The notes below the pieces were generated by a model that ran no database searches, had not been told where the DNA came from, and worked only from the letters and a program-made list of their open reading frames with translations. The position numbers and the translations under genes are program-made. From an uncultured Fibrobacter sp. (GTDB taxonomy: Bacteria; Fibrobacterota; Fibrobacteria; Fibrobacterales; Fibrobacteraceae), in NCBI GenBank assembly GCA_946405515.1, contig CAMJHM010000002.1:1-64000 (forward strand): a DNA stretch of 64,000 bases, written 5' to 3'. Positions 1-64,000 of this stretch are shown one piece after another; positions within the stretch are counted from its first letter, which is position 1; every line of letters starts with the position of its first letter.

Positions 1-115
1 ATTGATGATATTTGGTGTCTACAAATATAATGGGCAAATCGTATGTTTGCGCAAATACCGGAATCACCATAGCTAAGATGAAGCCATAGAAAAAACTAGT
101 CAATTTGCAGAACAT
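1..115 (-). CDS. CotH family protein, 5' end only (third tandem paralog, truncated by window edge)
   Basis: Reverse-strand translation from ATG at 115 gives MFCKLTSFFYGFILAMVIPVFAQTYDLPIIFVDTKYHQ, closely matching the start of the next paralog (MFSKPKIIFYGFIFAMVIPLFAQTIDLPAIFIDTK). Not in the ORF track because it is truncated. Confidence 0.8.
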   Translation of the reverse strand, partial: MFCKLTSFFYGFILAMVIPVFAQTYDLPIIFVDTKYHQ

Positions 116-255
116 ATTATACTCCTTGACCAAACCCCATATAAAGAATCTATATATTTTTTGCCGCTGGAATATGTATTTGTTACAAATTATGCTTTAT
201 AAGCGTTTATTCTCTAACATCCGCCGATTTCTTCAAGAAATGGCGAAAATTCGCC

Positions 256-294
256 AAAAAAAAAAGAAGGACTTCCTACTTGGGGAAGTCCTTC
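256..294 (-). terminator. Rho-independent terminator of the upstream CotH gene (319..2136)
   Basis: Inverted repeat GAAGGACTTCC...GGAAGTCCTTC (266-294) followed on the minus strand by a 10-nt T-tract (256-265). Confidence 0.85.
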
Positions 295-318
295 AGGTCT
301 ACTTGAATCTAAGCTTGG

Positions 319-2136
319 CTATCGGTTCAACATCTTGCCGTTGAGGGTTGCAATCCAGTGCTTGTTTGTTGCCTTGGAGGGAATTTTCAGCGTCGTGAGC
401 CCGGCCTTGATACGGGTCTTGTACAGGACAGAACCGTTCAAGTCCATAAGGGCAAAGGTGCCTCCGATACTCGTGTGGATTTCGAGATGGTTGCCGTTCA
501 CGACAAAGAAGTTCGTCGGGGAGAGCCTGCTGAAATCATCCATGCGAAGATCCAACGGCTTTTCCTGAGAAGAGGTGTCTGTTGTTTCGGTAGTGTCCTT
601 GTCGTGCTGCCAGTCGGGATTGTGGATTGAAGGATCGACTGGCTCGGTGACCACCGGATTTGCCGGTTCCGTAAATCCGAATTTCTGGTCCATCCACTGT
701 ATTCTTTCTTTCATCTTCTTGCGGAGATGTTCCACTTCGCCATCCCAGGTATTGGCGTTGTTGCCGCCCATGCCCATCTTCATGCCGGAACTTCCGCTGC
801 CGTTACAGTATTTCATCGGCTCCGGGTCGGTATCGCCCTGGCCGCTGTTTTGTCCCAGGTTCGGCCAGCGCTTGAAGTTTCTGTCGGCGGCGTTTTTCAG
901 GTATGTCTTCATGGAATCCAGGTAAGCGTCCATGACTTTGGTATGCCAAACGCCGCTGCGGAGTTCTGCCCAGCGCTTTTTCAATTCGTCCTGGTAATCG
1001 CTTCTCTTCCACAAACCGATAAGCCAGTTCGGAGCCTTCAGTGAACCCATGCCGCCGCCACCGAAGCCGAAACCGCCCATGCCGCCGCCGCTGCCACCTT
1101 TGCTTTCAATTTGCCAGCTGTTGCCGCCGCCATAGCCCATCATGCCGCCATTGCTCATGGCGAGGTTGAAGTCCCACGGCGGGCCAAGGGTCACTTTGCC
1201 TTCCTTGAATTCCTTGCCATCCTTGCCGCCCTTGTCCTTGGGCTTGTACAAGAAGAAGCTGCACCAGTAGGAGTCTCCGTTGTTGGTGATTTCTTGATGC
1301 AAAACATAGTCAACGGCAGAAGCGAGATCCACGTATTTTTCGTATCCGTCCCCGTTCTTGCCGTTCATGAACAAAGCTTCAAGGTCGTTCAGGTATTTCT
1401 TCAGGTATTCTTCCTGCTGCTTCTGAATGTTTGCTTTCTTGGGGTAGTGCAAAATGACGTTCAGACCGTCGGAGGTGTTGAAACCTTCGGCTTCGATACC
1501 GCCCTGGTTATTGCTGCCGCCGCCACCGGTGTTGGTGCCGACTTTGTCGAATGCCCAAAGGTAACCGCCAGTAAGGCTGTCGCCGGCAATATCGGTTTCT
1601 TTTAGCTTGCTGATGTTCACACGGTACTTGCCGCGTTTGATTTTTTCAACCATCACATACACACCACGGTACACTCCGTTGATGTAGAGGTCGAAATGCT
1701 TGGTGCGCGGAGCGTAACGGCCTGCCTGCCTAAAGAGCCAGTAGGCGAGTGCGTTGCGCAACATGCTCTTGTCTACATAGGGGCCGTGCAGCACCCAGTC
1801 GTCGCTGGGCGGGAGCCCGAACATGCTCACGTCCGTGCCTTCGCCCTTATCGTCGCGAATCTCGATGCTGTAGCCAGGCTTGGGGAACATGGCAGAAGAC
1901 TGACCACGGACCTTGATGCCGATATCGTAGAGTGTCCCCTTGGCGCTGTCAGCGACATTGTTTGTTGCTCCGTCCAGTACTTTCATGGTGGCGGGAATCT
2001 TTTCGATGACTTTGTTGTCAAGACATTTTTGCTTGGTGTCAATGAAAATCGCAGGTAGATCGATGGTCTGCGCGAACAACGGGATTACCATGGCAAAGAT
2101 AAAGCCATAGAAAATAATTTTGGGTTTGCTAAACAT
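319..2136 (-). CDS. CotH family (spore-coat-H-like kinase fold) secreted protein
   Basis: KVRGQSSAMFPKPGYSIEIRD, LHGPYVDKSMLRNALAYWLFRQAGRYAPRTKHFDLYINGVYRGVYVMVEKIKRGKYRVNISKL and GPPWDFNLAMSN motifs. Signal peptide starts at MFSKPKIIFYG, with GGAG upstream, so the start was moved in from 2190. Confidence 0.9.
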   Translation of the reverse strand: MFSKPKIIFYGFIFAMVIPLFAQTIDLPAIFIDTKQKCLDNKVIEKIPATMKVLDGATNNVADSAKGTLYDIGIKVRGQSSAMFPKPGYSIEIRDDKGEGTDVSMFGLPPSDDWVLHGPYVDKSMLRNALAYWLFRQAGRYAPRTKHFDLYINGVYRGVYVMVEKIKRGKYRVNISKLKETDIAGDSLTGGYLWAFDKVGTNTGGGGSNNQGGIEAEGFNTSDGLNVILHYPKKANIQKQQEEYLKKYLNDLEALFMNGKNGDGYEKYVDLASAVDYVLHQEITNNGDSYWCSFFLYKPKDKGGKDGKEFKEGKVTLGPPWDFNLAMSNGGMMGYGGGNSWQIESKGGSGGGMGGFGFGGGGMGSLKAPNWLIGLWKRSDYQDELKKRWAELRSGVWHTKVMDAYLDSMKTYLKNAADRNFKRWPNLGQNSGQGDTDPEPMKYCNGSGSSGMKMGMGGNNANTWDGEVEHLRKKMKERIQWMDQKFGFTEPANPVVTEPVDPSIHNPDWQHDKDTTETTDTSSQEKPLDLRMDDFSRLSPTNFFVVNGNHLEIHTSIGGTFALMDLNGSVLYKTRIKAGLTTLKIPSKATNKHWIATLNGKMLNR

Positions 2137-2344
2137 ATACTCTCCTTGGCCAAACACCATTAATAATCTATATGATTTGCCGGAAGACATTTATATTTGT
2201 CGATGAACACTTGCTTTTTGCGTTGTCAATGTTGACATTTTTGTTTTTTTTTGAAAAAAGCTGAAATTTCGCTTTTTTAGCCCAAAAAAAAGAAGGACCG
2301 CCTACTTGGGCAGCCCTTCTTGGCTATCTCAAAATACCGAAAGA

Positions 2345-4378
2345 TTATTTGTTCATCATCTTGCCGTTGAGCGTGACAATCCAGTGCTTGTCCCTTGCCT
2401 TGGACGGAATCCTCAGGGTCGTGACGCCGGCCTTGATTTGGGTCTTGTACAGGACAGCGCCGTTCAGGTCGATAAGGGCAAGCGTACCCGAAATAGTTGT
2501 ATGAATTTCAAGGTGATTGTCATTCACTGCAAAGAAGTTCATCGGGGAGAGCCTGCTGAAATCGTCCATGCCCATATACGGGTTTGTTGAACCATCTCCA
2601 TGATGGTGCGTACTTGTATCCCTGGGATTCGTCTTGCCCGGATTCGTTGTCTGACCCGGATTCGTTGTCTTGCCCGGATTCGTCGTTTGACCCGGGTTCG
2701 TTGTCTGGCCAGGATTCGTTTTGCCCGATTCCGTGTCAGAGGAGTCCTTGTCATGCTGCCAATCTGGTTCATGAATGTCGGCAACCAGAGGTTCCATCAC
2801 GGTCGGATTTGCGGGTTGCGTAAATCCGAGCTGGTCGTCCATCCATTTCATTCTTTCTTTCATCTTCTTGCGGACGTGTTCGAATTCGCCGTCCCAGGTC
2901 GTAGCGTTGTAGCCGCCCATGGCCATTCCCATGCCGCCGCCCATGCCGAAGCCACCGCCCCAGCCGCCCATGCCGCCGCCGCCCTGTTGACCGCCACCCT
3001 GGCCGCCGCATTCTTTCATCGGCTCCGGGTCTGCGTCATAGGTGCCGCTAGCCTTTCCGAGGTTCGGCCAACGCTTGAAGTTTCTTTCGGCAGCCTTAGT
3101 CAGGTAGGTTTTCATGGAGTCAAGATACTTGTCCATGGTCTTGTCGTGCCATACGCCGCTGCGGAGTTCCGCCCAGCGTTTCTTCACTTCGGCCTTGTAC
3201 GTCGCATCGCTAGTCCACAGCTTGTTGAGCCAGGCGGGGCCGGTAAAGCCCATGCTCATACCGCCGCCACCGAACTTGCTGCTGCTTTCAATCTGCCAGC
3301 CGGTGGTGCCGGAGCTGAACATACCGCCCATGCCGCCCATGCCGCCCCACATGCCGCCTTGGCCGCCTTGTTGGCCGCCGCCGTTTTCGGGCTGGGTGCC
3401 GTTGCTCATGGCGAGGTTGAAGTCCCACGGAGGACCGAGGGTCACCTTGCCGCCCTTGCTATCCTTGGGCTTGAACAGGAAGAAACTGCACCAGTAGGAG
3501 TCTGCGTTGTTGACGGCTTCCTGATGCAACACGTAGTCCACTGCAGAGCCGAGGTCCACGTACTTCTCGTATCCGCTACCGTTCTTGCCGTTGCTGAACA
3601 GGCCTTCAAGATCGTTCAGGTATTTCTTCAGGTATTCTTCCTGCTGCTTCTGGAGCTTGTTCTTCTGGGGGTCCTTGTCTTTCTTGGGGTAATGCATGAT
3701 GACGTTCACGCCACCGTTCGTCTTGAACCCTTCGGCATCGATACCGCCCTGGTTGTTGTTGCCTGCGCCACCCGTATTGGTACCCGTCTTGTCGAATGCC
3801 CAGATGTAGCCGCCGGTAAGGCTGTCGCCGGCGAGGTCGGTTTCTTTAAGCTTGCTCACGTTCACGCGGTACTTGCCGCGCTTGATTTTTTCGACAAGTG
3901 CGTACACGCCGCGGTATTGGCCGTTGATGTACAGGTCGAAATGCTTGGTACGCGGGCTGTAACGGCCTGCCTGCCTGAACATCCAGTGGGCGAGCGCATT
4001 CCTTATCAAGCTCTTGTCGACATAGGGCCCGTGTAAAATCCAGTCGTCGGAAGGCGGGAGCCCGAACATGCTCACGTCCTTGCTTTCGCCTTTATCGTCG
4101 CGGATTTCGATGGTGTAGCCCGGCTTGGGGAACGTGGCGGAGGACTGGCCTCTCACCTTGATGCCGATGTTGTACAGGGTGCCTTTGGCACTATCGGCTA
4201 CGTTGTTTGTTGCCCCGTCCAACACTCTCATGGTGCCGGGAATCTTTTCGGTAACATTCATGTCCAAACATTTGTTGTTCTGGGTGTTAACGAAAAGGAT
4301 AGGGAGGTCATAGGTCTGAGAAAACCCTAACCCCACGACTAAGGCGACTGGCGCCACAACTCTAACCAACATATTCAT
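2345..4378 (-). CDS. CotH family secreted protein, tandem paralog with NPGQTTNPGKT repeats
   Basis: Near-collinear with 319..2136 over the CotH core and C-terminus. Signal peptide present; GGAGG upstream of the ATG. Confidence 0.9.
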   Translation of the reverse strand: MNMLVRVVAPVALVVGLGFSQTYDLPILFVNTQNNKCLDMNVTEKIPGTMRVLDGATNNVADSAKGTLYNIGIKVRGQSSATFPKPGYTIEIRDDKGESKDVSMFGLPPSDDWILHGPYVDKSLIRNALAHWMFRQAGRYSPRTKHFDLYINGQYRGVYALVEKIKRGKYRVNVSKLKETDLAGDSLTGGYIWAFDKTGTNTGGAGNNNQGGIDAEGFKTNGGVNVIMHYPKKDKDPQKNKLQKQQEEYLKKYLNDLEGLFSNGKNGSGYEKYVDLGSAVDYVLHQEAVNNADSYWCSFFLFKPKDSKGGKVTLGPPWDFNLAMSNGTQPENGGGQQGGQGGMWGGMGGMGGMFSSGTTGWQIESSSKFGGGGMSMGFTGPAWLNKLWTSDATYKAEVKKRWAELRSGVWHDKTMDKYLDSMKTYLTKAAERNFKRWPNLGKASGTYDADPEPMKECGGQGGGQQGGGGMGGWGGGFGMGGGMGMAMGGYNATTWDGEFEHVRKKMKERMKWMDDQLGFTQPANPTVMEPLVADIHEPDWQHDKDSSDTESGKTNPGQTTNPGQTTNPGKTTNPGQTTNPGKTNPRDTSTHHHGDGSTNPYMGMDDFSRLSPMNFFAVNDNHLEIHTTISGTLALIDLNGAVLYKTQIKAGVTTLRIPSKARDKHWIVTLNGKMMNK

Positions 4379-4570
4379 ACGTTGCCTCCAACATTTTACA
4401 TAAATTTATATGTTCTGTCGGAAAACGCTTTGTTAATTCAAGTTTACGTGTTGTAAAATGTTGTTGTAATTTCTTTTTTGTTGGCTTTTTTTGCAAAAAA
4501 AGGCTTTTTTTGGAACCGAACGGTGGTCAGGGACTTCTAATTGATGTATTTTATGGTGTAAGAGGTTTCC

Positions 4571-5749
4571 ATGATTGAAAACACCCTGAAGTCGAGTTTT
4601 ATTGCCCGGTGGATTCGGAAGGCGCTCCCCCTGTTTTTGCTGTTTTCGGGATTTGCCTTTGGCCAGGCCAATTATTCGCCTGCCGAATTGGATACGCTTG
4701 TCTCGACAATAGCCCTTTATCCGGACCCTCTGCTGGTCCATGTGCTTACGGCTTCAACTTATGGTGACCAGATTCCTGCGGCGAATGCTTTTGCCCAATC
4801 CCATAAAAATGAAAAGGGCGAGACTCTGGCCAAGTCCATCGAAGATGCCAATTTGACTTACGATCCGAGCGTTCAGGCCTTGATTCCGTTCCCTACGGTT
4901 CTTGATATGATGGCCAAATACCCCACGTGGACCGACCAGTTGGGGGATGCTGTCGCGGCCCAGAAGGATGGTGTCATGGATGCTGTTCAGCGCTTGCGTC
5001 ACAAGGCTTACGAAAACGGCCACTTGAAGTCTAACGAACAGGTGACGGTCAGTGCCGCCGATACGGTTATTGTCGTTCAACCGACCCGCACGGAATATGT
5101 CTACGTGCCGGTGTACAATCCCCGTGTTGTTTACTATGTCCGCTCCGATGGCTATACGACTTATGTTCGCTATAGTTCCGGTGTCTGGCTTGGTACATGG
5201 TATGGAGAATGGGGCTGGGGAACCTGCTGGTTCGACTGGGGCCCGCGTGTGATTTATGTGCGCAATTATCGCTGGTATCCGCATCGCCCGATTCCTCACC
5301 ATCCGCATAGGTATAGACCGGCTCCGCACCGCTTTGCTCCCGCACCTCACCAGGCTCCAGCGCGCCATGCGCCTGCGCCGAAAATGTCTCCGGCACACCG
5401 GGAGGCCCCTCCGTCAAGAGCGCTAGCTCCGGCCCCGGCGGCACGTTCAGCTGCTCCTGCACCAGCACCGCGTTCTGCAGCGCCCGCTCCGGCAACGCGT
5501 TCGTCGGCACCTGCTCCGGCTTTGTATAGGCCCGCTGCCGACAATCAGGCCGGTTACAGAACTGCACCCGCTCCGGCTCCGAGAGTCGCTCCGGCTCCCG
5601 CCCCTGCGCCTGCTCCAAGGGCAACTCCTGCACCCGCGCCGAGACCTTCTCCGGCACCTGCTCCGCGCCAGTACGAACGCAATTCCAGGGACGACCGCAG
5701 TTATGACAGCGGCCGTAGCGGAAGCCGCTCGAGTGGAAGAAGGAGATAG
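4571..5749 (+). CDS. DUF3300 domain protein with Ala/Pro-rich C-terminal tail
   Basis: YSPAELDTLVSTIALYPDPLLVHVLTASTYGDQI...TEYVYVPVYNPRVVYY is DUF3300-like. C-terminus is a low-complexity APAPAPR tract. Confidence 0.8.
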   Translation: MIENTLKSSFIARWIRKALPLFLLFSGFAFGQANYSPAELDTLVSTIALYPDPLLVHVLTASTYGDQIPAANAFAQSHKNEKGETLAKSIEDANLTYDPSVQALIPFPTVLDMMAKYPTWTDQLGDAVAAQKDGVMDAVQRLRHKAYENGHLKSNEQVTVSAADTVIVVQPTRTEYVYVPVYNPRVVYYVRSDGYTTYVRYSSGVWLGTWYGEWGWGTCWFDWGPRVIYVRNYRWYPHRPIPHHPHRYRPAPHRFAPAPHQAPARHAPAPKMSPAHREAPPSRALAPAPAARSAAPAPAPRSAAPAPATRSSAPAPALYRPAADNQAGYRTAPAPAPRVAPAPAPAPAPRATPAPAPRPSPAPAPRQYERNSRDDRSYDSGRSGSRSSGRRR

Positions 5750-5780
5750 TGGTTAGGGGCTAGGATCTAGAGGCTAGGAT

Positions 5781-5847
5781 CTAGGGAGAAATATCACGGC
5801 TTCGCCGTCTTATATTGACGCACGAAGTGCGTGATTCTTTTCACTAG
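5781..5847 (-). repeat. 67-bp double-hairpin interspersed repeat, copy A
   Basis: Reverse complement of copies at 17179-17245 and 41549-41615; contains CACGGCTTCGCCGT and ACGCACGAAGTGCGT hairpins. Confidence 0.9.
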
Positions 5848-5929
5848 CCCCTAGTCTCTATTCTCGTCTCTCAAAGACTCATCGCTCACCGCTCATAGCT
5901 CATTGCTCATCGCTCGAGCCTCTTCGCTT

Positions 5930-6595
5930 CTACATCCCCAGATTATTTGCCAAGGCTTCTATTGCGCTCAGATATGCGTTCTGGCTTTCGATTCCGCCTG
6001 TAGACAGCGCGGCCCCGTTGGGGATATTCTGCAAGTACATGTAGACTTGGTCTGCTGTGGCTGGATATTCACCCGTTTGCAAAAAATACACGCCGTACAG
6101 GATGGGCAAGAGCTTTGTTTCCCACAGTTTTGCGGTCTTGCTAAAATTGAATTTGGGCGTCATCATCTGATGTCGCATCTGGATGAGGAACCCGCGAAGT
6201 TCCGCTTGACATTCTTTTTGGAGTTCGTTACGGGGGGCGGCGCCTTGGGCGATGGGCACGGCCCCGGCGATGACCACGTTCCTGTAGGCAATGTGCAAAA
6301 ACTCCAGAGGGAATTCGTGCCAAAGCGATATGATTTCGTCGGCGGTGAACGTGTACCCGAACGAGATGTTGCTACGGCTGGCGCGTTCTGCGAGGTCTTG
6401 TAAAGGCTTGAGATCTTCTGCTGAATTGGACCGGAGAATAAAGCTTATATTCCACGGGCTTTGTAGTGGGGAGTACTTTTCCATGAGGCAGTCGCCGTGC
6501 AGGAATGCGGATACTAGGTTGTTGCTGAGTGCCGCTTCGAGCAAAGTGGGCCATTCAGAAGATTTGAGTTCTTGAAGTGTCAGAATCTTTTGCAT
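5930..6595 (-). CDS. Hypothetical protein
   Basis: 221-aa ORF with plausible coding character between annotated genes; no family recognised. Confidence 0.6.
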   Translation of the reverse strand: MQKILTLQELKSSEWPTLLEAALSNNLVSAFLHGDCLMEKYSPLQSPWNISFILRSNSAEDLKPLQDLAERASRSNISFGYTFTADEIISLWHEFPLEFLHIAYRNVVIAGAVPIAQGAAPRNELQKECQAELRGFLIQMRHQMMTPKFNFSKTAKLWETKLLPILYGVYFLQTGEYPATADQVYMYLQNIPNGAALSTGGIESQNAYLSAIEALANNLGM

Positions 6596-6606
6596 AGTGT
6601 ACCGCC

Positions 6607-7317
6607 TTACCGGCTCTTGAATCCGCCGTTAAAATTTTCAAAGTTGCAGAAATTTCCGTTGAACCCTGCTTGCCGAGTCGAGGATAAGCGTCTTTTTTGG
6701 GGACGGGCATAGAAAAATGCCGCGACGAGGCCTGCAAATACAATCCCTATGAAGATGTAGTTTTGCCATGGGAAGGGTTCGTCGGCGAGGAGCTTGTCTG
6801 GGTTGACCGATAATGTTTGGCCGCTTGCCGCAAGGATTTCTCCGGATATTTCCCAGATGAAGTTGACGATGCCCCTGCCGTACTTCTCGACGCGGAAATC
6901 CGGCATCAACGCTTTCTGCTCAATTTTCTTGAAATCGATATTCGGATAGCTTGTACTAAATCCTTCGCTTGCGATGACGTGCTTGCTGCGTTCCTTCATG
7001 GATACGTAGACGAGGATTCCTTTGGTGTCGCTGCCTTCGAGCCTCCATTTGTTGGCGACTTCTTTGGCGTAGGCGTAGGTTTCGTTTGTTCGCGAGTCGT
7101 TCATCAGGACGGCTGCGATTTTGACATCGGTCTTTAGGTAGACTTCAGTGACAAGGGCCCTGAGGAATTCAGCTTCTTGTGCGCTCAGCAACCGGTCTTC
7201 GTCGTAGAGAACCCCGTTTGGGGCCGGAGACGGTACATTAGAAGCTGTTGCCATGGCACCCAAGGCAATGCATGCAAGCAAGATTTTTGCTGCCGTCTTA
7301 TGTAACCGCCTTATCAT
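6607..7317 (-). CDS. TPM domain (YgcG-type) membrane protein
   Basis: VLYDEDRLLSAQEAEFLRALVTEVYLKTDVKIAAVLMN...DTKGILVYVSMKERSKHVIASEGFS; signal peptide from MIRRLHK; C-terminal TM segment. Confidence 0.75.
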   Translation of the reverse strand: MIRRLHKTAAKILLACIALGAMATASNVPSPAPNGVLYDEDRLLSAQEAEFLRALVTEVYLKTDVKIAAVLMNDSRTNETYAYAKEVANKWRLEGSDTKGILVYVSMKERSKHVIASEGFSTSYPNIDFKKIEQKALMPDFRVEKYGRGIVNFIWEISGEILAASGQTLSVNPDKLLADEPFPWQNYIFIGIVFAGLVAAFFYARPQKRRLSSTRQAGFNGNFCNFENFNGGFKSR

Positions 7318-7572
7318 AACAAACTCGTAGTAAAAAAGAAAACTCCAATTTTTCCAAGTTGGAATAATGACCCAACGACCCAATTTCTTTGAAAATTTAT
7401 AACTTTTTTTGAATAAATGTGCAAAAATAACGTTTTGGGGAGTATTTTTTTGTAATATAGGTTACAATAAATTCCACAACCGAGCGAGATTGAAAAGTTT
7501 TTTTCGATAGGTGTTGCGTTTTTGCGAATTATGCAGTATATCTTTTGGATAGACTGTTGAATTCATAAATGG

Positions 7573-8217
7573 ATGGGTAGCATGAAAGAAGTATGGTTCT
7601 GGTTGCCCGATTGGGCTGGCAATATGGCTATATGGGATGACGATCTGGTGAACGTCGCTCCGCAGGCCGACCATACCTTCGTCCCGTATGAATCGATGAT
7701 CGCTGCACTCGATGATGTCAGCCGCATTCCCGGAATCGATAAAGCGACTACCGTGGTGGGCTGGGGCCTGGGGGCGCTAGCCCTTATGAAGAGTTCTGCT
7801 TCTTTAAAAAAATGCGATTGGATTTTGCTTTCTCCCTTTGCCGATTTCTGCGACGATAGCGGGGAATGGACCCAGCAGAATTTGCGCTTTATGGCCAAGC
7901 AGTGCTTGACAAATCCGGAACCATCTCTTAACACTTTTGCGGAAGTTTTCGAAAACGAGTTCGGCGATTGGCAAGACGACTGGATGGCAGCCGCCAAGAA
8001 GGTGAATAAGGAATTGCTGTCCAAGGGACTGAACTACCTTGCCGAGACCCGTGTTACAGAGCCGGTCGGGGAAGGACGGAATATCCAGGTTGTCTATGGT
8101 CGCCAAGATACGTGTGTCTTGCCTGCGCAGACGCTCAAGCTCAAGAACCTGTTGCCCGGAGCTTCGTTCCGGGAACGCCCGAAAGCCGGGCATTGGCCCC
8201 CGTTACTGCTTCTGTAG
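7573..8217 (+). CDS. Alpha/beta-hydrolase-fold protein (BioG/BioH-like), nucleophile Ser replaced by Gly
   Basis: VVGWGLGALAL elbow, YGRQDTCV acidic residue, KAGHWPP histidine. Confidence 0.55.
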   Translation: MGSMKEVWFWLPDWAGNMAIWDDDLVNVAPQADHTFVPYESMIAALDDVSRIPGIDKATTVVGWGLGALALMKSSASLKKCDWILLSPFADFCDDSGEWTQQNLRFMAKQCLTNPEPSLNTFAEVFENEFGDWQDDWMAAAKKVNKELLSKGLNYLAETRVTEPVGEGRNIQVVYGRQDTCVLPAQTLKLKNLLPGASFRERPKAGHWPPLLLL

Positions 8218-10134
8218 CTTTTTCCTTTGCAGTATGCAACCGGCAGAACAGGTCACCAAATAAATTAAGAAGAACCACAGCAGGGCTGTTTCGATCGTGT
8301 CGCCGATACGTTCGTAAAGCGTGTGCCTTGTCTTTAGCTGCATCTTGCGCTGGACTACGGTGGTCTCGAACAAATTCGTGTTATGGCTGTAGTGGCCGTA
8401 TTGGTCTATGAATGCGCTGATGCCGCTGTTGGCGATGCGTGCGACCGGCATGCCGGTCTCGATGGCGCGGTAGCGGACCAGGTTGAGGTGGTTCCCTGGG
8501 GCCGTACTCCTGCCGAACCAACCATCGTTAGTGATGTTTACCATGAGCCGCGAGCCTTCGCGGGCGGCTTCGCGCACGAGGTCTCCGAATATGGCGTCGT
8601 AGCAGATATACGGAGTCCAGTGGTAAAGGTCGTAGACGGGAGTCTCTGTGCCAGGGACGAAATCCCCTTCGCCAAAGTCGACATAGTTCAGGATGGGGAA
8701 GATGTCGTCGAAGGGAATCCTTTCGCTGAAGGGTACCAGGTGCTTTTTGATGTAGCGTTGCCACCCGTTGTGGCCACCTGGAGAGAACATGAACGACGAA
8801 TTGTAGATTTCGTACCGGCGAGGGCCGTCTGAGTCCTTGATTCTCATGTGGTCTAGTGCTCCGGTCAAGACATAGGCATCTTTGTCGTTTGCCAGTTTTT
8901 GTAGACGTCTTATGACTAGCGGTTGACGGCGGAGGTGGTCTGGAATGGCTGTTTCTGCCATGAGGATGATGTCTGTGCTATCGGGGACGCTGTCGTATGC
9001 CATCCCGAGCGTCTTGTCGACAATGGAATCGAATCGAGCCCGGCTCCATTTGGCCCCTTGAGCAATGCTCGGTTGGATAAGCGCGATATTCGGTGCCTTG
9101 TCGCCATCTTTAATATAGAAGGGTTGTGCGTCGGCTCGCGAAAGAACGATGGACCCTTGGATGGCGAGGCCGGCCAGAATGAATACGGGAATGAGAACAG
9201 GCCATTTTTTCTTGAGGCCTTCGCGACGGATCCCTTTTTCGACAATCATATTCGATGCGATGATTATCGTCGTGTATCCGAAAATGCCTATGATAGAAAG
9301 CGCTTGCAGGAGTTCCAGCTGGTTGCCGAAGGCGTAACCGAGGTGGCTCCATGGGAAACTGAAGTCCCCGCGGGTGCGCGTCATTTCGATGCCTGCGTAG
9401 AACAGCGGGAACAGCACGAGCAACCACGGCTTGCCCTTGATTTTTATGGATCTTGCCAAGGTGTACACGAATGCGGCAAAGACGTTGTGTACGCTGAAGA
9501 AGGCGATGAGCAGCACGAGCCCGAAGAGGATGAGGCCGGAGGGTGCCGTCTCGACATGCATGACGTTATATATCCAGTAGTAATTGATAGTATTGAACAA
9601 CATCCCGGACCAAAATGTCGCAAACATGATGGTGCCGCGTTTGCTGCGGTTGAGGACCATAAACCACGGGACGAGCAAGATGAGTGCTGCGGGCCCGAGC
9701 GGCAGCGGCGGGAAAGCGAGCGCGTAGAAGCCCCACGCGATAAGGGAAAGTGCGAGCGCTTGCCTGGATTCTTTTTCTTTAATCTTGCGGTAGTTCCAAC
9801 GGATGAACAGAAGCATCCAGAACAGGAATGCCGGGAGGAACGTTACGGAAATCTGGATTAATCCGGCGTGACTTGCGCTCAGGTAGTCCAAAGCCAAAAA
9901 CAGAAACGCTATGATAGTATAGGTGTAGAACGAGAGCCTGAAGTTTTTGCGTATGGGACGCAGAATGAAGAATACGGCAGCGATGGCAACGGGCACAAAC
10001 TGGAGGTTCTGCGTGTACAGGCCCGGCTCGTCGGGGCGGGTGGTGAAGATTGCCGCTTCTGCAATTAGAACAGCGACTGCGTAAATCCAATAAAGCTTTG
10101 GTATGAGCTTGAGCGCTTCTATGATTTTCGGCAT
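8203..10134 (-). CDS. lnt: Apolipoprotein N-acyltransferase
   Basis: Multi-TM N-terminus (ALAFPPLPLGPAALILLVPWF) plus nitrilase-like domain NITNDGWFGRSTAPGNHLNLVRYRAIETGMPVARIANSGISAFID. Confidence 0.93.
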   Translation of the reverse strand: MPKIIEALKLIPKLYWIYAVAVLIAEAAIFTTRPDEPGLYTQNLQFVPVAIAAVFFILRPIRKNFRLSFYTYTIIAFLFLALDYLSASHAGLIQISVTFLPAFLFWMLLFIRWNYRKIKEKESRQALALSLIAWGFYALAFPPLPLGPAALILLVPWFMVLNRSKRGTIMFATFWSGMLFNTINYYWIYNVMHVETAPSGLILFGLVLLIAFFSVHNVFAAFVYTLARSIKIKGKPWLLVLFPLFYAGIEMTRTRGDFSFPWSHLGYAFGNQLELLQALSIIGIFGYTTIIIASNMIVEKGIRREGLKKKWPVLIPVFILAGLAIQGSIVLSRADAQPFYIKDGDKAPNIALIQPSIAQGAKWSRARFDSIVDKTLGMAYDSVPDSTDIILMAETAIPDHLRRQPLVIRRLQKLANDKDAYVLTGALDHMRIKDSDGPRRYEIYNSSFMFSPGGHNGWQRYIKKHLVPFSERIPFDDIFPILNYVDFGEGDFVPGTETPVYDLYHWTPYICYDAIFGDLVREAAREGSRLMVNITNDGWFGRSTAPGNHLNLVRYRAIETGMPVARIANSGISAFIDQYGHYSHNTNLFETTVVQRKMQLKTRHTLYERIGDTIETALLWFFLIYLVTCSAGCILQRKKLQKQ

Positions 10135-10151
10135 GTTGCTAAGCTAGGGCT

Positions 10152-10838
10152 TCAGAGGCCTGATTTATCTTGGGGGTTGAATATCAGGACGAACTCGCCT
10201 TTGGGCGGGTGCGCCTTAAAGTGTGCGGTGATTTCTTCCGGAGTCCCGATGAGGTGTTCTTCGAATTTTTTTGTCAATTCGCGCATCAGGGCTATCTTGA
10301 TGTTGCCGTAGACCTGGCCGATTTCTTCTACGAATTTGTCGATGTTATGCGGGCTTGCGTAAAAGATTTGCGTGGCTTCTTCGTCCTTGAGTTTTTCCAA
10401 GAGGTGAATGCGCTGGGCACTTTTTTTCGGAGAGAAGTACTGGAAGGTAAAGTGGTCTGTGGGCATGCCGCTCGAAACGAGGGCGGCGACCATGGCGCAG
10501 CAGCCGGGGATTGCCCTCACGTCGATGCCGTTGCGGACACATTCGCGGACCAGGTTGAACGCGGGGTCGGCAATCCCCGGCGTGCCGGCATCGCTCACGA
10601 GAGCGATGTCGCCCTCGTTTTGCAGGTACTCCACGTATTTCGGAGTGACTTTTTCCTTGTTGAAGTCGTGATAAGGCTCCATGGGAGTCGTAATCCCGTA
10701 TGTGTCGAAGAGTATGCGCGAATGGCGCGTGTCTTCTGCCAGTACCAGGGGGACTTCTTTCAGGATGCGAACCGCTCGGTAGGTAATATCTTCCATGTTC
10801 CCGATCGGGGTCGCTACGATGTATAGGGTGTGCGGCAT
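10152..10838 (-). CDS. rsmI: 16S rRNA (cytidine1402-2'-O)-methyltransferase
   Basis: MPHTLYIVATPIGNMEDITYRAVRILKEV...LVSDAGTPGIADPAFNLVREC...IPGCCAMVAAL. Start set at ATG 10838 rather than the ORF-track start. Confidence 0.93.
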   Translation of the reverse strand: MPHTLYIVATPIGNMEDITYRAVRILKEVPLVLAEDTRHSRILFDTYGITTPMEPYHDFNKEKVTPKYVEYLQNEGDIALVSDAGTPGIADPAFNLVRECVRNGIDVRAIPGCCAMVAALVSSGMPTDHFTFQYFSPKKSAQRIHLLEKLKDEEATQIFYASPHNIDKFVEEIGQVYGNIKIALMRELTKKFEEHLIGTPEEITAHFKAHPPKGEFVLIFNPQDKSGL

Positions 10839-10854
10839 AGTTAAAAGATAGTAA

Positions 10855-11457
10855 CTAATAGTCGCTTGCGCTATTGAGATCGGTTTGCCGTTGCTCCTGG
10901 AATTCGAATGCCAGCCGTTCGATGAGCTTGCGGTGCATTTCTGTTGCGGCCTCGTTGACAAGATCGCTGCGCAGGATTCCGTACCAGAAGGCTTCGACGT
11001 GCTCGCTTTCGATGAATTCGATACTTTGAACAAGGGCGCCTTCGCAATAGAATTTCGTGGAGAAGGTGAATGTCCAGTCTTCGTTTACGGGGAGTGCGGG
11101 CCAAAGGGGAATGAATGCTGCACCAACATACCAGACGCTGCCTTCTGCCTTGCTGGAGGGGGCTACTGATACGTGGATGTCTGCATTGCCGTAGCACTTG
11201 TCCGAAGGAAATGCCTGCTCGCTGATGGCCGACGAATACGCTTTTTTCAAATCTTCGGATAGGGGTTGAACAATTCCGTTACGGTATAAATTGATTTCCC
11301 TGTAGAACGGATGTTCTTGTCTTTCGCTGCTGATGGCGGCTCGGTCGGCTTGAACCAGGTTTACGGAGCATGCGCTCAGGGCAAGCATGCAAAACGCCAT
11401 TGCCGTAATCGCAACGAGTTTTCTAGGAATGCTCTGTGAGGTCTCCGTTAAAATCAT
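10855..11457 (-). CDS. Putative lipoprotein
   Basis: Signal peptide with lipobox (LALSACS); 200 aa; no family recognised. Confidence 0.65.
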   Translation of the reverse strand: MILTETSQSIPRKLVAITAMAFCMLALSACSVNLVQADRAAISSERQEHPFYREINLYRNGIVQPLSEDLKKAYSSAISEQAFPSDKCYGNADIHVSVAPSSKAEGSVWYVGAAFIPLWPALPVNEDWTFTFSTKFYCEGALVQSIEFIESEHVEAFWYGILRSDLVNEAATEMHRKLIERLAFEFQEQRQTDLNSASDY

Positions 11458-11524
11458 GCGTTAAAAGGTAGTATTTTATTTTGCCGAACGGACATCGGTC
11501 TTGCATCTTGTTACATTGTGCTTG

Positions 11525-12247
11525 ATGGATAAAGTTGCGTATTTCATTTCGGATGCTCACCTGGGTATAGACCCCCCGGGATGTTTGCCCAATAGAGAAG
11601 AAAAACTTGTCGAACTCTTGCGCTCCTGGAAAGGGTGTGCAAGCCATGTTGTCATTGTGGGCGATTTGTTTGAATTTTGGTTCGAATACCGCGACTATGT
11701 CTCTAAAAATCACTTGCCTTTAATCCGGGCGCTGGCAGACCTTGTTGAGTCTGGTGTGTCGGTCCATTTGTTCCGCGGCAACCATGACTTCGCACTTGGG
11801 GATTTCTTTGAAAAATCGGTCGGCGCGCATGTCCATGACAACGCCATCTTGGAAATCCAGGGAAAGCGGATATATGTCGCCCATGGGGATGGTGTAATCA
11901 AGTCGGATTGGAAGTACAGGCTTTATCGTAAAATTTTGGATTGTTCTTTTAATCGTTGGCTTTTTAGAATGTTCCACCCGGATTGGGGAATGGCTCTTGC
12001 CCGGTTTGTCGGCCGCAGCAGCCGCAAGGCGGGAGAGAACAAGGTTATCGCCATTGACGAGTATTTGGAATGGGGGAACGGAGTCCTTCGCGAAAAAGCT
12101 TGCGACATCTGCGTCCATGGGCATCATCATCTGGCCGGCATTTGGAATGTGGAAAATGGGGTGGTCGCCTCTCCGGGAGAGTGGATAAAAAAATTCACCG
12201 TACTCCAGTTGGAGAACGGCGAACTTTTGTTGAAGAATATTGACTAG
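11525..12247 (+). CDS. lpxH: UDP-2,3-diacylglucosamine diphosphatase / calcineurin-like phosphoesterase
   Basis: MDKVAYFISDAHLGIDPPG...VVIVGDLFEFWFEY...LFRGNHDFALGDFF...YVAHGDGV...VHGHHH. Confidence 0.85.
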   Translation: MDKVAYFISDAHLGIDPPGCLPNREEKLVELLRSWKGCASHVVIVGDLFEFWFEYRDYVSKNHLPLIRALADLVESGVSVHLFRGNHDFALGDFFEKSVGAHVHDNAILEIQGKRIYVAHGDGVIKSDWKYRLYRKILDCSFNRWLFRMFHPDWGMALARFVGRSSRKAGENKVIAIDEYLEWGNGVLREKACDICVHGHHHLAGIWNVENGVVASPGEWIKKFTVLQLENGELLLKNID

Positions 12248-12251
12248 CGAC

Positions 12252-12686
12252 TTAGTCTTGCGGATTCTCGTTAAAACGTTGCTCAGAAGCTTTCATCATC
12301 TTCTTGCTTTTGTTATCGCCCCATATTGTGGCAACGAGATCCATGCTTGAGAACTCAGCCCACCAGTCTTCAACCCAGCACCAATGATAGGTCTTCCCTT
12401 TTTCGTCGGTAATCGTCCAGTTCTTGTGTGCAGAGAAGGTGTAGGTTTTTGAACCTTCCATTACATCGGAACTTTCAGATTTCTCGTCGTCAAAGTTGAT
12501 AGTCCATGTCTTTCCTTCGGTCCTTTTGTATATAGCGATATTGAACGCCACGAGGATGACGAGGAAGATAATGGTCCACTTGTAATTTTTCTTCGTCAGC
12601 AACCAAATGATCGTAATGACCAAGAGAATGCTGAGTGCAGCAAAATTATAGTGGGTCGGGTAAAAAACGCTGAGAACTTCAAACAT
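12252..12686 (-). CDS. Hypothetical membrane protein
   Basis: 144-aa ORF with two N-terminal TM segments. Confidence 0.55.
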   Translation of the reverse strand: MFEVLSVFYPTHYNFAALSILLVITIIWLLTKKNYKWTIIFLVILVAFNIAIYKRTEGKTWTINFDDEKSESSDVMEGSKTYTFSAHKNWTITDEKGKTYHWCWVEDWWAEFSSMDLVATIWGDNKSKKMMKASEQRFNENPQD

Positions 12687-12694
12687 TCTTTACC

Positions 12695-13414
12695 TTATTT
12701 TGCTTTGGCGGCAGCCTTCTGTTCGGCAACGAGGGAGGCAATGCTGAACGTGATTACCTTGCCATTGATGTTGCAGGTCGTGCGGAAGCTCTTCTTGGGA
12801 AGAGCGATGCCGTGAGAAGAAAGCGTTCCCATGAAGGAGGCGTTGGCATGGCTCGCGATAGTACGAACGTTGATGAAGCCTTTGTCCTTGCTGAAGGTCA
12901 GCTTGAAGGTCTTCTTTGCGGTGTCGTATTCGGCAACCATGGTCTTGTTGACAGCCGTGTTCACGCCGGTCTTGTCGCCGCTGGTGCGCTTGTCGAAGAT
13001 GATGGTTCCGCGGGAGTCGATGGAGAGCATCGGAAGACCGACGGAGTTACGGCAAGCGAGAACCTGCCACGGACCTTTTTTCTTGGAAGGCTTCTTGCCA
13101 GTGAAAATGAACTTGCCGTTTTCCTGAGTCAGGTAGTAAGCTCCCGTCGCGATTTCTTCACCGATGGCATTCAGGGCGCCCTTGAAGTAGAGCAGGTAAC
13201 CCTTGTTGTTCGGAGTGAAACGGAAGGAAGTGGTTTTGAGTTTGGCCGTCGGGAAGATGGAAATGCGCTTGCCAACCGGATCCACTTCGATGTCGGCGTA
13301 GGCTTCTTTGTTGGGAGCCTTCTCCGCAATCTTGTCGAGCTTGATGGCCTTGGCTACATCTTCCGAGAAACGGATGAAACCACGGATGTCCATTTTTACA
13401 ACAATGTTTTCCAT
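12695..13414 (-). CDS. Hypothetical protein
   Basis: MENIVVKMDIRGFIRFSEDVAKAIKLDKIAEK... preceded by GAGGTG; start revised from 13567. Confidence 0.65.
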   Translation of the reverse strand: MENIVVKMDIRGFIRFSEDVAKAIKLDKIAEKAPNKEAYADIEVDPVGKRISIFPTAKLKTTSFRFTPNNKGYLLYFKGALNAIGEEIATGAYYLTQENGKFIFTGKKPSKKKGPWQVLACRNSVGLPMLSIDSRGTIIFDKRTSGDKTGVNTAVNKTMVAEYDTAKKTFKLTFSKDKGFINVRTIASHANASFMGTLSSHGIALPKKSFRTTCNINGKVITFSIASLVAEQKAAAKAK

Positions 13415-13607
13415 TATACACCTCTTTGTTTGTTTGTTGTTTTGGCAATAAATTAATAATTTTTTTCGCTTGTTGCAACCATGGTAAGAAAAAAGCAATA
13501 AAACGCCATTTTTTTGACGAATGTCACATTTGTGTAAAAATGTCGTTACGTTTACTGAAGTGTACAAAAACGCGGAAACCCTTATAAAATAAGGATTTGA
13601 GGATGAA

Positions 13608-14387
13608 TTAGTTCTTTTGTATGTCTTCTAAAACAGCGTCTTTTAATGTCTTTCCGTTTCTTTCCGTCGCTTTAATTTCTGAAATCTTCCTGAAAACGGT
13701 GTGAGCGGCGTCACGTTCGCTTTTGCGATCAAAGAGGATGGAAACCTGATTTTGCCTTTCGGCCAGTTCTTTTTCAGGCATGCGAAGTGTTGAACGTACA
13801 AGAAATTTTGGATAGAGAAAACGATATTTTCGGGCAAGGGCATCGGCGATGCTTTCTACGGGGTCGATAAGAATAAGTGATTGATTTTTGCCCAGTTGTT
13901 CTGCGGCAAGAATCGCGCCCGTTCCGCGCCCAGCAAGGAATTGCACGTGCCCTCCCGCCAGTTGTGAGGCGCATTCGGCGATGGCTTTTGCATCGGGCTC
14001 GAATGTTTCTTGGGAGGGTGTTCCCTTGTTGTCTGCGCTCCCGCGATAGTTGAATGTTATAAGCCTGAGCTTGTCTGTCGTTCCCATTTCGGCGAGGAAC
14101 TGAGCTGCATCTTCGTCTGCGCCGGGGTAGTAAAGGAGCGCAGGCGCATCGTTGTTCCCGACAATCCAGCCGTTGAGTATTGTGCCGTCTTCCAGCGTGC
14201 ATTCTGCAGACTTTGCAGTCTCTTGTATGGCGGCTCTTGCCTCGTTGTGGCTAATGGCGCGCGGGTAGGCGTTTCGGCGTTCGGTAAGGGCGAGGTAGAA
14301 TACCATGCTTATATATAAGACGACTACTATGCCAATGAATCGGAGAATGCGAGAAACTGTGCTGGAAAGAGCCTGCTTGAAATTCAT
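13608..14387 (-). CDS. Membrane-anchored alpha/beta-hydrolase-fold protein lacking the nucleophile Ser
   Basis: N-terminal TM, DGTILNGWIVGNNDAPALLYYPGADEDAAQF...LITFNYRGSADNKG...VQFLAGRGTGAILAAEQL. Confidence 0.65.
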   Translation of the reverse strand: MNFKQALSSTVSRILRFIGIVVVLYISMVFYLALTERRNAYPRAISHNEARAAIQETAKSAECTLEDGTILNGWIVGNNDAPALLYYPGADEDAAQFLAEMGTTDKLRLITFNYRGSADNKGTPSQETFEPDAKAIAECASQLAGGHVQFLAGRGTGAILAAEQLGKNQSLILIDPVESIADALARKYRFLYPKFLVRSTLRMPEKELAERQNQVSILFDRKSERDAAHTVFRKISEIKATERNGKTLKDAVLEDIQKN

Positions 14388-14408
14388 GTGCCAAATATAA
14401 AAAACTGT

Positions 14409-14621
14409 GGGTGTTCTCTTTGGGATGCGTTAAAAACAAAAGGACTTCCGCTTGGAGTTAAGCGGAAGTCCGAGGGATGGGATTGGGTGTTCTCTAAATA
14501 TAGCTAAAAAATTTGAAAGTGAACACTCTTTTTATAAAAAAGTGTTCCCAAAGTGTTCTCTAGCACAATGTCTGAGCGGTTTCGCGAAAAATTTGATAAA
14601 ATTTTTTTAAAAAGGGTGTTC
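14409..14621. promoter_or_regulatory. Candidate operator array: six GTGTTC/GAACAC hexamers including a 27-bp near-palindrome
   Basis: GTGTTC at 14411, 14487, 14542, 14553, 14616; GAACAC at 14521. GAACACTCTTTTTATAAAAAAGTGTTC at 14521-14547. Confidence 0.55.
14439..14471 (-). terminator. Hairpin with minus-strand T-tract inside a divergent promoter region
   Basis: GGACTTCCGCTT-ggagtt-AAGCGGAAGTCC perfect 12-bp stem (14442-14471). Minus strand continues TTTTGTTTTTAA. Confidence 0.7.
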
Positions 14622-14648
14622 CCAGAATAAAGAAAAAAATTTAGATTT

Positions 14649-15479
14649 ATGTTGATGAACGTTTACGCATACTATAACTATAGAAAGTACCTGCAGGACT
14701 ACTACGAGTACCAGAAGTCCGTCCAGCGTTACTTCTCTTATCGGTCCTTCGCCAAGAAGGTCGGTTATAGTTCATCCGGTTTTTACTTGGATCTGATCAA
14801 GGGTCGCAAGTCGCTGACACCGGCTATGGTCACGAAGTTCATTGCTGCGCTTGGCTTGAACGAACGCGAAGGGCGCTACTTCCAGCTGATGGTGGATTTC
14901 ACTCACGCTGAATCGCCCGCTTCTAAACAACAGATATTCGATCAGATGTCCGCGCTTTTACCGCGGACAACAAAGACTTTAACTAAGAACCAGCAGGAAT
15001 ACTATAGCAAGTGGTATTATGTTGCTGTTCGTGAATCGCTTGCCGTTTTGGATATTAACGAGAAAAATATTCCCGAACTGGCTCTGTTCCTCAATCCCCG
15101 CATTTCGGTGCCGCAAGCAAAACAGGCTATCCGTTTGCTTCTGGATTTGGGGCTGATTGAACTTGTGGACGGTTTTTACCGTTCCGTGAACAAAACAATA
15201 TCCAGTGGACGTGAAATTGCGCCGATCTTTATCCACCAGTTCCAAAAACAAATGGTAGATTTGGGTAAAGAAGCCATCGATCACTACAGTGTGGAAAGGC
15301 GCAACGTGTCCTGTACGACGATGAGCGTATCGCCCAAGGGTTTGGAACGCATCATCAACAAGATAGACTTGTTCCGCAAGGAAATCTTGGACATCGTTCG
15401 CTCCGACGAAGGTGAGTCCATGATTTGCGAACTGAACATTCAATTTTTCCCGTTGAGCAAAGAAAAGGAGGCAAAATGA
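14649..15479 (+). CDS. TIGR02147 family protein (putative HTH-containing regulator)
   Basis: YYNYRKYLQDYYEYQKSVQRYFSYRSFAKKVGYSSSGFYLDLIKGRKSLTPAMVTKFIAALGLNEREGRYFQLMV N-terminus typical of the family. Confidence 0.88.
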   Translation: MLMNVYAYYNYRKYLQDYYEYQKSVQRYFSYRSFAKKVGYSSSGFYLDLIKGRKSLTPAMVTKFIAALGLNEREGRYFQLMVDFTHAESPASKQQIFDQMSALLPRTTKTLTKNQQEYYSKWYYVAVRESLAVLDINEKNIPELALFLNPRISVPQAKQAIRLLLDLGLIELVDGFYRSVNKTISSGREIAPIFIHQFQKQMVDLGKEAIDHYSVERRNVSCTTMSVSPKGLERIINKIDLFRKEILDIVRSDEGESMICELNIQFFPLSKEKEAK

Positions 15480-16927
15480 GAAGTTCGTTCTTGTTCCTGT
15501 CTGTTCTTGCTTCGGTCGTCTCCTTGACGGCTGTTGTGGGTTGCTCGACGCCCGATGATGACAACGGCGGTGTGCGTATCAGCGGTACTGCGACTGATAC
15601 CGAGAATACGATTGCTTCTGCGGCACCTATTGTCGGCTCCGTGACCCGCACCGACGGCAAGGCTGCCGTCAACGTGACTGTGCGCATGGCTCGTGTGTCC
15701 AAGGAATCTGCCGGAATTGCCGTGCCTACTTATGTGGAACTCCAAACGGACAGCGCTGGAGCGTTCTCCGTTGTTGATTCTGTGCTGGCGGACTCCTTCC
15801 AGATTGCCATTATCGATACTGTTTCGAACGAGATTTATTTCCAGTCGAAGGTTGTCGTAAAAGATTCGACTCTTGAACCTATAAAGTTGACCAAGGCCTC
15901 CATTGTCAATAGCAAGCTGCTCTATCAGGAATTGTCCGAACCTGAGGTGGCTGTCGGGTCCCATTTCTTGGCGTTTGTGCCGGGCACGCTAATCAGTCGC
16001 AGTGTCTTTGCCGGTGACTCGTTCTCGATGCTTATTCCGTCGGGTAAGGTCAAGTTGGCCTTCTGCCCTGGCGATCCGCAGATTGTCGCGAAACTGTCTG
16101 AACGTGGCATCGCCGATTCCCTGATATTCCGTGATTGGACAATGGCCAAGGGAAGCGTGAAGGAAGGGGAGTCTATTGAACTCGGACCGTTCCTTTGGAG
16201 TGTCTCGCCGAACGTTCCTGTTGATACCCTGATAAGGGAACGCGAAAATAGCGGAAGGATTTCTGGAATGGTCAAATGCAAGAATGGAAAGCCCTGCCAG
16301 GGAGTGGAAGTCCAGCTTGTGACCGACCTGTATGGTTTCAATTTCACTGAAGGTGACCTCTTGGTGTTCAAGTCGGAAACGGTGACGGACGGCGATGGTC
16401 GTTGGTTCCTGCCGATTCCTCAGGAAGTCCCTTATGACAGTTTCCGAGTCGAGTTCCGCTATCTGGTCGATAACCAGGTGAGCGAGGCTGGTGTTTCCAA
16501 GTACGTGAACGTGAAAGATATCAAGAGCAAGAAGGATACCCTGGATGTTGGAACCGTGACTTTGCATCGCCCGTCCAAAATGGTCGGCAGCGTCCGTGTT
16601 GTCCCGGATTCTGTGAATGAAGATTCCCCGAACGATTGTATGGGGGTGGTTAACAGCGTTGTTCTCGGTATTAAGGGCACGACCCATTTCGTCAGGGATG
16701 TCACCTGTAACCTGATGACGATGTCCAACAACCTGATAATGATGTCTGACCTGCCGTACGGTGAGCAGGACCTGATTCTCTACACCGGGGATCCGAAGGT
16801 TGTCTCGACGCTGCTGGATATGGGTACGCCGATTTCGCAATTTGTCTCCCAGGTCGATGTAAACCTGCCTGAAGGGGTGACTTTGAACCAGCAGGGCATG
16901 ACTTATACCCCTCCAGTGATAAAATAA
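15476..16927 (+). CDS. Lipoprotein with carboxypeptidase-regulatory-like domains
   Basis: MRSSFLFLSVLASVVSLTAVVGCS lipobox; GSVTRTDGKAAVNVTVRM and GRISGMVKCKNGKPCQGVEVQL modules. ATGA overlap with the TIGR02147 stop. Confidence 0.75.
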   Translation: MRSSFLFLSVLASVVSLTAVVGCSTPDDDNGGVRISGTATDTENTIASAAPIVGSVTRTDGKAAVNVTVRMARVSKESAGIAVPTYVELQTDSAGAFSVVDSVLADSFQIAIIDTVSNEIYFQSKVVVKDSTLEPIKLTKASIVNSKLLYQELSEPEVAVGSHFLAFVPGTLISRSVFAGDSFSMLIPSGKVKLAFCPGDPQIVAKLSERGIADSLIFRDWTMAKGSVKEGESIELGPFLWSVSPNVPVDTLIRERENSGRISGMVKCKNGKPCQGVEVQLVTDLYGFNFTEGDLLVFKSETVTDGDGRWFLPIPQEVPYDSFRVEFRYLVDNQVSEAGVSKYVNVKDIKSKKDTLDVGTVTLHRPSKMVGSVRVVPDSVNEDSPNDCMGVVNSVVLGIKGTTHFVRDVTCNLMTMSNNLIMMSDLPYGEQDLILYTGDPKVVSTLLDMGTPISQFVSQVDVNLPEGVTLNQQGMTYTPPVIK

Positions 16928-16980
16928 ATGCTTTTACCCCTTGCACAATCGGGAAAAATTTTCTAATGTTGTGCCCACAC

Positions 16981-17051
16981 TGAGCTATGGTGTAACGGTA
17001 GCACAACAGATTCTGACTCTGTTTGTCTAGGTTCGAATCCTGGTAGCTCAA
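16981..17051 (+). tRNA. tRNA-Gln (anticodon CTG)
   Basis: Acceptor TGAGCTA/TAGCTCA, anticodon arm ACAGA-TTCTGAC-TCTGT, T-arm CTAGG-TTCGAAT-CCTGG; CCA not encoded. Confidence 0.93.
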
Positions 17052-17059
17052 CGAAAATT

Positions 17060-17087
17060 CCCTGCTTACCGCAGGGTTTTTTGTTTT
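17060..17087 (+). terminator. Rho-independent terminator after tRNA-Gln
   Basis: CCCTGC-ttacc-GCAGGG followed by TTTTTTGTTTT. Confidence 0.9.
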
Positions 17088-17178
17088 CTGGCGCGAGGTG
17101 AGGGGCTAGAGAATACCTTTGACCACTTAGTGCTTTAGCACTTATGTGGGCTTGGCCCCTTTTGGGGGAGACTAGAGG

Positions 17179-17245
17179 CTAGTGAAAAGAATCACGCACT
17201 TCGTGCGTCAATATAAGACGGCGAAGCCGTGATATTTCTCCCTAG
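17179..17245 (+). repeat. 67-bp double-hairpin interspersed repeat, copy B
   Basis: CTAGTGAAAAGAATCACGCACTTCGTGCGTCAATATAAGACGGCGAAGCCGTGATATTTCTCCCTAG. Confidence 0.92.
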
Positions 17246-17290
17246 CCCCTAGATCCTAAATCCTAACCTCTAAATCACTATATTTACGCT

Positions 17291-18049
17291 ATGGAATTTT
17301 TCGACTACTTCTCGCAGTTATACGGCGATCGCTGGCCTGTTTTGCTTGAGGCTTTGAAGGGTGAAGGCAATGCTGTCCGCTTGCAGTTCGGGGAGTCTCT
17401 GGAGCCTTATTTTTTGGACGAGGCTTCGGTCTTTGCGGCGAAATCTCTTGCTGTGGAACCCGGTATGGACGTGCTCGACATGTGTGCCGCTCCGGGTGGC
17501 AAATCGCTTGTGATTGCCTCGATGCTGCAGGGGGAAGGTTCTTTACAAAGTAACGACAGGTCTCCGGACCGTCGGTTGCGTTTGACGCATGTTTTGGAGA
17601 ATTCTTTGCCGGCTTCTTGGCTAGGGATTGTCAAAGTGACCGGCTATGACGGCGTAAAGTTCGGGCTTCACAAAAAAGAATCGTACGACAGGATTCTCCT
17701 GGATGCGCCGTGTTCTTCGGACCGGCATGTTCTGAATTCGCCGGCTCACCTAGAAGTGTGGTCAGCAAAGCGCGTGAAGCGCCTTTCTGTGGAGCAGGGC
17801 GCTCTGCTGGCCTCCGCAGTCGATGCTTTGCGGCCGGGTGGAGTCCTTGTTTACGGCACGTGTGCGCTTTCTCCGCTCGAAAACGACAAGGTCGTAGAGA
17901 AGATTCTGAAAAAGAGACCTGCTATGCGAGTTGTGTCCATCGAGGAGATTCCACCGGGAGCGGATAGAACGGAATTTGGAGTCCATGTGCTCCCGGACAC
18001 ATCTGAAGGCCGTGGGCCTATATATTGTGCGAAATTGACGAAATTTTAG
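17291..18049 (+). CDS. RsmB/NOP2-family RNA (cytosine-C5) methyltransferase
   Basis: VLDMCAAPGGKSLVIA, ILLDAPCSSDRHV, VYGTCALSPLEND: SAM site plus both Cys motifs. Confidence 0.85.
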   Translation: MEFFDYFSQLYGDRWPVLLEALKGEGNAVRLQFGESLEPYFLDEASVFAAKSLAVEPGMDVLDMCAAPGGKSLVIASMLQGEGSLQSNDRSPDRRLRLTHVLENSLPASWLGIVKVTGYDGVKFGLHKKESYDRILLDAPCSSDRHVLNSPAHLEVWSAKRVKRLSVEQGALLASAVDALRPGGVLVYGTCALSPLENDKVVEKILKKRPAMRVVSIEEIPPGADRTEFGVHVLPDTSEGRGPIYCAKLTKF

Positions 18050-18082
18050 CTTTTTACCTCTGTTTTATATATATTTCTTTAC

Positions 18083-19498
18083 ATGACGAAACGTATCCTA
18101 TTTTTCCTTGCTGTGTTTGCTGTTGTGGCTTGGTGCCGCGAGGTCCCCGTTCGCTATTGGGTTGTGGGGGAATCGGCGGAACAGGAAGCGATTTACGTGA
18201 AAACCCAGCATGATACCGTATATCTCCGTGCCCCGAATGCCGAAGAACTGAAACTCATCAGTTCGCTTGATGATGCGGAGAACAATGCCCTCCAGAATAC
18301 CAATGGACAGGAAGTGGAAGAAGACGATGACGATGATGATGCCTTGCCGGCTAAAGATTCCACGAGCGTTATCATGACAGACGAAGTCAAGAAATCCATG
18401 ACAAACGGTGACGAACCGCAACCGGCTGCGGTGGTCGACGATGGTTCTGGAGACGATTTGGAAACGGCTCTTGAAAAAGAAGATGTTCGCCTGAAGCACG
18501 AAGAAATTGCCAAGATTGAAGAGGAAATCCGTCAGCGCGATATCCGCGACAGTATCGAGGCGGCGAACAAGAATCCGTTCATCAAGTTTTTCCGTCTAGA
18601 CCTGAAGAGGCTCTATGATATGGAAAACAAGACGATGATTGACCTCACTCTTTCGAATTACGTAGTTCCTGAACCGGTCGTGGATGAAGAACCGGAAATG
18701 GAACTTTATCCGCCGGGAAAGGCGAATCTTTTGGTCCTTTCGAATCCGGAAGCTTGTTCGCTGTTTGTTAACGGCATTCCGCTCAAGCAGGTGGCGCCCG
18801 ATACCATCAAGAATATCAAGCCGGGGAAGTACACAATCTCGGTAATGAGGGTTTTGAAAGACGTGGAATGGTGGGGAACTACCATTGTGAAAATCAATGC
18901 GGACAGCTTGAATACAGTTACGATTCCTGTGCAGCGCCCGTCTACGCGTATAACGCTCAATACGGACCCTGAAGCGGTGGAAGTCTTCATCAACAAGGTC
19001 CCGACAGAAAACATCATGCCGCAGTACATGACCGATGTGGTCATTGAGGATGTAAAACCCCAGGCCAGCGTCGATATCTACTTGCGCAAGGTGGGTTACC
19101 GCGATACGATGGTGACAACCGAAATCAAGGCGTTCATGCCGAATTTCATTAATGTCGAGATGCAACCGGTTTTGGATGATCTCCCGTTCATTGAAGAACA
19201 GAAGGCTTTCAATGCGGAACGTAGCCAGCGCCGTACGGGGCGTTACATGCTCCTGGGGTCTATTGCTCCGTTCTTGGCGGGAGGTATTCTTTGGTACTTC
19301 GCCGAGCGAGATTGGAGCGATGCTGCCGATAAGAAAAAAGCGTATGGTCTCTCGGCTTTTGAGAGCGAAGATACGAAAAAGATGGTCAAGGACAATCACG
19401 ATTTGAATCACAAGGGTGATATCAAGGGGATTGTGGCTGCGAGTCTTGGTGCAGTCGGTCTCGGATTGTTCACGGTCGGTTTTATTTGGTCGTTCTAG
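18083..19498 (+). CDS. PEGA domain protein with C-terminal TM
   Basis: Repeated PEGA-like units (ANLLVLSNPEACSLFVNGIPLKQVAPDTIKNIKPGKYTISV; RITLNTDPEAVEVFINKVPTEN); acidic EEDDDDDD stretch. Confidence 0.75.
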   Translation: MTKRILFFLAVFAVVAWCREVPVRYWVVGESAEQEAIYVKTQHDTVYLRAPNAEELKLISSLDDAENNALQNTNGQEVEEDDDDDDALPAKDSTSVIMTDEVKKSMTNGDEPQPAAVVDDGSGDDLETALEKEDVRLKHEEIAKIEEEIRQRDIRDSIEAANKNPFIKFFRLDLKRLYDMENKTMIDLTLSNYVVPEPVVDEEPEMELYPPGKANLLVLSNPEACSLFVNGIPLKQVAPDTIKNIKPGKYTISVMRVLKDVEWWGTTIVKINADSLNTVTIPVQRPSTRITLNTDPEAVEVFINKVPTENIMPQYMTDVVIEDVKPQASVDIYLRKVGYRDTMVTTEIKAFMPNFINVEMQPVLDDLPFIEEQKAFNAERSQRRTGRYMLLGSIAPFLAGGILWYFAERDWSDAADKKKAYGLSAFESEDTKKMVKDNHDLNHKGDIKGIVAASLGAVGLGLFTVGFIWSF

Positions 19499-19559
19499 TT
19501 TTTTTCGATGTTTTATTTAGAGCATTTTTCTTAAATGCTTAACCCTTGTTTGCTGTCTT

Positions 19560-20342
19560 ATGACGTCAAAGATTCTTTTATTTGTTCTTGTTCTTTGCGC
19601 TTCCGTACTGGCACAAGCTGGAAAGGATTCGTCTGCATTGTCTGCTCCCGCTGATTCTTCGCGAAAGGGGGGGCTTTTGGGTTCTCTCCATCCTATTGGT
19701 AAAGATGAATCTATCTCAAAGGGGCATCTCCAAGGTGGCGCAACGCTTTCGCTTATTCAAGCAGAGACGGATGACGATGCACTTGACGTGATTATTGGAG
19801 AAATTTACGAGGCAGAAGGTTATTCCTTTACGGTAGAGGCTTTTGGTGGTTACTTCATAAAGGATGCCTTGGCTTTGGGTCTCCGTGCCGGTTATTCTCG
19901 GACCTGGTACGACATCGATTTTTCCCTCATGGAAGATTTGGTTGATTTGTCTCAGCATAGGAAGTATGTGAGTAACGGGTTCTTTGTGCAGCCGTTCCTC
20001 AAGAATTACCTTAAGGTGTTTGATTCCAAGATCCTCTATTTTTTCAACGAGACCTCTTTTATGGTGGAATATTCCTACGGACTTTCGCAGGCGGACGATG
20101 GCGAGGACATATCCCGGACGAGGAATCACATGTGGACTTTCAAGTTCGGCTTGAATCCAGGCCTTTGCATTATGGTGTTGGACAAGTTGGCCTTTGAAAC
20201 ATCGGTTGGTTTGTTGGGCTTGAGTTCCTCTATTGTAGAGGTGGAGGAAAATGACAAGAAACATAGCGAACTTGTCTATAATGTTGTGAATTTTACCATC
20301 AATTTGCTTGCCTTGGATTTCTCCTTGGTTTATTTCTTCTAG
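19560..20342 (+). CDS. Putative outer membrane beta-barrel protein
   Basis: Signal peptide, alternating beta-strand pattern, C-terminal aromatic (LALDFSLVYFF). Confidence 0.6.
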   Translation: MTSKILLFVLVLCASVLAQAGKDSSALSAPADSSRKGGLLGSLHPIGKDESISKGHLQGGATLSLIQAETDDDALDVIIGEIYEAEGYSFTVEAFGGYFIKDALALGLRAGYSRTWYDIDFSLMEDLVDLSQHRKYVSNGFFVQPFLKNYLKVFDSKILYFFNETSFMVEYSYGLSQADDGEDISRTRNHMWTFKFGLNPGLCIMVLDKLAFETSVGLLGLSSSIVEVEENDKKHSELVYNVVNFTINLLALDFSLVYFF

Positions 20343-20354
20343 GGAGGTGTGTGC

Positions 20355-22139
20355 ATGTTTTTGAGAACTGGCTTTATACTTCCTTGTGTGTCGTTGGCTG
20401 TTGCTTTGTTGGCTTCGTGTGGCGATTCCGACGAAGTCATTCATCCTGTTTCGCGGCCTGTTGAATTGTTGGAACTTGATTGTATGAAAGATGGCAGCGT
20501 TGATTCGTTGACGCATACGATTGAGTGTGCCTATCCCAAGAATGCAGAAAATACGGTCAAGGTGAAAAAGTTTGAATTTTCGGGCGACTATTCGGCCTAT
20601 GTCGTTGTGGGGGATGACCTGGAAGATCCCGAACTGGACTGGGCTATGCCGGTGGAAACGGGCGCAAAAATCCCCGTTCCCGATACGGGCACGCTTGCCT
20701 TTGCGATTTTGGATGGGAAGGACCGTGTTGTCGATGTATGGAAAGTCGTCTTTGTCGCTGAAAAGAGCTCGTCTTCAAAGAAGTCCAGCAGTTCATCTGC
20801 AAAGTCGGGGAGTTCGTCTTCGAAAAAGTCTAGCAGCTCTTCTGTAAAATCGGAGAGTTCATCTTCGGGGAAGCCCAGCAGTTCATCTGTAAAGTCAGAG
20901 AGCTCGTCGTCCACGAAGAAATCCAGTAGTTCTTCTACAAAGTCGGGGAGTTCATCTTCGGATAAGTCCAGTAGCTCGTCTGCAAAGCCGGGGAGTTCGT
21001 CTTCGGAGAAGCCTGGCAGTTCTTCTGCAAAGCCGGAGAGTTCATCGTCGGTGCCGCCGGCCAGTTCGTCATCTGTGAAACCGGAAAGCTCATCTTCGGA
21101 AGAATCGAGCAGTTCGTCGGTTATTGAGGTCCCAACGAACGATCCGTTGACCCCCATTGTTCCTCCGTCATCCTCGGATTCCGATCAAGTCGTTCTCCTG
21201 AGTGATTTTGCCGTGGATAAGCAAAATAGCTCCGTTCATGTGAAAGGAAACAAGGTTTATGTGGAAGTTCCTTACGGATCGAATTTGAAGGCGTTGAGGG
21301 TTTTGCCGATGGATACGGTTGCCAATTTGGAACGCCCTGTGAAAATGAAATTTGTTGACGATTTAGGTGTGCTCAACGATTACACTGTGGTTGCCGGAAT
21401 GCAGCTCCCGGGAACGACGTTCGATGCCCGCGACTATAGCGGATTCTGGGCGACAACAAGCGACGCTATGGAGAATACAGTGACAGAGGCTGCGATTAAG
21501 ATTAAGTCGGAGGCGAACCTTGAATTTGGGTCATCGCAGATGACGATTTCGACAAAAGAAGTTTCCGGATCTTGGATTGGTATAGAAGGTTCCTGGAAAA
21601 TGGCCGGTGGTTTTTATTTTGCCGGAACGTATGATGGTACTTCGGCCATTGATATTTACCAACAAGGTTATTCTAGCGGAACGCCAAGTACTGGTGCTTC
21701 TGATATATCGAAGGACATGACTTTTGGAAAACCGTTCAGTGCGCGCCCCACAGGCTTTGACGTAACCTATTCTTATTCGCATGTGAAAAACAGCAATTCG
21801 ACTTACCCGCAAAAGAGTTTGATTTATGTGATGCTCGTGAGTCGCGATAACAAGGTGGTCGCATCGGGCGTTGTGACGGACAATTCCAGCATCGGTATGC
21901 ACAAAGTCCATGTAGACTTGGCCTATGGTAGTGATTCGGGGCTCTTGTCTTCGAATTATCCGGTTGCATCGGGACTTTCGGTGGGGACGGGTAACGAGAA
22001 TGTTGCCACTATCCATGTGATGTTTGCGTCTTCGGCGTATGCGTTTGTTGTCGCCGGGGGAACTCTCGGGAACGATAACAAGTATCGTGGTGGCGAGAAT
22101 TCCAAACTTGTCGTTGATGATTTTAAACTGGTTTACTAG
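20355..22139 (+). CDS. Lipoprotein with Ser-rich linker and C-terminal PCMD-like domain
   Basis: Lipobox LLASCGDS; SSSSKKSSSSS repeats (about 20760-21125); LPGTTFDARDYSGFWATTSDAMENTVTEAAIKI... C-terminus. Confidence 0.75.
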   Translation: MFLRTGFILPCVSLAVALLASCGDSDEVIHPVSRPVELLELDCMKDGSVDSLTHTIECAYPKNAENTVKVKKFEFSGDYSAYVVVGDDLEDPELDWAMPVETGAKIPVPDTGTLAFAILDGKDRVVDVWKVVFVAEKSSSSKKSSSSSAKSGSSSSKKSSSSSVKSESSSSGKPSSSSVKSESSSSTKKSSSSSTKSGSSSSDKSSSSSAKPGSSSSEKPGSSSAKPESSSSVPPASSSSVKPESSSSEESSSSSVIEVPTNDPLTPIVPPSSSDSDQVVLLSDFAVDKQNSSVHVKGNKVYVEVPYGSNLKALRVLPMDTVANLERPVKMKFVDDLGVLNDYTVVAGMQLPGTTFDARDYSGFWATTSDAMENTVTEAAIKIKSEANLEFGSSQMTISTKEVSGSWIGIEGSWKMAGGFYFAGTYDGTSAIDIYQQGYSSGTPSTGASDISKDMTFGKPFSARPTGFDVTYSYSHVKNSNSTYPQKSLIYVMLVSRDNKVVASGVVTDNSSIGMHKVHVDLAYGSDSGLLSSNYPVASGLSVGTGNENVATIHVMFASSAYAFVVAGGTLGNDNKYRGGENSKLVVDDFKLVY

Positions 22140-22152
22140 CGGCAGGTGAATT

Positions 22153-24918
22153 ATGAAACGATTGCTTTTTTTGTTTTTTATGATTCTTGCCTTATCCGCC
22201 TGTACGGAGGATTACGATGCTTTTGGTGCGTCGGATTACAGGACTTTGGATGAATTGGTCTTTGAAAATCAGGAAGACGATGCTCGGATATTCTCTGACG
22301 AACACAAGATTCAGGTGACCCTTGTTGCCCCTTCGGATTCTTTTGTCTGGGATTCGGTGACGATAGAGAAAATCGGGGTGAGCCATTTTGCGTCGCTCCA
22401 TCTTGTGGAAAGCAAGGTGCGGAGTTTCCCGCCTGATTCCGCAAAACTGGATTCCATAGCAAAAAAGGTCGCCTATTCGAAGGAAAAATTAAGCAAGGGG
22501 AGTAAAATCCGTCTGCCGTCTTCGAAAACGGTTTATGTAATCGTGGTTTCGGAAAGCGGCAAGACTGCAATCTGGCAGATTGTTTTTGAGTTGCAAGGTG
22601 GCGATGTGGAATCGTCCCAGGAATCGGAGGATTCGGGCGATGATCCAGAAGATTCAGGTGATGCAAAATCTACGTCTTCAAGTTCGTCCAAAAAAGGGAA
22701 TTCTAGTTCTTCTGAAAAATCGGATGGGGCATCGTCGGGTAAGGATTCAAAAGAGGAATCTTCTAGCAGTGAAGCGACTTTGGATTCCAATGTGTCGTTC
22801 AGCATAAAGTTTGCAGACCAATTGGAGGCCCGCGAAGCGGGAGATACTATCCATGTAATCTTTGCGCACGGAATGGACCTCGCGAAAGTCAAGGTGGATA
22901 CTTCGGAATCATTTGTTTTTCGCAAGTCCAGTTTGGATAGCAGCCCGACAAAAGTAAAAGATTGGAGCAAGGTTCAGAAGTTCGTGGTGACTTCGGAAAG
23001 CGGGGCGTCAAAAACCTGGTATGTGGACGTATCGACTCTCCCGAGTAGCGAGAAGGCTTTTGAAATAATTTTCAAGGATGAGTTGAAGTCAAATAGAAAT
23101 GGCGATACGATTGTGGTACGACTGAAGAACGGTTCGGATGTGGGAAAAGCGTCCGTAGCTTCGTGGAGCGTGTCGGAAGGAGCTTCCATTTCGCCGATGC
23201 CGGATTCCGTAAAGAGCTGGTCCAAATCGCAGAAGCTTGAAATTGTCGCAGAAGATGGTTCCAAGGTAACGTGGTATGTAACTGTGGTCGAAGCGGAAGC
23301 GGACGAAGTCGTTTCTGACGAAAAGGAACTTGTGTCCGTGACGGCGAAGGACGAGGTCAAGGCGGCGACAATCGATGAGTCCAAGAAAACGGTCGTTGTC
23401 CACATGAAAAAGGCAGAGGACCTTGCCGAGGTGGAACTTTCCATTAAGGTATCGCCGTCGGCATACATCAATCTTGAATCGAAGGTAGACTTGCGCCAGC
23501 CTCAGAAATTGGTTATTACTGCCGAAGACAAGTCGACTGCCGAATGGACCGTGAGCGGGGATTATGTGAAACTGAACGATGCCGAAATATTGGCATTCAC
23601 TCTGGATAATGCTGCTAACGGTTTTTCTGCTGAAGTGAACCTTGATGCTGAGAAAAAGACGATTTCATTTGCGGTGCCTTCCAAGTACGGGTCCAAACTT
23701 TCCAAGGTCTATTTCGATGCCGAGTATTCCGAAGCGGCACGTAAAGGAACTCCTGCCGAGGATTACTTGGACCTGAGCGATGGCAGTGCCGAAATAGTCG
23801 TGGTTGCCGAGGACGGGACCGAAGCTACATGGACGGTATCGGTCACTGTGGTGGAGACGGTCTCTGTTCCGCCAAGACTGCTTTCGATGAAGATTGCCGG
23901 GAGTACGGCGGTAATCGACAGTGCCGATGAAGGGGGTTCCCGTGTTTTCCATGTCCACTACGACAATTTGACTTACCTTGCGGACTTGAAAAATCTCGTG
24001 GTCAGCGACATTGAACTTACTGATGGCGCTACGGTGTCTGGCATTTCTGAAGGGAATGCTTTTGACTTGAGTCGGGGACTGAGCGTTTCTGTGTCGAATG
24101 GCGAGGAAACTGCCGAGTATGTCGTGCAGGCGGGGTATCAGTATCCGGGAAGCGATTTCAACCATTGGGTAAAGGATGCGTTTGGCAAGACGAACGATAT
24201 CGACGGCTGGGATAACGGAAACAACGACGCCGTTACTTCGACCAAGACGCTTACCGTGAACGAAAATGAACAAGTTATCAAGATGGAGTCGATATATGCT
24301 TCTGTTTTGGGTGTCGGTCGCTTTGCTAGCGGAAACATGTTTATTGGCTATTTCAATCCCAAGGGTGTTGGTACGCTCAAGTTGACCGGCTATAACGATG
24401 GCAACGAACTTATTGATTTTGGTCGCCCGTTCAGTGGCCGCCCCAGATTTGTTGAATTTGACGTGAAGTACCAAGGCAAGGGAGATTCTTGCGATTTGTA
24501 TATAATCCTTGAACATCGTAGTCGTACAAGCAACGAGGGCAAAAATCAGTACCGCACCTCTAGCGACGTGAATACCTTGATTGCCTCGGCTTGGTATCGG
24601 GCGACGACTGTCACCAGCGAGGATGACCCGGATGTCGTTTCTATTACGGATGCCTCGCGCGCGGGCTACAAGACAGTTCGTCTGGCATTGAAGTACGGAG
24701 TGCCCTTGGCTGGATCGCCGATTTACAATTCCAGTGTCTTTAACAAAAAACTCAAGAATACTAATGGTATCGATAACCACATGGTGCAGACGGAATCTCC
24801 GGATGATTTTGATGTGACGCACATTCGCATCGTGATGGCTTCTAGCGCTTTGGGCAACTTGTACGAGGGATCGGTCGGTGCGACTCTCTGGGCCGACGAG
24901 CTACGTCTTATTTACTGA
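22153..24918 (+). CDS. Large lipoprotein with tandem beta-sandwich-like repeats and C-terminal PCMD-like domain
   Basis: Lipobox LALSACTED; recurring VTAEDG/VVAEDGS..TWYVTV units; YPGSDFNHWVKDAFGKTNDIDGWDNGNNDAVTSTKT... C-terminus. Confidence 0.75.
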   Translation: MKRLLFLFFMILALSACTEDYDAFGASDYRTLDELVFENQEDDARIFSDEHKIQVTLVAPSDSFVWDSVTIEKIGVSHFASLHLVESKVRSFPPDSAKLDSIAKKVAYSKEKLSKGSKIRLPSSKTVYVIVVSESGKTAIWQIVFELQGGDVESSQESEDSGDDPEDSGDAKSTSSSSSKKGNSSSSEKSDGASSGKDSKEESSSSEATLDSNVSFSIKFADQLEAREAGDTIHVIFAHGMDLAKVKVDTSESFVFRKSSLDSSPTKVKDWSKVQKFVVTSESGASKTWYVDVSTLPSSEKAFEIIFKDELKSNRNGDTIVVRLKNGSDVGKASVASWSVSEGASISPMPDSVKSWSKSQKLEIVAEDGSKVTWYVTVVEAEADEVVSDEKELVSVTAKDEVKAATIDESKKTVVVHMKKAEDLAEVELSIKVSPSAYINLESKVDLRQPQKLVITAEDKSTAEWTVSGDYVKLNDAEILAFTLDNAANGFSAEVNLDAEKKTISFAVPSKYGSKLSKVYFDAEYSEAARKGTPAEDYLDLSDGSAEIVVVAEDGTEATWTVSVTVVETVSVPPRLLSMKIAGSTAVIDSADEGGSRVFHVHYDNLTYLADLKNLVVSDIELTDGATVSGISEGNAFDLSRGLSVSVSNGEETAEYVVQAGYQYPGSDFNHWVKDAFGKTNDIDGWDNGNNDAVTSTKTLTVNENEQVIKMESIYASVLGVGRFASGNMFIGYFNPKGVGTLKLTGYNDGNELIDFGRPFSGRPRFVEFDVKYQGKGDSCDLYIILEHRSRTSNEGKNQYRTSSDVNTLIASAWYRATTVTSEDDPDVVSITDASRAGYKTVRLALKYGVPLAGSPIYNSSVFNKKLKNTNGIDNHMVQTESPDDFDVTHIRIVMASSALGNLYEGSVGATLWADELRLIY

Positions 24919-25044
24919 TGCGCTATGCTGTTTGCATGGCAGGAATCGTCTAGATTGTGGATAATTTCAGGCTTATTTCCTGATTTCGCTTTTTTTGCAG
25001 GATAGTTTTTTCTAGTTTTAGAAAAAAATTCGTGGAGGATTTTT

Positions 25045-25368
25045 ATGGCAGCAATCACTTTGACTGCAGAGAATTTTGACCAGGTTATTGGCTCCGGCCA
25101 GCTCGTTTTTGTGGATTTCTGGGCCACTTGGTGTCGCCCGTGCATGATGATGGGTCCGGTTGTCGAAGAATTGGCCCAGGAATACGACGGTCGCGTCATT
25201 ATTGCCAAGATGAATGTGGACGATCCGGGCGTGGGCGATATCTGCGGACGTTTCGGCATCACCAACATCCCGAACATGAAGCTCTTCAAGAACGGGGTCG
25301 AAGTCGACAACGTTGTGGGTGCTGTGCCCAAGGCGACCGTGAAGGGCGTCATTGACAGGAACTTGTAG
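25045..25368 (+). CDS. trxA: Thioredoxin
   Basis: VFVDFWATWCRPCMMMGPVVEELAQEYDGRVIIAKMNVDDPGVGDICGRFGITNIPNMKLFKNG. Confidence 0.92.
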   Translation: MAAITLTAENFDQVIGSGQLVFVDFWATWCRPCMMMGPVVEELAQEYDGRVIIAKMNVDDPGVGDICGRFGITNIPNMKLFKNGVEVDNVVGAVPKATVKGVIDRNL

Positions 25369-25383
25369 TTTTTAACCATTTTT

Positions 25384-26175
25384 ATGCTAACCAAACGTCT
25401 CATAGTCTGTCTCGATGTCCGGAACCGCAAGGTCACGAAGGGCGTAAAGTTCAAAGGAAATATTGATATCGGTGACCCGGTGGAAATGGGCGCTCAGTAC
25501 AGTGCCGACGGCGTTGACGAATTGGTCTTTTACGACATTACCGCAAGTGCGGAAAATCGTCCGTGCGACATGGAGATGATTCGCCAGATAGCGAAGCGCG
25601 TCTTTATCCCGTTTGCTGTGGGTGGCGGAATCCGCAACCTTGACGATATGCACGAGGCCTTGCTGGCCGGTGCCGAGAAAGTGAGCGTGAACAGCCTCGC
25701 CGTTTTGCATCCCGAAATCATTGCCGATGGCGCAAAAGCCTTTGGGCGGCAGTGCGTGGTGCTCGGCATGGATGCTAAGTTTGTCGGAGTCTCCGAGAAA
25801 ATCCCGAGCGGCTACGAGGTGTTTATCCGTGGCGGCAGGCAGGCGATGGGTATCGATGCCGTCGAGTGGGCCAAGAAGGCCGAAGATTTGGGAGTAGGCG
25901 AGATTTGCCTGAATTCCATCGACACGGATGGCGTGAAGAACGGCTACGAACTTACCATTACCGACAAGATTGCGAAGGCGGTGCAGGTGCCCGTGATTGC
26001 AAGTGGTGGTGCAGGAACGCCTGCCCATATTGTCGACTTGTTCCGCAAGACCTCTGCCGATGCGGCGCTGGTCGCCTCGATGGTGCATTTCGGAGACTAC
26101 ACGGTGCCCGGTATCAAGGGCGAAATGCTTGCGGCAGGAATCCCTGTGCGCAAGAAGATGAACGGCGAGGTCTAG
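25384..26175 (+). CDS. hisF: Imidazole glycerol phosphate synthase cyclase subunit
   Basis: LTKRLIVCLDVRNRKVTKGVKF, PFAVGGGIRNLDDMHEALLAGAEKVSVNS, VPVIASGGAGTPAHI. Confidence 0.95.
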   Translation: MLTKRLIVCLDVRNRKVTKGVKFKGNIDIGDPVEMGAQYSADGVDELVFYDITASAENRPCDMEMIRQIAKRVFIPFAVGGGIRNLDDMHEALLAGAEKVSVNSLAVLHPEIIADGAKAFGRQCVVLGMDAKFVGVSEKIPSGYEVFIRGGRQAMGIDAVEWAKKAEDLGVGEICLNSIDTDGVKNGYELTITDKIAKAVQVPVIASGGAGTPAHIVDLFRKTSADAALVASMVHFGDYTVPGIKGEMLAAGIPVRKKMNGEV

Positions 26176-27558
26176 GTGAATCAGGAAGTTGCCGTAAAGA
26201 TTTTCGAAGCGGGCCGCAGTGCCGGAGCTGACTTTGTCGAGATTTTCGAAGAAGAAACTCGCAGTTCCTGCTTGGGTTTAAAGGACCGCCATATCGAGAC
26301 GGCGACTGCGGGAACCGAATATGGAATTGGTGTCCGCCTGCTTTATGGCACCGAAGTGCTTTACGGATTTACCAGCGACGATAGCGAAGAGGCTCTCGTG
26401 AAGTTGGTCCGGACGCTTGCGTTCGGTCGAATTTCCGGGGCTGCTCCGAAGTCTTTTGAATTTGCTCCCGAAAAACGGGTATGCGATTTTAACGAGGCTG
26501 CTTACAAGGATCCTCGCCTGTTGGGGCAGTCCATTAAGCAAGATTTTTTATTCCGCGCCGATAACGCGGCTCGTGCCCTTTCCCCGAAGATTGTGCAGGT
26601 GGGGGCCAGTGTCGTGGATAGCTGCACGGCTATTACCCTCATGAACAGCGAGGGGCTGCACCTTGAAATGACCCGTGGTCGGTTGCGTGTAAATGTAAAC
26701 GTGACGGCGACCGACGGCACCGAGCGCTTGACATCGCATGAGGCTCCTGGAGCCTTGGGTGGCTATGAACTGTTGGGCAATTATTCCCCCGAAGAACTGG
26801 CGTCTATTACGGGCGAGCGCGTGTTGCGCATGCTCGATGCTGGCTATATTGCCGGCGGCCAGATGCCTGTGGTGATGGGCAACGGCTTTGGTGGCGTGAT
26901 TTTCCACGAGGCCTGTGGGCACCCGCTCGAGACGGAATCGGTCCGCCGCAATGCGAGCCCCTTCTGCGGCAAACTCGGCGAAGCTATTGGCCAGCCTTGC
27001 CTTACCGCGATTGACGACGGGACGATGGATGGCGTGTGGGGTAGCCTCAAGTACGATGACGAAGGCTCGCCGACGCAGCGCACCGTCCTTATCGAAAACG
27101 GAATTCTGAAAACTTACATGAGCGACCGCGTGGGTGCTGCCGAGGTGGGAGTGCCCCTTACGGGATCTGCCCGTCGCGAAAGCTACAAATATGCCCCGGT
27201 GAGCCGTATGCGCAACACCTTTATTGCGCCGGGCAAAGATTCTTTGGATTCCATGATTGCAAGTGTCGATAACGGCCTTTATGCGGCCCGCATGGCTGGT
27301 GGTTCGGTGAACCCGGCCACGGGCGAGTTTAATTTTGCTGTCGACGAAGGCTATGTTATCCGCAATGGCAAAATTTGCGAACCTGTGCGCGGAGCGACGC
27401 TTATCGGCAAAGGTCATGAAATCATGCCGCGAATCAGCATGGTGGGGTCGGACTTTGAACAGGCCGCCGGTGTTTGCGGAGCCTCTTCGGGCCATGTGCC
27501 TGTAACCGTCGGGCAGCCGAGCATCAAGGTTGATCAGATCCTCGTCGGTGGGCGATAG
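26176..27558 (+). CDS. tldD: TldD family metalloprotease
   Basis: HExxxH motif in GNGFGGVIFHEACGHPLETESVRRNASPF; GTG start right after the hisF stop. Confidence 0.93.
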   Translation: MNQEVAVKIFEAGRSAGADFVEIFEEETRSSCLGLKDRHIETATAGTEYGIGVRLLYGTEVLYGFTSDDSEEALVKLVRTLAFGRISGAAPKSFEFAPEKRVCDFNEAAYKDPRLLGQSIKQDFLFRADNAARALSPKIVQVGASVVDSCTAITLMNSEGLHLEMTRGRLRVNVNVTATDGTERLTSHEAPGALGGYELLGNYSPEELASITGERVLRMLDAGYIAGGQMPVVMGNGFGGVIFHEACGHPLETESVRRNASPFCGKLGEAIGQPCLTAIDDGTMDGVWGSLKYDDEGSPTQRTVLIENGILKTYMSDRVGAAEVGVPLTGSARRESYKYAPVSRMRNTFIAPGKDSLDSMIASVDNGLYAARMAGGSVNPATGEFNFAVDEGYVIRNGKICEPVRGATLIGKGHEIMPRISMVGSDFEQAAGVCGASSGHVPVTVGQPSIKVDQILVGGR

Positions 27559-27604
27559 AGCGGATTGCCAGGAAAATTCATTCAAAAATAACTGTATAAA
27601 TTAA

Positions 27605-27640
27605 AACAACGGCGCCCCTTGCGAAACGCCGTTGTTTGGT
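27605..27640. terminator. Rho-independent terminator (bidirectional)
   Basis: AACAACGGCG...CGCCGTTGTTT inverted repeat downstream of tldD. Confidence 0.8.
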
Positions 27641-27937
27641 GTATGGGATGTTTGGTTTTGTTGCTAACTTTTATCGTTTGCTCTCATAATGTAGATTAGT
27701 ATACTCCAAATAGGTATAATTGGGGGGAGTTTCCGATGTAAAGGTTTACAACGGAAAGGTCGGCTTGTACGGAAAAATTCTCGTAATTGCGTAATTTGGG
27801 CGATTTTCGCCATTTTTTTGCCGATGGAGAATAAGGGGGGGCGAAATAAATGTCTGGATGTCTTTTTGGAAAAAGATGCCGCGAATCCACGACGGTTACG
27901 ATAAAAACCTTGTCGAGGTTTGACGCTGAAAAAAAAA

Positions 27938-28310
27938 TCAGAAATTGAGCAACAGGTTACCGCCGAATGCTTGATTGATGGGATTGAACGTCGGCAATAT
28001 ATCCAGACTTACAGAATGATCCGCTTTCTGGTAATTTTTTATCTGCTCTTTATAGTATTCCGCGCGACTCTTTTTCTTGTAGCTAGATACTTTAACGTCA
28101 TAATCTTCGGAGCGTTTCTTGGGCCCCGCCGCCAATGAATAATCCCGCACCCGCTTTACTTAGGTGTTCCGCTGATTCCGTATAGCGCTCCACCTTCTTT
28201 GCGTATTCAACAGCAACGGAGTCCTGCTGTGTGTTGTAGTAAGCAGAAGGCTCCTGGGCAAAAGCCGCCAAGGTCAGGAATAATGCAATGGTTACCGAGT
28301 GCATCACCAT
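27938..28310 (-). pseudogene. Small secreted protein split by a one-base frameshift
   Basis: ORF 28098..28310 (signal peptide MVMHSVTIALFLTLAAFAQ...) and ORF 27938..28150 join into one frame if one G is removed from the GGGG run in GGCGGCGGGGCCC. Confidence 0.7.
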
Positions 28311-28500
28311 TGTTTAGTTTTCCCTCCGCTCATAAAGAGTCCCTTTAAAATCTTATAGCCCAAATAGGGTAAACGGCATGTTTTTTGCGTTGTAGTATTT
28401 TAAAACACTTATTTTCTATGTAAAATGGCGAATTATGAGGGGGAATCAGTCCTTTTTTGCCGTTCTTGGATTACAAAGACGTTCATTCATCATTTAACGT

Positions 28501-29130
28501 CTAGTACGTCTTATGGCTCTTTACAATTTCAACGAGAGTTATTTCAATGTTAGTCTCTCTATTTTTCTGATCCATTTCAACCGTAAAATAGTTGCCGTTT
28601 TTCGTTTTCAGCACAGCGTACGCAACACTGTAAGAACCATTGGTTGTCAGCATCCATGCAAACACATCGCCATCTTGGCGTTCAAATTTTGTTTCGCCAT
28701 ACTGGATCGGTTTTTCTGAATTCTCCGCCTGAGTCATCGTTTTGTAATGGTCAAAAAGTCCAATCAAAACTAACGAATCCGACTGGCTAAAATCGACTCC
28801 GCTATCTTTCTCTAGTCTTTCGAACATCGATTTCGTTTGACCCTCAATCGCCAATTTTACATACGAGTTATCGTCAGCATCCGCCAATTCAACAAGCGCA
28901 GCTTCTTTCTCATTCTTGCGAGCTTTTAAAACGACCCAATCGGCAGAAGGGATTTCAAAAGACAATGGTTCCGGATAAGGCACATTTATCGTAAAATACG
29001 GGCTAGGCTCACCCGTCCAAAAAGACGATGTCCTTTTAAAAGTGATGTCATTGTAGTTCGTTGCGCACCCGCAAAGGAACACGAACGAAGTTAAACAGAT
29101 TAAAGTAAAGGAAACTTTTAAATAATTCAT
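28501..29130 (-). CDS. Putative lipoprotein
   Basis: Lipobox FLCGCAT; 209 aa; hairpin AGACGTT...AACGTCT at its 3' end. Confidence 0.65.
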   Translation of the reverse strand: MNYLKVSFTLICLTSFVFLCGCATNYNDITFKRTSSFWTGEPSPYFTINVPYPEPLSFEIPSADWVVLKARKNEKEAALVELADADDNSYVKLAIEGQTKSMFERLEKDSGVDFSQSDSLVLIGLFDHYKTMTQAENSEKPIQYGETKFERQDGDVFAWMLTTNGSYSVAYAVLKTKNGNYFTVEMDQKNRETNIEITLVEIVKSHKTY

Positions 29131-29298
29131 GTTTTCCCTCTGCTCATAAGGAGCCCCTTTAAGACCTACTTTCTGAATATACCTTTATTAATGCGGAATT
29201 AAACGCCAGTGTGTCTTATTTTGAAAAAATGCCGCTGAAAAATGCGACATTTTTTGCTTTTTTAGCCGTTTTTGGACGTTTTTTGCCGAACTCAGCCC

Positions 29299-29315
29299 TT
29301 GGCACGGGTTTTGCA
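29299..29315 (+). promoter_or_regulatory. Sigma-54 (RpoN) -24/-12 promoter
   Basis: TTGGCACGGGTTTTGCA matches consensus YTGGCACGrNNNTTGCW at every specified position, 37 bp upstream of the clpB ATG. Confidence 0.85.
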
Positions 29316-29351
29316 TCTAGAAAGCGGTAAAAATAAAAAGAAGGTTCATTT

Positions 29352-31904
29352 ATGTCCGATTTCAATAATGATGCAGAAAAGGTGTTGGCCAAGGCGCAGA
29401 GCCTGCGTGACCGTTGCTCGCATTCCTACCTGGGTGCGGCACATTTGGCCGTGGGTCTAGTCGAAGGCCCCGATGCCACCCTGAAAAAGCTTTATAAGTC
29501 CAAGGGCGCGAAGACGAACGAGCTTCGTGGCAAGCTGGAACCGTTCGTGCAGAAGATCCCGCGTATGGAGGGCGTGAACCCCGACGTGGAACCCGATAAC
29601 GACTTGAACCGTATTTTGCGCGCCTCGGTGCAGGCGGCGCGTCAGGTGAACCGCATGGTGACCCCGGGCGATATGCTCGTGGCCTTGATGAAATTCTCGG
29701 GCGACCGTGGCCTTGCGAAGGTGTTCGAAGATGCGCTCGGTTCCGTGGAAGTCGTGGAAACCTGGCTGTCGGACCCGTTTGCGGGTGCCGCCAATGCCGA
29801 GGAACAGTCTCCGCTGAAACTCTACGGTCGTGAACTTGTGGAAATGGCTGCCGACGGAAAGCTTTCGCCGGTGATTGGCCGTGAAGAAGAAATCCGCCGC
29901 GTCATCTTGATCTTGAGCCGAAAGACGAAAAACAACCCGTGCCTGGTCGGTGAACCTGGCGTGGGTAAGACTGCTATTGTCGAAGGGCTCGCCGAGCGAA
30001 TTTATCGCGGCGATGTGCCTGACGCTCTGAAGGGCAAGAAGTTGTTTGCACTTGATTTGTCTGCCTTGATGGCGGGCGCAAAGTACCGCGGCGATTTCGA
30101 GGAACGTTTGAAAGCCGTGCTCGATGCTCTTGAAGAAGACGGCAATACCTTGCTGTTCATCGATGAAATCCACACCATCGTGGGTGCGGGCAAGACCGAA
30201 GGCTCCATGGACTTGGGCAACATGCTCAAGCCGAAGCTCGCCCGTGGCGAGCTGCACTGCATCGGTGCGACCACCACGCAGGAATACCGCAAGTACATCG
30301 AGAAGGATTCCGCCTTGGAACGCCGTTTCCAGCCCGTGCAGGTCGACGAACCCAGCGAAGAAGAATCCATTTCAATTTTGCGTGGCATTAAGGACGGCTT
30401 TGATGCTCACCACGGCGTGCGTCTGCACGACAACGCGCTTGTGGCGGCCGTGAAACTTTCGAACCGCTACATCAGCGACCGTTTCTTGCCGGACAAGGCC
30501 ATTGACCTGATTGACGAGGCGGCAAGCCTTGTGAAGACGCAGATGGATACCGTGCCCGAAGCCTTGGATACCTTGCAGCGTAAGGAACTCCAGATGAAAA
30601 TCGAGGAGCAGGCGCTCGCCAAGGAAACCGATGACACCAGTGTAAAGCGTCTGAAAGAGTTGCGTGAAGAACTCGCGACGACCGATGCCGCAGTAAAGTT
30701 GATGCAGGACCGCTGGCAGGAGAGGCGTGCGAAGAATGCCGAGTTGCAGGGGCTCAAGAAGTCCTTGCAGCAGGCGAAGGACGAGATGGAGCAGGCCGAA
30801 GCCCGCTACGACTTGAACCGCGCTGCCGAACTCAAGTACAACAAGATTGTGAACTTGGAAAAGGAAATCGCCGCGAAGACGGAAGAAATCAAGAAGTCTG
30901 CAGGCGACGGTGACCTGAGCGAAGAGGTGACCGAAGAGACGATTGCCCTCGTGGTGAGCCGTTGGACTGGAATTCCGGTGACGAAACTTTGTGAAGGCGA
31001 AAAGGCGAAGTTGTTGCACTTGGACGAACGTCTGCACGCCCGCGTGATTGGCCAGGACGAAGCTGTGGAAGCGGTTTCTGAAGCCATCTTGCGTAACCGT
31101 AGTGGCCTTAGCCGAGAGAATGCGCCGATCGGTAGCTTCTTGTTCCTTGGCCCGACAGGTGTCGGCAAGACGGAACTTGCCCGTGCGCTTTCGACCGAAC
31201 TGTTCGATAGCGAAGCGGCCTTGGTGCGTATTGACATGAGCGAATACATGGAAAAGCACAGCGTGAGCCGTTTGATTGGTGCGCCTCCGGGATACGTGGG
31301 CTACGAAGAAGGCGGCCAGCTGACCGAAGCCGTGCGTACGCATCCGTACTGCGTGATTCTGCTCGACGAAATCGAGAAGGCTCACCCCGACGTGTTCAAC
31401 ACGCTGTTGCAGGTGCTTGACGACGGTCGTCTGACCGATGGCAAGGGCCGTACCGTGAATTTCAAGAATACCTTGATTCTGATGACGTCGAACCTGGGCG
31501 CCGCTCATTTCCAGAATCGCGCAGGTGATGCAAAGCCTGTGACCTTGAAGGAAATTGAGCCGGAACTCCGTGGCTTCTTCAGGCCGGAATTCCTAAACCG
31601 CTTGGACGAAGTGCTGGTGTTCCAGAGCTTAACGAAGCCGCAGATCAAGGACATCGTGAAACTCAAATTCAAGGGACTCGCCGAACGTGCCGCCCGTCAG
31701 GATTTGCAGCTCACGCTGACCGACAAGGCGCTGGACGCCATTGCCGATGGTGCCTACCAGCCGGAATTCGGTGCGCGACCGATCCAGCGTTACCTGGAAA
31801 GGAACGTGGAACGCCCGCTGAGCCACGCAATTCTTTCTGGCGAAGTGAGTGCCGCAAAGCCCGTGGTCATTGACTACGATGGAGCTGCGTTTACGGTGAA
31901 ATAG
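29352..31904 (+). CDS. clpB: ClpB-type AAA+ chaperone
   Basis: Two AAA+ modules ([32 protein letters not shown]), ClpB-like middle region, [33 protein letters not shown]. Confidence 0.93.
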
Positions 31905-31916
31905 TAAATGATGTGA

Positions 31917-31989
31917 AATGTGAGGTGTGTAGTGACAAATGTGAAATTACACACTTCACATTATCAATCATCCATTATCAATTATCAAT
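31917..31989. repeat. Inverted repeat plus ATTATCAATT direct repeats
   Basis: AATGTGAGGTGTGTA...TACACACTTCACATT (15-bp arms, 1 mismatch) followed by TATCAATCATCCATTATCAATTATCAATT. Confidence 0.75.
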
Positions 31990-31995
31990 TTGTGG

Positions 31996-32694
31996 CTACA
32001 GCGCCATCATCACGTAAAGACCAATTCCCTTGCGGTCGTTGTTTTCGTCTTGCATCACGCCGATGTCGAAGTCTAGGCGGACTCGTGCGCTTCCGAATGC
32101 GATTTCGAATTTAGGCAAGATGTCGATCATGAAGTCGTCGCGAAGGTGCCCGGCACTTCCCGATGTGTTGACCTCGACCATGCAACGCAAGAAACGCCCG
32201 AAAATGAGTGTCGGTGTCATTCCCAATGCAAACTTTACGTAGCCTCCGTCACCGGTAACTCCGTCGAGGAAACCGGCGCGGGCTTCGTAATAGTTCAGAA
32301 AATTCTTGGAGATAACTTGATCCGAACCGAGCGTGAGGACGATTGCGCTACCGTTGTTCCTGTTTAGACCAAAGTAGCCATCGACTTCAAAGAAATTGGT
32401 TGTGTTGAACCGAAAGCGTCCACCGACATCAAGGGAGGCCTGTATGTGGTCCATTTTGTCGTAAGTCTGGACGTTGATTTTTGAGCCGAAGTCAAAATTT
32501 TTTGTCAAGCCGCTTGTGAGGTTGATGGGGAAAAGGACGTTGGGGTCGTAATCCGAACGCGCTCCTAATCCAAACCCCAGCTTGGGGGAGGGGCGGCTAT
32601 CGGGCCCGAACGTATATCGCATATCCCAGATGTTGTCGAGGGCAAATACATTTGTAGCCAGAATGACGAATAGGGCTGTGAGGACTTTTCTCAT
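31996..32694 (-). CDS. Putative outer membrane/secreted protein
   Basis: Signal peptide MRKVLTALFVILATNVFA; beta-strand-rich 232 aa. Confidence 0.65.
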   Translation of the reverse strand: MRKVLTALFVILATNVFALDNIWDMRYTFGPDSRPSPKLGFGLGARSDYDPNVLFPINLTSGLTKNFDFGSKINVQTYDKMDHIQASLDVGGRFRFNTTNFFEVDGYFGLNRNNGSAIVLTLGSDQVISKNFLNYYEARAGFLDGVTGDGGYVKFALGMTPTLIFGRFLRCMVEVNTSGSAGHLRDDFMIDILPKFEIAFGSARVRLDFDIGVMQDENNDRKGIGLYVMMAL

Positions 32695-32739
32695 ATGGTT
32701 AAAAGTTAGCTAAATTTTATCGCGTAAATAGAGGTAAAC

Positions 32740-33831
32740 ATGATTGAACCGCGTCCAGAACTTTCAAAATTGTCTGATTACGTTCCCGGAAAATCCATCG
32801 AGGAAATTCGTGAACGTTACGGCCTAAACCGCATTGTCAAACTTGCGTCCAACGAAAATCCGCTTGGAGCCTCCCCGAAGGCGGTCGAGGCGTTCCACAA
32901 GATTGCGGATTGTCTGCATTTGTACCCGCGCGGCGATGCTCCGACGCTTATCTGCTCCATTGCCCAGAAATATGGCGTGAAGACGGAACAGATTGTCGTC
33001 GGTAACGGTTCCGACGAGATTATCGACATGGTCGGCAAGGCCTTTATCCGCCAGGGTGACAACTGCGTGGGAATTACGCCGACTTTTTCCGTGTATAAGT
33101 TTACGACGCTTTCGAATGGCGCCGAATTTATCGGCGTGGGCGAGGGCGATGCGAAAACTTCGCTTGATGACTTGGCGAAGGCCATTGACGGCAATACCCG
33201 CGTAGCCTTCATCTGCAACCCGAACAATCCGACGGGCACGTACTACACCGAATCCGAAATTCGCGAATTCCTGAAGAAGGTTCCGCAGAATGTGCTGGTG
33301 TTCCTGGATGAAGCCTACTCGGAGTTCGCCACCGCTGCGGATTATCCGAACATGTTTGGCGCCCTTGATGAGTATCCGAACCTTTTCATCAACAGAACGT
33401 TCAGCAAGATTTATGGGCTTGCCGGTTTGCGTATCGGTTATGCTATCGCGAGTACGGATGTGGTGCGCCACCTCTGGAAGGTCAAGCCCCCGTTTGACGT
33501 GAACCAGGCGGCACAGGTGGCGGCCATCGCTGCCTTGGACGATGCGGCCCACGTGGAAGCGACCCGCAAGATGAATGCCGAGGGAGTCGAAGTCCTTACC
33601 CGCGAATTTACGGCACTCGGTTTCAAGGTGCTTCCGACACAGGCGAATTTCATCTGCGTCAAGATTGGCGAACGCGCCCGTGAACTCGTCTCGTTCCTGG
33701 AAAGGAACGGCATGATTGTCCGCGGCCTCACAAGCTTCGGTATGCCGGAATATATCCGTGTCACTATCGGTAAGCCCGAGGAAAACGAGTTCCTCGTGAT
33801 GCTTGTCAAGAAATGGAAAGCGGAGGCCTAA
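32740..33831 (+). CDS. hisC: Histidinol-phosphate aminotransferase
   Basis: KLASNENPLGASPKAVEAF, ICNPNNPTGTYY, VFLDEAYSEFA, RTFSKIYGLAGLRIGYAIA. Confidence 0.94.
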   Translation: MIEPRPELSKLSDYVPGKSIEEIRERYGLNRIVKLASNENPLGASPKAVEAFHKIADCLHLYPRGDAPTLICSIAQKYGVKTEQIVVGNGSDEIIDMVGKAFIRQGDNCVGITPTFSVYKFTTLSNGAEFIGVGEGDAKTSLDDLAKAIDGNTRVAFICNPNNPTGTYYTESEIREFLKKVPQNVLVFLDEAYSEFATAADYPNMFGALDEYPNLFINRTFSKIYGLAGLRIGYAIASTDVVRHLWKVKPPFDVNQAAQVAAIAALDDAAHVEATRKMNAEGVEVLTREFTALGFKVLPTQANFICVKIGERARELVSFLERNGMIVRGLTSFGMPEYIRVTIGKPEENEFLVMLVKKWKAEA

Positions 33832-33832
33832 G

Positions 33833-34648
33833 ATGTCCGCGACGGCAGAAAATCTGGAGCTCTTGAAAATCGCTCTCAAGACGGCGGAAATGGCTCAGGA
33901 AAACATCCTGAAGTATTTTCAGACAGGAGTGGGTGTCGAGTGGAAAAAAGACAATACTCCGGTGACGATTGCCGACAAGAGCACGGAAGAATTGGCCCGT
34001 GAATTCTGGGCCAAGGAGACTCCGGGTTTCGGCGTGATTGGCGAGGAATTCGGAATCGAGAGCCCCGATGCGGAATACCAGTGGGTTATCGACCCGATTG
34101 ACGGCACGAAGGCTTTTGTGCATGGCGTTCCCCTGTTCGGCACGCTGATTGCGCTCTACAAGAAGAATGTTCCTGTGTGTTCCCTTATCCGCATCCCGGC
34201 GATGAATACGGCGGTGTGGGCGGTGAACGGCGGCGGTGCCTTTTTGGACGGTCGCCCGGTGAACTGCTCGAAGGTTGAAAAGATTGAAGATGCGCTCGTG
34301 CTTTCGGGAACGGTCAACACGATGGAAGACAAGGGCTTTGGCGAAGGTTTTGCGAAGCTCCGTCGCAGTGCACGCCTGCATCGCGGTTGGGGCGACTGCT
34401 ACGGCTATTACCTCGTGGCCGCAGGCCGCGCCGAAATCATGGTGGATCCTGTCGTTTCGCTTTGGGACATCGCTCCGTATCCGCTGCTGTTCGCAGAAGC
34501 CGGTGGTAAGTTCAGCACCATCGACGGCAAGACGGAACTCTTCGATGCAAACGGCAAGCCCACGGCCCCGATTTACGAAGGCTTTACGAGTGTCGCAACG
34601 AATGGCTCCTTGCACGAAGTCACGCTGAAGGCTCTTTCCGAAAAGTAA
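33833..34648 (+). CDS. hisN: Inositol-monophosphatase-family histidinol phosphatase
   Basis: GEEFGIES, WVIDPIDGTKAFVHGVPLFGTLIAL, VSLWDIAPYPLLFAEAGG; directly downstream of hisC. Confidence 0.85.
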   Translation: MSATAENLELLKIALKTAEMAQENILKYFQTGVGVEWKKDNTPVTIADKSTEELAREFWAKETPGFGVIGEEFGIESPDAEYQWVIDPIDGTKAFVHGVPLFGTLIALYKKNVPVCSLIRIPAMNTAVWAVNGGGAFLDGRPVNCSKVEKIEDALVLSGTVNTMEDKGFGEGFAKLRRSARLHRGWGDCYGYYLVAAGRAEIMVDPVVSLWDIAPYPLLFAEAGGKFSTIDGKTELFDANGKPTAPIYEGFTSVATNGSLHEVTLKALSEK

Positions 34649-34667
34649 TCTTTCAAAAAATGTGGAC

Positions 34668-37205
34668 CTATTCCAGCATGGTCTGGATAATGGTGGTGTC
34701 TTCGGAGAACGTAATTGATATGCTTCCCCGTTCAGCCGTGTTGATGTAGGGAATGTTCAACGAATCGAGCCGCTGCACGACTTCTTTGCTCGGATGGCGG
34801 AACCGGTTGTTTTTCCCGCTCGGGATGAGGGCGTACGTGGGATTGACTGCGTTCAGGAACGGTACGCTGCTGGATGTTTTGGAACCGTGGTGCCCGAGTT
34901 TTAACACGTCGCTTTTCAGATAAGCGTCTGTTTTCATAATTTCTTTTTCGCCCTTGACGGTGAGGTCTCCGGTGAGGACGGCGGAATGCCCGAGCCCTTT
35001 GAGTCGAAGCGTGATGCTCCCTTCGTTGGCTTCGACGCAGATGTCGTTTCGCGGGTGGATGGTCTGCATTTCAAAGTAGGTTTCTTTCCATAGGATGCCG
35101 CGGTGGATTTTTCGGATGGGGATGTTCCTTTTTCGGGCTTCTTGGATGACTTGTTGCCATTCGGGTTTGCGTTCCTTGATGGCGCAGTCGCTTGCCCAAA
35201 GTTCCTTGACGGGGAACGTTTTCAGTATGGATTTGGCGCCACCGAAATGGTCCTTGTCGGGGTGCGTGATGATGAGCGCGTCGAGTTCCCGCACGCCGAT
35301 GTGATGCAGAAATGGAACGATGATGTCTTTGCCGGAATCTTGCCTGCTGTTGTCGCCGGCATCCACGAGAAAATGCCTGCCCGATGGAGCCTCGACGAGA
35401 TGGCTGTCGCCTTGCCCGACGTCGATGGTCGTCAGTTTCCATGTTGGGTGCATTGCCTTGGCGTAGCTGTTGTAGCAGAATATCCCGGCGAAAAGGGCTA
35501 GGCACGAAACGCAATAGATACGGGCAATTCGGTTGCGCCGGATTGCGGGAATGAAGGTCAGCGCGAAGCCGATGAGCAAAAGGATGGCCGGGCTGAACGG
35601 CCCGATGGTGACGGAGGCGATAGAGGAATCCGAGATGAGTCGCGTAAGGAGGCTTGCCAGGCGCAAAAAGAAACTGGCGGCGTAGCAGAAGTGTTCGCGC
35701 AGAAAGTCGATTGGTGAAATCAGGGCGAAAAGGCCGGCTTGCATGCCCCACGAAATTCCGGGAACGACCACGATGTTCCCGAGCCAAGCCATCGGGGAGA
35801 GCGTCTTGAAATGGTGGACGAGGAACGGGGCGGTGGCGAGGGTGGCGCACAAGGTGACGTAAGTGGGGTCGATTGCGAAAGCCCGGAGGGTGTTCCAGAG
35901 TTTGTTCTTCTTCAGGGATTCCGGGAAGTTGGCAAACGGGTTGAGCGGGCTTCCGATAAGGATGCCCGCGGTGGCCGCGACGGAGAGTTGGAAGCCGGGA
36001 TTCCAGAGGATGCCCGGCTCGGGGAGCAGGATGAGGATGAGGGCGACCCCGAGGCTGTTCATCGTGTTGGCGGGGCGCTGGAAGAGCGCGCCGATTTGCG
36101 GTACGGAGAACATGAGGACGGCGCGGCGTACGGCGGGGGAACCGCCCGTGACGGGAATGTAGAGGAATAGCAAGGCGACGGCGATAATCCGTACGGCGCG
36201 CAGGGGGAGCCCGGTTGCCTTGAGGAAAATCATGAGGATGCCTGCGAGGAGGACAACGTGAAAACCGCTGATGGCGAGTACGTGTACGAGTCCGGACCGC
36301 TGGAAATCGCTGCGGAGGGCTTCGGGAATGCCGCTCCGGTCGCCGGCGAGAAGGCCCAGCAGGAGTCCGGTCTCGGCAGGGTCGAGGTAGTCGGCAAAAC
36401 GTGATTCAATCCACTTGCGGAAGTTGGCGAATGTCCGCTCGGGAATCCAACTGCTGCCGATAATCTTGTAGTCGTTGAACCGTCCGTAGGCGGCGAATCC
36501 CTGGCTCTTGAGCCAGCCGCGGGTGTCGAACGCGCCCGGCACCCGCGGGGGCGACACCGGGTACCACGATGCGCTGTAGCACAGGGTGTCGCCCGGATTC
36601 GCCGCCCTCGCCGTGGTTACCTTTGTTGCCCAAGGTGGCGCGACGATTGGCCCACTTGTCACGGAATACAAATCCAGAGGCTGACTTGCATTAGCCGTGT
36701 CTGCAAATATCATGGGTTCCTGCTTGTCGCTCGGAGTTTTTTTCATTTTTGGCTTGCTTTGCATCTTGCGCTCTGCAATCCTTAAGCGGTAGGTTTCATT
36801 GCCTACACTCGTCTTGATGATGTAGGCGTTCCCCTTGGCCCTGCGGATGACTGATTCCACTCGACCGCATCCGTCTTTAGGGGGAGCTTGCTGGCCGTGT
36901 TCGTATGTTGAACGATTACCCAACGTGGGAAGGAATGACCAAGAACCTCCGTTCGCAAAATCGTAGCTCACGATACCTGCGGCAAGGCTCAGGAATACGA
37001 CCCACTGCCTTGATCGTGGGAAGAAGTGGTTCGCTATCGCGAGTGTGAACAAAAGTGCTGGGGCGTACGCTGGGAAGTCGAAACTGGCGTACGTCCCCAT
37101 GAGAACGAGTGCGCAGGTGAGTGCAGGCTTGCCGACTATGGGGGCGAGTAAGTCGGAGAATGCCTTTTGAACGGACTTTAGTGGTTTATGGACGGCCTGA
37201 AACAT
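34668..37205 (-). CDS. comEC: ComEC/Rec2 family competence protein
   Basis: GLLAGDRSGIPEALRSDFQRSGLVHVLAISGFHVVLLAGI; C-terminal metallo-beta-lactamase-like domain VGQGDSHLVEAPSGRHFLVDAG, ITHPDKDHFGG, LKLGHHGSKTSSS. Confidence 0.92.
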   Translation of the reverse strand: MFQAVHKPLKSVQKAFSDLLAPIVGKPALTCALVLMGTYASFDFPAYAPALLFTLAIANHFFPRSRQWVVFLSLAAGIVSYDFANGGSWSFLPTLGNRSTYEHGQQAPPKDGCGRVESVIRRAKGNAYIIKTSVGNETYRLRIAERKMQSKPKMKKTPSDKQEPMIFADTANASQPLDLYSVTSGPIVAPPWATKVTTARAANPGDTLCYSASWYPVSPPRVPGAFDTRGWLKSQGFAAYGRFNDYKIIGSSWIPERTFANFRKWIESRFADYLDPAETGLLLGLLAGDRSGIPEALRSDFQRSGLVHVLAISGFHVVLLAGILMIFLKATGLPLRAVRIIAVALLFLYIPVTGGSPAVRRAVLMFSVPQIGALFQRPANTMNSLGVALILILLPEPGILWNPGFQLSVAATAGILIGSPLNPFANFPESLKKNKLWNTLRAFAIDPTYVTLCATLATAPFLVHHFKTLSPMAWLGNIVVVPGISWGMQAGLFALISPIDFLREHFCYAASFFLRLASLLTRLISDSSIASVTIGPFSPAILLLIGFALTFIPAIRRNRIARIYCVSCLALFAGIFCYNSYAKAMHPTWKLTTIDVGQGDSHLVEAPSGRHFLVDAGDNSRQDSGKDIIVPFLHHIGVRELDALIITHPDKDHFGGAKSILKTFPVKELWASDCAIKERKPEWQQVIQEARKRNIPIRKIHRGILWKETYFEMQTIHPRNDICVEANEGSITLRLKGLGHSAVLTGDLTVKGEKEIMKTDAYLKSDVLKLGHHGSKTSSSVPFLNAVNPTYALIPSGKNNRFRHPSKEVVQRLDSLNIPYINTAERGSISITFSEDTTIIQTMLE

Positions 37206-37260
37206 TTTTTTATTCCCTTTTTTTGGTACATTGTGTTAACCTTTTCTTATAAGACGTTTG

Positions 37261-38544
37261 ATGAAGCATTTTTGTCGGAAAAAAATTTTTTTACTGTTCG
37301 CCATTGCGGTATTCCTTACCGCATGTGGTACGGTTGAACCTCCTGAAACAGACGAGGGGTTTATACCTGATGGCGATTTGAAGTTTGCTCTTGTTCCTAA
37401 TGACAACGTTCCTGGGGATTCGGTCGATGCGAATCTTGCCCACGGGGTGAGAATTTTTGTCCACCCGAACGCCCACTATGAACTTTCGTTCGATATTGAT
37501 GGATTTGCCCAATCGAAACCCCAATTGCGATTGTTCCGCGTCTATTGGAACGAACGGATTAAGACTTATGCGGCATCTTGGGTCCGTACCATAAATCCCG
37601 AAGAAGAAAATGGCCGCTATGTGTACAAGTTTGTTTGCGGGGAAAGCGATCGATCAATCTGGATAACCAGTTTAAATGACGGAGCCGATTTTTACAAGGG
37701 AAGAACCAAGAATGTTCGACTTAAGGCTAATGGCGAGTATTCTGACCACTTCTCGGTCAACTTGATTGTGGCTGGAAAAATCAAGGACCTCGATGTTAGT
37801 TACGACAGCCTTGCGCGGATGCTCCAGAAAGGTTTTGATCGCTTCTATACGAGTGTGAAGGTGGATACCGTGTATGTCCGTTTTGCGAACGAGCATCCGG
37901 TTGTTGGAAAAAAATACCCGAAGTCAGAACCGTGGATTGCGGGAAGGTCTTCGGAAGACCAAATGATGACAGAATTAGGCGGCTGGCCAGAGCCGGATGT
38001 TTTTGATGCGTTGGACATTGTCCTTGTTCATCGTTTCCGGCAGGAAGGATTGCTCGGCTTGTCGGATATGTTCGGTGCCAACATGGGTGGGGGCAGTGGA
38101 AGCACGGTTGTTGTTGCAAATCATAATCGTCAGGACGGCGAAGACATGATTGTTGATGCCGAGCGTATTGTGTATACTGCCTTGCATGAAATCGGTCACT
38201 TCTTTGGTTTGCGCCATACAACGGCAACTCATTCGGATCAAGATGCGAATGGGGACTATTCGGTCTTTGATGATGGTTTTTCTGATACGCCCTATTGTTT
38301 TGAAAAGGAAAGTGGCAGGGCTTTTTTGGTTAAGAAAGGCGTGGTTGCTGATTTTAGACAACATTTCCATCGATTTGCACCCCGCTACAACTTTACTGTT
38401 TCTTATCAAGCCGTATCGGATATTTCTCGCTGCCCCGATGCATCCAATTTGATGTTCCCCATGGAAGCCGAAACGGAACTTGTGGGATTCAGTGCGCAAC
38501 AGCTCAGTGTTATTCGAACAAATCTTATGATAATGCCTCACTAG
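37261..38544 (+). CDS. Lipoprotein metzincin-type zinc metalloprotease
   Basis: Lipobox FLTACGT; zinc motif ALHEIGHFFGLRHTT (HExxHxxGxxH). Confidence 0.8.
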   Translation: MKHFCRKKIFLLFAIAVFLTACGTVEPPETDEGFIPDGDLKFALVPNDNVPGDSVDANLAHGVRIFVHPNAHYELSFDIDGFAQSKPQLRLFRVYWNERIKTYAASWVRTINPEEENGRYVYKFVCGESDRSIWITSLNDGADFYKGRTKNVRLKANGEYSDHFSVNLIVAGKIKDLDVSYDSLARMLQKGFDRFYTSVKVDTVYVRFANEHPVVGKKYPKSEPWIAGRSSEDQMMTELGGWPEPDVFDALDIVLVHRFRQEGLLGLSDMFGANMGGGSGSTVVVANHNRQDGEDMIVDAERIVYTALHEIGHFFGLRHTTATHSDQDANGDYSVFDDGFSDTPYCFEKESGRAFLVKKGVVADFRQHFHRFAPRYNFTVSYQAVSDISRCPDASNLMFPMEAETELVGFSAQQLSVIRTNLMIMPH

Positions 38545-38557
38545 GTTAGGCGGTTTT

Positions 38558-39100
38558 ATGAATGCATCCCAGTTTTCGGAACAGGTCCAGTTAATTGCCT
38601 TTGTCTTGCAGAAAGGTGAAAATTGGAATGCGGATGTTATCGAGGCTCTTGAGAAGACCTGGGGACCAATCCGCCACCGGGGTAAACTTTTTGCCTTTGA
38701 CAAAACTGGGTATTATGAACCCGAGATGGGTACAGACCTCTATCGCGGCGTGGTGTCGTTCGAAAAGACAATCCCTGCCGAGACAATCGCTTTGGAGAAG
38801 GAACGCAGTAATGCGCTTGAACTCTCGCTGGCAACCGGACAAATGGATGTTGCCCGTTGTGTCAATATCGACATCGGTTACATGGACTTGGACAAGGTCG
38901 TTTTGCCCAGTTACAAGAGGGGCCCCTATAAACTCTATGCGGGCAGGGGCGTTTGGCTGGATATGCTCCTGAATTATTCCAAGGGTACTTTCCACCCGAC
39001 AAAATGGGCTTTTGAGGATTTTGTGAGGAACCCGTACCAGCACGACCTGCAATTGATTCGCGAAAAGTTTAAAAAAGCAGGGTTGTCCGTGGGGAAGTAA
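38558..39100 (+). CDS. DUF4416 family protein
   Basis: FDKTGYYEPEMGTDLYRGVVSFEKTI, NIDIGYMDLDKVVLPSYKRGPYKLYAGRGVWLDMLL. Confidence 0.8.
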   Translation: MNASQFSEQVQLIAFVLQKGENWNADVIEALEKTWGPIRHRGKLFAFDKTGYYEPEMGTDLYRGVVSFEKTIPAETIALEKERSNALELSLATGQMDVARCVNIDIGYMDLDKVVLPSYKRGPYKLYAGRGVWLDMLLNYSKGTFHPTKWAFEDFVRNPYQHDLQLIREKFKKAGLSVGK

Positions 39101-39125
39101 CCAGAACAATTCTATATTGGAATTG

Positions 39126-40337
39126 ATGAAAACTTTTTTCTTGAAATTAATGCCGTTGTTGGTGCTTGCGGCTTGCTACGATCCGGAACCCTATGTGGCC
39201 TCCGTAGAAGACAAAGGACCCTCGATTTCGGAATCGGAAATAGGGAAGGTGTTCCCTATAAATGGCGGAATCTCGTACCAGATCTGTAATCCTTCGGTTT
39301 CTCAGGATACAGTTCGTTTCCCTGCTTCCATGCTGTGGCTGAATTTCAACCCGATTGGCGTGAATGCTCCGGATTCGGTGTACAATGTGGTGTCGACCAA
39401 GGAACGCAAGGTGAGCCAGCATGACCGTTTGACTATTTCCGATACGTCGGAAAAAGTCCTTTGGTATTTGATGAGAGATACTGCCAATGGGGATTGCCAG
39501 TTCCAGGATCCGGAATGGAGTACGCATCCCAATTTTATTGCATCGCTCCGTGCATACGATGTTAACGGAAGTAAATCCTGCTCCCCGGACAATCTTGACT
39601 ACGGTATCATTGCTGTGCGCATTTCGGACAAGAAACGTTTCGTATTTTACGATAAAAAAGAAAGCGAGTACGGGGATCCGCATATTTGGGTAGACCCGTC
39701 CGTGACGGAAGCGGATACATCGGCCTCCGATACGACAATTCGTGGATTTTTCGGGACAGACCGTGTGCGCCTTGTCTTTGTGAGGACGAAAGATGATAAT
39801 ATGCAGGTTCGTGAACTTGTGTTCCGTGACTTTGCGAATGGAGGCAAGGAAGTCAAGCTGAAACTGCCGAAGGGCTATAGTGGTAAGTCCCTTGAAAATC
39901 CGCTTATTTCGCCCGATGGAAAATTTGTCACCTATAATCTGGTCGATGCTTCTCAAACGAGCTGGGATGCTTATATCCAGGAACTTTCCAAAAATTCCGA
40001 GCCCATGAAGATTGAAAAGTTGAATGGCATGATTAGCGCTCCGGCCCAGCCGCATTGGTTCCAGTATGACGGACGCCTTTTTGTGGTTTGGGCGGAAACC
40101 GATGGGTTTATACGTAACGATAAAGATTTTACGGTCAGTTCCATTCAGGATGGGTCTGCCGGTCGTACGGTGATGCGTGAAATCCGGCTGTCGGCAGGTG
40201 CCGCTTCGGATCTCGCCATGGAATGGGTTGGCGATGTCCGTGAGCTTGCTCCACTTCCCATGATTGGGGGCAGGTCGCCAGATAGCAAGTTCCTTGCGAC
40301 AGGAACGAGTCATGGATTTATGATTGAACTCCCGTGA
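39126..40337 (+). CDS. Lipoprotein (TolB/WD40-like propeller possible)
   Basis: Lipobox PLLVLAACYD; 'NPLISPDGKFVTYNLVD' and 'RSPDSKFLATGT' resemble TolB-propeller blades. Confidence 0.6.
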   Translation: MKTFFLKLMPLLVLAACYDPEPYVASVEDKGPSISESEIGKVFPINGGISYQICNPSVSQDTVRFPASMLWLNFNPIGVNAPDSVYNVVSTKERKVSQHDRLTISDTSEKVLWYLMRDTANGDCQFQDPEWSTHPNFIASLRAYDVNGSKSCSPDNLDYGIIAVRISDKKRFVFYDKKESEYGDPHIWVDPSVTEADTSASDTTIRGFFGTDRVRLVFVRTKDDNMQVRELVFRDFANGGKEVKLKLPKGYSGKSLENPLISPDGKFVTYNLVDASQTSWDAYIQELSKNSEPMKIEKLNGMISAPAQPHWFQYDGRLFVVWAETDGFIRNDKDFTVSSIQDGSAGRTVMREIRLSAGAASDLAMEWVGDVRELAPLPMIGGRSPDSKFLATGTSHGFMIELP

Positions 40338-40345
40338 GGCATGCC

Positions 40346-41467
40346 ATGAAACAGAGAAAAATTGGATACGGTTTGATGGTTGCCTTTGCTTTGGCGGGCG
40401 CATTTGTGGTTGGCTTTGAATCTCCAGTCGATGTCTCGACGCCGTGGGAATCCATTGGCGGTTGTGGTGCTGGCGGTTCCGGTGGTGGATCCGGAGACGG
40501 AATCAAGTGGATTGGCCAGGGCGTGTCGGGCGGCTATCTCGAAACGGAAGTGTTCACGAAGTATAGCGTAGGCCAGAATTTTTCGGCACTTACGCTTTCT
40601 CCGCATTTCTCCATCAAACCCACATGGTCGACCAAACTAGGTATGACGGTCCCCTGGATGTCTCACAGGGGCGAGGTGCAGTTCCGTAGTAACCAGGCTC
40701 CTATGGACCGTAGCACGGGTGGCCTTGGTGATTTGTCGTTCGATTTTTCGAAGACGATTGGTAGCGGCGGTGCGGCTTCGCTTTCGGCATCTCTTTCTAT
40801 CCCGACTGGGCAGTACGACATCAAGCGCGGTACCGACGGTGCCGAGATGATTTTGCCTTCGAGTTTCCAGAAGGGTTCTGGTCTTTATTCGCTTACGCTC
40901 GGCTGGGATTACAGCCGCGATACGGATAAGGGAATTTGGCTCTATGGGTTGACCTATACGCATCCCTTCGCGATGCACCTGATATCGGGCGAGAATGAAT
41001 TCAACGATACTTACTGGAAGGGTTACGACCATTCCGACGACCGTTTCGAGTACCGTTTCAAACCTTATGGTGAAAACGACCTCGGAGCCTTTACGCCGCC
41101 GTCGGTGGGCGCATCGATTGCTTACGGTTATCGCGGACGTGCGGGCATTGTGCAGTCGTTCGGCGTGACGTTCTCCGCACCTCTCGGTGTAGCATGGATT
41201 TCGTCGGAGAAGGTGGGCGTGTACGATCCGCGTCCTGACCCCGATCACAAGGCTTGGTCCGGTGCATTCGTTTATGGCATAGAATTCTCGGATGCCTCGT
41301 TCCCTGTGTTCCTCGCACTTTCAGTCCCCATCCACGACAAGGCGAATGCAGCAGACCCGATGGACGAATACGACGATTCCCCGATGAAGGAATGGAACGC
41401 TCCCGATTGGGATGACTTCCTGCAGCAGTGGACCATCGCCGTTGGCATCAAGGGGTGTTTCTTCTAG
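40346..41467 (+). CDS. Putative outer membrane protein
   Basis: N-terminal hydrophobic segment, Gly-rich linker, beta-barrel-like pattern, C-terminal GCFF. Confidence 0.6.
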   Translation: MKQRKIGYGLMVAFALAGAFVVGFESPVDVSTPWESIGGCGAGGSGGGSGDGIKWIGQGVSGGYLETEVFTKYSVGQNFSALTLSPHFSIKPTWSTKLGMTVPWMSHRGEVQFRSNQAPMDRSTGGLGDLSFDFSKTIGSGGAASLSASLSIPTGQYDIKRGTDGAEMILPSSFQKGSGLYSLTLGWDYSRDTDKGIWLYGLTYTHPFAMHLISGENEFNDTYWKGYDHSDDRFEYRFKPYGENDLGAFTPPSVGASIAYGYRGRAGIVQSFGVTFSAPLGVAWISSEKVGVYDPRPDPDHKAWSGAFVYGIEFSDASFPVFLALSVPIHDKANAADPMDEYDDSPMKEWNAPDWDDFLQQWTIAVGIKGCFF

Positions 41468-41548
41468 GCTCGAGGCTCCAGGCACGAGGCTCGGGGCTCC
41501 AGCAGTGAGCAATGAGTCTTTGAGAGACTAGAGAATAGAGACTAGCGG

Positions 41549-41615
41549 CTAGTGAAAAGAATCACGCACTTCGTGCGTCAATATAAGACGGCGAAGCCGT
41601 GACATTTTTCCCTAG
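41549..41615 (+). repeat. 67-bp double-hairpin interspersed repeat, copy C
   Basis: Differs from copy B (17179-17245) at two positions in the right part (GACATTTTTCCC versus GATATTTCTCCC). Confidence 0.92.
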
Positions 41616-41712
41616 TCTCTAGATCCTAGATTCTAACCCCTAATCATATCCTACTTACCTCATACCTCAAAGGCGCAACGTGCCGACCTCAAAGCGCAGC
41701 GACCTCACTCCC

Positions 41713-42606
41713 TCACGCTCTCGGATGCGTCTTCTTGAATGCGGCGCGTAGCCGTTCTGCGTTTACGTGTGTATAAACTTGCGTAGTCGAGATGTTCGAA
41801 TGCCCGAGCATTTCTTTGACGCTCATGATTTCGGCTCCGTTCTCAAGCAAGTGTGTGGCAAAACTGTGGCGCAGTACATGCGGGGATGCCTTGCCCTCCC
41901 AACCGATTTCGCGGAGCAAGTGCTGGATGTCGTTGCGGAGTGTGCGTAGCCCGAAGGGCTTGCTGTTGTCGCTCAAAAAAACGTAGCCCGTTGCCGTAGG
42001 CAAGTGTCCTGCTTGGACTTGCATTTGTTTGTAATTTGCGATACGGTCGATGAAGCTTTCGGTAAGCGGTACAATGCGTTCCTTGTTGCCCTTGCCGAGT
42101 ACGCGTACGAGTTTTGCGTTTGTGTCGATGCGGTCCCACGTGAGCATCTGGCATTCCGAAATGCGCAGTCCCGAGCCGTAGATGAGTTCAAGCAGAATGC
42201 GTGCCCGCACTTGTTGGAGCGTCGGGTTCTCTATTTCTGGGAACTTCTCGGGCGCGAGGTCTTTTTGCCCGAGGACGGCGACTAGCCGCTTCGGACGTTT
42301 GGGCATAGGGACGTTTTCTGCAGGATTTGTTTCTAGAATTTTTGAACGCACCAAGTATTTGCCAAAACTTTTGAGTGCGGCGAGGTGCTCGCAGATGCTT
42401 GTGGGTGCGAGTTTCTGCTTCATCTTGAGGTCCCAGACGAATGCCTTGATGTTCGTTTCGTTTAACGCTCCAATGGGGGAGTCTTCGTCTAGCCGTTCCA
42501 AAAACTTGTCGAGCGATTTTCTGTACGTTGATACTGTACGTGGCGAGAAATTTCGCCGCGCAGAAAGGTAAGTCAGGAAATCAGAGATGCGGTTTCGAAG
42601 CGTCAT
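41713..42606 (-). CDS. Tyrosine recombinase XerC/XerD family
   Basis: LIYGSGLRISECQMLTWDRID, SPHVLRHSFATHLLENGAEIMSVKEMLGHSNISTTQVYTHV: complete R-H-R-H-Y signature. Confidence 0.9.
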   Translation of the reverse strand: MTLRNRISDFLTYLSARRNFSPRTVSTYRKSLDKFLERLDEDSPIGALNETNIKAFVWDLKMKQKLAPTSICEHLAALKSFGKYLVRSKILETNPAENVPMPKRPKRLVAVLGQKDLAPEKFPEIENPTLQQVRARILLELIYGSGLRISECQMLTWDRIDTNAKLVRVLGKGNKERIVPLTESFIDRIANYKQMQVQAGHLPTATGYVFLSDNSKPFGLRTLRNDIQHLLREIGWEGKASPHVLRHSFATHLLENGAEIMSVKEMLGHSNISTTQVYTHVNAERLRAAFKKTHPRA

Positions 42607-42659
42607 GGAAAATTGCTCTGGGCTGCTGGGAAAAAATAATCTATTTTAGCATTCAGAAA

Positions 42660-43949
42660 ATGATGATTGACGGTATTTTGAAGAAGTGTTGTGCATCGAG
42701 TCTCTTTCTGGGGCGTCCGTTGGTAGCGGTCGCCCTTGTGTGCACGGCTCCCCTTTGTGCAATGGAACGAGTTGCCGGTGCCAATGCGACTTTGGATATC
42801 GAACCGGGAGCGCGCTCTGCTGCACTGGGTTCGGCGACGATGGCTATCGATGGCGATTACCTTGGACTTATGTCCAATCCGTACCAATTGTCGGGTGTTC
42901 GCTATACCTGGGCTTCTTTCTCGCATACCGCCTATTACGAAGACACCAAGTACGACTACGCTTCAGTTGTGACGCCGCTTTCTGAGGGGCAAGCTTTGGG
43001 CATTTCGTTCTCCCGCTTTGGTGCCGATGATATTCCATGGGTCAAGGAGGGGGAACCTCTACCCGAAGGCTCCAATTACAAGACGCTTTCCATTGCGGAT
43101 TGGGTGCTCGGTATATCGTGGGGCCGAAACATTACCGAGAGACTATCGGTGGGCGCTGCATTCAACGTTCTCTATCGCGATATGGACCAGACGGGCTGGG
43201 GCTTCCGCGGCGATGCCGGCTTACGTTATCGCACTATTGACCAGCTATACCTGGCGGCATTCCTCAAGGGCTGGACGTCTTCGGCCGTCAAGTGGGAATC
43301 CGGAACAACGGAATACTCGGCTCCGGAACTCTATGTTGCTGCTAGCTACTTTCTGGATATTCCTTACTTGTATGGCGCCTTGGGCCTGTACTGGCAGGGA
43401 GCGGGTTTATTGCATGCCGAGGCTCGCGATTTGGAACTCGAAACGGATGAGGACCGCGGCGAACCTGTTTGGAAAGATCCGCTGGACTGGCTCTCTGGGG
43501 GGCGTGGCGGTGTAGAATTCCTGTTTGACTTTGGTCTTTCAATTCGTTTGGGCTTGGCCAGTTTCACCACTCTCGGGAGCGTGACTGCCGGTGCGGGCCT
43601 TGTCGTGGCGAAATTCTTCAAGATTGACTATGCTTTCGAATCCCACCCGGAACTTTCTGCGGTACACAGGGTGAGTGTGAGCGTGAGCCCCTATTTGTTC
43701 AGCCATAACGACGAGAAGGCTCGTCCGCGACTGTCACCGGCGGAAGCCGCCCGCAGGCCACTCCAGGAAAATGACAGCGACGACGAAGCCCCGATTGAGG
43801 AACCTGCTGCTCAGGATGACGGAGCTGCCCCGCAGCCGCAGGAATCTCCCGCCAAATCCGACGAGGGTGCAGATGCTGCCAAAACGGATGAATCGCCGGA
43901 GGAAGCACAGCCTCTCGCTCCGTCTGGAGGAACCTATTGGGAGGAATAA
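42660..43949 (+). CDS. PorV/PorQ-like outer membrane protein with acidic Pro/Ala/Glu tail
   Basis: GANATLDIEPGARSAALGSATMAIDGDYLGLMSNPYQLSGV is PorV/UPF0164-like. Start set at 42660. Confidence 0.75.
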   Translation: MMIDGILKKCCASSLFLGRPLVAVALVCTAPLCAMERVAGANATLDIEPGARSAALGSATMAIDGDYLGLMSNPYQLSGVRYTWASFSHTAYYEDTKYDYASVVTPLSEGQALGISFSRFGADDIPWVKEGEPLPEGSNYKTLSIADWVLGISWGRNITERLSVGAAFNVLYRDMDQTGWGFRGDAGLRYRTIDQLYLAAFLKGWTSSAVKWESGTTEYSAPELYVAASYFLDIPYLYGALGLYWQGAGLLHAEARDLELETDEDRGEPVWKDPLDWLSGGRGGVEFLFDFGLSIRLGLASFTTLGSVTAGAGLVVAKFFKIDYAFESHPELSAVHRVSVSVSPYLFSHNDEKARPRLSPAEAARRPLQENDSDDEAPIEEPAAQDDGAAPQPQESPAKSDEGADAAKTDESPEEAQPLAPSGGTYWEE

Positions 43950-44021
43950 TGGGGATGAATAATTGCCTTTTTTGGTGATTTTTCTCACTTTCTTAAATTT
44001 TTTTTATAAATTTGGTCGTAT

Positions 44022-44687
44022 ATGGACCAGTTGAAGAACTATCGTGAAGTTGGAATTTTTGATTTGTTGTCGGCGCCGCTGAACCCCATCGGCGCTTTTG
44101 ACGCAGAACAATTCAAGAAAGATGTTCGCGCTTTGCTGGACGAGCGCTCCGAAGACAAGTTCGTCGCCGTCGACCTGGCTGGCCTAGATTTCTTGTATAG
44201 CGATGCTTATAATGCGTTGCTCCTTTTCCAGACGGAACTGTCCGCCCGTGGTGGCATGATGGCCATGCTCACGAACAATGCCACGATTATCGACGGACTC
44301 AAGAAGGCTGGCCTCGACAAGAAGCTGAAGGTGTTCTCCTTCGAAGCGGAGATGATGGCCTTCTCGCTGCATAACCAGGCTCCGCAGGAACCGTCGATGA
44401 TTACCATTGATCCTGAACCGGTCGCTGAACAGCAACCTCAGGTGGCTTCGCAGAATACCTATTCCGGTACCGCTGCTCCGGCTCCGAATACTTCGCTGGA
44501 ACGCCGCACGGGTTCGCACCGCAAGTTTACCAAGAGCTTCAATGCGATTTCTAAGGACGAAGAAAAACTTGCCAAGAAGGGAATGAACATGCCCTTCGAC
44601 GAGGAAAAGTCTCCGGCACGTACGGTGCTGACCATCATCCTCCTAGTCGTCCTGATTGGTGGCCTGCTGGCTTATTTGCTTATCTGA
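44022..44687 (+). CDS. STAS-like domain protein with C-terminal TM anchor
   Basis: FVAVDLAGLDFLYSDAYNALLLFQTELSARGGMMAMLTNNATIIDGLKKAGLDKKLKVF; TM TVLTIILLVVLIGGLLAYLLI. Confidence 0.7.
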   Translation: MDQLKNYREVGIFDLLSAPLNPIGAFDAEQFKKDVRALLDERSEDKFVAVDLAGLDFLYSDAYNALLLFQTELSARGGMMAMLTNNATIIDGLKKAGLDKKLKVFSFEAEMMAFSLHNQAPQEPSMITIDPEPVAEQQPQVASQNTYSGTAAPAPNTSLERRTGSHRKFTKSFNAISKDEEKLAKKGMNMPFDEEKSPARTVLTIILLVVLIGGLLAYLLI

Positions 44688-44695
44688 CCTAGAAA

Positions 44696-45613
44696 ATGGC
44701 TGTCGAGTTTTCGGAATACCGGGGGAAGAGGAAACGTTCTTTCCGCAAACGTAGGTTTCCGCTCCTGAGAATTTTGTTCTTGATTGGGCTTGTGTCTGGC
44801 GCTGCTGCGCTTGGACTTTTCCAGAAAGTTGCCGAAGCGATTTCGTTGAGGGTGAACAAACCTGCTGCGGTTGTCGTAACTTGGGAATCCATGTGCGATA
44901 GTTCGGGCGGTGTGTTTGCTGAACTCAAAAAAGGCCTCCATGAATGCGTGTGGAATATCGGCGATTCGGCAACCAAGTTCCCTACACCCATGCTGCGCTA
45001 TGTCGCTTCTATGAGGAATACAGGGGCTTCCCGGATTCGTTGGGTCTCTAGTAGCGAGGATTTCTTGGAAGGCGTGTTGGTGCGGTTGGAAGGCGATTCC
45101 ATGGTACACAATTACTTGCAGGTGGTCAAGAACGATTCCATGCGCTACTGGATAGACGAGGCTACGGGCTGCCTTTTCCCAGGCCTGTGTCCACGCCGCC
45201 CGCTCGGTTGGGCTGCAGTTCCCATATCGGTCAATTTCGATTTTGAAGGCCAGGATTCGCTTCTCACGAAGGATGTTTTTTGCGGTGAAGGCGAGGCTCC
45301 TGTATACCCGGTCCTTTCGGGGGTTGTGCTCGACGTGGGGAAGGATTCCTTTGGTTACTTTGTTGAAATTGACCACGGCGACAACGTAACGACGAGGACT
45401 TCTGGGCTTGGTTTCTGGTCGACTCCGCTGTCGGTGGGAGATTCCGTTTATGCCGATGTTCCTGTGGGGCGCCTGATGCCGCAGGACAGTGCCATGTTTT
45501 TCTTGACGGTTCGCCGGAACGGCTTGTTTATGCGGTGGAACGATTTCTACGGATATACGCATCCTTTGGATTCATCCTCAATTGCTATATTCAAGAAACG
45601 GATCGGTTTTTGA
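44696..45613 (+). CDS. Membrane-anchored protein with degenerate LytM/M23-like domain
   Basis: N-terminal TM; APVYPVLSGVVLDVGKDSFGYFVEIDHGDNVTTRTSGL...LSVGDSVYADVPVGRLMPQDSAMFFLTVRRNG. Confidence 0.6.
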   Translation: MAVEFSEYRGKRKRSFRKRRFPLLRILFLIGLVSGAAALGLFQKVAEAISLRVNKPAAVVVTWESMCDSSGGVFAELKKGLHECVWNIGDSATKFPTPMLRYVASMRNTGASRIRWVSSSEDFLEGVLVRLEGDSMVHNYLQVVKNDSMRYWIDEATGCLFPGLCPRRPLGWAAVPISVNFDFEGQDSLLTKDVFCGEGEAPVYPVLSGVVLDVGKDSFGYFVEIDHGDNVTTRTSGLGFWSTPLSVGDSVYADVPVGRLMPQDSAMFFLTVRRNGLFMRWNDFYGYTHPLDSSSIAIFKKRIGF

Positions 45614-45625
45614 GTTGAGGTCTTC

Positions 45626-46726
45626 ATGCGCTTTGGTCTGCGCCACATTTTTGTCTTGCTAGCTCTGCTTTTGGCGTGTACCGCCTTGGTGGCGTGTACG
45701 CAGAGCGAGGATGGACCTCTGAACGTTTCCCGTGAAAAAATCGAGCTTTCGCGTACGGGTTACTACTTGCGCCCGACGCTGGATTCCGGCAAGTCTATCC
45801 ACCTGGTCCAGGATACGCTCTACTTGTACTTGGACAGTATGTGGACTTATTCGAATTGTGCGCTCAAGAGAATTTCTTATGATAAGCGGAGAGAGGATTC
45901 TACATACCGCATTAAACCGGTTCTTCATCTGCACCAGACTGTTGAGGATTGTCCGTCTCCTTACTATCGGCCGAGTTATATGCTCAAGCTTGTTTTTGAC
46001 GAAGAAGAACTTGAGGGAATTTCTCGCATTATCGCTGAAAATACGTTTGATTCCGTGTTCGATACCATTGCTGTTCGCCGCGGGAACATGTCTATGGATA
46101 CCTTTGAAATATACGTCGACAGTTTGTTTGCATCTAACGATAGCTTGCCCTTGCGCACAAAGGGCTCACCTTCGTTGCTGAAGGTGCTCGATTCCATCAC
46201 TCCGCTGGAGTTTTATTGGCGGCCGATGAAATCAAAATGCAAGATGAAGATTACTGATTGCGATTCGCTAGTTTCCGATACGCTTTTCCCGGATAAATGG
46301 GAACTCAATGATACGTTGCTTGTGCCTGTCCGCCAGGCATGTGCAGATTCCGACGATGTCTACTGCATGTCGTCGTACTGGGAAAATGACTCGAATTCGC
46401 TGGGGTCCGTGCGCATTCATCGCGATACGACGTGGCATACGAGTAGGTTCTTGGTGGAATCGGTGCCTGCTTGTGCTACGTACGACCGCTATTCGTACAG
46501 GACGTTCTCTGTAGGATATACGGGGACGTTCATTCGCGAACTGTTTTCTCCAGATTCTTCCGAAACGGCCTGTGGCCCCTTGTCGCGTGATAGCTGGATC
46601 GCTTTACGACTTTTGAGTAACGGGGCGGTTATGCTTGATTCCGAAACGGACTCGCTCGGAACAGCCGAGAAATTGTACAAGGCGTGGAAAAAGGCGAAGG
46701 TCGCTCCAAGCAAGGCTAAAAAATGA
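45626..46726 (+). CDS. Lipoprotein
   Basis: Signal peptide with lipobox (TALVACTQ); 366 aa. Confidence 0.7.
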   Translation: MRFGLRHIFVLLALLLACTALVACTQSEDGPLNVSREKIELSRTGYYLRPTLDSGKSIHLVQDTLYLYLDSMWTYSNCALKRISYDKRREDSTYRIKPVLHLHQTVEDCPSPYYRPSYMLKLVFDEEELEGISRIIAENTFDSVFDTIAVRRGNMSMDTFEIYVDSLFASNDSLPLRTKGSPSLLKVLDSITPLEFYWRPMKSKCKMKITDCDSLVSDTLFPDKWELNDTLLVPVRQACADSDDVYCMSSYWENDSNSLGSVRIHRDTTWHTSRFLVESVPACATYDRYSYRTFSVGYTGTFIRELFSPDSSETACGPLSRDSWIALRLLSNGAVMLDSETDSLGTAEKLYKAWKKAKVAPSKAKK

Positions 46727-47433
46727 TTGAATATACTTTTGCGGCGGAAATCGCCGAGGCCGACAAGCCTGTTATTTTGAATAGCCGGATTTTCAGGGAG
46801 TGGCTGGAACGCTCCCAGAAAAAGTTTATTGTCTCGAAAATCCATTTTGCGTCGGTCGATTTTTTAAGCAAGGTTCACGAACCGTTGTTTATAAAGTTGC
46901 GTGCGACGGCGTCGCTCCCCGATGGCAAGCCTGTGCATGGCATTGTCCTTGTGCGCGGGAACGCGGTGGGCGTGCTTGTGGTATTGAAGTGCGAGGGAAA
47001 AAAGTACCTGTTGCTGGTGCGGCAGCCCCGGTTCGCTATTTCGGAACAGGCTTCCCTCGAAATTCCTGCCGGCATTCTCGACTGGACGGGCGATTACCGC
47101 AAGGTGGCACTCTCGGAACTGGAAGAAGAAGCGCAGATTGTCGCCGAGGATTCCGAACTGATTGACTTGACCCGTTTTTGGTGGGGCGATTCCACGGACG
47201 GCTTCGCGGCGAGTTGCGGACTCTTGGACGAGCGCATTCGCTTGTTTGCGATTGAACGCGAAGTCACTCCGGAACAGCTCCGCGCCATGGACGGCAAGGA
47301 CCAGACGTACATGGATGAAAACGAATGGATCCGCACGGAAGTCCTCCCTTACGAGGAGGCCGCTCGCCAGTTTGTTGACGGGAAAAATTTGATTGCCCTG
47401 TTCCTTTACGAACGGTGGCAGAGACAGCAGTGA
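46723..47433 (+). CDS. NUDIX hydrolase
   Basis: ASLEIPAGILDWTGDYRKVALSELEEEAQIVAED nudix-box-like; overlaps the upstream stop. Confidence 0.78.
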   Translation: MIEYTFAAEIAEADKPVILNSRIFREWLERSQKKFIVSKIHFASVDFLSKVHEPLFIKLRATASLPDGKPVHGIVLVRGNAVGVLVVLKCEGKKYLLLVRQPRFAISEQASLEIPAGILDWTGDYRKVALSELEEEAQIVAEDSELIDLTRFWWGDSTDGFAASCGLLDERIRLFAIEREVTPEQLRAMDGKDQTYMDENEWIRTEVLPYEEAARQFVDGKNLIALFLYERWQRQQ

Positions 47434-47498
47434 GGCTCGAGGCTCGAGGTTCGAGGTCCGAGGCGTGAACCTCATGGCTCACAGCTCATCGCTCATAG

Positions 47499-47708
47499 CT
47501 AAAAAATCGTGTTGTTGATGGTCAGGCCGACGAAGAATACGATAAGGTAGCCGTACCAGAGTCCGGTCAAGACGTAGTTCAGCCCGCGCTTGTACGCTTT
47601 CGGTTCGTTCTTGTTCTTTTCGCGAATACGAATAACGTTCTTTCTCAGGAAGAACAGGCTGATGCCGAGTCCGATAAGAGTTGCGATAATCAATAGTACG
47701 TATGCCAT
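47499..47708 (-). CDS. Small membrane protein
   Basis: 69 aa, two predicted TM segments. Confidence 0.5.
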   Translation of the reverse strand: MAYVLLIIATLIGLGISLFFLRKNVIRIREKNKNEPKAYKRGLNYVLTGLWYGYLIVFFVGLTINNTIF

Positions 47709-47887
47709 AGCGGCGTAGAAGATAACTTTTTTTTGCGCGATTTGCCTGTTTTTGTTCCAGAAAAGGCCGAAATGCTCTTCGGGTAGTGTTAGGCCCCCTC
47801 TAAATGGCTTTAAAGAGGGGCTTTCGCGGGGGCGGGGGGTTGAACAATCCCTTTAAATTTTCTCTATTTGTACGCGGTTTTTTGACT

Positions 47888-47950
47888 GTCCGTGGAGGAC
47901 GTCCCGCTTTGAACTGTGATTCAGGGCAAGACATCCTCCGTCATACGGAC
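47888..47950 (+). promoter_or_regulatory. Structured RNA leader upstream of rimP
   Basis: GTCCGTGGAGGACGTC (47888-47903) pairs with GACATCCTCC-gtcat-ACGGAC (47930-47950), one mismatch and one 5-nt bulge. Confidence 0.5.
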
Positions 47951-47975
47951 GGCAATTTTAATATACGAGGTTTAT

Positions 47976-48425
47976 TTGGTAAGCCAAGAAAAGTTGAATG
48001 CTCTTATCGCCGAGGCCTGCGAGGCCCAGCATGTGACGTTGGTGGAAGCCGACATGTTCCGGGCGGGCAAGCGCAAGACGCTGCGCCTGTATATCGACAA
48101 GCCCGAGGGCGTGAGCATTGACGATTGTTCTGCTGTGAGCCGCTATCTTTCCGATGCGCTCGACCAGAATCCGGATTTGATCGAGGGGGCCTACACGCTT
48201 GAGGTTTCTTCGCCGGGATTGGACCGCCCCTTGAAGTCGGTCGCAGATTTTCTCCGTAACAAGGGTCGCTTTATTCGCGTGACCCGGAGCACCGGGAAGC
48301 CCCTGACGGGCAAACTGGTGGACGCGGACGAGCAGAGCCTGAAGCTCTCGCTCAAGGGCAACGCGGGTGAAATAGACGTGCCGCTTGCCGAGGTGCTCGT
48401 CGCGAAAGTGGATGTACAAATATAA
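47976..48425 (+). CDS. rimP: Ribosome maturation factor RimP
   Basis: LVEADMFRAGKRKTLRLYIDKPEGVSIDDCSAVSRYLSDALD...YTLEVSSPGLDRPL. TTG start at 47976 follows an acgagg RBS. Confidence 0.9.
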   Translation: MVSQEKLNALIAEACEAQHVTLVEADMFRAGKRKTLRLYIDKPEGVSIDDCSAVSRYLSDALDQNPDLIEGAYTLEVSSPGLDRPLKSVADFLRNKGRFIRVTRSTGKPLTGKLVDADEQSLKLSLKGNAGEIDVPLAEVLVAKVDVQI

Positions 48426-48440
48426 TAGGAAGGTCATTTT

Positions 48441-49727
48441 ATGAAGAACGAACCGAAAGTCAATTTACTCGAAGTCTTGAAGGGCGTGGTCGATGCGAAG
48501 AACATGGATGATACCGTCGTCATCGGCGCCTTGAAGCAGGCCTTGATCCAGGCTGCCAGGAAGTACCTCCATATCGAGAAGAAGATTGAAGTGGACATCG
48601 ACACCGAGTCGAACGAAGTTCACGTGATGCTCCGCGTCGAAGTTGTGGATGACTTCCCGGATTACGATCTGAACATGACCGCCGAAGAAGTCGAGGCTAT
48701 GGACGAAGGCTACATGCTCGTCCCGGAAGCCCAGGAATTCAACGAAGCCGCCCAGGCTGGCGACTTGCTGGAAATCGAAATCCCGGTGACGGCTTTCGGT
48801 CGCCAGGCTATCCAGACTGCCAAGCAGCTTTTGACCCAGCACATCCGCGATGCAGAACGCCAGAAGATCATGGATACCTACCGTGGCCGTATCGGCACGA
48901 TGGTGAGCGGCGAAGTGCTGCGCCTCGAAGGCCGCAACGTTATCGTTTCTCTCGGCAAGCAGACCGAAGCCGTGCTGCCGCCGCGTGAACAGATCAGCCG
49001 TGAACGTCTCGCTCAGGGAGCTTCTATCAAGGCGGTTATCGCCCGCGTCGAAGAATCCAGCAAGAACGGCGCACAGGTTGTTCTTTCCCGCGCAAGTGGA
49101 GACTTCCTCAAGGAACTCTTCCGCCAGGAAGTTCCGGAAATTTACGAAGGCACTGTCGAAATCAAGGGTGTCGCCCGTGAACCGGGCCTCCGCGCAAAGA
49201 TTGCTGTCTACTCCCGCGACGAGCATGTGGACCCGGTCGGTGCCTGCGTCGGCATGAAGGGCGCCCGCGTGCAGACGATTGTCCGCGAACTCGGCAACGA
49301 ACGTATCGACATTGTTCACTGGAATCCGGATATCGACGTGTTCATCCAGCGTTCTCTTGCTCCGGCTAACATCGTGAAGATGAGCGAAGTCCCGGGCACG
49401 CGCCGCGTGGTGGTCGTCATCAACGACGAGAACCTCGCCCAGGCTATCGGCAAGAACGGCCAGAACGTGAAGCTCGCTTCCCAGCTTGTGGAACGCGACC
49501 TTGACGTGTTCGGTGAGAAGGAATGGTCCGAGAAGGACGAAGAGGCCAAGGCCTTGGTCATGACGCCGCGCCCCAACGAGGTGAACCGCTATGCCCAGAT
49601 GAAGGCTGATAATTTGTTTGCAAAGGGTGAAGCCGCTGCCGAACCCGAAGAGGTCCCGGCCGCCGAAGCTGTCGAAAGCCCGGCTGTGGAATCTGCTGAA
49701 AACGAACAGGCCAATACAGAAGAATAA
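48441..49727 (+). CDS. nusA: Transcription termination/antitermination factor NusA
   Basis: S1 and KH domains: DPVGACVGMKGARVQTIVRELGNERIDIVHWNPD, AIGKNGQNVKLASQLV. Confidence 0.95.
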   Translation: MKNEPKVNLLEVLKGVVDAKNMDDTVVIGALKQALIQAARKYLHIEKKIEVDIDTESNEVHVMLRVEVVDDFPDYDLNMTAEEVEAMDEGYMLVPEAQEFNEAAQAGDLLEIEIPVTAFGRQAIQTAKQLLTQHIRDAERQKIMDTYRGRIGTMVSGEVLRLEGRNVIVSLGKQTEAVLPPREQISRERLAQGASIKAVIARVEESSKNGAQVVLSRASGDFLKELFRQEVPEIYEGTVEIKGVAREPGLRAKIAVYSRDEHVDPVGACVGMKGARVQTIVRELGNERIDIVHWNPDIDVFIQRSLAPANIVKMSEVPGTRRVVVVINDENLAQAIGKNGQNVKLASQLVERDLDVFGEKEWSEKDEEAKALVMTPRPNEVNRYAQMKADNLFAKGEAAAEPEEVPAAEAVESPAVESAENEQANTEE

Positions 49728-49757
49728 GACGAAAAGGAAATTGGAACAGGCTAATAC

Positions 49758-52700
49758 ATGAGCGAAGATCAGATTAAACCAAAGGACTGGGCCGAATCAC
49801 ACGGCGTCAAAGTTGACGTCGTGATGAAGTTGCTCCGCGATGCCGGCGTAGCTGTGCGTACACACATGTCGAAGGTGGACGCCACCGAATACGCAAAGAT
49901 CGAGGAGGCCGCCGCTGCCGAAAAGCAGAAGCAAGAAGCCCGAAACAAGAACCTGAAGAAACCTGCATCTTCCGAAACTGCGGAAGCGTCTCCTGTCGCT
50001 CCGAAGAAGAAGGATTCTTCTACGGTTACGACCAAGACGAAGCTCGGCCTTACGGCTGTTTTGAAGAAAGCGCCCGCGAAGAAGGCTGCTGCGGCAAAAC
50101 CCGCTGCTGCCCCTGCTGCTAAACCGGCTGCGGCTCCCGCTGCTCCGGCAGCACCCGCCCCCGCGGCAAAACCTGCCGCTCCGGCACCGGCTGCAAAGCC
50201 CGCCGCTCCGGCCTCTGCTCCTGCAGCTCCGGCCGCACCTGCTCCTGCAGCAAAGCCTGCCGAAACTCCGGCTGTGAAGCCTGCTGCTCCGGCTCCCGCC
50301 CCCGCGGCGGCCCCGGCCGCTCCCGCAGCGAAGCCTGCGGCAGCACCCGCTCCGAAGCCCCAGGCGGCTCCCGCCCCCGTGGCTCCGGCTCCTGCCGCTC
50401 CCGCGGCAAAGCCCGCCGCTCCGGCCGCTGCTCCCACGATGATGACCTCGAATACCGAGCTCAAGCAGCCTCCGATGAAGGCTCAAGTTTTCAAACCCGA
50501 TGCGGCGATCCTCGCGCGTATCGAAAAGTCCCGCCAGCAGGCGCAGGCCTCCCGCGGAGGCCACCGTCCGAACGGTCCTCGCGGCAACGGCAACGCCCAG
50601 GGCTACACGGGCACGTTTGGCCGTCTCCAGAATTCCGGCGACAACAACCGTGGAGACCACGGCAATCGCCGCCCGAACCAGGGTGGCCAAGGCGGGAACC
50701 GCCCCTACGGCGGCAACAACCGCAATAGCGGCTTCTCCAGCGGCTCCATGCAGGAAGCCTTCAATGCCTCTTCTGCCGGTAACATGGGCTCGTCCATGCA
50801 GAACGGCAAGGGTGGCGGCAAGGGTCAGAACGGTCGCCATGGCAACGACAAGAACCGTCGTGGCAACAACAAGGACCGCATGGAACAGCAGAGGGAACAA
50901 CAGCAAGAAGCTGTACGCCAGAACGTCTCTCGCGTGATGGCCGACCTCTCCAAGAAGCCTGTCAAGAAAGTTTATCACAAGGATCACTCCGACAATAATA
51001 CGGGCGAAGAAAAGAAGATTCTGAAGACTTCTGACTTCATCACCGTCGGCGAACTCGCTGGCCTCATGGACCAGATGCCGGCCCGCGTGATTGCGAAGTG
51101 CATGGAAATGGGCATGATGGTGACCATCAACGCCCGCCTCGATTTCGAAACCATCCAGCTCTTGGCCGACGAGTTTGGCTACGAAGCCCAGATGATGGAA
51201 GAATACGAAGAAGAAGTCCTCGGTGTCGAAGAGGAGTCCAAGGAAAATCTCAAGCCGCGTCATCCCGTGGTTACCGTCATGGGCCACGTCGACCACGGTA
51301 AGACTTCTCTCCTCGACTGGATCCGCAAGACCCACGTGGTGTCCGGCGAATCCGGCGGTATTACGCAGCACATCGGTGCTTACGAAGTCACGACCAGCCA
51401 GGGTAAGGTGACCTTCCTCGATACTCCGGGTCACGAGGCGTTCAGCGCCATGCGTGCTCGCGGTTCCCAGGTGACCGACGTTATCGTGCTCGTGGTCGCG
51501 GCCGACTCCATGGTGATGCCGCAGACTGTTGAATGTATTGAACTCGCCAAGCGCGAAAAGGTTCCCATGGTGGTCGCTATCACGAAGATCGACCTTCCGA
51601 CGGCGAACCCGGACAAGATCCGTACGCAGCTTGCCGAACGCGGCGTGGAAGTGGAACAGTGGGGCGGTTCGACCAGCTGTATCGAAGTTTCCGCCCGTAC
51701 TGGCCAGGGCATGGACGACTTGCTCGAAACGCTTGCCCTCGAAGCCGAAGTTTTGGAACTCAAGGCCAACCCGGATGCGCATGCGCGCGGTGCCGTGGTG
51801 GAATCCAAGCTCGACGTGGGCAAGGGCTCCATGGCGACTATCCTCGTGCAGAACGGTACGCTCCATGTGGGTGATCCGTTCGTTTGCGGTATCTATGCCG
51901 GCCGTGTGCGTGCCATGTTCAATGAACGTGGCGAGCAGATGAAGGTCGTGCCTCCGTCTTCTCCCTGCCAGGTGCTGGGCTTTGACGGTACTCCGCAGGC
52001 CGGTGACGACCTCATCGTGGTGGACGACGAAAAGACGGCCCGCGAAATCGCGAGCAAGCGCCGCATGGCCGCCCGCGAACGCGACCTCCGCGCCCGTAAC
52101 ACCATCACGCTCGAGAACAAGTTTAACGAGAAGAAGGACGGCAAGCTCTCCGAACTCAACCTTATCGTCAAGGCCGACGTGGGTGGTTCTGCCGAAGCTC
52201 TTGCCGCAAGCCTCGAAAAGCTTACCAACAAGGAAGTCCGCGTCAATATCATCCGCAAGGGTGTGGGTACGATTACGGAATCCGATATCTTGTTTGCGAC
52301 GACCGCACAGGCAATCATTATCTCCTTCCACTTGATGCCGTCTCTCGCTGTCCGCGAAATGGCTCAGAAGGAAGGCATCGAAATCCGCAACTACCGCGTG
52401 ATTTACGACTGTATCGAAGACATCAAGAACGCCGTTGAAGGCCTCCTCAAGCCGACGCTCCGCGAAGAACTCGTGGGCGAAGCCGAAATCCGCCAGGTGT
52501 TCAAGGTGCCGAAGGTCGGCCTTATCGCCGGCTGTATGGTTACAGACGGCGAAGTGGACCGCACGAGCCTCGTGCGCGTCTACCGCAACGGCGTGGAACT
52601 CGGTTCTACCGCGGTGCAGTCTTTGAAGCGCATGAAGGACGACGTCAAGTCCGTCGCTCGTGGTTTCGAGTGCGGTATCGGCCTCAAGGGTTACGACGAT

Positions 52701-52835
52701 ATCAAGGAAGGCGACAGCCTCATCTTCTTCAAGGAAATCAAGGTGGCCCGTACTCTCGAAGACGTGGCTCGCGAAGAAGCCGAAGAGAAGAAGAAGGCCG
52801 AAGCCGCTGCCGCTGCGGCAAAGGGTGCTGAATAA
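49758..52835 (+). CDS. infB: Translation initiation factor IF-2 with Ala/Pro-rich and Gly/Asn/Arg-rich N-terminal extension
   Basis: [42 protein letters not shown], low-complexity [12 protein letters not shown] region. Confidence 0.96.
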
Positions 52836-53185
52836 TGAGCCGTCGTACCGACAGGTTGGGCGAACTTTTTCGCGAGGAAATCTCCAAGCTCTTGCAGAAG
52901 GGCTTGAAGGACCCTCGCGTGGGTTTTGCCACCATCAGCCGCGTGGACATCACCGAAGACCTGAGCTATGCGAAGGTCCTCGTCTCCGTGATGGGTAGCG
53001 ACAAGGAAAAGCGCGACACGCTCATCGGCCTCAAGAATTCGGCCGGGTTCATCCGCCAGTTCTTGGGCAAGGGCATCAAGATCCGCAAGATTCCTGAACT
53101 CTCCTTTGTGTTGGACGAGAACCTCGAGCACGCGATGCGCATCGAAAGCATCCTCGCCGAACTGAAGAATAAAGGGGAACTCTAG
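52835..53185 (+). CDS. rbfA: Ribosome-binding factor A
   Basis: SRRTDRLGELFREEISKLLQKGLKDPRVGFATISRVDITEDLSYAKVLVSVMG; TAATG overlap with infB. Confidence 0.93.
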   Translation: MSRRTDRLGELFREEISKLLQKGLKDPRVGFATISRVDITEDLSYAKVLVSVMGSDKEKRDTLIGLKNSAGFIRQFLGKGIKIRKIPELSFVLDENLEHAMRIESILAELKNKGEL

Positions 53186-54136
53186 TTGGCCCCTAAATCG
53201 ACCATTCCCGGTTTTGTCCTGCTGGATAAAGAAGCCGGGGAAACATCTTTCAAGGCCCTTTTCCCGTTGAAAAGGGTCTTTTGTACTAAGCGCGTTGGCC
53301 ATGCGGGAACGCTCGACTTGCGGGCGTCCGGGCTGATTATCGCCGCGACCGACCGTGCGACAAGGCTTTTGCCCTTTGTCGAAGCGAAGGAAAAGTGCTA
53401 CAGTTTCCGCCTGCATTTGGGCTACGAGACCGATACGCTCGAATGGGACGGCGAGGTGGTCGCTCAAGACGAGTCTTGTCATTGCGAGCGTAGCGAAGCA
53501 ATCTCCAATGGCATTGTAAACAGTTCTGCCCTTGAAACGGTCCTTCCGCAGTTCACGGGCGATATCGAGCAAATCCCGCCCAAGTATTGCGCTGTCAAGA
53601 TTAACGGTGTGCGCGCAAGCGACCTCATGGAACGTGGCCGCAATGTGGAACTCAAGCCCCGCAAAATCCATATCTCTTCGCTCAAGGTCATTGGCTGTGT
53701 CGAAGAAGTTGACCCGACCTGCACGGGGAAATGCTTTGCCGCGTTTGACCTCGTGTGCGAATGTTCCAAGGGCACCTATATCCGAGCCCTGGGTCGCGAC
53801 ATTGCCCGCGCTCTGGGAACGTTCGGTTGCGTTTCCCGGATACGCCGCCTGCGCATCGGGAAGGTGACGCTGGAACGCGCCGTGAAGGGTGCCGACCTGA
53901 CCGCTGCTGACTTGGTGCCGGTCGACCAGGTGCTGGATTTCCCGGTCGTGCGCATGAATGACAAGGAACTTGCCTCTATCCGTAACGGAAATTGGATCCC
54001 GTGGAAGGTTCCTGTAGAGAATGTGGGCCCCGAAGGCCGCGTGTTTGCTGCCAACAGCGCGGGCGAAGTGCTAAGTTTGTGTAAGTATGAGCCGGGCCGG
54101 ATCATGGCGGATGTGTATCTGGCGAGTGACGGCTAG
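53186..54136 (+). CDS. truB: tRNA pseudouridine synthase B (contains repeat-derived insertion)
   Basis: GFVLLDKEAGETSFKALFPLKRVFCTKRVGHAGTLDLRASG, GYETDTLEWDGEV, FTGDIEQIPPKYCAVKINGVRASDL; TTG start. Confidence 0.92.
   Translation: MAPKSTIPGFVLLDKEAGETSFKALFPLKRVFCTKRVGHAGTLDLRASGLIIAATDRATRLLPFVEAKEKCYSFRLHLGYETDTLEWDGEVVAQDESCHCERSEAISNGIVNSSALETVLPQFTGDIEQIPPKYCAVKINGVRASDLMERGRNVELKPRKIHISSLKVIGCVEEVDPTCTGKCFAAFDLVCECSKGTYIRALGRDIARALGTFGCVSRIRRLRIGKVTLERAVKGADLTAADLVPVDQVLDFPVVRMNDKELASIRNGNWIPWKVPVENVGPEGRVFAANSAGEVLSLCKYEPGRIMADVYLASDG
53477..53503 (+). repeat. Palindromic interspersed repeat within truB
   Basis: TGTCATTGCGAGCGTAGCGAAGCAATC; encodes CHCERSEAI in the truB frame, DCFATLAMT-type peptide on the reverse strand. 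Confidence 0.8.
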
Positions 54137-54151
54137 TTTTAGGTTATTTGA

Positions 54152-55108
54152 ATGAGTGCGGAAGACGAAAAGAATTTGAAGGATAACGTCGAGCGCCCTG
54201 CGGTCCGCCGCGCGGTGACGATGGGAAATTTTGATGGTTGCCACATGGGCCACCAGGCGCTTTTCCGTACGCTCAAGGCGGTTGCCGAAGTGAACGGGCT
54301 CGTCCCGACGGTGATCACCTTCGAACCGCATTCCAATTACGTGCTCTATGGTCCCGGCGATCCGCTGCTGTTGACGACGACCGAAGAAAAGCGCGAATTT
54401 ATCGAAAGCCTCGGCCTCGAGTTTTTGGTGTTGCCTTTCACCTCCGAGGTCGCGAAACTCCCGTTTGATGTATTTGTGCGCCGTGAACTCATCGAAAAGC
54501 GCGGCGTGTGTTCCATGTTCTTCGGACACGACCACTGCTTTGGCGCTGGCGGCAAGGGCAACTACGAGACCATCACGCAGGCATTCCCCGAACTTTCGAC
54601 AGCGATGCTTTCCATCGTGCTGCACAAGGGCGAACGCGTGAGTTCCTCGGCGGTGCGCAATGCGCTTTTGAACGGCGATGTCGCCCGCGCTCAGACGTAT
54701 CTCGGCCGTCCTTACCGTCTGTCGGGCACAGTGGTTGTCGGAAAGCGCTTGGGCCACACCATCGGCTTCCCGACAGCGAACCTCCAGGTGGAACCGTACA
54801 AGTTCTTGCCCAAGGGCGGCGTGTATGTCGCGTCGGCGCGCCTCGGTGGCGGCCAGGGTGAAGAACGCATCTTCCGCGCGGTGGTGAATATCGGTACGCA
54901 GCCCTCGGCTCCGGGCAACCATCATCTTGCCATCGAGGCGTACCTGCTCGACTTTGACGAGGATATCTATGGCCAGCATCTTGCGCTGGACTTACTCGCT
55001 TACTTGCGCCCAGAACAGAAGTTTGCAAGCCTCGAGGATCTTGTGCGGCAAATCGGCATGGACGCCGATACCGCGAAAAACTATAACGGGAACCATTGGG
55101 CTGAATAA
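54152..55108 (+). CDS. ribF: Bifunctional riboflavin kinase/FAD synthetase
   Basis: VTMGNFDGCHMGHQALF, FFGHDHCFGAGGKG, GRPYRLSGTVVVGKRLGHTIGFPTANL. Confidence 0.94.
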   Translation: MSAEDEKNLKDNVERPAVRRAVTMGNFDGCHMGHQALFRTLKAVAEVNGLVPTVITFEPHSNYVLYGPGDPLLLTTTEEKREFIESLGLEFLVLPFTSEVAKLPFDVFVRRELIEKRGVCSMFFGHDHCFGAGGKGNYETITQAFPELSTAMLSIVLHKGERVSSSAVRNALLNGDVARAQTYLGRPYRLSGTVVVGKRLGHTIGFPTANLQVEPYKFLPKGGVYVASARLGGGQGEERIFRAVVNIGTQPSAPGNHHLAIEAYLLDFDEDIYGQHLALDLLAYLRPEQKFASLEDLVRQIGMDADTAKNYNGNHWAE

Positions 55109-55122
55109 CCCGGGAGTGGACC

Positions 55123-56544
55123 GTGCAGCGAATCGTCGATTTCGTGAACGAAAAGAAATGGGTTCCCTGCGCAGTCCTCGCATTTTTCGTAGTCTGCTTC
55201 TTTGGCGTATTCTGCCTTATCCGTTACTCTGACGGTGACGATGCCATCTTTGACGAGATGGTATCCACGCGCAGCTTTTTCGAGTATCTCAAGTTCCGTT
55301 ACGAGACATGGACCGGGCGCATGGGCGGCGAATCGATGGTGTACGTCGTATTCCGTTGCGGCGGCATCTGGTTTTGGCGCATCGCAAATGCCCTGATGGT
55401 TGCGGCCCTGCCTCTTTGCTTGTTGAACCTTTGCGCCATCAGCGCCTCCAGAAGGTTAGTTTGTCCATGCCGCTCTACTTGCGATGTGCCGGGCGCGTTT
55501 ACCATCTGGGATTCCGTGCGCTTGTTCGTCCTCGCGCTTGCGGGTTATTTGCTGATGGATGTCATGACGTTTGGCCATGCGGCAGTGTGGGTGAACGGCT
55601 CCATCTTTTACACGTGGAGTATCGTTTGCGGACTTCTGGCGGTGACCCCTGCCGTCAAGAGCGTTTATGCCGGCGGCTACCGCAAGTGGGAACTCGCGTA
55701 TGCTATCCCGCTCGGTATTGTCGCCGCAATGTCTATCGAGCAGATTGGTGCCGCTCTCATCGCCTTTATCCTGATTTCCCTTGTGACTGTGTGGCTGCGG
55801 CAGCGCCGCATCGATACGGGGCTCGTGGCGCAGACCGCGATTGTGCTGGTCGCCTTTGCCGTCCTTTTTGTGGCTCCGGGCAACGCCTTGCGTGCGGAGG
55901 CGGAATATGCGGACTGGCTCCCTCCCGAATTCAGGAACCTGGGCGCGGGCGGCCATCTGTTCCTTACGTTCCAGTGGCTCATCTCCTCGTTCGCAAATGA
56001 AGGGCGCTTGTTCTTCCTCGGTATTTGGGCGCTCGGCGTGATGCTCCTGCTGCGCCGTGGCGACAGGGATTTCCGCTGGATTGTTCCCGCCGCTCTCTTT
56101 GGCGTGGCAGCGCTGTTGCCGTTTGCAAAGGTGAACATCCTCTCGGATGTCGGCCTGTACGGCGTCGACCCTGCCGTGCCGTTAACAAAGTTGCCTTCGT
56201 GGGCGGCCATGACCGCCATGAACAAGGTTGCGCTTTTCTGGTGGACTGTTGCGGTCGCTTTCACAGTACCCTTCTTGTGGAAAGTTTGCAAGTCGCTTCT
56301 GCCGTTGTTTGTGTTTGCGGGAGCCATCGCCTGCGAATTCGTGATGCATTTCTCGCCGACGATGTATGCTTCGGGTGAACGCGTCTATTACATGACAAGC
56401 ATCCTTTTGCTCTTCATCGTCATCCGGATGTACATGGCGCTCGATTCCGAAAAATGGAAAAACGCCTTTGTCGCCTCTGCCGTCGTCGCGGGACTGCTGA
56501 ACGCCGCTGTCCAGGCGACCGTAATACTGTCAAAGATGCAGTAA
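55123..56544 (+). CDS. DUF6056-like multi-TM membrane protein
   Basis: IRYSDGDDAIFDEMVSTRSFFEYLKFRYETWTGRMGGE plus about 10 TM segments; GTG start. Confidence 0.65.
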   Translation: MQRIVDFVNEKKWVPCAVLAFFVVCFFGVFCLIRYSDGDDAIFDEMVSTRSFFEYLKFRYETWTGRMGGESMVYVVFRCGGIWFWRIANALMVAALPLCLLNLCAISASRRLVCPCRSTCDVPGAFTIWDSVRLFVLALAGYLLMDVMTFGHAAVWVNGSIFYTWSIVCGLLAVTPAVKSVYAGGYRKWELAYAIPLGIVAAMSIEQIGAALIAFILISLVTVWLRQRRIDTGLVAQTAIVLVAFAVLFVAPGNALRAEAEYADWLPPEFRNLGAGGHLFLTFQWLISSFANEGRLFFLGIWALGVMLLLRRGDRDFRWIVPAALFGVAALLPFAKVNILSDVGLYGVDPAVPLTKLPSWAAMTAMNKVALFWWTVAVAFTVPFLWKVCKSLLPLFVFAGAIACEFVMHFSPTMYASGERVYYMTSILLLFIVIRMYMALDSEKWKNAFVASAVVAGLLNAAVQATVILSKMQ

Positions 56545-56615
56545 TTAAACGTTGCGCATTGGCGCAAATTAATTTAGATTGAATCTATATAGGATTTTGT
56601 TGTATAGGTCTGAAC

Positions 56616-57056
56616 ATGAAACAAGTGCTATTGGTTATTTTATTTTTTCTGCATTTTTGTTTTGCAAATGAGTTAGAAGACTCGCTCGCTATTGATGCGT
56701 ATGTTTTGACGACAATAGAAATAATAAAGTCGAGTAACCAATCTCCGTTCAGTTCTTGTAAGAATTATTCAATATACAGCATGTTTGAATATAAAAAACA
56801 GGAACTTTCGCCATTAAGTTGTAAAGCGTTTGAGGACAAAGATTTTAAGGAAATTAAAATTTCTCAAAAAGCAATAAACCACTATAATGTTTCTAATAAA
56901 GTGAATGACAACTGTCCTATAATAAAAAAAATGGTTTTTAATAAAGATTTTTCGAAAGGAGTTATTTGGGATAAAGAACTGTTTGATGGTGCCTCTTATA
57001 TTGAGAAAAATGAAGATGGTTTGTGGCATATAACAGGCAATGCATGTTGGTTTTGA
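56616..57056 (+). CDS. AT-rich orphan secreted protein
   Basis: 146-aa ORF with signal peptide MKQVLLVILFFLHFCFA, locally AT-rich. Confidence 0.6.
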   Translation: MKQVLLVILFFLHFCFANELEDSLAIDAYVLTTIEIIKSSNQSPFSSCKNYSIYSMFEYKKQELSPLSCKAFEDKDFKEIKISQKAINHYNVSNKVNDNCPIIKKMVFNKDFSKGVIWDKELFDGASYIEKNEDGLWHITGNACWF

Positions 57057-57184
57057 TTGCGTCTGCAATTTAAACAAAATGAGAAGCGTAAAAAAAGCGA
57101 AAGTATTGGGGTTGCCAAATTCTTAATTATATAGACGTTCTAAACGGAATTTTTGTCCATCTATTTTTGCAAAATTATTTTGTC

Positions 57185-57213
57185 TTGACTTGCGCTTTCC
57201 GTCGGTTTATATT
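57185..57213 (+). promoter_or_regulatory. Sigma-70-type promoter for the Rpn-family gene
   Basis: TTGACT - 17 bp - TATATT. Confidence 0.75.
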
Positions 57214-57260
57214 GTCGATGTTTGAAATATTCATCGACAATATCGACAGGGGAATGTACA

Positions 57261-58202
57261 ATGGCCAAGCGCAAGCCGCTCAAGGACTGTATTGTGAAGC
57301 CGGGCGAAAAGAGCCCGTTTGCAAATTTGCTGGTGGATTTGGCCTTCAAGAAGGCCTTCGACCCGGATAAACCTTCAAGCCGTGAAAACCTTGTGAATCT
57401 CCTGAACGACCTGCTGGAACCGCAGCTCAAGCGGCCCATCAAGAACGTGTGGACTCGCAACGTGGCGAAAAATTTGAGCGGGAGCAGGGAATCCCGCACG
57501 GCGATTTTTGACTTGCACTGCGAAGATGATATGGGCAACCTCATCGAAATAGAGGTGCAGATCCGCAAGTTGAGAAATTTTCGTAAGCGCCTCGCTTTCT
57601 ATGCGAGCGAATTGGTGGCAAACCAGGCGGAGCCCGGCCAAGAGTGGAAATTTGACGTGAAGCCGACCTACGTCATCGCGTTTGCACAGCATAACGTATT
57701 CGACGATGAGCGGATTGTTCATCGTGCAACAACTACAGATTTGGAAACGGGCGAGCAGTTTGTTGACACCTACAATTATACGGTTGTCGAACTTCCGAAA
57801 GTTCCGTTCTTCATCGATAAGAAATCCGACGATTTGAGCAAATGGCTCTTCTTCTTCCGTTTCCTGAGCAGACTCAAGGAACTTCCCGCTGAATTTTCCG
57901 AACACAAGTTCGAACGCTTGACAGAGAGTTCAAAAGTATCTAATTTCAGTAAGGAAGAATTTGAGGCATACCAGAAAATGTACCACAAGGAATGGGACCA
58001 TAACGCCATGGTCGACGGCGTCTTTGAGGAATTCGCGAAAGAAATTGACGCGAAGGTCGAGGAACGTGTGTCTGAGCGCATTTCCAAGGAAATCAGCGAA
58101 CGTGAACGAGAAATGGCGAAGGCTATGCGTGAGCAGGGCGTGGCAGATTCCATTATCGCGAAGGTATCCGGCCTCTCCATAGAAGAAATCGCCAGGCTGT
58201 AA
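57261..58202 (+). CDS. Rpn/TIGR01784 family PD-(D/E)XK nuclease / putative transposase
   Basis: FANLLVDLAFKKAFDPDKPSSRENLVNLLNDLLE...AIFDLHCEDDMGNLIEIEVQIRKLRNFRKRLAFYASELVANQ. Start at ATG 57261. Confidence 0.88.
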   Translation: MAKRKPLKDCIVKPGEKSPFANLLVDLAFKKAFDPDKPSSRENLVNLLNDLLEPQLKRPIKNVWTRNVAKNLSGSRESRTAIFDLHCEDDMGNLIEIEVQIRKLRNFRKRLAFYASELVANQAEPGQEWKFDVKPTYVIAFAQHNVFDDERIVHRATTTDLETGEQFVDTYNYTVVELPKVPFFIDKKSDDLSKWLFFFRFLSRLKELPAEFSEHKFERLTESSKVSNFSKEEFEAYQKMYHKEWDHNAMVDGVFEEFAKEIDAKVEERVSERISKEISEREREMAKAMREQGVADSIIAKVSGLSIEEIARL

Positions 58203-58228
58203 TTTCTAATTTGTACAAAATAAAAAAC

Positions 58229-58257
58229 AACCGGAAAGAAGCTTTTCCGGTGTTTTG
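58229..58257. terminator. Bidirectional terminator between the Rpn gene and cysE
   Basis: ACCGGAAA-gaagct-TTTCCGGT followed by GTTTTG; A-rich on the other side. Confidence 0.75.
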
Positions 58258-58258
58258 C

Positions 58259-59044
58259 TTATGCGTCGCGCGTGAAGTCCTGCTGCATGTTGAAGCTGGG
58301 CATTTCGTCGTGCGGGTGCCCGACTTCTACGGCGGGCACTCCGGCGAATGTCGTGTGCGCCGGCACGTCGCAGAGCACGACGGCTCCCGCGCCAATCTTT
58401 GCGCCATCGCCGATGTGGATGTTTCCCAAAAGCTGGGCGTGTGCGCCGAGCATGACGCCGTTGCCGATTTTCGGGTGACGGTCGCCGACTTCGTTGCCGG
58501 TACCGCCGAGCGTGACGCCGTGCAAAAAGCTGACGTTGTTCCCGACGACGGCGGTTTCGCCGATGACGATGTTTGTCGCATGGTCAATCAGGAGCCCGTG
58601 ACCGATCTTTGCCGCGGGGTGAAAATCCATGCCAAACTTGCGGCTGATGATGTTCTGGAGCATCTTGGCCGGGAAACGCCTGTCTTCGAGCCAGAGCGCA
58701 TGCGCGACTCGGTAGGCCTGGAGCCCTTGGAAACCCTTGAACAGCAGGAGCGGTTCGAGGTAGCTGGTGCACGCGGGGTCGCGGAGGACGGTCGCGTTCA
58801 AATCTTTGCAGGCGGAAACGAGGAGCTCGGGGTACTTGACGTACATCGAGTTGAAAATGGCTTCCAGTTCCGCACGGTCGACGACTTCGCCGGCCAATTG
58901 GCAGGCGAGGGTAACGGAAAGCATGTCCGCAAAGTCCTTGCGGTTTAGAACTTGTTCCTCGAGCATGCTTCTGGAGAAGGGCTCTTTCTTGACCAGTTCC
59001 TGGGCCTCTTCGCGGAGGCGTGTTTCCATTTCGTCGATTTTCAT
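58259..59044 (-). CDS. cysE: Serine O-acetyltransferase
   Basis: IGHGLLIDHATNIVIGETAVVGNNVSFLHGVTLGGTGNEVGDRHPKIGNGVMLGAHAQLLGNIHIGDGAKIGAGAVV. Confidence 0.92.
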   Translation of the reverse strand: MKIDEMETRLREEAQELVKKEPFSRSMLEEQVLNRKDFADMLSVTLACQLAGEVVDRAELEAIFNSMYVKYPELLVSACKDLNATVLRDPACTSYLEPLLLFKGFQGLQAYRVAHALWLEDRRFPAKMLQNIISRKFGMDFHPAAKIGHGLLIDHATNIVIGETAVVGNNVSFLHGVTLGGTGNEVGDRHPKIGNGVMLGAHAQLLGNIHIGDGAKIGAGAVVLCDVPAHTTFAGVPAVEVGHPHDEMPSFNMQQDFTRDA

Positions 59045-59133
59045 AGCGCGTACAAATATAGAAAAAAATTGTATATTGTCCTACGAAAGGCGCCGGTAGC
59101 GGGTTTCCGTCTACATGCCGTGATCGACGAATC

Positions 59134-59200
59134 GCCGACCGTTTGTTATATGCCCAGCTTGTGTTGGGAATTGATATATAGCAACGGCCGGCTTTTTTTT
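59134..59200 (+). terminator. Branched stem-loop with U-tract in front of the ORF6N gene (terminator/attenuator-like)
   Basis: GCCGACCGTT...AACGGCCGGC outer stem, inner CCCA...TGGG hairpin, followed by 8 Ts. Confidence 0.55.
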
Positions 59201-59216
59201 GTTTTTGGGAGGAAAA

Positions 59217-60182
59217 ATGAAGGAAAAATCAGAAAATAGGGACCTTGTGGCGAAAAATTCGCTCGTGGAGTCTGGGGTTGAAAAGATGATACGGGTTATT
59301 CGTGGCAAGCAGGTGTTGCTTGACCGCGACTTGGCTTCACTTTATGGGGTGGAGACGAAGGCTCTGAACCAAACGGTAAAACGCAATATTGAACGGTTCC
59401 CGGAAGAGTTTTGTTTCAAATTATCTTCAGACGAATTCAGTGCATGGAGGTCACAATTTGTTACCTCCACGGCAGATAAAAAAGGACTTCGTTACGCTCC
59501 AACAGCTTTCACCGAACAAGGTGTAGCTATGCTTTCTGCTGTATTGCGTAGTGAAAAGGCGATAAAGGTCAGCATTGATATCATAAAGGTTTTTGTTGCA
59601 ATGCGACATTATATGCTTCAGAACGGCGGACTTGTCAATCGCATTTCCAATGTGGAGGCAAAAGATATGGAGCAGGATGCTCGCCTTCTTGATCATGACA
59701 AAAAAATAGATTCGCTTTTTGAAGCGATGGATCGCGGCGAACTTAAATCCAAAGGGCTTTTTTACAACAACCAGGAGTTTGACGCATACGTTTTTGTGTG
59801 CGGGCTGATTCGCCAAGCAAAGAAGAGAATCGTCCTTGTTGATAGATTCGTGACGGAGAAAACGTTGAGTATGATGCTCAAACGCGAAAAAGGTGTCTCC
59901 GTGACTATTTATACCTACGACAAGAGCAAGGTTCTCGAGATGGATTTGGCGACTTACAACGAGCAGTATCCCGACAGCCCGATGCGGGTTTTACCGAGCT
60001 ACGGAATGCACGACCGCTTCTTGTTCATTGACGATACGGCCTATCATTTTGGTGCATCTCTCAAAGATTTAGGCAAAAATACCTTCTTCTTTACGCAGGA
60101 GGAGTTTACGCTGGAAGAAGTCTTGAAGGAATCGCGCAAGATTCAAGACGCGAAAATAAACCAAGAGGGTAAAGCCTCTTAG
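59217..60182 (+). CDS. ORF6N domain protein with C-terminal PLD/HKD-like domain
   Basis: VIRGKQVLLDRDLASLYGVETKALNQTVKRNIERFPEEFCFKL...LRYAPTAFTEQGVAMLSAVLRSEKAI; C-terminal KKRIVLVDRFVTEKTL...HDRFLFIDDTAYHFGASLKDLGKN. Confidence 0.85.
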   Translation: MKEKSENRDLVAKNSLVESGVEKMIRVIRGKQVLLDRDLASLYGVETKALNQTVKRNIERFPEEFCFKLSSDEFSAWRSQFVTSTADKKGLRYAPTAFTEQGVAMLSAVLRSEKAIKVSIDIIKVFVAMRHYMLQNGGLVNRISNVEAKDMEQDARLLDHDKKIDSLFEAMDRGELKSKGLFYNNQEFDAYVFVCGLIRQAKKRIVLVDRFVTEKTLSMMLKREKGVSVTIYTYDKSKVLEMDLATYNEQYPDSPMRVLPSYGMHDRFLFIDDTAYHFGASLKDLGKNTFFFTQEEFTLEEVLKESRKIQDAKINQEGKAS

Positions 60183-60197
60183 GCTGTTTTCCTTGGC

Positions 60198-61427
60198 TTA
60201 GTGTGCGAGGAGCGCTTTTGCCGGGATGTGGAACCAGTCGGGCCTGAATTCCAGTTCGTAACAGGCTTCGTAGACGGCCTTGGCGAGAATGTGGGGCCTT
60301 GCTGCTGCCTTCAGGTTTTCCAAGTCGATTTGGCGCGTGCGTGCGTATTCTTCCAAGAATGCTTCTTCTGCGGCGGCGCTGTCGCGGCCACCGGTGGCTG
60401 CGGCGTAGCGGAAACTGCGGAGCATTCCGGCGATGTCGACGGCGGGGGAGCGTAACCTGCGTCGGTAGGCGAGGGTGCGGGAGGGTTCCCCTTCGAAGTC
60501 GAGAATCTTGAATTCGGAGTCGTCATCGCCGGGGACGCTTTCGCGGATAAGGACCTGGCCCAGGTGGTAGTCCCCGTGGATGCGCTGCGGGGCGAGGTTT
60601 CCGGTTTCGAGGCCCCGCGCTTCGGCTCCCATGCGGGCGAAAGCCTCGTGCAGGGAACTCATCGATTCCAGCAACTGTTTGGCCAGAGGGTCGTGGCTCG
60701 CCTGGAGGAGTTTTTCCAATTTGTCGAAGGGCGGGGGCTCGTTTCCGACATCGGTGCCGGGGAGCGTTTTCAGTGCGGCGTGCATGCGGGCGGTCGCCTT
60801 GCCGAGCGCTGCGGCTTCGCTGGCGTCCATCTTTTTGCAGAACTGCTCCCAGGCGTCGTTTGCGTTGGGGACGAGCTGCTCCAGGATTCCGAGCGCGTAT
60901 GTTTCCCCAGAATTGGCTTTGTAGAGGCATTCCCCGTAGAGTCGCGGGGATGTACATGTGCCGGAGCAATCCAGGTGGCGCAGGATTTCGGCTTCGGGAT
61001 GGGTTCCCGCTTGCAACCGCCGGTACAGTTTGAATATGCTGTGGCCCGGGACGAGGAACGATGAGTTGCTTTGTTCTCCCGGGAAAGGTTTCGCACCGAG
61101 CAAGTCCCCTTGCCCTGCACATTTTTCGACTTGGCCGTTTTCACGGGTGCGGGCGCTGAGGAAGACGAACGTTCCGCGTTCCCCGGCGAATTCCCGGTTG
61201 CCGGAGTTCCCGGCGAAACCCGCCTCGAGGATGGCCCCCATGCGGGTCTCGTCGGCTACAATGGCGTACTTGTCTTGTTCCCCGTCTGCAAACGAGATGT
61301 CGAGCAGGGTAATCTCCGTGTTGCCGATTTGGGTGGAGTCCGCAATGTGGATACCCGAAATATCCCGGTTCCTGCCCATGAACCAGCGCTTGTTGCGGAT
61401 TGTCTCGATGTCGATTGTGCCCTGCAT
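60198..61427 (-). CDS. Maltokinase-like (trehalose/maltose pathway) protein
   Basis: RNKRWFMGRNRDI, RIHGDYHLGQVLI, ILDFEGEPSRTLAYRRRLRSPAVDIAGMLRSFRYA. Confidence 0.8.
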   Translation of the reverse strand: MQGTIDIETIRNKRWFMGRNRDISGIHIADSTQIGNTEITLLDISFADGEQDKYAIVADETRMGAILEAGFAGNSGNREFAGERGTFVFLSARTRENGQVEKCAGQGDLLGAKPFPGEQSNSSFLVPGHSIFKLYRRLQAGTHPEAEILRHLDCSGTCTSPRLYGECLYKANSGETYALGILEQLVPNANDAWEQFCKKMDASEAAALGKATARMHAALKTLPGTDVGNEPPPFDKLEKLLQASHDPLAKQLLESMSSLHEAFARMGAEARGLETGNLAPQRIHGDYHLGQVLIRESVPGDDDSEFKILDFEGEPSRTLAYRRRLRSPAVDIAGMLRSFRYAAATGGRDSAAAEEAFLEEYARTRQIDLENLKAAARPHILAKAVYEACYELEFRPDWFHIPAKALLAH

Positions 61428-61446
61428 TGTCCTGTGCGTCCTGGGG

Positions 61447-61812
61447 CTAGTGGTGCCCCGGGGTAGGGAGCGGGAGGAAGTATCCTTGGTTGCGGAGCGT
61501 GGCGAGTACCTTCAGCCGGTTGGGGACGCTTTCGTTCGGGAATCCGTCGATGACGAACTGGGGAATGCGCTTCTGGGGCCGGAAGGCTAGCGGGATGTCG
61601 CTGTAATCGCCCAGTTGCCAGGCGACCAGGAGCTTGTCGAGGAAATCCCCCCAGGGGAAATTGTCGGCGGGCTTGAGCGTGAACTGGGCCGGTTTCTTCG
61701 CATCCCGCCCCGTGAGCAGGAGCGACCCGTCGCGAAAGCAAAGAGAAAGCGCAGCCAACCGTTCCTCGTTGGAGGTGGCGGGCTGCGCCGGAATTTTAAT
61801 GATAACGTCCAA
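61447..61812 (-). CDS. Hypothetical protein
   Basis: 121-aa ORF immediately upstream of the maltokinase-like gene. Confidence 0.55.
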   Translation of the reverse strand: MDVIIKIPAQPATSNEERLAALSLCFRDGSLLLTGRDAKKPAQFTLKPADNFPWGDFLDKLLVAWQLGDYSDIPLAFRPQKRIPQFVIDGFPNESVPNRLKVLATLRNQGYFLPLPTPGHH

Positions 61813-61827
61813 TTTTTCGAACCCGAG

Positions 61828-61968
61828 TTAAGCGGCTAAGAGGTCCCGCTGGATCTGGGCGTACTGGTACATGGATATGGAAGTTATCTTGATTATCAGG
61901 TCACGAGCGAGACCAGCTTTGATCAACGCCCGCACGTAACTGAGCTTGTCTATATCTGGAGATGTCAT
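61828..61968 (-). CDS. 46-aa HTH-like microprotein (not in ORF track)
   Basis: MTSPDIDKLSYVRALIKAGLARDLIIKITSISMYQYAQIQRDLLAA*; GAGG 7-10 nt upstream of the ATG; TATAAT on the minus strand further upstream. Confidence 0.6.
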   Translation of the reverse strand: MTSPDIDKLSYVRALIKAGLARDLIIKITSISMYQYAQIQRDLLAA

Positions 61969-62198
61969 TGTTTAACCTCGCTGTTTAGTTTTGGTTCCCT
62001 TGTTTAGGGTGTGCCTCCGCATTAATAATTATAAGATATTTTTAAGCAAAAAGCGAGGGGTTTTAGTGAAAAAATGTGCAGTATTTTTAATCCAAAATTA
62101 TGTAAGTTTATCTTAATCTTTTGATGGTTAACAACTTAACGAAATGAATAAAATTGTTTACAATTCAAAAAAAGTGAAGGCTCGTGACTAAAATCATC

Positions 62199-62987
62199 TT
62201 AAACCGCAATTTCAGCGTCTTTTAGGACGGGGAAAAGTGCCCTGCAAGCCTTGACTCTTTCCAGGTCGATTTCTGCTTCGAGGACTGTTTCTGTATCATT
62301 TGCCGCAGCAACAACGTTCCCTTCGGGGTCTAAGATTATGGAATGGCCTGCGTAAGGGTTGCCTCTGGCATCGCGACCGCAGGCGTTTACCGCGGCCACG
62401 TAGCACTGGTTCTCGATGGCGCGGGCCCGGAGGAGCGCTTCGAAGTGCGCCGTCCGGCTTTTGGGCCATGCGGCTTGTATCGTGAAAAGGTCTGTGCCCT
62501 GGCGTACCGCTTCGCGGTAGGTTTCGGGGAAGCGGAGATCGTAGCAGATGGTGGGGGCGATTCTCCATCCGTTGATTTTAAATAAAGTAACAGATTCTCC
62601 CGCGCGGAATGATTCCTGCTCGTGGAAAAACGGGTGGATTTTATCGTATCCGGCGAATTCGGACTGCTGGCCAGGTATGTAGATGCTGGAGTGGTTGGTG
62701 ATGGCGTTGCCTTTTTTGGCAATGCCCGCCCCGAAGATGGTGCAGCCGGTCTTGTTGGCGAGGTCGGAAAGGACCGATGCGGTTTCTCCGTTGCCGTCTT
62801 CGAAGTTCTCGGCCTCGCTGGCGGGGTCCTTGGGCAGGTAGCCCGTGGCGAACATCTCGGGGAACAGGATAATGCCGCCACTTTTCACGGATGCGCTTTC
62901 GACGAGGGATACGGCATGAGCCAAGTTGCGGGCCTTTTCGCCTGGAATGGACTCCATTTGGACAAGATAAACGTTCTGCATTGCCAA
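62199..62987 (-). CDS. Carbon-nitrogen hydrolase (nitrilase/omega-amidase-like)
   Basis: Catalytic Glu (LFPEMFATGY), Lys (YDKIHPFF) and Cys (TICYDLRFPE). Confidence 0.88.
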   Translation of the reverse strand: MAMQNVYLVQMESIPGEKARNLAHAVSLVESASVKSGGIILFPEMFATGYLPKDPASEAENFEDGNGETASVLSDLANKTGCTIFGAGIAKKGNAITNHSSIYIPGQQSEFAGYDKIHPFFHEQESFRAGESVTLFKINGWRIAPTICYDLRFPETYREAVRQGTDLFTIQAAWPKSRTAHFEALLRARAIENQCYVAAVNACGRDARGNPYAGHSIILDPEGNVVAAANDTETVLEAEIDLERVKACRALFPVLKDAEIAV

Positions 62988-63036
62988 AATTTAATAACGT
63001 TGGGCCCGTAAACTCAATTTTTCTATTTTATACTCT

Positions 63037-64000
63037 ATGAAATTTCGCTCCGTTTTTTGGATTCTCGCTTTTTTTGCAGTTAGTGTGTTTGCAGCGACCC
63101 CGACGACCATTATTGGTGTCGTTCTTGAATCTGAATCTGATTTGCCTATCAAGGGCGTGAAAATCACTTACCGCAGCGGTAAGACTGTTGGTGAAACGAA
63201 TTCCGACGGACGTTTTGAATATGACGTAGATTCCAAGAACGCGTCTCTTGTGTTTAGCAAGGATGGCTACGACAGCGTGTTTGTGGAACTTCAGGATTTT
63301 GCCGATTTACTGGACATGGTTGTCACGCTTGTCCCCAATGTGCGTGACCTAGGGTCGAGTACGGTGGTGGGCGGTGGTGAACCCATAAAGTGGGAACCTG
63401 AACGTACGGTGAAGGTCGAGTCGCTAGAAGATGCTGCCGGTATGCGTTTCGATATTACGGAGCATTTGAGCCAGATGCCTGGGATTTCGGGTCAGAAGGA
63501 TTTTTCGAGCGCCTTGTATTATGAAGGTTCCCGTGCGGGGGATGTGGCCTATCATTTAGGGCAACTTCGCATTCCGAATATGCGTCACTTGGATGTCGGG
63601 TTCCCGGGTAATATTTCTGTAGTCAATCCGCATGTCTTGAGTGGCATAGAGGTCCATGACCATTATGGTTCGGGGCCGCTGGGGCAGGGCCTTGCAACAT
63701 CGATTCAGTACATCCCGGAGCAACCCAAGGGAGAATGGGGACTCAAGGGAACTATGGGACTTACTGTCCAGGAAGTCGTTTTGGATATGCCTTGGTTCTT
63801 CTGGGATTCCTTCCGGATTTCGTTCCGCCGTTTGGATGACGAGGTGCTTAAGAACCTTGGTGAAAAGTTCTATACCGAATTCCGCAAGCGTGATGCAGAC
63901 AGCGAATCTGACGGAGGCGGTGTGAAATCCTCTGATCCGTTTGATATGTCGGCTTTCGATATGTATGCGCAGTTAAGTGGTTCTGATTCTTTGGGTGACA
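63037..64000 (+). CDS. Carboxypeptidase-regulatory-domain / TonB plug-like receptor, N-terminal part (truncated)
   Basis: From ATG 63037: MKFRSVFWILAFFAVSVFAATPTTIIGVVLESESDLPIKGVKITYRSGKTVGETNSDGRFEYDV...; open to the window end. Confidence 0.75.
   Translation, partial: MKFRSVFWILAFFAVSVFAATPTTIIGVVLESESDLPIKGVKITYRSGKTVGETNSDGRFEYDVDSKNASLVFSKDGYDSVFVELQDFADLLDMVVTLVPNVRDLGSSTVVGGGEPIKWEPERTVKVESLEDAAGMRFDITEHLSQMPGISGQKDFSSALYYEGSRAGDVAYHLGQLRIPNMRHLDVGFPGNISVVNPHVLSGIEVHDHYGSGPLGQGLATSIQYIPEQPKGEWGLKGTMGLTVQEVVLDMPWFFWDSFRISFRRLDDEVLKNLGEKFYTEFRKRDADSESDGGGVKSSDPFDMSAFDMYAQLSGSDSLGD

Follow-up and report, generated by a model that had tools for sequence, protein, structure and literature searches.

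A conserved TIGR02147/DUF4423 regulator and a predicted small RNA in Fibrobacter, probably with phased direct-repeat operators and a link to plant-cell-wall degradation

RESULTS

An intergenic region of an uncultured Fibrobacter sp., located in a window of 64,000 nucleotides (the whole stretch of DNA that was analyzed), probably belongs to a conserved module of a TIGR02147/DUF4423 regulator and a small RNA (sRNA), which is equipped with phased direct-repeat operators and linked to plant-cell-wall degradation. Based on the comparison of genome sequences, we consider it likely that the regulator and the sRNA share these operators and that the regulator binds the boxes and governs a regulon for cell wall degradation and the envelope. 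The sRNA gene and its terminator hairpin were absent from the preliminary description of the region, which had proposed an autoregulatory array with a palindrome that controls the regulator and an adjoining lipoprotein gene.

Conservation and phasing of the boxes

The sequence elements of the preliminary description are all present, i.e., six GTGTTC/GAACAC hexamers at positions 14411, 14487, 14521 (inverted), 14542, 14553, and 14616, the direct-repeat pair GGGTGTTCTCT at 14409 and 14485, a near-perfect 27-bp palindrome at 14521-14547, and the palindrome TTTCGCGAAA at 14580-14589. GTGTTC is not overrepresented in the window as a whole (36 copies versus 31.3 expected). Locally, six copies per 256-bp stretch correspond to a Poisson P of ~5e-9, and 5,000 dinucleotide shuffles of the intergenic region reached a maximum of 2 versus the real six. 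Single 8-mers show little excess (GTGTTCYC in the own genome, 159 versus 134 for the reversed control); only the tandem form of the motif is informative, and single 8-mer counts are not. The following elements are referred to below.

14411..14416, plus strand: additional, lineage-specific GTGTTC copy close to the divergent hydrolase-like gene
14487..14492, plus strand: box D (GTGTTC), at the start of the predicted sRNA gene; kept in all genomes with the sRNA
14521..14547, plus strand: 27-bp palindrome, with the inverted box 14521-14526 and box B inside it; clade-specific
14542..14547, plus strand: box B, first half of the putative tandem operator; conserved
14553..14558, plus strand: box C, second half of the putative tandem operator, 11 bp from B; conserved
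14616..14621, plus strand: box A (GTGTTC), over the -35 region of the predicted regulator promoter

Upstream regions were compared for the regulator orthologs from 78 Fibrobacter and 14 sister-genus genomes, and GTGTTC is enriched in them. The genus-wide pattern in this set comprises four same-strand GTGTTC/TGTTC boxes: D is located at the 5' end of a minus-strand RNA gene, B and C form a tandem pair with a spacing of 11 bp, and A covers the -35 region of the regulator. The earlier idea of an operator-like array tied to the TIGR02147 ortholog has thereby gained ground, and autoregulation appears to be a reasonable reading of the pattern. In contrast, the control region does not appear to be solely that of the regulator/lipoprotein pair: the array appears to serve the divergent sRNA gene as well, and its tandem core is seen again at genes for cellulases and other secreted proteins. 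The palindrome did not survive as the key element of the array, and as an operator it was rejected: its inverted half (14521) is present in 7 of the 78 genomes only, namely, the own genome and its six closest relatives. The copy at 14411 is found in 3/78 genomes. TTTCGCGAAA was discarded as a functional element due to its lack of conservation across relatives, and GTGTTC is not the motif of every TIGR02147 gene, as the other paralogs of the own genome lack the array.

B and C are spaced 11 bp apart except in two sequences, in both of which one box has decayed, and box A is located 34 to 42 bp upstream of the start codon in all genomes but one. Species differ in the distance from C to an intact box A (20-21, 49-53, 62-63, 72-74, 83, and 94 bp), for which the best-fitting period is 10.5 bp (p = 0.0003 versus random spacings, a value that is a guide only because the species are related), and D and B are 55-57 or 64-67 bp apart. 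Spacing steps of ~10.5 bp are expected of proteins bound to one face of the DNA. In a clade whose box A has decayed to TTGTTC (L042-L045, L048), the C-A distances of 57, 66, 76, and 77 bp are out of phase. Class-level orthologs with 43-45% identity (L221, L223) have GTGTTC and, 11 bp on, CGTTC in their upstream regions, and no sRNA is present there.

Regulator, neighboring genes, and promoters

13608..14387, minus strand: divergent hydrolase-like gene with its own -10 box (TATATT, 14399-14394); downstream neighbor of the sRNA gene, not part of it
14642..14647, plus strand: predicted -10 box (TAGATT) of the regulator promoter; in 73 of 86 distinct sequences, ATGAAC is preceded by TAnnTT at a distance of 13-14 bp
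14655..15479, plus strand: TIGR02147/DUF4423 regulator gene with the conserved start ATGAAC at 14655, not 14649; NCBIfam score of 339.7 bits
15476..16927, plus strand: lipoprotein gene, a conserved partner whose start overlaps with the stop of the regulator gene (ATGA)

The assignment of the regulator to TIGR02147 (NCBIfam Fsuc_second) was correct, with a full-length match over residues 3-271 that scores far above the cutoff of 50 bits; DUF4423 is also contained in the protein. Exactly one close ortholog each was found in 78 of the 80 genus genomes. The own genome harbors 26 TIGR02147 family members; the identity of the other members with the regulator amounts to 23-31% over near full length, and their upstream motif differs. 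An XRE-like N terminus is plausible, if weakly so: the Pfam models HTH_31 and HTH_3 match many orthologs with scores below the gathering score, and the more sensible Foldseek matches of the N-terminal domain (model pLDDT of 68) are the XRE proteins ClgR, CI, HigA, and SinR, with E values of at least 1.9. The whole-protein AlphaFold model was too poor for use. A PDB search with the regulator sequence gave no match, viral relatives of the regulator were not found, and none of 41 orthologs scanned has a receiver or Trans_reg_C Pfam domain.

Of 92 loci, 91 have the lipoprotein gene next to the regulator; the remaining locus is cut short. Given the position of the predicted -10 box 13-14 bp before ATGAAC, the start codon is probably at 14655 and the regulator mRNA probably leaderless, which places box A over the -35 region. 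At 14387-14399 and 14640-14657 of the window, -10 boxes end ~7 bases before the starts of the hydrolase-like gene and the regulator, so near to the start codons that both mRNAs look leaderless. The same arrangement is seen for several TIGR02147 paralogs, and annotated starts in the genus may often be too far upstream. The upstream regions of many paralogs from the own genome (among L002-L023) have a different common motif, similar to TTTTTGTATMAT, ~50-70 bp before the start, which is often followed by TTGAC and a TATATT-type -10 box just before the ATG; it is possibly the operator of a second TIGR02147 subgroup.

Tandem boxes at other genes

The putative tandem operator reads GTGTTC-N5-GTGTTC. 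A strict tandem pattern was matched roughly once in each genus genome, in most cases at the home locus, and a looser version gave 148 matches in the genus, about half of which were home, versus 24 for the reversed control. Most of the non-home matches whose surroundings were fetched are intergenic and located upstream of secreted-protein genes. The contexts are a non-exhaustive selection from the hit lists, made without regard to gene function among matches that were non-home and in many cases recurrent. According to Pfam and homology, the genes preceded by the tandem encode GH45 lipoproteins, GH8, GH10, GH5, and GH9 enzymes, an FKBP-type isomerase lipoprotein, and other lipoproteins; for GH45, it was found in several clades, including the own genome of the window (L374). 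Glycoside hydrolases represent 7 of the 13 tandem-preceded gene groups (binomial p of ~5e-7), from which matches inside genes (L245, L382-L384, L386, and L387) were left out. The background of this test were the 134 CAZyme genes among the 3,085 genes of strain S85 (PMC3079729).

A spacing control with 50 FKBP upstream regions revealed a near-exact tandem at 11 bp in 14 regions, at 12 bp in 3, and at 7-10 and 13-16 bp in none. The membership is lineage-dependent, e.g., the FKBP gene of the own genome and many GH45 genes are devoid of the tandem, and in some clades the tandem of the FKBP genes ends ~16-18 bp before a TAtcTT-like box. Beside the tandem of GH45 (L294-L300) and FKBP (L324-L349) genes, we observed a CRP/FNR-like sequence (TTGACAnnnnTCAC, TGTGAnnnnnnTCAC) that may tie these promoters to catabolite control.

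As the tandem precedes genes for cellulases, xylanases, and envelope proteins, a regulon for plant-cell-wall degradation and the envelope is probably governed by the regulator. It is conceivable, if rather unlikely, that the boxes bind a different protein, e.g., an OmpR/PhoB-type response regulator or another global regulator, whose regulon would then include the TIGR02147 gene and the sRNA. Such a protein would account for the exact 11-bp direct-repeat geometry and for tandem boxes at many genes distant from the regulator, whose own DNA-binding fold gives a weak signal. However, the looser tandem pattern is nearly absent where the TIGR02147 ortholog is lacking (2 matches in 16 family genomes), tandem boxes are kept upstream of the class-level orthologs at 43-45% identity, and the densest array of the genome is located at the regulator's own promoter. 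Since the boxes stay with the ortholog in class-level relatives and nearly vanish without it, the regulator is the best candidate for the binding protein.

A predicted small RNA on the minus strand

14433..14494, minus strand: predicted small noncoding RNA of ~55-62 nt (covariance model, 7e-19; alignment of 51 distinct relatives; hairpin covariation; fold z-score)
14442..14471, minus strand: intrinsic terminator hairpin with a 12-bp stem and a 6-nt loop (terminator scan), followed by a T-rich tract (14441-14432)
14475..14492, minus strand: 18-nt block GAACACCCAATCCCATCC, candidate sRNA seed; identical in 51/51 distinct aligned sequences
14497..14502, minus strand: predicted -10 box (TATATT) of the sRNA promoter; 83 of 86 distinct sequences have a TAnnTT-like box at this fixed position

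Within the region, conservation is highest in the block GGACTTCC...GGAAGTCCGAGGGATGGGATTGGGTGTTC. Read on the minus strand, the -10 box is followed by the 18-nt block, a hairpin of 11-12 bp, and a U-run, and the predicted RNA, which would start near GAACACCC, has a C-rich unpaired 5' part with a candidate segment for target pairing (AACACCCAAUCCCAUCC). In the hairpin, 8 of 11 pairs have changed at both positions (a level reached by 0 of 500 shuffles), the fold z-score is -5.8, and there is no start codon within the 62 nt. The promoter has no conserved -35 box, and the tandem boxes are located ~60 bp upstream. The predicted RNA thus combines the characteristics of bacterial intergenic sRNAs, i.e., an own promoter, a conserved unpaired segment, an intrinsic terminator, and no open reading frame; Rfam gave no match at the gathering score in the region.

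The covariance model detected one strong copy per genome in 76 of the 80 genus genomes and, beyond the genus, copies in 14 genomes from five other genera of the family (E values of 1e-8 to 1e-14), always next to the regulator and the lipoprotein gene (14/14). The 18-nt block is kept in 13 of the 14 sister-genus copies, and a search for the exact 18-mer in 85,462 species genomes retrieved Fibrobacter and its family plus four unrelated genomes, which is no more than chance. Candidate second copies were rejected, as the weak covariance-model matches examined were terminators or chance. Among 111 family genomes, 90 have both regulator (E value up to 1e-70) and sRNA, 5 have the regulator only, none has the sRNA only, and 16 have neither, figures that are all inflated by the relatedness of the genomes; three of the five regulator-only genomes carry a diverged RNA.

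The unpaired C-rich 5' end looks like a seed. At the same place, L218, L219, and L220 have an RNA with a strong terminator and a changed C-rich 5' segment (e.g., CCCAAATCCCCAATCCCC), which suggests that the seed can evolve. A conserved target was not found among the complementarity matches and neighboring gene starts examined: near-full complementarity (≤3 mismatches of 19) was abandoned as a target criterion, as the matches examined were almost all within coding genes, and pairing with the start of the lipoprotein, the hydrolase, or the next gene was no better than for shuffled seeds. A CCC-rich segment (AACACCCAAACACCCAATACCCC) followed by a terminator hairpin is present after a gene in L226 (G050 contig 43, ~20940-21000) and may be an unrelated sRNA or a terminator. 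In one clade (L047-L059), the stretch between the sRNA terminator and the next gene contains a hairpin-rich sequence (e.g., TTTGGCGTTATGGCCC...GGGCCTATAACGC) that looks like an intergenic repeat family.

The location of the element on the same strand as the hydrolase-like gene, which lies downstream in 89 of 92 loci, would also be compatible with a 5' leader with an attenuator of that gene instead of a free sRNA. We regard this as improbable, since the hydrolase-like gene has its own -10 box seven bases before its start, was not found in L053, L146, and L147, although the sRNA or part of it remains there (the RNA is kept in L146 and L147), and is separated from the RNA by intergenic repeats in one clade; moreover, the 18-nt block shows no variation, and an alternative hairpin was not observed. 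Least probable of all is an action of boxes A, B, and C in RNA, in which the 5' end of the sRNA (GGGAACACC) would pair with GGUGUUCCC in a long 5' untranslated region of the regulator and repress it: over the start region of the regulator, the mean energy of the duplex is -18.1 versus -8.3 kcal/mol for shuffled seeds, but the conserved -10 box predicts a leaderless mRNA without the boxes, the 10.5-bp phasing is a property of DNA, and the GH45 boxes are oppositely oriented, so that GH45 mRNAs would be unable to pair.

DISCUSSION

Proposed mechanism

The intergenic region would represent a shared control region of two divergent genes, with the regulator gene, whose mRNA is probably leaderless, and the subsequent lipoprotein gene on the plus strand and the ~60-nt sRNA gene on the minus strand. 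The regulator protein would bind to the GTGTTC boxes in the DNA, with the tandem pair one helical turn (11 bp) apart as the core operator, which may cooperate on one face of the helix with the box over the regulator promoter and the box at the sRNA start. In this way, it would control its own gene, the sRNA, and a regulon for plant-cell-wall degradation and the envelope, and further mRNAs are probably drawn into the response by the sRNA, via the unpaired, C-rich segment at its 5' end. Boxes in place of the -35 element or further upstream (~-60) fit better with activation than with repression, which suggests activation as the sign of regulation. The binding protein, this sign, and the expression and targets of the sRNA are the parts of the explanation that we infer.

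Significance

In the genome paper of F. succinogenes, the switching of cellulase genes was an unanswered question, and few regulators were located near cellulase genes (PMC3079729). The current locus contributes a named regulator, an operator of defined sequence (GTGTTC-N5-GTGTTC), and a predicted sRNA as parts of a possible control of cellulose digestion. It further proposes a function for TIGR02147, a family without an assigned one, and the sRNA is maybe the first conserved candidate of its kind in Fibrobacter; our search of the open literature found neither a paper naming TIGR02147 nor, among the papers listed, one on an sRNA of Fibrobacter. We tentatively propose, while rating the odds as slightly against it, that the TIGR02147/DUF4423 protein is the first known cellulase transcription factor in Fibrobacter, with a dedicated family-wide sRNA whose 5' end doubles as an operator box. 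If true, the TIGR02147 expansion would represent a lineage-specific set of regulators for secreted and envelope proteins.

Comparison with known systems

A cellulase regulator of another bacterium is CelR of Thermomonospora (named in PMC3079729). Like CelR, the regulator would control scattered cellulase genes via a common operator, but it belongs to a different protein family and its module includes an sRNA. Compared with the other TIGR02147 family members of Fibrobacter, it is likewise a full-length member but stands out as a single-copy core ortholog. Response regulators of the OmpR/PhoB type often bind direct repeats 11 bp apart, and the tandem boxes resemble such operators in their two direct repeats with this spacing, at or upstream of a missing -35 box; they differ in the box sequence and in a linked regulator without a receiver or Trans_reg_C domain. 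Divergent pairs of a transcription factor gene and an sRNA gene are known from GcvA-gcvB, OxyR-oxyS, and SgrR-sgrS. As in these systems, a regulator and a short, terminator-ended sRNA gene are divergently arranged around one control region with putative shared operators, whereas the regulator is of the TIGR02147/DUF4423 type instead of LysR or SgrR, the operators are phased direct repeats, and the sRNA is a predicted one that is unrelated in sequence.
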